From a virus, in IMG/VR virus record IMGVR_UViG_3300009187_000094, positions 1 to 20,493 of that record: a DNA stretch of 20,493 nucleotides, one strand, 5' to 3'. The translations under genes and the position numbers were made by a program. Below are positions 1 through 20,493 of the stretch, one piece after another. Position 1 is the stretch's first letter; each line of letters opens with the position of its first letter. Under the pieces are notes generated by a model, which saw nothing but the letters and a program-made list of their open reading frames with translations, was not told the DNA's origin and made no database searches.

Positions 1-17
1 GAGCATCCGCAAGACAT
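1..17 (-). CDS. Possible start of a further gene running off the left edge
   Basis: An ATG at 17-15 on the minus strand is preceded by AACATAAATT, the same A/T-rich context ending in AATT-ATG that precedes many genes here. It opens a frame reading Met-Ser-Cys-Gly-Cys before the window ends. It lies 13 bases beyond the stop of the metallopeptidase gene, which fits the tight operon spacing. Only five codons are visible, so this is a start-context call, not a recognised gene. Confidence 0.3.
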
Positions 18-29
18 AATTTATGTTTT

Positions 30-326
30 CTACTTTGTTTGTGTGTTTGTGTCAAAAGTTATTTCACACATTTCATAATAAACATCTTCAATCAGTGTTC
101 CCATTTCTTCTATAGCGTCTTCTTCCAAGTCTTGAAATCTAGCGTGAAGTAATTCGTGAGATAATACATTGATAAAGCTTCTGCCTGACCTTGGATTGAT
201 AAAAATTGTTCGTGTTTCGTAGTCGCAAATTCCATCGTTATCAACTCCATCAGTTTTTCCTGCGTGACCGAATTGTATTTTCCAAATTTTTCCGTTTATT
301 TTCTTTTTGATTATCTTCTTTTTCAT
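30..326 (-). CDS. Small HExxH zinc metallopeptidase-like protein (98 aa)
   Basis: The protein carries HELLH at residues 57-61, a HExxH zinc-binding and catalytic motif inside the helix-like stretch VLSHELLHARF. It is followed by acidic residues (E69, E70, E73, E74) that could supply the third metal ligand, as in small IrrE/SprT-like phage peptidases. The N-terminus is very lysine-rich, then a short beta-rich part (KIWKIQF, ETRTIFINP) leads into the motif, as expected for a minimal peptidase domain. The ATG at 326 is the only upstream Met and the beta-rich part begins soon after it, so the 77-base overlap with the winged-helix gene appears genuine. Substrate unknown; host-protein cleavage or maturation are guesses. 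The fold assignment rests on the motif and general layout only. Confidence 0.72.
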   Translation of the reverse strand: MKKKIIKKKINGKIWKIQFGHAGKTDGVDNDGICDYETRTIFINPRSGRSFINVLSHELLHARFQDLEEDAIEEMGTLIEDVYYEMCEITFDTNTQTK

Positions 327-552
327 GGAATTTGTAGTATGGAATCATCCTTCCACCATTTTTTTTAACAAAAAACTTTCTTTCAGTTACGAATCCAAGT
401 TTTTTCCCTTCTTTAATTCTCTCTTGAACGGATGATCTTCCTGTGTTCCAAGCTGACATTAAATCATCTGTGCAATACCAACCATTAGGAGCAGGTTCGT
501 ATCGTTTATTGAGACTATCTTGTATGACTTTTAAAAAATCGTTTGGTGTCAT
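250..552 (-). CDS. Winged helix-turn-helix-like DNA-binding protein (100 aa)
   Basis: The middle of the protein (about residues 24-75) has the pattern of a winged-helix domain. A helix starts at WYCTDDLMSAW, a recognition-helix-like stretch follows (GRSSVQERIKEGKKLG), then two strands (FVTERKFFVKK and MIPYYKF) could form the wing. The tail (about 77-100) is highly charged, rich in Lys, Glu, Asn and Arg, and probably disordered. The start at 552 is chosen over an upstream TTG because the ATG overlaps the phosphoesterase stop by 4 bases and follows a clear GGAGG Shine-Dalgarno at about -7, which is exceptional in this window. It could be a late transcriptional regulator or a host-directed factor; the target is unknown. 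Confidence 0.75.
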   Translation of the reverse strand: MTPNDFLKVIQDSLNKRYEPAPNGWYCTDDLMSAWNTGRSSVQERIKEGKKLGFVTERKFFVKKNGGRMIPYYKFHEKEDNQKENKRKNLENTIRSRRKN

Positions 553-1295
553 GGCAACCTCCAAGGTTGACCTTGCTCTCTACTTGTGATGTGGATGCAG
601 GATTGTTTGAGTTCTTCGCAGTATTCTCCCCAAAGGAATGCTTGCGTCCATGCCAATGTAGCTCTGCGACACTTTGCGTAATCCATTCCAGATCGTTTTG
701 TCAGTGTTCCAATGTTGTATCCCATGCCGCCAACAAGATTGCGTCCCGGCTGCATGGAAACCTTGTGAGAATGACCAAATACTACCTTCCTTCTTGTGCT
801 ATTGCAGAACGCTTCAGCAGTGTCTCTCGCGGCCATCTCGTTGAAAAGAACGCCATGCTGGAATCCAATATCGGCTAGGTCATACATCTGCCAAACACCA
901 TCCCACGGAAACAATGGTGCGCGTAGCTTCTTGCAACACTCTTCAATAGCCTCAACAATTTTGTAAGCAGCATGAGCAACAACCGCATTGTTGCTGTGTC
1001 GCAACCTCCATGCTCGATCTTCGTGATTTCCACAAAGAACAACATTTGCTCCAAGCATTTTTAGGTGCATTAGACCTGTATCAATGTCTGGAATCAATGG
1101 TTCTGCTTCGCTTGCACCTTTCGCTCCAGACATCAGACTGGTTAGGTCAACGAAGTCTCCAAGATGTATTGTCGTATGCGGCTTGAAGTCTTTTTTGAAC
1201 CTCAAGACAGCATCAAGAGCTTCCTTGTCGCAGTATTTTGCATGACTGCATGAAACTGCTAACACTTTTTTCCATTTGTGTGCAATATTAGCCAT
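549..1295 (-). CDS. Calcineurin-like metallophosphoesterase (248 aa)
   Basis: The order of metal-binding motifs is that of the calcineurin-like phosphoesterase superfamily: a first motif CSH (residues 16-18), GD at 46-47 within HLGDFVD, GNHED at 89-93, a histidine at 147 (FQHG) and GHSH at 174-177. These residues normally bind a two-metal centre that hydrolyses phosphomono- or diesters. The first motif is usually D-x-H; here the Asp position is Cys16, which would alter one metal site unless this variant is normal in the subfamily. Length is typical. The gene follows the endolysin by six bases and overlaps the winged-helix gene by ATGA. Its start is in the A/T-rich AAATAAAT-ATG context. Nucleic acid or nucleotide phosphate processing is likely; the exact substrate cannot be read from sequence. 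Confidence 0.88.
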   Translation of the reverse strand: MANIAHKWKKVLAVSCSHAKYCDKEALDAVLRFKKDFKPHTTIHLGDFVDLTSLMSGAKGASEAEPLIPDIDTGLMHLKMLGANVVLCGNHEDRAWRLRHSNNAVVAHAAYKIVEAIEECCKKLRAPLFPWDGVWQMYDLADIGFQHGVLFNEMAARDTAEAFCNSTRRKVVFGHSHKVSMQPGRNLVGGMGYNIGTLTKRSGMDYAKCRRATLAWTQAFLWGEYCEELKQSCIHITSREQGQPWRLP

Positions 1296-1301
1296 ATTTA
1301 T

Positions 1302-1823
1302 TTATATCGATGCGATACTTGGATGAATGCGAATCAAATCTTTTACAAGTGTTTTTTTTCTAATTTTTTTCCATACACCATCTCCGCTTGTTGAATCTCT
1401 GTCACCTCGGCCATTGGTGTTTCCTTCCAAAGTCACAATTTCACTGCCTGTATCTTCAACGACAAATCCAACATGAGAGAAGTCAAATGTTACAATGTCG
1501 CCAAGTTGTGCCTTATGAGTATCATTATATATTTTAGTCGTATTTGGACGTTGTAATGCCCAAGATTTTAAACCATATGCAAGTGCTGTTTTTGGTCGCC
1601 ATTCTTCTGGACTTCTGCGTTGAAGATTAAGCCAAATTACAACTTGTGGAATAGATACCCATTCACGAATGCACCAGTCAATATATGCTGCGCACCATGG
1701 CCAATTTCCGGGGTCTAATTCTGTTGCGGACTGATATTCGCGGATACGTGATCCACGATTATTTCCACCATCTTCCCTAACGCCAACTTCAGCGGAAGCT
1801 ATGGCGATAAGTTTGTGAAGCAT
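1302..1823 (-). CDS. Endolysin, CHAP/NlpC-P60-like cysteine amidohydrolase (173 aa)
   Basis: A papain-like CHAP-type peptidoglycan hydrolase is indicated by a catalytic Cys44 in WPWCAAYIDWC, His117 in FDFSHVGFV and a polar residue at N135 in LEGNTN. The opening (LIAIASAEVGVRE) and the NWPWC block are typical of the phage CHAP-type family that degrades the cross-links or amide bonds of the cell wall. No signal peptide or separate wall-binding domain is visible, so export should depend on a holin. The gene starts right after a 58-aa two-TM holin candidate, completing a lysis cassette. The ATG at 1823 lies three bases after the holin stop. The call is strong; exact bond specificity is not. Confidence 0.86.
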   Translation of the reverse strand: MLHKLIAIASAEVGVREDGGNNRGSRIREYQSATELDPGNWPWCAAYIDWCIREWVSIPQVVIWLNLQRRSPEEWRPKTALAYGLKSWALQRPNTTKIYNDTHKAQLGDIVTFDFSHVGFVVEDTGSEIVTLEGNTNGRGDRDSTSGDGVWKKIRKKTLVKDLIRIHPSIASI

Positions 1824-1826
1824 GGA

Positions 1827-2003
1827 TTATTTTTTTTCTTTGCGGAATACATTGATTGCGCCAACAACCGCCATGCCAGCAGCCGCGATAGCGTTTGCTT
1901 GGTCTGGAACAAGCGTAATTCCAGCGGCGGATGCAACGAACACAAGTCCGCGCCATGTGGAGTTCTCTGCAAGTCGATCAAGGATGTAATTTACGATTTT
2001 CAT
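1827..2003 (-). CDS. Holin candidate, two transmembrane segments (58 aa)
   Basis: Translating 2003 to 1827 gives a 58-residue protein starting MKIVNYILDRLAENSTWRG. Two hydrophobic stretches (about 18-33 and 38-53) are joined by a short polar turn containing PDQ, and the tail is basic (FRKEKK). Small size, two TM helices and a charged C-terminus are the hallmarks of class II holins, which form inner-membrane lesions that release the endolysin. It lies directly in front of the endolysin, and its ATG overlaps the lipoprotein stop by 4 bases. Family membership is inferred from topology and context, since holins share little sequence. Confidence 0.82.
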   Translation of the reverse strand: MKIVNYILDRLAENSTWRGLVFVASAAGITLVPDQANAIAAAGMAVVGAINVFRKEKK

Positions 2004-2203
2004 TTATCTTTATATAGTTTAGGTTGCGGTATGATTGGATTGAACCAATCTATTTCTTGTTCTGGTGGGAGATACTTTACATTAACTGAAATTTTAACTT
2101 GTCCGTATTTTCCAATATCATTTCCAACTGGAGGAATAGGCACAGAAACGCAACTTGTGAGTGCAAGACATACAAACAACATTAATGCAATTTTATTTTT
2201 CAT
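2000..2203 (-). CDS. Small outer-membrane lipoprotein, o-spanin candidate (67 aa)
   Basis: The N-terminus has a Lys-containing start, a hydrophobic core (IALMLFVCLAL) and a lipobox LTSC, so signal peptidase II should cleave before the Cys at about residue 18 and a lipid would be attached. The mature part is about 50 residues, proline-rich (VPIPP, YLPPEQE, IIPQP). Small proline-rich lipoproteins in lysis cassettes are characteristic of Rz1-type outer spanin subunits, which disrupt the outer membrane. The gene sits between two small membrane proteins, and no separate inner spanin with a coiled coil is seen. The ATG at 2203 is preferred over a TTG one codon upstream. The lipoprotein call is strong; the spanin role is inferred. 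Confidence 0.78.
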   Translation of the reverse strand: MKNKIALMLFVCLALTSCVSVPIPPVGNDIGKYGQVKISVNVKYLPPEQEIDWFNPIIPQPKLYKDK

Positions 2204-2209
2204 CAAGGC

Positions 2210-2386
2210 TTATTTTTTATTCCAATTACGAGCAAGAACAATAAGTGAACCAACTCCAACTACTATACCTACAATAAGAGACGCTATGCGCAACCATGCT
2301 TCTACTTCCGGTAAGAATGAAATCCCAACTGATGTTGCAGTTGCAATAACACCAGTTAATCCTGCGTTAAATGAGTTAGTTTCCAT
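2210..2386 (-). CDS. Small two-TM membrane protein, holin or antiholin candidate (58 aa)
   Basis: The frame 2386-2210 encodes 58 residues starting METNSFNAGLTGVIA. A first hydrophobic segment spans about residues 8-25 and a second, very hydrophobic one (IASLIVGIVVGVGSLIVLA) about 34-52, with a basic end (RNWNKK). The ATG overlaps the stop of the 53-aa gene by one base (TAATG). With another 58-aa two-TM protein three genes on, this could be half of a holin/antiholin pair or a second holin. There is no family-specific motif, so the function is inferred from size, topology and place in the lysis cassette. Confidence 0.75.
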   Translation of the reverse strand: METNSFNAGLTGVIATATSVGISFLPEVEAWLRIASLIVGIVVGVGSLIVLARNWNKK

Positions 2387-2547
2387 TATTCTGGTCTTTC
2401 TGGTAATTTTGATAAATCAATTTCGATTGCTAAAACTGCATAAGTGTTGGGTAAGGGTTGCCATGATGGATACAAATTTTTATCCCAATAAGTAATAAAA
2501 TCCAACCATCCACCCTCTGTATTAATGATTGCGTATTGTTCGCTCAT
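2386..2547 (-). CDS. Small conserved-looking phage protein (53 aa), function unknown
   Basis: The reading frame from ATG 2547 to the TAA at 2388-2386 encodes 53 residues beginning MSEQYAIINTEGGWLDFITYWD. It is acidic and aromatic, with several Trp and Tyr, no TM segment and no Cys. The start is in the TTTTTAAT-ATG context seen at other genes and begins one base after the collagen-like fibre gene's stop. The next gene's ATG overlaps its TAA. Small Trp-rich proteins at this position, between fibre and lysis genes, are frequent in phages, but I do not recognise a function; a fibre chaperone or minor virion component are possibilities. Confidence 0.78.
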   Translation of the reverse strand: MSEQYAIINTEGGWLDFITYWDKNLYPSWQPLPNTYAVLAIEIDLSKLPERPE

Positions 2548-2548
2548 A

Positions 2549-4198
2549 TTAAAAATAAGTTGTTACAACCACAATACCTTGCGAGCCATTGCCGCCTTTG
2601 CCAGATGCAAACCCACTACCGCCACCGCCACCACCGCCACCAGCACCATATAATCCTCCATTGCCTCCCGCCATCGCTGGGGCTGAAAAACTTGCTGTGC
2701 CTCCACCGCCACCAGAAGCATTCATCGGAGTATTGGTTGGCACATCAGGCCCATTCACGCCAGCACCGGGAGCAGTCGCTGATCCATTATATGAAGTTGC
2801 TAATCCTCCAGTTCCTCCAGTTCCTGCTGATACTGATCCCGCGGTTCCCCCACCTCCCCCACCACCGCCACCAGCACTCGTATTTCCTCCTGCATTTGTT
2901 CCTGCACCTGTTGCCGATCCGTTTGCTCCTGTTCCTCCAATAAACAATGCTCGTCCACCACCAGCACCAGCACTGCCTCCAGTGCCAGCAGTGCCTCCAG
3001 TTCCATTCCCCCCTCTATCAGCATAAACCCAAAGACCAAAATTAGACGGGCCTCCGGGCAATCCATTATTTCCAAGTCCAACAGATGTTACAGATGCACC
3101 ACCCGCGCCACCCGCGCCAACAACTCCATTTTCTGAAGCTCCAAGTAATGCAGCGGATAATGTCATGAAACTTCTTGCTCCACCACCACCACCGCCACCA
3201 CCAGATGCTGGAGATGCCGCAGCACTCATTTGTCCAGACCCACCGCCACCACCGCCACTAATAACAGCAACATGAACAGATTTTGCATTTGTAGGTTTGT
3301 TCCAAGTAAATGCTCCAGCGGTTGTAAAAACTTGAACATCGGCAGTAGAAATTCCGCCAGTCCCGGTTGCTCCAGTTGCGCCTGTTACAGAAATTCCAGT
3401 AGCTCCAGTTGCTCCATCAACACCAGCAGTTCCAGTTGCTCCTGTAGAACCTTGTGTTCCAATTCCAGTAGCTCCTGTGGCTCCAGTTGATCCGCTTGCG
3501 CCAATCCCTGTAGCACCTGTTGATCCATTGTTACCTGCGGTTCCAGTGGCTCCAGTGCTGCCCTGTCCGCCAACAGCTCCAGTAGAGCCAGTCGAACCTT
3601 GAACACCAACACCAGTAGCCCCTGTAGAGCCTTGGTTTCCTGCAATACCTGTTGAACCCGTAGAACCTTGTCCACCTGTAATTCCAGTAGCTCCTTGAAC
3701 CCCTGTTGCACCAGATGACCCAATACCAGTAGCTCCAGTTGATCCTTGAATGCCAGTAGCCCCACTAGAACCTTGCACTCCAGTAATACCTGTAGCTCCA
3801 GTTGAACCTATCCCAGTAGCACCATTATTACCTGTTAATCCAGTTGCTCCAGTGGAACCTTGCATTCCAACGCCAGTAGCCCCGGTTGGCCCACCGCTGG
3901 GGCCAGTTGCTCCAGTAAGTCCTGTGGCTCCTGTTGATCCAGTTGATCCATTAATTCCAACACCAGCAGTTCCAGTTGCTCCAGCAACTCCTGTTGCGCC
4001 TTGAATACCAGTTGCTCCAGTAGCACCTCCACCTGTCGCGCCTGTCGCTCCATTTAATCCATTAACACCAGTTGCACCAGTTGCGCCTGTTGATCCCACA
4101 TAAGGCCAATTACAATCGTTTTGTTGGCCCGGCAATTGATAAGGATTGCAAGGAGCGCATGACTGAGGCCCAGTTGTCCAGATTACTTTTGGAGTCAT
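2549..4198 (-). CDS. Collagen-like, glycine-rich tail fibre or receptor-binding protein (549 aa)
   Basis: The protein has a short Cys-containing head (1-34, Cys at 14, 17 and 29). Residues 35-281 form a collagen-like Gly-X-Y region dominated by GAT, GST and GIQ triplets with regular short interruptions. From 286 there is a glycine-rich C-terminal domain: a beta opening ([26 protein letters not shown]) typical of the Gly_rich_2-type domain, then many poly-Gly runs to a hydrophobic end ([10 protein letters not shown]). Collagen-like triple helices form thin rigid fibre shafts in phages, and glycine-rich ends can form receptor-binding sandwiches. Thr is abundant in the Y position, where bacterial collagens such as BclA are O-glycosylated. 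It lies downstream of another fibre gene and upstream of lysis. Codons for the repeats are near-identical, so copy-number variation is likely. Confidence 0.9.
3356..4096 (-). repeat. Collagen-coding minisatellite-like tandem repeats
   Basis: About 740 bases coding for residues 35-281 of the fibre are built from 9-base units and their multiples, read on the plus strand as variants of CCAGTTGCTCC and CCAGTAGCTCC. The units are imperfect, and the interruptions in the Gly-X-Y pattern recur at fairly regular spacing. Such tracts expand and contract by slippage or recombination, which would change fibre length. It is a coding repeat, not a CRISPR array: there are no unique spacers and the frame stays open throughout. 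Confidence 0.85.
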
Positions 4199-4201
4199 TG
4201 A

Positions 4202-4438
4202 TTAATTAATTTGTTTCCACTGACGCTCAACTCGATCTTCAAACCATACCACAATAGGCTCCCATTCGCCATCTTCTGGTTTTTCTATTTTCACCACCTC
4301 TACAAGACGAGGGTCTTCCCATCCTTCTGGGACTGGATAAGGTCTAATCGTATCAATTCGTGGATTGCCTTCATCGTCAAGAACGACACTGGCAAGCTCT
4401 CTTGTTCCGTCTGGAAATATAAGTCCAAATGTTTTCAT
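4202..4438 (-). CDS. Small acidic protein between two fibre genes (78 aa)
   Basis: The protein begins MKTFGLIFPDGTRELASVVLDDEGNP and is rich in Asp, Glu, Pro and Trp, without TM segments or cysteines. The alternation of short beta-like runs (TFGLIF, ELASVVL, VEVVKI, EPIVVWF) suggests a small beta fold. It is wedged between the 670-aa and 549-aa fibre genes with gaps of 3 bases on each side, so it is surely co-transcribed with them. Its size and place suit a fibre chaperone, fibre tip or linker. I do not recognise a family. Confidence 0.82.
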   Translation of the reverse strand: MKTFGLIFPDGTRELASVVLDDEGNPRIDTIRPYPVPEGWEDPRLVEVVKIEKPEDGEWEPIVVWFEDRVERQWKQIN

Positions 4439-4441
4439 AAA

Positions 4442-6454
4442 TTATGCTCCGTAAGCTACTTCAACAACATCAACACTTGCAACCCACCTCCATGTTTCAG
4501 ATGCAATTCCTGTAACTTGAACACTTAAATAGTCGCTTGCGTCATTTGCTGTAATGCTAATTGATGTTAGTGATACTGTATCTATTCCAATTGTATTGAC
4601 TGTTCCAACAAGCGTTGTAGTTGCAGCAACATTTTTAATTGAGAATTGACGAATATAACTTGCTGTTGCTGATCCATCGCTTTTGATTCCAGCAATGTTA
4701 ATTGTTCCAGTAAGATATTTTCCAGATGGAATTCCAAGATATGTCGTAGCTCCATCCAGTGCCATTTCAACTGCGGTGTTTGTTGTCGTCTTGCAGCGAA
4801 GGACAAATCGGGCGCGTTGTGCGTCTCCTTGAGCTGCGAATTGTCCTGCTGAATGCGCTTGCATCGCATGACGATCTGCCAATGAATTTGCTCCAGAACT
4901 AAACGAGATTCTGGCAGATGCTCTTGTTATTTCTTGAATTGCAAAGGAAGAAACCCCTTGCGCGGAGCATTGGAGTCCAAAAGCTACACAACTATTGCTG
5001 CTTGCTATTGAACTATCACCCGATAATACACTTGCGCATATTCCTGACGCAGTTCCATTATACCCGCCTAACACTGCTGAAGAATTTCCAGACGCAGTAT
5101 TTAGCGATCCACCTAATACAGAAGAATTTATTCCACTTGCAGTGTTTTGAGCACCGCCACTTACCACTGCATCAGCACCTGATGCAACTTGTGCTGCTGT
5201 GCTTCTGTTTCGTTGTAAGTCAACTGCCCTTGCCCCCCTTGCATTACCGCCAGTTGCCGTGCCATCCGGCTTCGGCCCTGCGATCATCGCCCCTGTGCCT
5301 TTCGGCGTGAGGACAAGCGCGGAGTTGGTTTGTCCAGAGTGCTGGTTAGTGATAGCAACATTCGCTTGAGTAGAAACAGTAGCATCATCAATATTTAGAT
5401 CAGAATTTTGCAATGTTGCTCCACCAGTTCCGTCTGCTCGGAGGATAGCATTATCAACAGCACCAGTTGTAATTGTTGCTTGTTTGCTGTTAAAGGTAGT
5501 CCAATCCGTAGAAGTAAGAAATCCTTTAGTGCTTCCGCTTGCTGCCTGCCCATTAGTATAGTCAATGCTAACTACTCCGCTTGTTGCATCAAAATCAGAT
5601 GCTGTAAATGCCGCCGCTCCTTTAGTTACTCCATCTGCTGCTGCGTTTGCAATACTGATTGCTGGAGTTGCGCCGCCAGATGATGCAATTGGCGAAGTTC
5701 CTGTAACAGACGTTACAGTCCCAGTTGCAGGAGTTGTCCATGTTGGAGTTCCCGCGCCAGCAGAAGTTAGAACTTGACCAGCAGTTCCAATAGGTGTTAC
5801 ACCTAATGCTGAAGTTGTAGAACCATAAGCTACTCCACCAGCAACAAATGCTGAAGATTGACCTGTGCCGCCTCGATTTGCAGCAACAGTATTTCCATTC
5901 CAAGTAGCTGAAGTAATAGATCCCGGATAATCAAATGTATTGGTTGACCATGAAACATTTGCTGGAGACTGATCGTGCCTATCCCAAGTTCCTGCTGCCG
6001 TTGCATTATCAAGCAAAACAACTGTGACATATCCACCAGATGGAATGGAAACAACAAGAGTATTGGAGTTATTATTTACCAGTATTGCACCAGAACTTTG
6101 ATTGTTGTTAAAACTAAAAATTGTGCCTTTTGTGAGTGTAGTTGCATCTGGCAACTTAATTGTTTGTCCACCAGATCCAGTAACAAGAGAGACAGGAGCA
6201 GATGCAGCAGTTAAAACAACTTGAGTTCCAGATGCAGTAATTGTTGCAAGATTATTAAAGAACGCATTCGCTGAGATGTTATTGTTAGCGTCTTTTACAA
6301 CTACTGTGCTATCAATTGCAATTGTTCCAGAGGTCGTAATAGTCCCGCCAGTAAGTCCTGTGCCTGCCGTAATGCTTGTGACCGTGCCGCCACCACCACT
6401 TCCGCCACCTGCAATATCAAGTTTACCTGTGAATGGATTAAATTTAAATGCCAT
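4442..6454 (-). CDS. Tail fibre/adhesin with YadA-head-like repeats (670 aa)
   Basis: The N-terminus MAFKFNPFTGKLDI followed by a glycine linker is an opening I associate with phage fibre proteins. Residues 24-60 and 243-300 contain Thr/Ser/Gly-rich beta repeats (TVTSITAGTGLTGG, TVTSVTGTSPI). Residues 193-243 carry a GGTGQSS...VAYGSTTSALGV...GTAGQVLTS...TPTW block seen in fibre shafts. Residues about 423-505 contain repeated ASG.NS.VLGG.LNTASG units, the left-handed beta-roll of YadA-type trimeric adhesin heads. The end (about 550-670) is a beta-rich globular part, possibly the receptor-binding tip. The protein probably trimerises. It follows the 89-aa protein with a 1-base gap. Fibre role strong; receptor unknown. 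Confidence 0.88.
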   Translation of the reverse strand: MAFKFNPFTGKLDIAGGGSGGGGTVTSITAGTGLTGGTITTSGTIAIDSTVVVKDANNNISANAFFNNLATITASGTQVVLTAASAPVSLVTGSGGQTIKLPDATTLTKGTIFSFNNNQSSGAILVNNNSNTLVVSIPSGGYVTVVLLDNATAAGTWDRHDQSPANVSWSTNTFDYPGSITSATWNGNTVAANRGGTGQSSAFVAGGVAYGSTTSALGVTPIGTAGQVLTSAGAGTPTWTTPATGTVTSVTGTSPIASSGGATPAISIANAAADGVTKGAAAFTASDFDATSGVVSIDYTNGQAASGSTKGFLTSTDWTTFNSKQATITTGAVDNAILRADGTGGATLQNSDLNIDDATVSTQANVAITNQHSGQTNSALVLTPKGTGAMIAGPKPDGTATGGNARGARAVDLQRNRSTAAQVASGADAVVSGGAQNTASGINSSVLGGSLNTASGNSSAVLGGYNGTASGICASVLSGDSSIASSNSCVAFGLQCSAQGVSSFAIQEITRASARISFSSGANSLADRHAMQAHSAGQFAAQGDAQRARFVLRCKTTTNTAVEMALDGATTYLGIPSGKYLTGTINIAGIKSDGSATASYIRQFSIKNVAATTTLVGTVNTIGIDTVSLTSISITANDASDYLSVQVTGIASETWRWVASVDVVEVAYGA

Positions 6455-6455
6455 A

Positions 6456-6725
6456 TTAAGAAATTACTACGTTGACAAGATTAGCATCACTCACTGTTGG
6501 AGGCTGAACAGAATATGTCAATGTTAAAGTTGCAACAGTAGCTCCAGATTTTTTATACACAACAGTAGCAATATTGTTTGTGCTTCCATAATATGTCAAA
6601 GCAAGTTGATCGTATGTTGGAATTTGAAACCCTTTAAGACTTGCAATTCCTGTTGAAATTTCATTTGCACCATCCAAAACAAGATGGCGAAATTTTGCTG
6701 TGTCGAGAATAGAAGGAATATTCAT
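6456..6725 (-). CDS. Small virion-associated protein upstream of the fibre (89 aa)
   Basis: The protein begins MNIPSILDTAKFRHLVLDGANE, then has a beta-rich body with GFQIPTYDQLALTYYGSTNNIATVVYKK in its middle and TLTLTYSV near the end. It has no cysteines, TM segment or signal. It is the first gene after the major capsid gene and ends one base before the fibre ATG, so it probably belongs to the virion or fibre attachment. The TYDQLALTYYGSTNNI pattern resembles small proteins that precede fibre genes in other phages, but I cannot name the family. The start is in a TATATTATT-ATG context. Confidence 0.8.
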   Translation of the reverse strand: MNIPSILDTAKFRHLVLDGANEISTGIASLKGFQIPTYDQLALTYYGSTNNIATVVYKKSGATVATLTLTYSVQPPTVSDANLVNVVIS

Positions 6726-6744
6726 AATAATATAAGCTGATGAA

Positions 6745-6775
6745 GTGGCAGGGTCGCGTTAATTGACCCTGCCAC
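6745..6775 (-). terminator. Strong hairpin after the capsid gene, attenuator or RNA-stability element
   Basis: Two perfect 11-base arms (6745-6755 GTGGCAGGGTC and 6765-6775) flank a 9-base loop, 19 bases beyond the capsid stop codon. The stem is GC-rich and stable, but neither strand has a following U-run, so it is not a canonical intrinsic terminator. Placed between a highly expressed capsid gene and the fibre genes, it may attenuate readthrough or protect the 3' end of the capsid mRNA from exonucleases. The structure is certain as an inverted repeat; the role is inferred. Confidence 0.6.
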
Positions 6776-6793
6776 CGATACCAACCTACCTAA

Positions 6794-8002
6794 TTACAGA
6801 CCAGTTGCAGAGGTCGAGCAGGCAGTAGGAATTCCATCAAACGGGCAGCGTTTGGAAAGAACTGCACACACGTTCTGCGGACGAACTGGCTGAATTGCAC
6901 GGGAAATTTGGTAGATGTGCTGACCAAAATCACCATACAAGTTACAATCGTTGTCGCGGAAATAAGTCCACTCAAGCTCACCCATAGCGAGTTGAGGAGC
7001 AAACTTAAATGTTCCCTCGCCAACATACTGTTCTGGAATGAGACGTTTGAATGCCTCACCAGCGATGACAAACATAACTTCGTATGGAGCAGAAACCCAA
7101 GCTGGGTTGCGGCGTTGAGCGAAGCCATTCGTAACAGCAGTGCTGACGATAGGATTAACCAAAACGAGGTTTCCAGAACCATCAAATCCAGTTGCGCGAA
7201 GTGGCTGTTGGTCAATACCAAAAGCAAACCCGCGATAGCCCATGAACTGATAGCCAGAAATGGACTCTTCACCAAGCTTGAAGCTACCAGCGGAGAGATA
7301 GAGAAGGTCTTCCTTAACGTCAGCGTCATTGCGGAAGTTCTCAATCTGATCTGCGGAAGCAAGAACTTGGAAGAACTCACCATCTTTTGATGCGAATGGC
7401 TCGGCAAGCATCTCTTCACGAAGGAAAGTTCCAATCTTGTAGAGAGTCTTGAAATTAACATTCGTATCTGGCAAGAATGTTGCAAATTTCGTGTTGATCT
7501 GCTGCATATCACCAGTAAGACTTTGCGTGAAAGACTTGGTGCTATTGACAACATACTTGATACCAGACTGGATCAAATATTGATAACGAATATCAGCATT
7601 GATAAGCTGGAGAATCGTTTTTTCAAGCGAAACTTGAGCTTGGAGGTAAGAACCTTTGAAGGCAGTGCGAGCTTGCTTAACGCAAACACGTGGGCCTGCA
7701 CCACGAAGGGTCTGAAGCTGGAACTGATATTCAGTCGAGCCAACCTGATCGGGAGTAGCACCAATACCACAAAGGGTAGTGTCATTCACGAATGTAGGAG
7801 CAGCAAGCGAGGCGGCAGGAACTGCCATTTCCTCAACAACGCTACGGACAACATCCGATACATTAGGGAGAGTCCCGCCATCAATAGAATTGACATATGG
7901 GGATTTGCGAGCAAGCACACGGCCAATCTGACCGATGATGCGGTTTACGTCTTTGGAGGCGAAGTCTTGAATCGCGGCCAATGGAATACAATCGTTAGGC
8001 AT
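6794..8002 (-). CDS. Major capsid protein (402 aa)
   Basis: Length, soluble mixed alpha/beta composition and position downstream of the scaffold candidate and portal identify this as the major capsid protein. Its opening (MPNDCIPLAAIQDFASKDVNRIIGQ) and the segment PNVSDVVRSVVEEMAVPAASL are of the kind found in phage capsid proteins with an HK97-like fold, although no diagnostic short motif exists. Seven cysteines are present, four of them in the last 60 residues, which is unusual and might allow disulfide or metal cross-linking. The ATG at 8002 is preceded by AACTAAAATT and by a long untranslated leader, so the gene is probably transcribed from its own promoter in the intergenic region. A hairpin follows the stop. 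The assignment rests on context and overall character. Confidence 0.82.
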   Translation of the reverse strand: MPNDCIPLAAIQDFASKDVNRIIGQIGRVLARKSPYVNSIDGGTLPNVSDVVRSVVEEMAVPAASLAAPTFVNDTTLCGIGATPDQVGSTEYQFQLQTLRGAGPRVCVKQARTAFKGSYLQAQVSLEKTILQLINADIRYQYLIQSGIKYVVNSTKSFTQSLTGDMQQINTKFATFLPDTNVNFKTLYKIGTFLREEMLAEPFASKDGEFFQVLASADQIENFRNDADVKEDLLYLSAGSFKLGEESISGYQFMGYRGFAFGIDQQPLRATGFDGSGNLVLVNPIVSTAVTNGFAQRRNPAWVSAPYEVMFVIAGEAFKRLIPEQYVGEGTFKFAPQLAMGELEWTYFRDNDCNLYGDFGQHIYQISRAIQPVRPQNVCAVLSKRCPFDGIPTACSTSATGL

Positions 8003-8250
8003 AATTTTAGTTTTCTAAGTTTTAGTTTTGTTTGTGTTTGGGTTTTGTTCTGCTTGAACCTACCCGTTGTTTAGAAAACTTCGGGCGACATTCAAGTTGC
8101 TGGAATATCATTTTCGTTATGTCACGAAATTGATCATCCTGCTTTGATTCTTGTTTGTTCGCCCCGGCACGCTGGGCTTATTGTGCGGCCTGTATGTGGA
8201 TTCTTTGACTTCCACGGAGTCACCATATACGGAATGGTTCGCCGAGATAA
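8003..8250 (-). promoter_or_regulatory. Structured 5' leader of the capsid operon
   Basis: This non-coding stretch precedes the capsid ATG and would be its leader if transcription starts near 8250. Inverted repeats are dense: 8192-8199 with 8223-8230, enclosing 8206-8210 with 8218-8222 (7-base loop); GCAC 8167-8170 with 8183-8186; 8107-8116 with 8125-8134 (one T/T mismatch); and a nested set where CTTGAA 8053-8058 pairs with 8091-8096 around CCCG 8063-8066/8082-8085 and GTTT 8069-8072/AAAC 8076-8079. The last 45 bases before the ATG are A-rich and look unstructured. The outer part of the 8190-8232 stem has two G/T juxtapositions that pair only in plus-strand RNA, so strandedness is not settled. 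No ORF is visible. Confidence 0.5.
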
Positions 8251-8254
8251 GTGA

Positions 8255-8283
8255 CCTATGAGGGTTGAGAAAAATATCGTCAA
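8255..8283 (-). promoter_or_regulatory. Possible minus-strand promoter for the capsid operon
   Basis: On the minus strand TTGACG (8283-8278) is a near-consensus -35. A 17-base spacer leads to CATAGG (8260-8255), which matches only three of six -10 positions. Some promoter is expected here because the upstream operon seems to end at the 8553-8599 terminator. The weak -10 suggests a host-specific or phage-modified polymerase, or that the true site is elsewhere. Confidence 0.3.
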
Positions 8284-8310
8284 ATGATTTTTTTAAAAAA
8301 AGATTTTGAC
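8279..8310. repeat. T7A7-centred inverted repeat between two divergent -35 boxes
   Basis: The arms GTCAAA (8279-8284) and TTTGAC (8305-8310) flank a run of seven T (8288-8294) followed directly by seven A (8295-8301). The right arm overlaps a plus-strand TTGACA and the left arm overlaps a minus-strand TTGACG, so the two candidate promoters are back to back. The symmetry could form an operator, a cruciform, or simply an A-tract that bends DNA and opens easily. Confidence 0.65.
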
Positions 8311-8333
8311 ATATGAAAAAAAATAATTATTCT
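8306..8333 (+). promoter_or_regulatory. Sigma-70-type promoter for the plus-strand small RNA
   Basis: A perfect TTGACA -35 (8306-8311) is followed by a 16-base, A-rich spacer and TATTCT (8328-8333), matching four of six -10 positions. Transcription would start near 8340, just before three hairpins and an intrinsic terminator. The coincidence of promoter and terminator about 70 bases apart, on the strand with no genes, is what supports it. Confidence 0.55.
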
Positions 8334-8339
8334 GCTTGC

Positions 8340-8445
8340 ATCTTTCTTGAATTGGAACAGAATTCAATCGGACTACATTTCCTTGGTAACATAGGTGTAG
8401 ATAACCCGTCTTGATACTGTTCCTATCAAGGCGGGTTTTTCCTTT
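8340..8445 (+). ncRNA. Candidate small structured RNA with complementary hairpin loops
   Basis: The predicted transcript, about 105 nt, has no ORF. Hairpin 1 has a perfect 7-bp stem (8347-8353 with 8361-8367) and loop GGAACAG (8354-8360). Hairpin 2 pairs 8373-8377 with 8396-8400 and 8381-8385 with 8390-8395 (bulges at 8378-8380 and 8392), capped by GUAA (8386-8389), a GNRA tetraloop only in the plus-strand RNA. Hairpin 3 is the terminator, with loop CTGTTCC (8417-8423). Loops 1 and 3 are exact reverse complements, so they could kiss within one molecule or between two. The RNA runs against all genes and overlaps none. It could act in trans, sponge a factor, or be a packaged or host-modulating RNA. 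It was not recognised as a known family. Confidence 0.62.
8403..8441 (+). terminator. Intrinsic terminator of the plus-strand RNA
   Basis: A 14-bp stem (8403-8416 with 8424-8437, one U-G wobble) with a 7-base loop is followed by TTTTTCCTTTT (8436-8446, its first two T also pairing in the stem). The GC-rich base of the stem directly before the U-run makes it a textbook Rho-independent terminator for rightward transcription. On the minus strand no U-run follows. No plus-strand gene precedes it, which is the main clue that a small RNA is made here. Confidence 0.85.
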
Positions 8446-8552
8446 TGTATGAAGCGTCAAAGCAGTTCCCAAAAGTAGCTCGCAACGGATGCTATATCTG
8501 TGAGCGAAATATGACAGAAATCATGGCAACTAATTCTTTGGGATAACTTGTC
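8446..8552. other. Non-coding spacer between convergent terminators
   Basis: No ORF longer than about a dozen codons is present. One hairpin pairs GCTCGCA (8478-8484) with TGTGAGC (8499-8505), seven pairs including one G-U that forms only in plus-strand RNA. A TTGACA reads on the minus strand at 8554-8549 but lacks a credible -10. The stretch separates the plus-strand terminator from the minus-strand terminator. Confidence 0.45.
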
Positions 8553-8599
8553 AAAAAAAGCGCAGGGAAAATATGATGTAACCATGCCAATTTTCCCGC
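8553..8599 (-). terminator. Intrinsic terminator of the upstream (terminase to methyltransferase) operon
   Basis: On the minus strand an 8-bp stem (8597-8590 with 8572-8565, GGGAAAAT and ATTTTCCC), extended by a GC pair step around a bulged base (8598-8599 with 8562-8563), is followed closely by seven U (8559-8553). The 17-base loop is larger than usual. It lies about 260 bases after the methyltransferase stop and is the first terminator-like structure leftward in that operon. Confidence 0.65.
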
Positions 8600-8856
8600 T
8601 CAAATTTATTTGGGTAAACACGCTACTCCGAGTTCGGTAAACATTAAGATTAAAGTTTGAATGTTTGCACGGGGTAGGCGAAGGCGCTGCTAATGGGTGT
8701 TTGTTGAGTGTTGGCGCGACCCGATAAAGATAGCAGCGTAATGTCGAAAGCTAAACTGCCGATTCCTATACGGAAGGTATTTTACAAGACACTTACTCAA
8801 TACAATGGGCGAAGTGTCTCTGCTGCCAACCTCAAGCCTTCCAGAAGGTATATTTA
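8600..8856 (-). other. Structured, gene-free 3' region of the upstream operon
   Basis: No convincing gene is present. Perfect inverted repeats lie one after another: 8639-8645 with 8660-8666 (7 bp), CGCTGCTA 8685-8692 with 8731-8738 (8 bp, enclosing GGGT 8695-8698 with ACCC 8719-8722), and AGACACTT 8787-8794 with 8812-8819 (8 bp). There is also a direct repeat GGTAAACA at 8613-8620 and 8636-8643. Transcribed leftward, this would be a folded 3' untranslated region ending at the 8553-8599 terminator, possibly a released small RNA. The perfect pairings fit either strand. Confidence 0.4.
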
Positions 8857-9426
8857 CTAACGCTTCTGCAAAACAAATTCTATGAATGCTTCAACTCGAT
8901 TTTCGTATGGATATGTTTGATCAACTGATGTTCCAATTTTGTAATTATAGTTTGTGTCAATCAAGTCGCAGTATATTAAATTGCAATCAAAGCTTGCTAA
9001 CCATTCTGGCAAACAAACGTGAGTTGGAGCTGGAGAACCTTTTTGCCAAAGTGACCATGTTGACTTGTGATCTGGATTAAATCGACTCGGCCAAATCATG
9101 CCCTCGTAAAGTTCCCAAGACGGAATACAAACAACAGCATAACCTCCCTTGCGTAAAACTTTCAACCAAGAATTCAGAGCGGCTTTAGGATCGTGCATAT
9201 GCTCCAAACATTGAGAAGCATGGATGTAGTCAAATGACTCTTTTGGGAAGTATTGATCAAGATGGTTTGCGTCTCCGTCTTCCATGTCAAACCTACGAAC
9301 ATTTGGAACATTGATTAAGTCATCTCCTGCTCCAATATCAATTCCTTCACCTTTGAATATCTTAGAAAAAAGTATTGATTTTTCCGAGTTAAACCGACGT
9401 TCCATTGCTTTGCTTGATTCTTTCAT
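8857..9426 (-). CDS. Class I SAM-dependent methyltransferase (189 aa)
   Basis: A Rossmann-type methyltransferase is shown by motif I (GIDIGAGDD, residues 28-36) for SAM binding, an acidic post-strand-2 residue (D48 in RRFDMEDGDA), and the motif IV to V region SFDYIHASQCLEHMHDP (64-80) then WLKVLRKGGYAVVCIP (87-102), typical of the Methyltransf_11 group. These enzymes often methylate sugars or small molecules. As the last gene of a run of four glycosyltransferases it probably modifies a sugar of the glycan they build, for example O-methylation. It is shorter than many relatives but keeps the core. A 30-base gap separates it from the preceding gene, and its start is in the AATAACAATT-ATG context. 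The long structured non-coding region follows it. Confidence 0.88.
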   Translation of the reverse strand: MKESSKAMERRFNSEKSILFSKIFKGEGIDIGAGDDLINVPNVRRFDMEDGDANHLDQYFPKESFDYIHASQCLEHMHDPKAALNSWLKVLRKGGYAVVCIPSWELYEGMIWPSRFNPDHKSTWSLWQKGSPAPTHVCLPEWLASFDCNLIYCDLIDTNYNYKIGTSVDQTYPYENRVEAFIEFVLQKR

Positions 9427-9456
9427 AATTGTTATTTAGATTAAACTAGATTTTAT

Positions 9457-10044
9457 CTATTTTAGATTTTTTATGTTAATTATGTCTTGATACTTGTCTC
9501 TGTGAAAAATAATAGATTTTTCTCTAATCATTTCAACGTCTCTTGGGAATCTATGAGTTTCTACTTGTCCCATGTGATATAACCCGTAGCTGTGTTGTAT
9601 TAACGGAGTCCTGTGTATTGTATGCGGAATTGATTTAATCATCCACCCATCCCATCCTTGCCCTTTAAAATTGCCATCAATGTGTTTGGGAATAAGCCAA
9701 CGAGTGCTTGGCCCATAAACTCCAATTCCTCCAACCATGTCGTGCGGTGGATTTTCATCAGAAGAAATCATGAATTCTTTTCCAGAACAAAAATATTCTT
9801 TTTCTGCTTCTTTTAACCATCCTGCTTTTAAAGGAATCGCATCTGGTTCCAACCAAAAAAATGGTTCTCCAGCCATATAATCTGCCGCTTCTCTCAAGGC
9901 AAAATTGTTTCTATCTGGATATTCACTTGTTTCCTCACATGATGGAATAACAACAACGTCTGTTCCGTCTAGTTTTTTTATGTAATCAACAAGACGATCA
10001 ACAACTTTAATTTGAGAATTTGCCTTGACAATTACAGCTTTCAT
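9457..10044 (-). CDS. Putative GT-A-type glycosyltransferase (195 aa)
   Basis: Features suggest a small GT-A fold: an N-terminal strand-helix (MKAVIVKANSQIKVVDRLVDYI), then FFWLEPDAIPLKAGWL (63-78), in which E66-P-D68 occupies the place of the nucleotide-sugar/metal-binding DXD, and a late segment GGIGVYGPSTRWL and GQGWDGWM, the kind of acceptor-side block found in GT2-like enzymes. It overlaps the preceding gene by ATGA (10041-10044) and is followed by the methyltransferase, so it is part of the sugar cassette. The missing classical DXD and short length lower certainty; it could be a glycosyltransferase-like protein without activity. Confidence 0.68.
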   Translation of the reverse strand: MKAVIVKANSQIKVVDRLVDYIKKLDGTDVVVIPSCEETSEYPDRNNFALREAADYMAGEPFFWLEPDAIPLKAGWLKEAEKEYFCSGKEFMISSDENPPHDMVGGIGVYGPSTRWLIPKHIDGNFKGQGWDGWMIKSIPHTIHRTPLIQHSYGLYHMGQVETHRFPRDVEMIREKSIIFHRDKYQDIINIKNLK

Positions 10045-10772
10045 TTAATGTCTGGAATCACAATATTATCATCAAATCCAAAAATTGCACCATTATATTT
10101 AATAATACTGTTAGGTGTTGGAGGAAATACTTCTTGTATCAATGGTTTCATTAGTGCCATAGCAATCCAACAGGCAGACGATTGATTCCCAACAAATAAT
10201 GAACAAGCGTTGATTGCTCTAGCAACTTCAAGGCAGTCTGATGTCGAATAATAATCAACCTTACCTACATTTTTACAAAAATCTGCATATTCATATTCAG
10301 TTCCAATAAAAACTGCTTTTTTATGATATTTTTCATGTATTCTCTTCCAGTTAAATGCAGGGTTGTGATACCTTGGTGATCTATTGAAAACAATTTTGCC
10401 AAAAATATTGCTATCTTGATCAACTTTTATCCAAGGTTGCGTTATTTTTACACTTCCTATTCCTTTTGGAACAAAATTAATAAATCTCGCTTGAGAATCC
10501 ATCAAACTAATGTGATGCTCATAACATTCCCTCCAATGCGTCATGTCGTAATCTACAACACTGACATCATTGAAAGAAACATTGATTCCTTGATTGATAA
10601 GAAGTGGTTTTAAAGAATTATATTTAAATCCACTCATTGGAACAGAGCCGGGGTCGTCGCAAATTACTAAACGCGTTCCTCCCAATCCATAATATATTGG
10701 AAGAAACGCAATAACATCTCCAATATGACCAGTATGCAGGAATGTTTTTGTTTTAATAAATGGACTATTCAT
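10041..10772 (-). CDS. Putative GT-B/heptosyltransferase-like glycosyltransferase (243 aa)
   Basis: The N-terminus FLHTGHIGDVIAFLPIYYGL (11-30) matches the glycine-containing first Rossmann loop of GT9/heptosyltransferase-like GT-B enzymes (G-D-x-I with a downstream P). The C-terminal half has AVFIGTEYEYADFCKNVG (153-170) and CLEVARAINACSLFVGNQSSA (180-200), the donor-side pattern in which a short S-x-F-V-G-N-Q-S loop binds the nucleotide-sugar. The protein is shorter than typical heptosyltransferases (usually over 300 aa), so parts of the N-domain may be reduced. It lies between two other glycosyltransferase genes in the same operon. Substrates unknown. Confidence 0.68.
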   Translation of the reverse strand: MNSPFIKTKTFLHTGHIGDVIAFLPIYYGLGGTRLVICDDPGSVPMSGFKYNSLKPLLINQGINVSFNDVSVVDYDMTHWRECYEHHISLMDSQARFINFVPKGIGSVKITQPWIKVDQDSNIFGKIVFNRSPRYHNPAFNWKRIHEKYHKKAVFIGTEYEYADFCKNVGKVDYYSTSDCLEVARAINACSLFVGNQSSACWIAMALMKPLIQEVFPPTPNSIIKYNGAIFGFDDNIVIPDIK

Positions 10773-10778
10773 AAAATG

Positions 10779-11351
10779 TCACTTTTGACGCATTAACCCC
10801 TGCATTTGCTCTGAACGCATCATTTTTGATGTATTATTGCAATGCTTAACCAATTTTGAAGACAAATCTTTATCTTTAGAATTAATCATACATTTTTCTG
10901 ACAAATCAAAGATGTCTTGATTGACAAACTTCATAATTGCAGCAGAACACATATCGCGGGTTGTGTAAAACAAATATGTAGGTTCTCCGCACACATATAT
11001 AGATTGCTTTTGTTCTATTTCATCTGCTTTATCTGGAGTAAAATCAATATTGGAAGCATCATAATCACTCATCCAGCCGCCTCCTGCTGCGTGTAGCGCA
11101 CACCAACGGGTAAATCGAGCCATAAGCCAATCTAACTCGCTCCTGCGGTCTTCTGCGAGGCTGCTTGAGGCATTGAGCATCTTAGACGCAAGCTTATTGT
11201 AAAGATGTGATCCTTGAGCATGAGAACGATTAAGCATTACTGCGTTCCATCCAAGTTTTTCCCACGATGTTTTCCACCAGTTAGAGCAAGCAAACTCCTC
11301 ATTTTGATTTGCAAGTTGAATGCTTGTATAAAATGCGTATATATTTTTCAT
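10779..11351 (-). CDS. Putative GT32-like (DXD) glycosyltransferase (190 aa)
   Basis: The core DWLMARFTRWCALHAAGGGW (74-93) followed by MSDYDA (D96-x-D98) is the signature of sugar-binding DXD enzymes of the GT32/capsular type: an R-x-x-R-x-x-x-L helix, a glycine turn and the metal-binding DXD. The N-terminus (MKNIYAFYTSIQL) is a first beta strand. The C-terminal part is Lys- and Met-rich and lacks further recognisable motifs, so the protein may be a minimal catalytic domain. It follows the 331-aa enzyme with a 2-base gap and precedes the GT-B protein by 6 bases, in one operon. Confidence 0.78.
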   Translation of the reverse strand: MKNIYAFYTSIQLANQNEEFACSNWWKTSWEKLGWNAVMLNRSHAQGSHLYNKLASKMLNASSSLAEDRRSELDWLMARFTRWCALHAAGGGWMSDYDASNIDFTPDKADEIEQKQSIYVCGEPTYLFYTTRDMCSAAIMKFVNQDIFDLSEKCMINSKDKDLSSKLVKHCNNTSKMMRSEQMQGLMRQK

Positions 11352-11353
11352 AA

Positions 11354-12349
11354 TTAATAGCAGCGATAGCCAACGTGGAATACAGGAAGCCCAAGATCAA
11401 TGTGCGGCTGATGTCCGGCTTCTTTTGCTCGTTTGCAGAACGAAACATCTTCCCCAGTTGCAGAGTTAATTGGATGGAAGAAATCAAATTCGCCATTTGC
11501 GATTGGCGATTTTAGTTCTGGATACTTTTCTTCGATGTCTTGGAAGACTTTTCGATGAACAAGCATACATCCAGTAGCTACCCAATCAACAGTAGCAACC
11601 TCATCTTGATATGCGCGAGCTTTTGTCTCAAGTGACCTGTCAGAACACATAAGCGGAGCGCCTTCTTGCCGCCCAAAGTATGCTCCACCAATCAATGTTT
11701 TGTTTGCTCCAATCAATCGTTGCAATACATGACGCTGAAGTGGCGCATCTGGCAATGTTCTGGCACTAGAAACAGTTGAACGCATCCAATGCGGTCTACC
11801 AATGCAAGGAATAATGTCATCATCAATCATCAAAAGCCATTTTGCATCTGTCTCAAGGAACTTTTGTGCAATTTTGTTGCGAGAATGATATATCATGGCA
11901 TCTCCAATTGACATATCAAACCGAATCTTGTCTTTTCCAAAGTCAAGTGCCATTGCAAGCAATGCAAATGCTGTAACTGGGTTTGTAGTCTTATAACATG
12001 GAAATCCAACAAAAATGTCCCTTCCTGCAAACTCGCAACGATACGATGGCATTCCATCATTATTGCGTGATTCAATAACTGGATTTTTGTATTCTTCTAC
12101 TGATTCCAATGCTTGCTTTGGTTTTCGACCCGGTTTAAGAGGTTTTTTCTCTTCTTGAATATCAAATTTAGGCATATCTGGCTTTTTTTCTTGAGTTTGT
12201 TGATCGTAATGCGAAAAATCACGTTGAGGAGTTTTCGGAATATTTTGATTCAATGGTTGGCTTAATCTGCCTTGCCGTGCAAATGGATCAGCAGAATCAA
12301 GCGCATTCATTGTAATTTTCTCGTCTGGAGACACTTTTATTTGAGACAT
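11354..12349 (-). CDS. GT2-like (GT-A) glycosyltransferase with long N-terminal extension (331 aa)
   Basis: The catalytic part starts near residue 111 (DIFVGFPCYKTTNP) and includes a DXD-type DDD at 176-178 within KWLLMIDDDIIP, an acceptor loop VDWVATGCMLVHRKVF (254-269), and GEDVSFCKRAKEAGH (299-313), the ED motif providing the catalytic base region of GT2-like enzymes, ending in FHVG. Residues 1-105 form a charged, proline- and glutamine-rich, probably disordered extension with a basic patch KPGRKPK (72-78). Such an extension is not part of the fold and could tether the enzyme to another component. The gene is the first of the sugar cassette, 58 bases after the scaffold candidate; sugar and acceptor unknown. 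Confidence 0.83.
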   Translation of the reverse strand: MSQIKVSPDEKITMNALDSADPFARQGRLSQPLNQNIPKTPQRDFSHYDQQTQEKKPDMPKFDIQEEKKPLKPGRKPKQALESVEEYKNPVIESRNNDGMPSYRCEFAGRDIFVGFPCYKTTNPVTAFALLAMALDFGKDKIRFDMSIGDAMIYHSRNKIAQKFLETDAKWLLMIDDDIIPCIGRPHWMRSTVSSARTLPDAPLQRHVLQRLIGANKTLIGGAYFGRQEGAPLMCSDRSLETKARAYQDEVATVDWVATGCMLVHRKVFQDIEEKYPELKSPIANGEFDFFHPINSATGEDVSFCKRAKEAGHQPHIDLGLPVFHVGYRCY

Positions 12350-12375
12350 ATTAATATATACTAAGTTTATACTGA

Positions 12376-12381
12376 ATTATA
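12376..12381 (-). promoter_or_regulatory. Weak promoter-like -10 before the sugar cassette
   Basis: The 58-base gap 12350-12407 is extremely A/T-rich and contains repeated TATACT units. On the minus strand a perfect TATAAT (12381-12376) occurs about 27 bases upstream of the glycosyltransferase ATG at 12349, but there is no TTGACA-like -35 at the right spacing. It could provide separate expression of the cassette, or be a chance match in A/T-rich DNA. Confidence 0.22.
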
Positions 12382-12407
12382 CTAACTTTGCTATATATCT
12401 ATGTATA

Positions 12408-13694
12408 TTACTGACCAAGAGCTTCATCCAATCCAAGATCAATAGCGTCAGCAGCATTCATCTTGATTCTATCATTCATACTCGATGGTTTATTCACCGA
12501 CTGATTAGAAACCGATTGCTTGGGCATCTTGCTTGATGATTTCAAAGAATTATTCTCAGCAGTCAGTTTCTTTACTTGTTCAAGCAATGCGTTCTTTTGC
12601 GTTTGCTCAGTCCGTAGCTGCTCGGAAACCACATGACTGAATACTGCGGCGGCAGCAACATTCGTGCGTTCCTGTGCCGTTGTAGGCCACAATGCAGACT
12701 CAAATTTTGTCGCAAGATCAGCAACACGGGCATTGTGAGCTTGGACTTGCTGAATTTGTTCTGGAGTAGCATTAGCTGGAGCTTCCGTAAACCTTGCCCA
12801 TGGTAGGTCTTTTGTAATCTCATCAAGACTATGGTCAATTTCTTGAATTGTTTTTTCATACCACTGACCCTTTTCTTGTTCCCGTTGCTCAAGAATTTGT
12901 TCAGCATTTTCAGCGGCGTATTGAATTTCTTGTTCTTGTTTATCACGAAGATCAGAAACATCAACAAGGTTACGCTTCAATTTTTCAGCATCAGTCAATG
13001 GCAGGTTCTGGAATGCAGGGTTGCGCCAGAACTCATCGTTAATCTTATCTGGGCCTCCCTCTTTCTCAATACTTGCAATAACTTCTTCAGCGGCTCCATG
13101 CTTGCGAAGAATGCCATAGATGTTGTTTTTTGCACTCTCAATTGGTTGAGCATATTTCGACTTAAACTCTGGATCGTTTTTGATGTCGAATGTTTGACGA
13201 AACTTTTTTAGCTCCTCGTAATCTTGCGGGAGTTGCGTTTGGCCTTGATCAAGCTCTTGGAGCTTTTGGCGCAGTTGCTCGGCTTCTTCAGCTTGCCTTT
13301 TATAGGTGCTTGCTGTTTCTTGGAGCTTGCGCCAGTTGCTTTGGTTTTTTTCCGAAAGGTTGCGTGGTTGCTCGATAGCGGCAATTTCTGGATCGATGTC
13401 GATTTGCGGTTGGGTTGGCTCGATTGGCTGAACATCAATCTGACTCTCGCCAGTTGTTTTTTCGCTCGGCGTTTCCGTAGATACAGATGAATCGTCCAGT
13501 AGATTTTCTGTATCTTCTCCAGTATCGATAGTATTAGGTTGTTCATTATTTTCTTCTTGTTGTCCGTTGATTGCTTCATCAAGCAGGTTATCTATTGCTG
13601 AATCGGTAGAATCATCAATTTTATCCGAGTCAAGTGATGGGTTCCCGAATCCAGTAACATCGGATTCGACAATGTTGTCTTCTGTATCTGCCAT
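12408..13694 (-). CDS. Scaffolding protein candidate (428 aa)
   Basis: The protein is strongly acidic at the N-terminus (residues 1-110, rich in Asp, Glu, Ser, Thr), then has long Gln/Glu/Lys-rich helices likely to form coiled coils (about 115-175 and 235-300, with QAEEAEQLRQKLQELDQG and DLRDKQEQEIQYAAENAEQ). The C-terminus (about 360-428) has another helix pair and a Ser/Lys-rich linker (KMPKQSVSNQS). No cysteine, TM or signal is present. This layout, downstream of portal and head-completion genes and upstream of the capsid gene, matches phage scaffolding proteins, which drive capsid assembly and then leave. There is no catalytic motif that would suggest a fused protease. Sequence similarity among scaffolds is low, so the role is inferred from composition and position. 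Confidence 0.75.
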   Translation of the reverse strand: MADTEDNIVESDVTGFGNPSLDSDKIDDSTDSAIDNLLDEAINGQQEENNEQPNTIDTGEDTENLLDDSSVSTETPSEKTTGESQIDVQPIEPTQPQIDIDPEIAAIEQPRNLSEKNQSNWRKLQETASTYKRQAEEAEQLRQKLQELDQGQTQLPQDYEELKKFRQTFDIKNDPEFKSKYAQPIESAKNNIYGILRKHGAAEEVIASIEKEGGPDKINDEFWRNPAFQNLPLTDAEKLKRNLVDVSDLRDKQEQEIQYAAENAEQILEQREQEKGQWYEKTIQEIDHSLDEITKDLPWARFTEAPANATPEQIQQVQAHNARVADLATKFESALWPTTAQERTNVAAAAVFSHVVSEQLRTEQTQKNALLEQVKKLTAENNSLKSSSKMPKQSVSNQSVNKPSSMNDRIKMNAADAIDLGLDEALGQ

Positions 13695-13732
13695 ATTTAT
13701 TTTTGGTTGGTTGGTTTTTTATTTAACTAAAT

Positions 13733-13987
13733 TTATTTTTTCATGGATTTACTGCCTTTGCATTTCCATTTTTTGCGCGAAAGTCGATTGGGACTATTGG
13801 GATCACTTTTCCAATCACCTTTTATCTTAGCTGAACGAGCGCAATACGCATCACCTTTTGCCGTTCCGGGACGAATGCGATCCTTACCATCTTTTGCTTT
13901 TCCCGCTTGTCCGTATTTGACTGTGCGAGTCCTGCCAGTAGCTTTGTTGGTAACAATCTTAGTGAATCGTTTTTTGATTGCTGGCAT
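13733..13987 (-). CDS. Small basic Cys-containing phage protein (84 aa), DUF6321-like
   Basis: The true start is the ATG at 13987, just after the 52-aa gene's stop, because a longer frame would overlap that gene fully. The protein is very basic: MPAIKKRFTKIVTNKATGRTRTV, then KDRIRPGTAKGDAYCARSAK and DPNSPNRLSRKKWKC. The block GDAYCARSAKIKG plus SPNxLSRKKWKCKG matches a small conserved family found in many phages near structural genes, which I recall as DUF6321 (from memory, not searched). Both cysteines (in AYCAR and WKCKG) and the high Lys/Arg content suggest nucleic-acid binding or zinc coordination. Function unknown. Confidence 0.83.
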   Translation of the reverse strand: MPAIKKRFTKIVTNKATGRTRTVKYGQAGKAKDGKDRIRPGTAKGDAYCARSAKIKGDWKSDPNSPNRLSRKKWKCKGSKSMKK

Positions 13988-13988
13988 A

Positions 13989-14147
13989 TTATTTTTTCTT
14001 TGATGTTTTAGCAGACTGCTTAAATGCTTTTGCAGTTGGCGCACCTTTAGAACCGGGCTTCCGCATTTTCTCACCACTTCCAGCAGCAATTCGCTTTTGC
14101 TTTGCGTGAATATTAGCCCACAAACCTTGTTGTTTAGTTCTTGCCAT
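13989..14147 (-). CDS. Small basic phage protein of the head module (52 aa)
   Basis: Translating 14147 to 13989 gives 52 residues starting MARTKQQGLWANIHAKQKRI, then AAGSGEKMRKPGSKGAPTAK and a Lys-rich end. This sequence type (LWANIHAK followed by GSGEKMRKPGSKGAPT) recurs in unrelated phages close to portal and capsid genes, so the ORF is real despite its size. It has no TM or cysteine. The next gene's ATG begins two bases before its stop's start, and the 79-aa gene ends 2 bases upstream, so it is embedded in the operon. Role unknown; it may be a minor head component or DNA-associated peptide. Confidence 0.83.
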   Translation of the reverse strand: MARTKQQGLWANIHAKQKRIAAGSGEKMRKPGSKGAPTAKAFKQSAKTSKKK

Positions 14148-14149
14148 AA

Positions 14150-14389
14150 TTACATTGATGTGAAATTGCCATTAGAAGCATCGTCTTCGTTAAAATTGGA
14201 AGAAACAATACTATCTATTTCTTTCAAAACTTTCTCGAATCCTTCTTTATATTTAGCTTGCAATGCAACTTCTTCAATAGTTTTTCCATCGCAAGTTGGT
14301 ATGATTGATTGAAGATATGATCTAAACTTAAATCCACTTTTCTGCAAGTAGTCTCTGAATTCAGCAGAGTCTTCGCTTGTCCAATTCAT
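14150..14389 (-). CDS. Small phage protein (79 aa), function unknown
   Basis: The protein begins MNWTSEDSAEFRDYLQKSGFK and has a helix-rich, acidic profile with one Cys (PTCDGK). The stretch EFRDYLQKSGFKFRSYLQS followed by TIEEVALQAKYKEGFEKVL has the look of small proteins encoded between portal and scaffold in podovirus-like modules. The start at 14389 is preceded by AAAAATAAATA, and its stop lies 2 bases before the 52-aa gene. No enzymatic motif is visible; a head-assembly or minor structural role is likely from position only. Confidence 0.78.
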   Translation of the reverse strand: MNWTSEDSAEFRDYLQKSGFKFRSYLQSIIPTCDGKTIEEVALQAKYKEGFEKVLKEIDSIVSSNFNEDDASNGNFTSM

Positions 14390-14400
14390 TATTTATTTTT

Positions 14401-15198
14401 TTATTTATTGTTTGTATCTGCTCTTTGCATTTTTTTTTGCTGGAAAAATTGTTCAATTTCTTCTTGAGTAGCAGGAGAAGATGATTGCCTATTTTGTTCT
14501 AAAAAAAATTGTTCAATTTTATTCATTTTTCCAATTTCTCCAGATAAATCTAAAGTTTTTTTATCTTGTGTGTCTTGAGTAGCAGGAGCAGAAACATCAC
14601 GTCCAAACAAATTAGGACTAATCATTTTAGATGCTTGAGCGCGTAAGTCTCCGTAAATATCTTTTCCCATGGCAACGTAACTTGCAAGAGATTCATCTCC
14701 AGAACCGCTCATCCCTTGTTTATCAAGGCGAGAATATGTTTTTTCTGCTTTTGCAGGAACTGCTGGATTATATGAATCTTCTACTTGAGTAGGTTGTGGT
14801 GTTTGTGTGTTTGATCCGCCCATAATGTTTGTTTGTTGTTTTGGAAATTCGTTTTCTTGTGCAAAAAAAGGCAATCCTTTTTGTTCTCTTTCTTTTGCAA
14901 ATCTAACTGCTTTTTGTTCAATTTTTTTACCTAATTCTGGATTACTTGTAAATATCTTATCTTCTGGAGTAGAAAGCAAGTATTTAATTTCATTGTTGTC
15001 AAGCGTTGGAACCATTGTTGGAATAAGTTTTTCTCCACTACCCCAATCAACTCCAATAGATATTTCGCTCGAAACCCCTTTAGGATCGTCAAATCTTTTC
15101 ATCCCTCCAAGAAATCCACTTCCCTTCATAGTTCCATCTGGACGAAGAGAATTTTGATTGGGTTTCCATTCTTGAGATTGTGTATTTGCTCCTCCCAT
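14401..15198 (-). CDS. Virion-module protein with an internal repeat (265 aa)
   Basis: The ATG at 15198 lies 4 bases after the portal stop; a longer in-frame extension inside the portal gene is not used. Residues about 29-113 contain GGMKRFDDPKGVSSEISIGV, then PTMVPTLDNNEIKYLLS and EQKAVRFAKEREQKGLPFFA, a pattern found in many phage proteins of unknown role. The opening MGGANTQ recurs as MGGSNTQ at 126-132, and IEQFF occurs twice near the C-terminus, so segments appear duplicated. The rest is Gln/Ser/Pro-rich and probably flexible. No TM or catalytic motif. Its place between portal and scaffold suggests a head, internal or injected protein. Confidence 0.78.
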   Translation of the reverse strand: MGGANTQSQEWKPNQNSLRPDGTMKGSGFLGGMKRFDDPKGVSSEISIGVDWGSGEKLIPTMVPTLDNNEIKYLLSTPEDKIFTSNPELGKKIEQKAVRFAKEREQKGLPFFAQENEFPKQQTNIMGGSNTQTPQPTQVEDSYNPAVPAKAEKTYSRLDKQGMSGSGDESLASYVAMGKDIYGDLRAQASKMISPNLFGRDVSAPATQDTQDKKTLDLSGEIGKMNKIEQFFLEQNRQSSSPATQEEIEQFFQQKKMQRADTNNK

Positions 15199-15202
15199 AG
15201 TT

Positions 15203-17623
15203 TTATCCTGCTGTTGGTGGTTTAGGTGGATTAGCCACATCATTGACCATTCCAAATTGCGTTGGCATTTCATCTGCTGCTTTTCCAACTTCGCGTGATT
15301 GACCAAGTGCAACACGCCCAGTTCTTGCTCCAGACATTGGCATTCCTGCTGCTACCGCTGGCATTAAACTTTCTGGAGGTGGAGTGCCATGGCCTGCCGT
15401 AAGATGAGCGAATGCTTGCTGTGCTGCTGACTTGAATTGCGAGATTTGTTTTGCATCCATTCCCTTTGCCTCTGCTTGCCCAATATGCCCCATGAAATGT
15501 TCCAATGCCTTGTTCAGCGGTTGAACCATCTCTGGAGGCAACCCTCCTGCTGGAGCGTTTTCTATAAGCGGCATTAGCTTTTGTGCCATTACATTCAAAT
15601 GCACCATGTCATTATCCCTTGGGGATACTGGCACTTCTTGTCCTGCAATGATAGATTGAAGCTCAATAATCTGCTGACGAGTTGCCTCAATTGCAAGCGA
15701 TTCAACTTGGTCTTTAGGAAGAATAACTGAATTAGCAATACTCTCACCAAGTTTGCGGCTCCAATCCAACTTGAGCAATTCGTCTTGATTCACATTAGGA
15801 TTTCCAGTGTAACGCTGAATCATCATGTCAAGAATTTGCTCGTTTTGCGCTTGTGTATCTGGCAACAATTCTTCAGCAGGACTGTATGCCATAAGCAAAA
15901 TATCAGAAGGAGGAAGATTGCGTTCCAGCATATTCAAGCAACAAGCAATAGCATCCTCATCCAAATGATCTGGAACTTGGAATGGAACCATAAACGATGG
16001 CAATTCCATAACACTACGATCAAACGCATCAACCACATCTGCCCTCGCCCAAACTGCATTAGGAACCATTTGACGAGCAATATCCAATTTAGTTTTTAAT
16101 TCAGCAGCAGATTTAATATGTTCTGGATGGCAAATGCCTCGCTGCATACGTTCAACTGCCTTGCTGTATTGCTTAGTAAAACGCATCAAGATTCCTTCAC
16201 GAATTTGATTCTCGATAGCAGCAACACGATTAATTTCAGATGCAGTTACTTTTTGATCACGCATCCCCAGTGCAGAACTTGGAAGGAATGTGCCAATTTG
16301 AATTTCAGCAAGACCGGAAACAAATCTGTCCAGCGTAATAAAGTCATTAACATTTGCTGGCATATTCTGCGGTATCACGTCATATCCTTCTGCGATATAC
16401 GCAACAGGATGATGAACAGTAAGCGGCGTTGCGCCAGCTTTTGCATTTGGCCCTTTCTTTAGCAACAACATTCCGTTGAGATATGAGTTATCTACAACAA
16501 GGTTTCGAGCCTTCTCAACAGCAATGTGAGTATTGTAAAGATCACGTCCCACACCTCTGCTACTCATCAATGCACCGCTGCCAATCTCAACGCTGAATAA
16601 AGCAATGCACTCGCTCATTCTGTTGTAACGATCAAGCTGTGTGCAAATCTCATCTCCGCTTTTATCGTCAAACAAAAACCTGCTAATTTTCCCATGTGGT
16701 TCACGAATCAACAATTCTCCAAGCTCAACATACTTGGCATCGTTTTCGTAAGATGCACCATACGACCCTTCACGAATCCAATCTTCATAGCGTCGAGCGT
16801 CATCATCTGCATCAAGCGTTCTTCCGGCAGGAATAGCATTGTTGATTGATCTTACAAGATTTTTAATGTGCCACCCAGCCATTGCGGACATTTGCGGGTC
16901 TTCAAGAATTGGTAGCAATTCAGCAATTTGATACCTGCGTTTTCTTGCCCAAATTGGTGTAGCCTCAGTTTCCTGCGGTGTTTCAATTGAAAAAAACGTG
17001 TAATCTTGACGAAGGAATTCTGGTTTCCAATCACGCAAATCATCCCAAGCTAATGCACAAAATCCAAATGTAGTATTTTCGTGAACAACTTGCGCTACAA
17101 TGTCATCGTGACCTCTCCATCCTCGGATACATTTAGTAATTTCTTCTCGAAAAACTTTGGTTTTATTTTCAGCGTCAACTCCCTCAACAGGAAACTTGGT
17201 ATATGTTAGAGTTGGAGCTTGCTCAATAACTTGTTTAAATGGGGGCTGAATGCGACTAACCATTGTAGACAGAAATCCAGTAGGACGATTGCTCCTCCAA
17301 TTCTGCCCCATGCTTTCCAATTTTTTTGCACTGTATGGAGGCTCGTTGTTGAGCTTTTTTTGGATTAGTTGGTTCTTGCGATTCCTCTCAACATTTTGTT
17401 GTTTCAACCGACGATAAGCAGAATGAGCTTGCGATGCGTCTTTGAACGTGCGCCTAACTTCTAGCGTTTTAGGATCAACAACATCTCCATTACTTGTAGA
17501 AGTTGGATCAACAATATTTAAATTTAACGCCCTTGGTTTACTTTGGTTGTCTGCAATGCGAGGAGCTTTGTTAGCGTAAGTATCGGTAACAAGTGCGGGA
17601 AGCGGTTTTAAAACATCTGCCAT
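15203..17623 (-). CDS. Portal protein (806 aa)
   Basis: The portal forms the ring at the unique capsid vertex through which DNA enters and leaves. Evidence is the size, the position two genes after the terminase, and sequence character: a basic N-terminus with an alanine/glutamine-rich helix (SQAHSAYRRLKQQNVERNRKN), an opening region with TMVSRIQPPFKQVIEQAPTL, a central segment with LGMRDQKVTASEINRVAAIE, and a Met/Pro-rich, disordered C-terminus. At 806 residues it is long, like the portals of large podoviruses. No frameshift is visible. The ATG at 17623 follows TAATAAATAATT, with no Shine-Dalgarno. Family call is from context and general pattern; portals have no short catalytic motif. Confidence 0.83.
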   Translation of the reverse strand: MADVLKPLPALVTDTYANKAPRIADNQSKPRALNLNIVDPTSTSNGDVVDPKTLEVRRTFKDASQAHSAYRRLKQQNVERNRKNQLIQKKLNNEPPYSAKKLESMGQNWRSNRPTGFLSTMVSRIQPPFKQVIEQAPTLTYTKFPVEGVDAENKTKVFREEITKCIRGWRGHDDIVAQVVHENTTFGFCALAWDDLRDWKPEFLRQDYTFFSIETPQETEATPIWARKRRYQIAELLPILEDPQMSAMAGWHIKNLVRSINNAIPAGRTLDADDDARRYEDWIREGSYGASYENDAKYVELGELLIREPHGKISRFLFDDKSGDEICTQLDRYNRMSECIALFSVEIGSGALMSSRGVGRDLYNTHIAVEKARNLVVDNSYLNGMLLLKKGPNAKAGATPLTVHHPVAYIAEGYDVIPQNMPANVNDFITLDRFVSGLAEIQIGTFLPSSALGMRDQKVTASEINRVAAIENQIREGILMRFTKQYSKAVERMQRGICHPEHIKSAAELKTKLDIARQMVPNAVWARADVVDAFDRSVMELPSFMVPFQVPDHLDEDAIACCLNMLERNLPPSDILLMAYSPAEELLPDTQAQNEQILDMMIQRYTGNPNVNQDELLKLDWSRKLGESIANSVILPKDQVESLAIEATRQQIIELQSIIAGQEVPVSPRDNDMVHLNVMAQKLMPLIENAPAGGLPPEMVQPLNKALEHFMGHIGQAEAKGMDAKQISQFKSAAQQAFAHLTAGHGTPPPESLMPAVAAGMPMSGARTGRVALGQSREVGKAADEMPTQFGMVNDVANPPKPPTAG

Positions 17624-17625
17624 AA

Positions 17626-18207
17626 TTATTTATTACTAAGCCAGCAAAAATCTGGCAAATCATTTGATACTGATAAATTGTCTTTGTCAAAGAAAATTGC
17701 AGTTCGATTGTCATGCCGAAGTGTCTTGCATCCACCTAAAACTGCTGAAGATTTTGTATCCCTTGCGTTCCGAATGCTTGCACAAATACGATCAGTTGAT
17801 GCAATACATGAAGAACATCCACCTCGCCAATTAACATTGTTTTCACACTGCCTGCAAATTTTTGCTCGTTCTTCAGCTAATTCATCACTAACAAGGTTTG
17901 TGCGTTCAGTAGAATGAAGAATGTTTCTTGCCCAAGTAGAAATGTCATTCATCAAGTCAGTTGTATTTGTAGGGGTTGTTACACTTGTTACAACAACCAT
18001 ATCAACTCCATGACAAAAATGTGGCCAATTTCCACAAATATAATTAGTTACATCGCCTTCAACATCTCCAACTGAAATATTATTTTCCGCACGATAATTT
18101 GTTACATTGTCCAACAAGTTTTTATAACTGTTTCCTGTGATTTTAACATCACTTTCAATATAATGAAATCCATGCGGTGGGATTATTCCCTCAATTGGTT
18201 TAGGCAT
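17626..18207 (-). CDS. Cysteine-rich protein between terminase and portal (193 aa)
   Basis: The C-terminal half has a zinc-finger-like arrangement: CRQC (118/121), CSSC (131/134), then C142, C160 and C188; further cysteines are at 58 and 65. The pattern CxxC-9-CxxC suggests a zinc ribbon or double knuckle. The N-terminal half (MPKPIEGIIPPHGFHYIESDV, then SYKNLLDNVTNYRAE) contains several aromatic and acidic residues and no known motif. It lies 2 bases from both neighbours, terminase and portal, so it is co-expressed with the packaging machinery. It could bind DNA or nucleoprotein during packaging or be a non-virion regulator. I do not recognise a family. Confidence 0.75.
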   Translation of the reverse strand: MPKPIEGIIPPHGFHYIESDVKITGNSYKNLLDNVTNYRAENNISVGDVEGDVTNYICGNWPHFCHGVDMVVVTSVTTPTNTTDLMNDISTWARNILHSTERTNLVSDELAEERAKICRQCENNVNWRGGCSSCIASTDRICASIRNARDTKSSAVLGGCKTLRHDNRTAIFFDKDNLSVSNDLPDFCWLSNK

Positions 18208-18209
18208 AA

Positions 18210-20066
18210 TTATTCAGAAAAATCAATATATTCCATTTTTTCGATACCTTGCAAGGCTTTTGTTCGTTGCGGCAATTCTGCCTTTGCATCATTCATAGTT
18301 GCAATTGCGCCTCCCCGCTGACGGAGCAAAAACACTAATAATGATAGAGAATCCAATGCGTCTGGGGAATGTTGTCGTGTTCGTTTACAATAATCCCCCT
18401 TACTCTCAACACGAACCAAACCTTGACCTTTTTGCTTGTATCGTCTTCCAGTTGCTTGCCGAACTAATTCTTCACTGCGAAATCCCGGTGATATTTTTAA
18501 ATATTCAAACTCCAAATATTTTGACAAACCAAAAAGCAACTCAGTAACAACACCAGAATAAAGTTCTGATGCTGGCAATGAATCGTCACCTAAAATGTGA
18601 GTGTCAGTAGCAGCAGTTGAGTAATTAACACCCAATACATTTCCCCATACAGTTTTTAACGAATCATGTATACCTGCGCCATTGCCTGTTCGGTCAACGC
18701 AAACCCAGTTTGGAGCTATACGCATTTGTTTGCAGAATCTGATAATATTTGTAGACTGCTCCAATGTTGCCGCTTTGGGGAATGGAATCTGTGAGTCAAG
18801 TTGCAAGACAACTTTGGGTTTTTTATAATCAACAAACTTCCCGCTCATTGGCGTATATCCGTCAGAAAGCCCAAATCTGCCGTAAGAACACATTACTTGG
18901 TCATTGCCCTCTAAAGCCAAATCAAACGCACACAGAGGCACTACAGGCCCAACAAAGCGGGTAATTCCAATAGCGTTGTCCATCATGCTTGGCGTAATAA
19001 TTGCCATCGATACGCCTTCTTGCGGGAACCATCCCCTTGCCATCGTAAAATACTCCGCAGTTCTTCCCTTGGATTCGTATGCTTGATAACCTTCGTGCGT
19101 TTGCAATCCCGCAAACATTATTTTTTTCTGAGTTACATTTTCGCACCTTGCCGCATCCAATCGCAACACCTGCCATCCATCTCTACTTTTCCATTCAAAG
19201 TCATCTTCGCAGTCAACTGATCCCCACCCTGCTATTGGCTCACAACGCTTGCCAAACTCGCTTGTTCTGTCTTTAGGGTTACTTGCCGCAAATATCTTAA
19301 TTCGCCCCCTTGCGCCCTCTGTGTCGGCAGCAGACAAGATGTTCTGTAACCCCTCCCAAACTCCAGCAGGAACTTCTTCTGCTTCGTCCAATACAACGTG
19401 AGTCCTGCTCATCCTTCCCCACTTGGAATGAGGTTTCCCAATTCTTGGACTTGGATGAAATCCACGAAGCGTTCCAGTTCCACTATCACCTTTAGGAACG
19501 GCTACAAGATGAATGCCGTTTTTAGAGTCATTATTTGCCTGTATGCTTTTTACAAGTGTTTCACTGCCTTCAAATTCTGGTCTTACCAATGCAGTTGTAT
19601 AAAACTTTTTAATAGCAGCAAATACATTTCGTTGAGCGTGTTCAGCAGTAAGTGAAACAACTTTAATGCAAGTATAGTGAGGGTCACGCATCCAGTCCAG
19701 CAAGAACCACGCCGCTGCACCAAACGTCTTGCCCATAGCACCAGCACCTTGAATCAACAATTTATCGTGATCAAACAAACATTTCCATGTGCTTTGACTA
19801 GACATTGGTCGCCAATCATAAACTTGTTGCCCCCACAATATTGTAGCAGCAGCTTCAAACTGATCGGCATCCAATAAGCTTTGAACATAGTTTTTCACTA
19901 TTTCTTTTGCTTTTGGTATATCTAATACAATCTTTCCACTTACAACTGACGCATTTAAAATAATATGCTTTGCAGCATATACAATTCCAACATCTTCGTC
20001 ACGATCCGCTTCAGCACGAATTTCCTCTGCCAACTGAATTGTTTGATTTACAGATAAACTAATCAC
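18210..20066 (-). CDS. terL: Terminase large subunit (618 aa)
   Basis: The ATPase has a Walker A-like GAGAMGKT (107-114), a Walker B with catalytic Glu (VVLDEAEE, D227/E228) and a coupling motif FAASNP (259-264). The nuclease domain has its acidic residues at D382 (CAFDLALEGND), D458 (CVDRTGNGAG) and D569 (HSPDALDSLSLL). These are the parts of the DNA-packaging motor that cuts and translocates the genome. I chose the GTG at 20066 because it forms a 4-base GTGA overlap with the 93-aa gene's stop, as other pairs here do with ATGA. A longer start is GTG at 20117, which adds 17 residues and would overlap the upstream gene by 55 bases. No small terminase is recognisable in the window. Confidence 0.93.
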   Translation of the reverse strand: MISLSVNQTIQLAEEIRAEADRDEDVGIVYAAKHIILNASVVSGKIVLDIPKAKEIVKNYVQSLLDADQFEAAATILWGQQVYDWRPMSSQSTWKCLFDHDKLLIQGAGAMGKTFGAAAWFLLDWMRDPHYTCIKVVSLTAEHAQRNVFAAIKKFYTTALVRPEFEGSETLVKSIQANNDSKNGIHLVAVPKGDSGTGTLRGFHPSPRIGKPHSKWGRMSRTHVVLDEAEEVPAGVWEGLQNILSAADTEGARGRIKIFAASNPKDRTSEFGKRCEPIAGWGSVDCEDDFEWKSRDGWQVLRLDAARCENVTQKKIMFAGLQTHEGYQAYESKGRTAEYFTMARGWFPQEGVSMAIITPSMMDNAIGITRFVGPVVPLCAFDLALEGNDQVMCSYGRFGLSDGYTPMSGKFVDYKKPKVVLQLDSQIPFPKAATLEQSTNIIRFCKQMRIAPNWVCVDRTGNGAGIHDSLKTVWGNVLGVNYSTAATDTHILGDDSLPASELYSGVVTELLFGLSKYLEFEYLKISPGFRSEELVRQATGRRYKQKGQGLVRVESKGDYCKRTRQHSPDALDSLSLLVFLLRQRGGAIATMNDAKAELPQRTKALQGIEKMEYIDFSE

Positions 20067-20344
20067 ACTAGTTCTGGAAGATTCCGTTCTTGTTTTAACT
20101 GACGCAATACTTTCCACACTTGTTCCAGCGTGTCATCGCATCCACTTACCTTACGTGTTTTAACATCAATATCTTCGTCGTAATACTCTACATTGAACTC
20201 TTTAAATTCTCCAGCATCATATTTTAACTTACTGCGTATTTCATTTTCCAAGTCGTTAATGACAAGCAATGCGTCAAGCCCTGCCAAAGCATAGGCATGG
20301 TCGTCTTTGTCTTCGGGAAGCGAAAATTCTAAGAGAGCTTTCAT
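20063..20344 (-). CDS. Conserved-looking small phage protein (93 aa)
   Basis: The protein begins MKALLEFSLPEDKDDHAYAL and continues with LDALLVINDLENEIRSKLKYD, a pattern recurring in many phages: a short beta strand, a charged helix, then L-x-x-L-x-x-x-I-R-x-x-L-K. The end has ETL-type heptads (DDTLEQVWKVLRQLKQERN). The ATG at 20344 is chosen over an upstream in-frame Met because it forms an ATGA overlap with the partial gene to its right; the longer frame has a cysteine/tryptophan-rich N-terminus that belongs to the overlapping frame. It is followed by terminase with a 4-base overlap. Function unknown; possibly DNA metabolism. Confidence 0.82.
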   Translation of the reverse strand: MKALLEFSLPEDKDDHAYALAGLDALLVINDLENEIRSKLKYDAGEFKEFNVEYYDEDIDVKTRKVSGCDDTLEQVWKVLRQLKQERNLPELV

Positions 20345-20493
20345 TGTTTTAATACATTGTAATACGCAATACCATAACATCCAGATTCTGCAAGTCGAAG
20401 CGTATATCCCGCCTTGCCAATCCATTTATTTAAATTTTCCCGTGTTAATTCAACAGGATGCCCGTCATGTGCAGGAATGTCAATCCACTCAAA
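20341..20493 (-). CDS. Partial gene at the right edge (C-terminal 50 aa)
   Basis: An open minus-strand frame begins at the window edge and ends at the TGA 20343-20341, giving 50 residues with FEWIDIPAHDGHPVELTRE near the start and WIGKAGYTLRLAESGCYGIA in the middle. The stop overlaps the next ATG by 4 bases, which strongly supports that it is coding. The first part of the protein lies outside the window. No family is recognised from this tail. Confidence 0.72.
   Translation of the reverse strand, partial: FEWIDIPAHDGHPVELTRENLNKWIGKAGYTLRLAESGCYGIAYYNVLKQ

Follow-up and report, generated by a model that had tools for sequence, protein, structure and literature searches.

Complementary, co-varying hairpin loops in a predicted phage leader RNA upstream of large structured RNAs

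In P4-type immunity, a phage leader and a short RNA provide self-specific control of transcription termination. Hairpin loops kiss in the antisense control systems and attenuators of plasmids (ColE1 RNAI/RNAII, I-complex RNAI, and pT181), where new specificities arise from loop changes, the stems matter less, and a terminator can be the output. In IncK1 and IncK2, specificity changes through the loops of kissing RNAs (PMC10724649), and the pT181 attenuators use kissing loops whose changes alter specificity (PMC3753616). Among phage RNAs, the phi29 pRNA kisses through 4 bp between distinct stem-loops of neighboring molecules (PMC7357161), while ROOL and GOLLD are large structured RNAs with covarying, intermolecular kissing loops (PMC12286853).

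We describe a predicted leader RNA from an uncultured phage lineage, for which kissing plasmid RNAs are the closest functional likeness, and phi29 pRNA and ROOL/GOLLD the closest phage likenesses. Unlike the plasmid systems, the phage leader has both partners in one predicted transcript, 21–37 nt apart; one partner is the terminator loop, and a separate overlapping antisense RNA was not found. It resembles the pRNA as a short phage RNA with two hairpins bearing complementary loops, but it pairs over 6–8 bp, carries one loop on an intrinsic terminator, and is followed by a longer RNA. With ROOL/GOLLD it shares the combination of a large structured phage RNA and covarying kissing loops, although the RNAs that follow, here called A and B, are shorter, match no Rfam model, and stand behind a separate terminator-ended leader. 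The likeness to P4-type immunity lies in a phage leader, a short RNA, and a proposed self-specific control of termination; the differences are that no trans target was found and that the lineage shows no evidence of lysogeny. As far as found in the open-licence literature, none of these systems combines the two loops in a single leader and puts one of them on the terminator. Open-licence papers yielded no description of such a leader, and as far as this literature and Rfam show, the leader and RNAs A and B are undescribed.

The DNA analyzed here (the window) comprises 20,493 bases and is a viral contig from IMG/VR. The leader and the RNA behind it comprise the following parts:

8306..8333, plus strand: sigma-70-like promoter, TTGACA-16-TATTCT, from the sequence and the conservation of the −35 box in leaders
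8340..8346, plus strand: predicted RNA 5′ end in the CATCTTTC region, the start site being placed where CAT(C)TT recurs among leaders a few nt 3′ of the −10 box
8347..8367, plus strand: hairpin 1, TTGAATT-GGAACAG-AATTCAA, with a 7-bp stem and the 7-nt loop GGAACAG at 8354–8360
8368..8402, plus strand: linker with an AUUUUCC-like stretch, 21–37 nt across the family; its GUAA-capped hairpin is specific to the window
8403..8441, plus strand: terminator hairpin of 14 bp (8403–8437) with the loop CTGTTCC at 8417–8423, and U-run
8447..8837, plus strand: RNA type B, a large structured RNA beginning 6–7 nt past the U-run, with the closing helix GTATGA..TCAAGC, from RNAalifold on alignment A5

The promoter, hairpin 1, terminator hairpin, and U-run were all located where a first-pass annotation of the window had put them, and the two loops are exact reverse complements, as it had claimed. 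When 300 dinucleotide shuffles of the window were searched for two 7-bp hairpins whose 7-nt loops complement each other, only one such pair turned up, or 0.0033 per shuffle. The folding z of the window RNA is −3.2. Comparison with relatives also upholds the earlier assignment to the plus strand, which runs against the adjoining late genes. This strand is backed by the U-run, the promoter, a U-G pair in the terminator stem conserved in 19/19 sequences of a 19-sequence alignment, and a covariance model score of 88.7 bits on the plus strand versus 26 on the minus. Every leader that comes with upstream sequence retains the TTGAC of the −35 box, while the spacer diverges. The stem of hairpin 1 shows compensations at 2/6 pairs.

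Relatives in IMG/VR were found through the neighboring 402-aa protein, the terminase, and a terminator-stem pattern that leaves the loop unconstrained (29/29 stretches retrieved were homologues). A covariance model built with the loops unpaired brought in more distant members, and its 44 parsed hits gave 28 distinct loop pairs. The loops of L100, misread by the automatic parser, were read by eye as CTTACC/GGTAAG. Searching with the core of RNA A added three leaders beyond reach of the stem pattern (L230, L231, and L228), which carry other stems and other loops. Together, the covariance model and the diverged members yield 47 leaders, gathered with loop content not used in the search; they carry about 31 different loop pairs, which represent about 25 specificities. 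Because filtering on complementarity helped to collect part of alignment A2 (19 sequences), unbiased testing comes from elsewhere, including the 44 loop-blind hits. A candidate second RNA copy in L101 (1876–1991) proved to be a terminator-like hairpin ending another ORF.

Across these relatives, the loops of hairpin 1 and the terminator stay complementary while diverging, as the proposed kissing interaction predicts. Independent variation of the two loops, named beforehand as the observation that would speak against pairing, was looked for; the opposite was seen. Examples include GGAACAG/CTGTTCC, GTAGCCA/TGGCTAC, AGAGAGG/CCTCTCT, and, in the diverged L231, ACGCAAGA/TCTTGCGT; the diverged L230 (AGTGCGG/CCGCACT) and L228 (ACGCCAG/CTGGCGT) likewise still match. 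Loop 1 is complementary to the terminator loop over 6–8 nt in all leaders except L042, whose kissing helix has one internal mismatch. In A2, 133/133 loop-pair cells are paired with double changes at 7/7 pairs, and the loop-pair score is 0.921 versus 0.251 ± 0.039 when shuffled. For the 44 loop-blind hits, the complementarity of each leader's own loops sums to 185, whereas none of 5000 permutations exceeded 109, and mixed pairings attain 6 bp in 2% of cases. The observed conservation is far above chance. Compensation can be followed stepwise, for example between loop ATCACAG in L102 and ATCACGG in L101, and L007 holds a G-U intermediate with one G-U pair in its kissing helix. Hairpin-loop complementarity is thus maintained through compensatory changes, as in a kissing-loop RNA, and the loop-pair duplexes of 6–8 bp have calculated energies of −5 to −12 kcal/mol.

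The loops diversify rapidly between related genomes. L008, L009, L097, L107, and L010 have near-identical flanks, yet their loops read GACGAG, AGAGAGG, or GAAGAGA; in L087, L088, and L105, also with near-identical flanks, they read GTCACAA, ATTACAG, or TTCACAG. Divergence at fourfold sites among these genomes is 0.10–0.28 in most comparisons. The loops diverge at about 0.7–4 times this synonymous rate, with flanks conserved and every change needing a matched partner; for L008/L097 (fourfold divergence 0.12), they change as fast or faster. The pooled excess over five comparisons is modest, at about 21 loop changes versus 12.5 expected by our count. This tempo suggests diversifying selection.

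No third co-varying site appeared in the alignable parts of incomplete contigs from three groups of related genomes, where each genome's own loop occurred at homologous places only in hairpin 1 and the terminator. Neither of the two marks of a plasmid-type system, a separate antisense transcript or a second co-varying locus, was found in these incomplete contigs. Because the search gave each loop no partner but its counterpart within the same RNA, new loop pairs would represent new private specificities, as in plasmid copy control and incompatibility. The leader is single-copy per contig, with one exception that has a copy near each end. In this 68,965-base contig, L108 (1–4583) and L094 (59801–68965) carry identical loops, GTCACAA/TTGTGAC, and one leader precedes type A and the other type B; strain variants on either side of a circular join, or else two units in tandem, could account for the pair.

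The first-pass annotation had also proposed a middle hairpin with a GUAA cap. This hairpin folds in the window, but the GNRA cap is missing and the fold is not conserved in relatives, whose linkers fold like shuffles (mean z −0.16), and we rejected it as a conserved part. The AUUUUCC-like stretch is the only linker feature that recurs across the family. A linker of 21–37 nt lacking a conserved hairpin can bridge stacked helices and so permits pairing in cis. A length of 22 nt is enough to cross a coaxial stack, and the loops may accordingly meet only within one molecule and exert nothing in trans. Identical RNAs may also pair with one another in trans, which would turn the loops into a self-recognition code.

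RNA A or B begins 5–7 nt past the U-run on the same strand. The two types share the 5′ strand GCATGAAGCC or a close variant, their closing 3′ strands differ, and they are exchangeable behind the same leader. RNA A (about 330 nt) is strongly conserved and contains GNRA loops, with 14/76 pairs doubly compensated in alignment A4 (L002:924-1261, L101:1448-1778, L088:3164-3496, and 10 more). RNA B (about 400 nt), the type found in the window, has 27/64 pairs doubly compensated by RNAalifold in A5 (window 8447–8837 plus 16 relatives). Judged across the contigs compared, the leader is linked almost invariably to RNA A or B. Every type A hit has a leader in front of it unless a contig end intervenes; among the type B core hits, two are truncated by contig ends and L235 is a chance match inside a coding region. 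Set beside a mobile homing element, which has an endonuclease gene in its unit, most units here hold RNA A or B alone, and in three contigs a nuclease-like ORF directly follows the terminator and replaces A/B:

L011, 8228–8776, minus strand: nuclease-like ORF, HNH-like by eye, Pfam match absent
L042, 8880–9593, minus strand: nuclease-like ORF, HNH-like by eye, Pfam match absent
L132, 14182–14625, minus strand: nuclease-like ORF, Pfam match to T5orf172, a GIY-YIG-type domain

In L132, a type B tail persists behind the ORF. Rfam, including ROOL, GOLLD, OLE, and group I/II introns, gave no gathering match in the window and no such family around L101 and L002 at E up to 5; SNORA72 in L002 scored below its gathering score and was rejected.

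The arrangement bears on whether the RNA stands free, as first annotated. It does have its own promoter and terminator, but a structured RNA or nuclease-like ORF adjoins the terminator, and no plus-strand promoter-like sites lie between the leader promoter and 8548, inside RNA B. Because the downstream element begins past the terminator without a promoter of its own, a free-standing sRNA alone is unlikely, and the RNA is probably a leader. At the sequence level, the order is that of an attenuator leader: a promoter, a GC-rich hairpin with a U-run, and a further element predicted to be transcribed.

The explanation we favor, to which we give roughly even credence, is a promoter-proximal leader and terminator of a long phage RNA that kisses itself and controls the long RNA by a private loop code. 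Most transcripts would end at the terminator as an RNA of about 100 nt, and read-through would yield the long RNA, replaced in three contigs by the nuclease-like protein. The kissing pair would set the balance between termination and read-through in cis as the terminator hairpin forms, and might act in trans once terminated RNA accumulates; the RNA would thereby be its own antisense. From the sequence, we infer transcription, termination with partial read-through, the effect of kissing on this balance, and the trans action. Of the roles suggested at first pass, which included a dimerizing RNA and control of terminator strength, terminator control is the one that best suits the surroundings.

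The leader and A/B might instead form one fold, with kissing a tertiary contact of the 5′ domain that drifts by compensation and regulates nothing. We consider this unlikely. The loops do conserve nothing but complementarity, A and B are highly structured, and a 21–37 nt linker without a conserved hairpin permits intramolecular contact; however, a complete intrinsic terminator with its U-run is conserved between leader and A/B, and loop change at or above the fourfold-site rate (L008/L097) is unexpected in a paired, merely structural element. Assembly, in which loop 1 binds the terminator loop (loop 3) of the next molecule to give rings, chains, or cages in the manner of ROOL/GOLLD or the pRNA ring on the phi29 prohead, and private loops prevent mixing with rival phages, strikes us as distinctly improbable. 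Geometry allows an intramolecular contact, normally the winner, and Rfam returned no match, although each RNA has two different complementary loops and an attached large structured RNA, the loops diversify without any other partner, and intermolecular kissing loops are known for ROOL/GOLLD (PMC12286853) and pRNA (PMC7357161).

The recurrence of an unpaired CU-rich stretch, in an RNA with a promoter and terminator of its own, would accord with a trans-acting sRNA whose AUUUUCC linker pairs with ribosome-binding sites and whose kissing loops merely stabilize it. This would leave both the rapid loop diversification and the near-constant A/B linkage unexplained, and we regard it as very improbable. 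A DNA-level origin, with quasi-palindrome template switching or inversion copying loop onto loop so that the match needs no function, is scarcely credible. CTTGA..TCAAG arms do occur on both hairpins in most members, but complementarity stops at the loop borders, where adjoining stem bases differ (ATC vs TA); paired loops agree in length at 6, 7, and 8; individual compensated steps can be seen, as can a G-U intermediate; and the match persists in L011, whose terminator arms read CTCAATA, as well as in L230, L231, and L228, whose stems differ. The ancient inverted duplication raised at first pass fails to explain matching during divergence, as complementarity is confined to the loops and the stem sequences differ.

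The favored leader-and-terminator explanation can be carried a step further, tentatively and with an expectation well below even that it holds. The leader would contain both halves of the code and use the terminator loop to sense how much of the leader is present. Phages with a common code would then silence each other's long RNA, as incompatibility or superinfection control. If true, selection would continually make new codes, and leader control would extend over A and B as two new members of the ornate phage RNAs; a code acting in trans would give phages an RNA-only means to distinguish self from rival. Some 25 naturally occurring loop pairs, each self-complementary and distinct from the others, sit on near-constant stems and form a test set for RNA–RNA specificity and its evolution, and the collection would supply orthogonal terminators. 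Two large structured phage RNAs missing from Rfam have also been uncovered.

In the lineage of the window, which comprises many contigs of 60–71 kb, the unit adjoins the 402-aa gene. In another lineage, it precedes a dCMP-deaminase-like ORF, assigned by Pfam in L231 and by sequence motif in L087, L088, L100, L102, and L105. L049 matches L045 upstream yet lacks the unit, which is therefore accessory. The leader and leader-plus-A DNA had no match in phage isolates and plasmids, nor did the neighboring proteins, and 0/16 pattern hits in cellular genomes were homologous. A set of 50,697 phage records contained no match to the 402-aa protein or the terminase. Searches of Pfam and PHROG with the 402-aa protein gave no match and those of structure-database sequences nothing significant; its AlphaFold model is poor (pLDDT 35), and a capsid role is guesswork from position alone. 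The leader of the 402-aa gene (window 8036–8234, minus strand) contains the conserved blocks AAGCCCAGCGTGCCGGGGCGAAC and CTTGAATGTCGCCC..GGTTCAAG (alignment A7). These blocks are present also in L046 and L049, contigs without the sRNA unit, and this leader is possibly another structured 5′ UTR.
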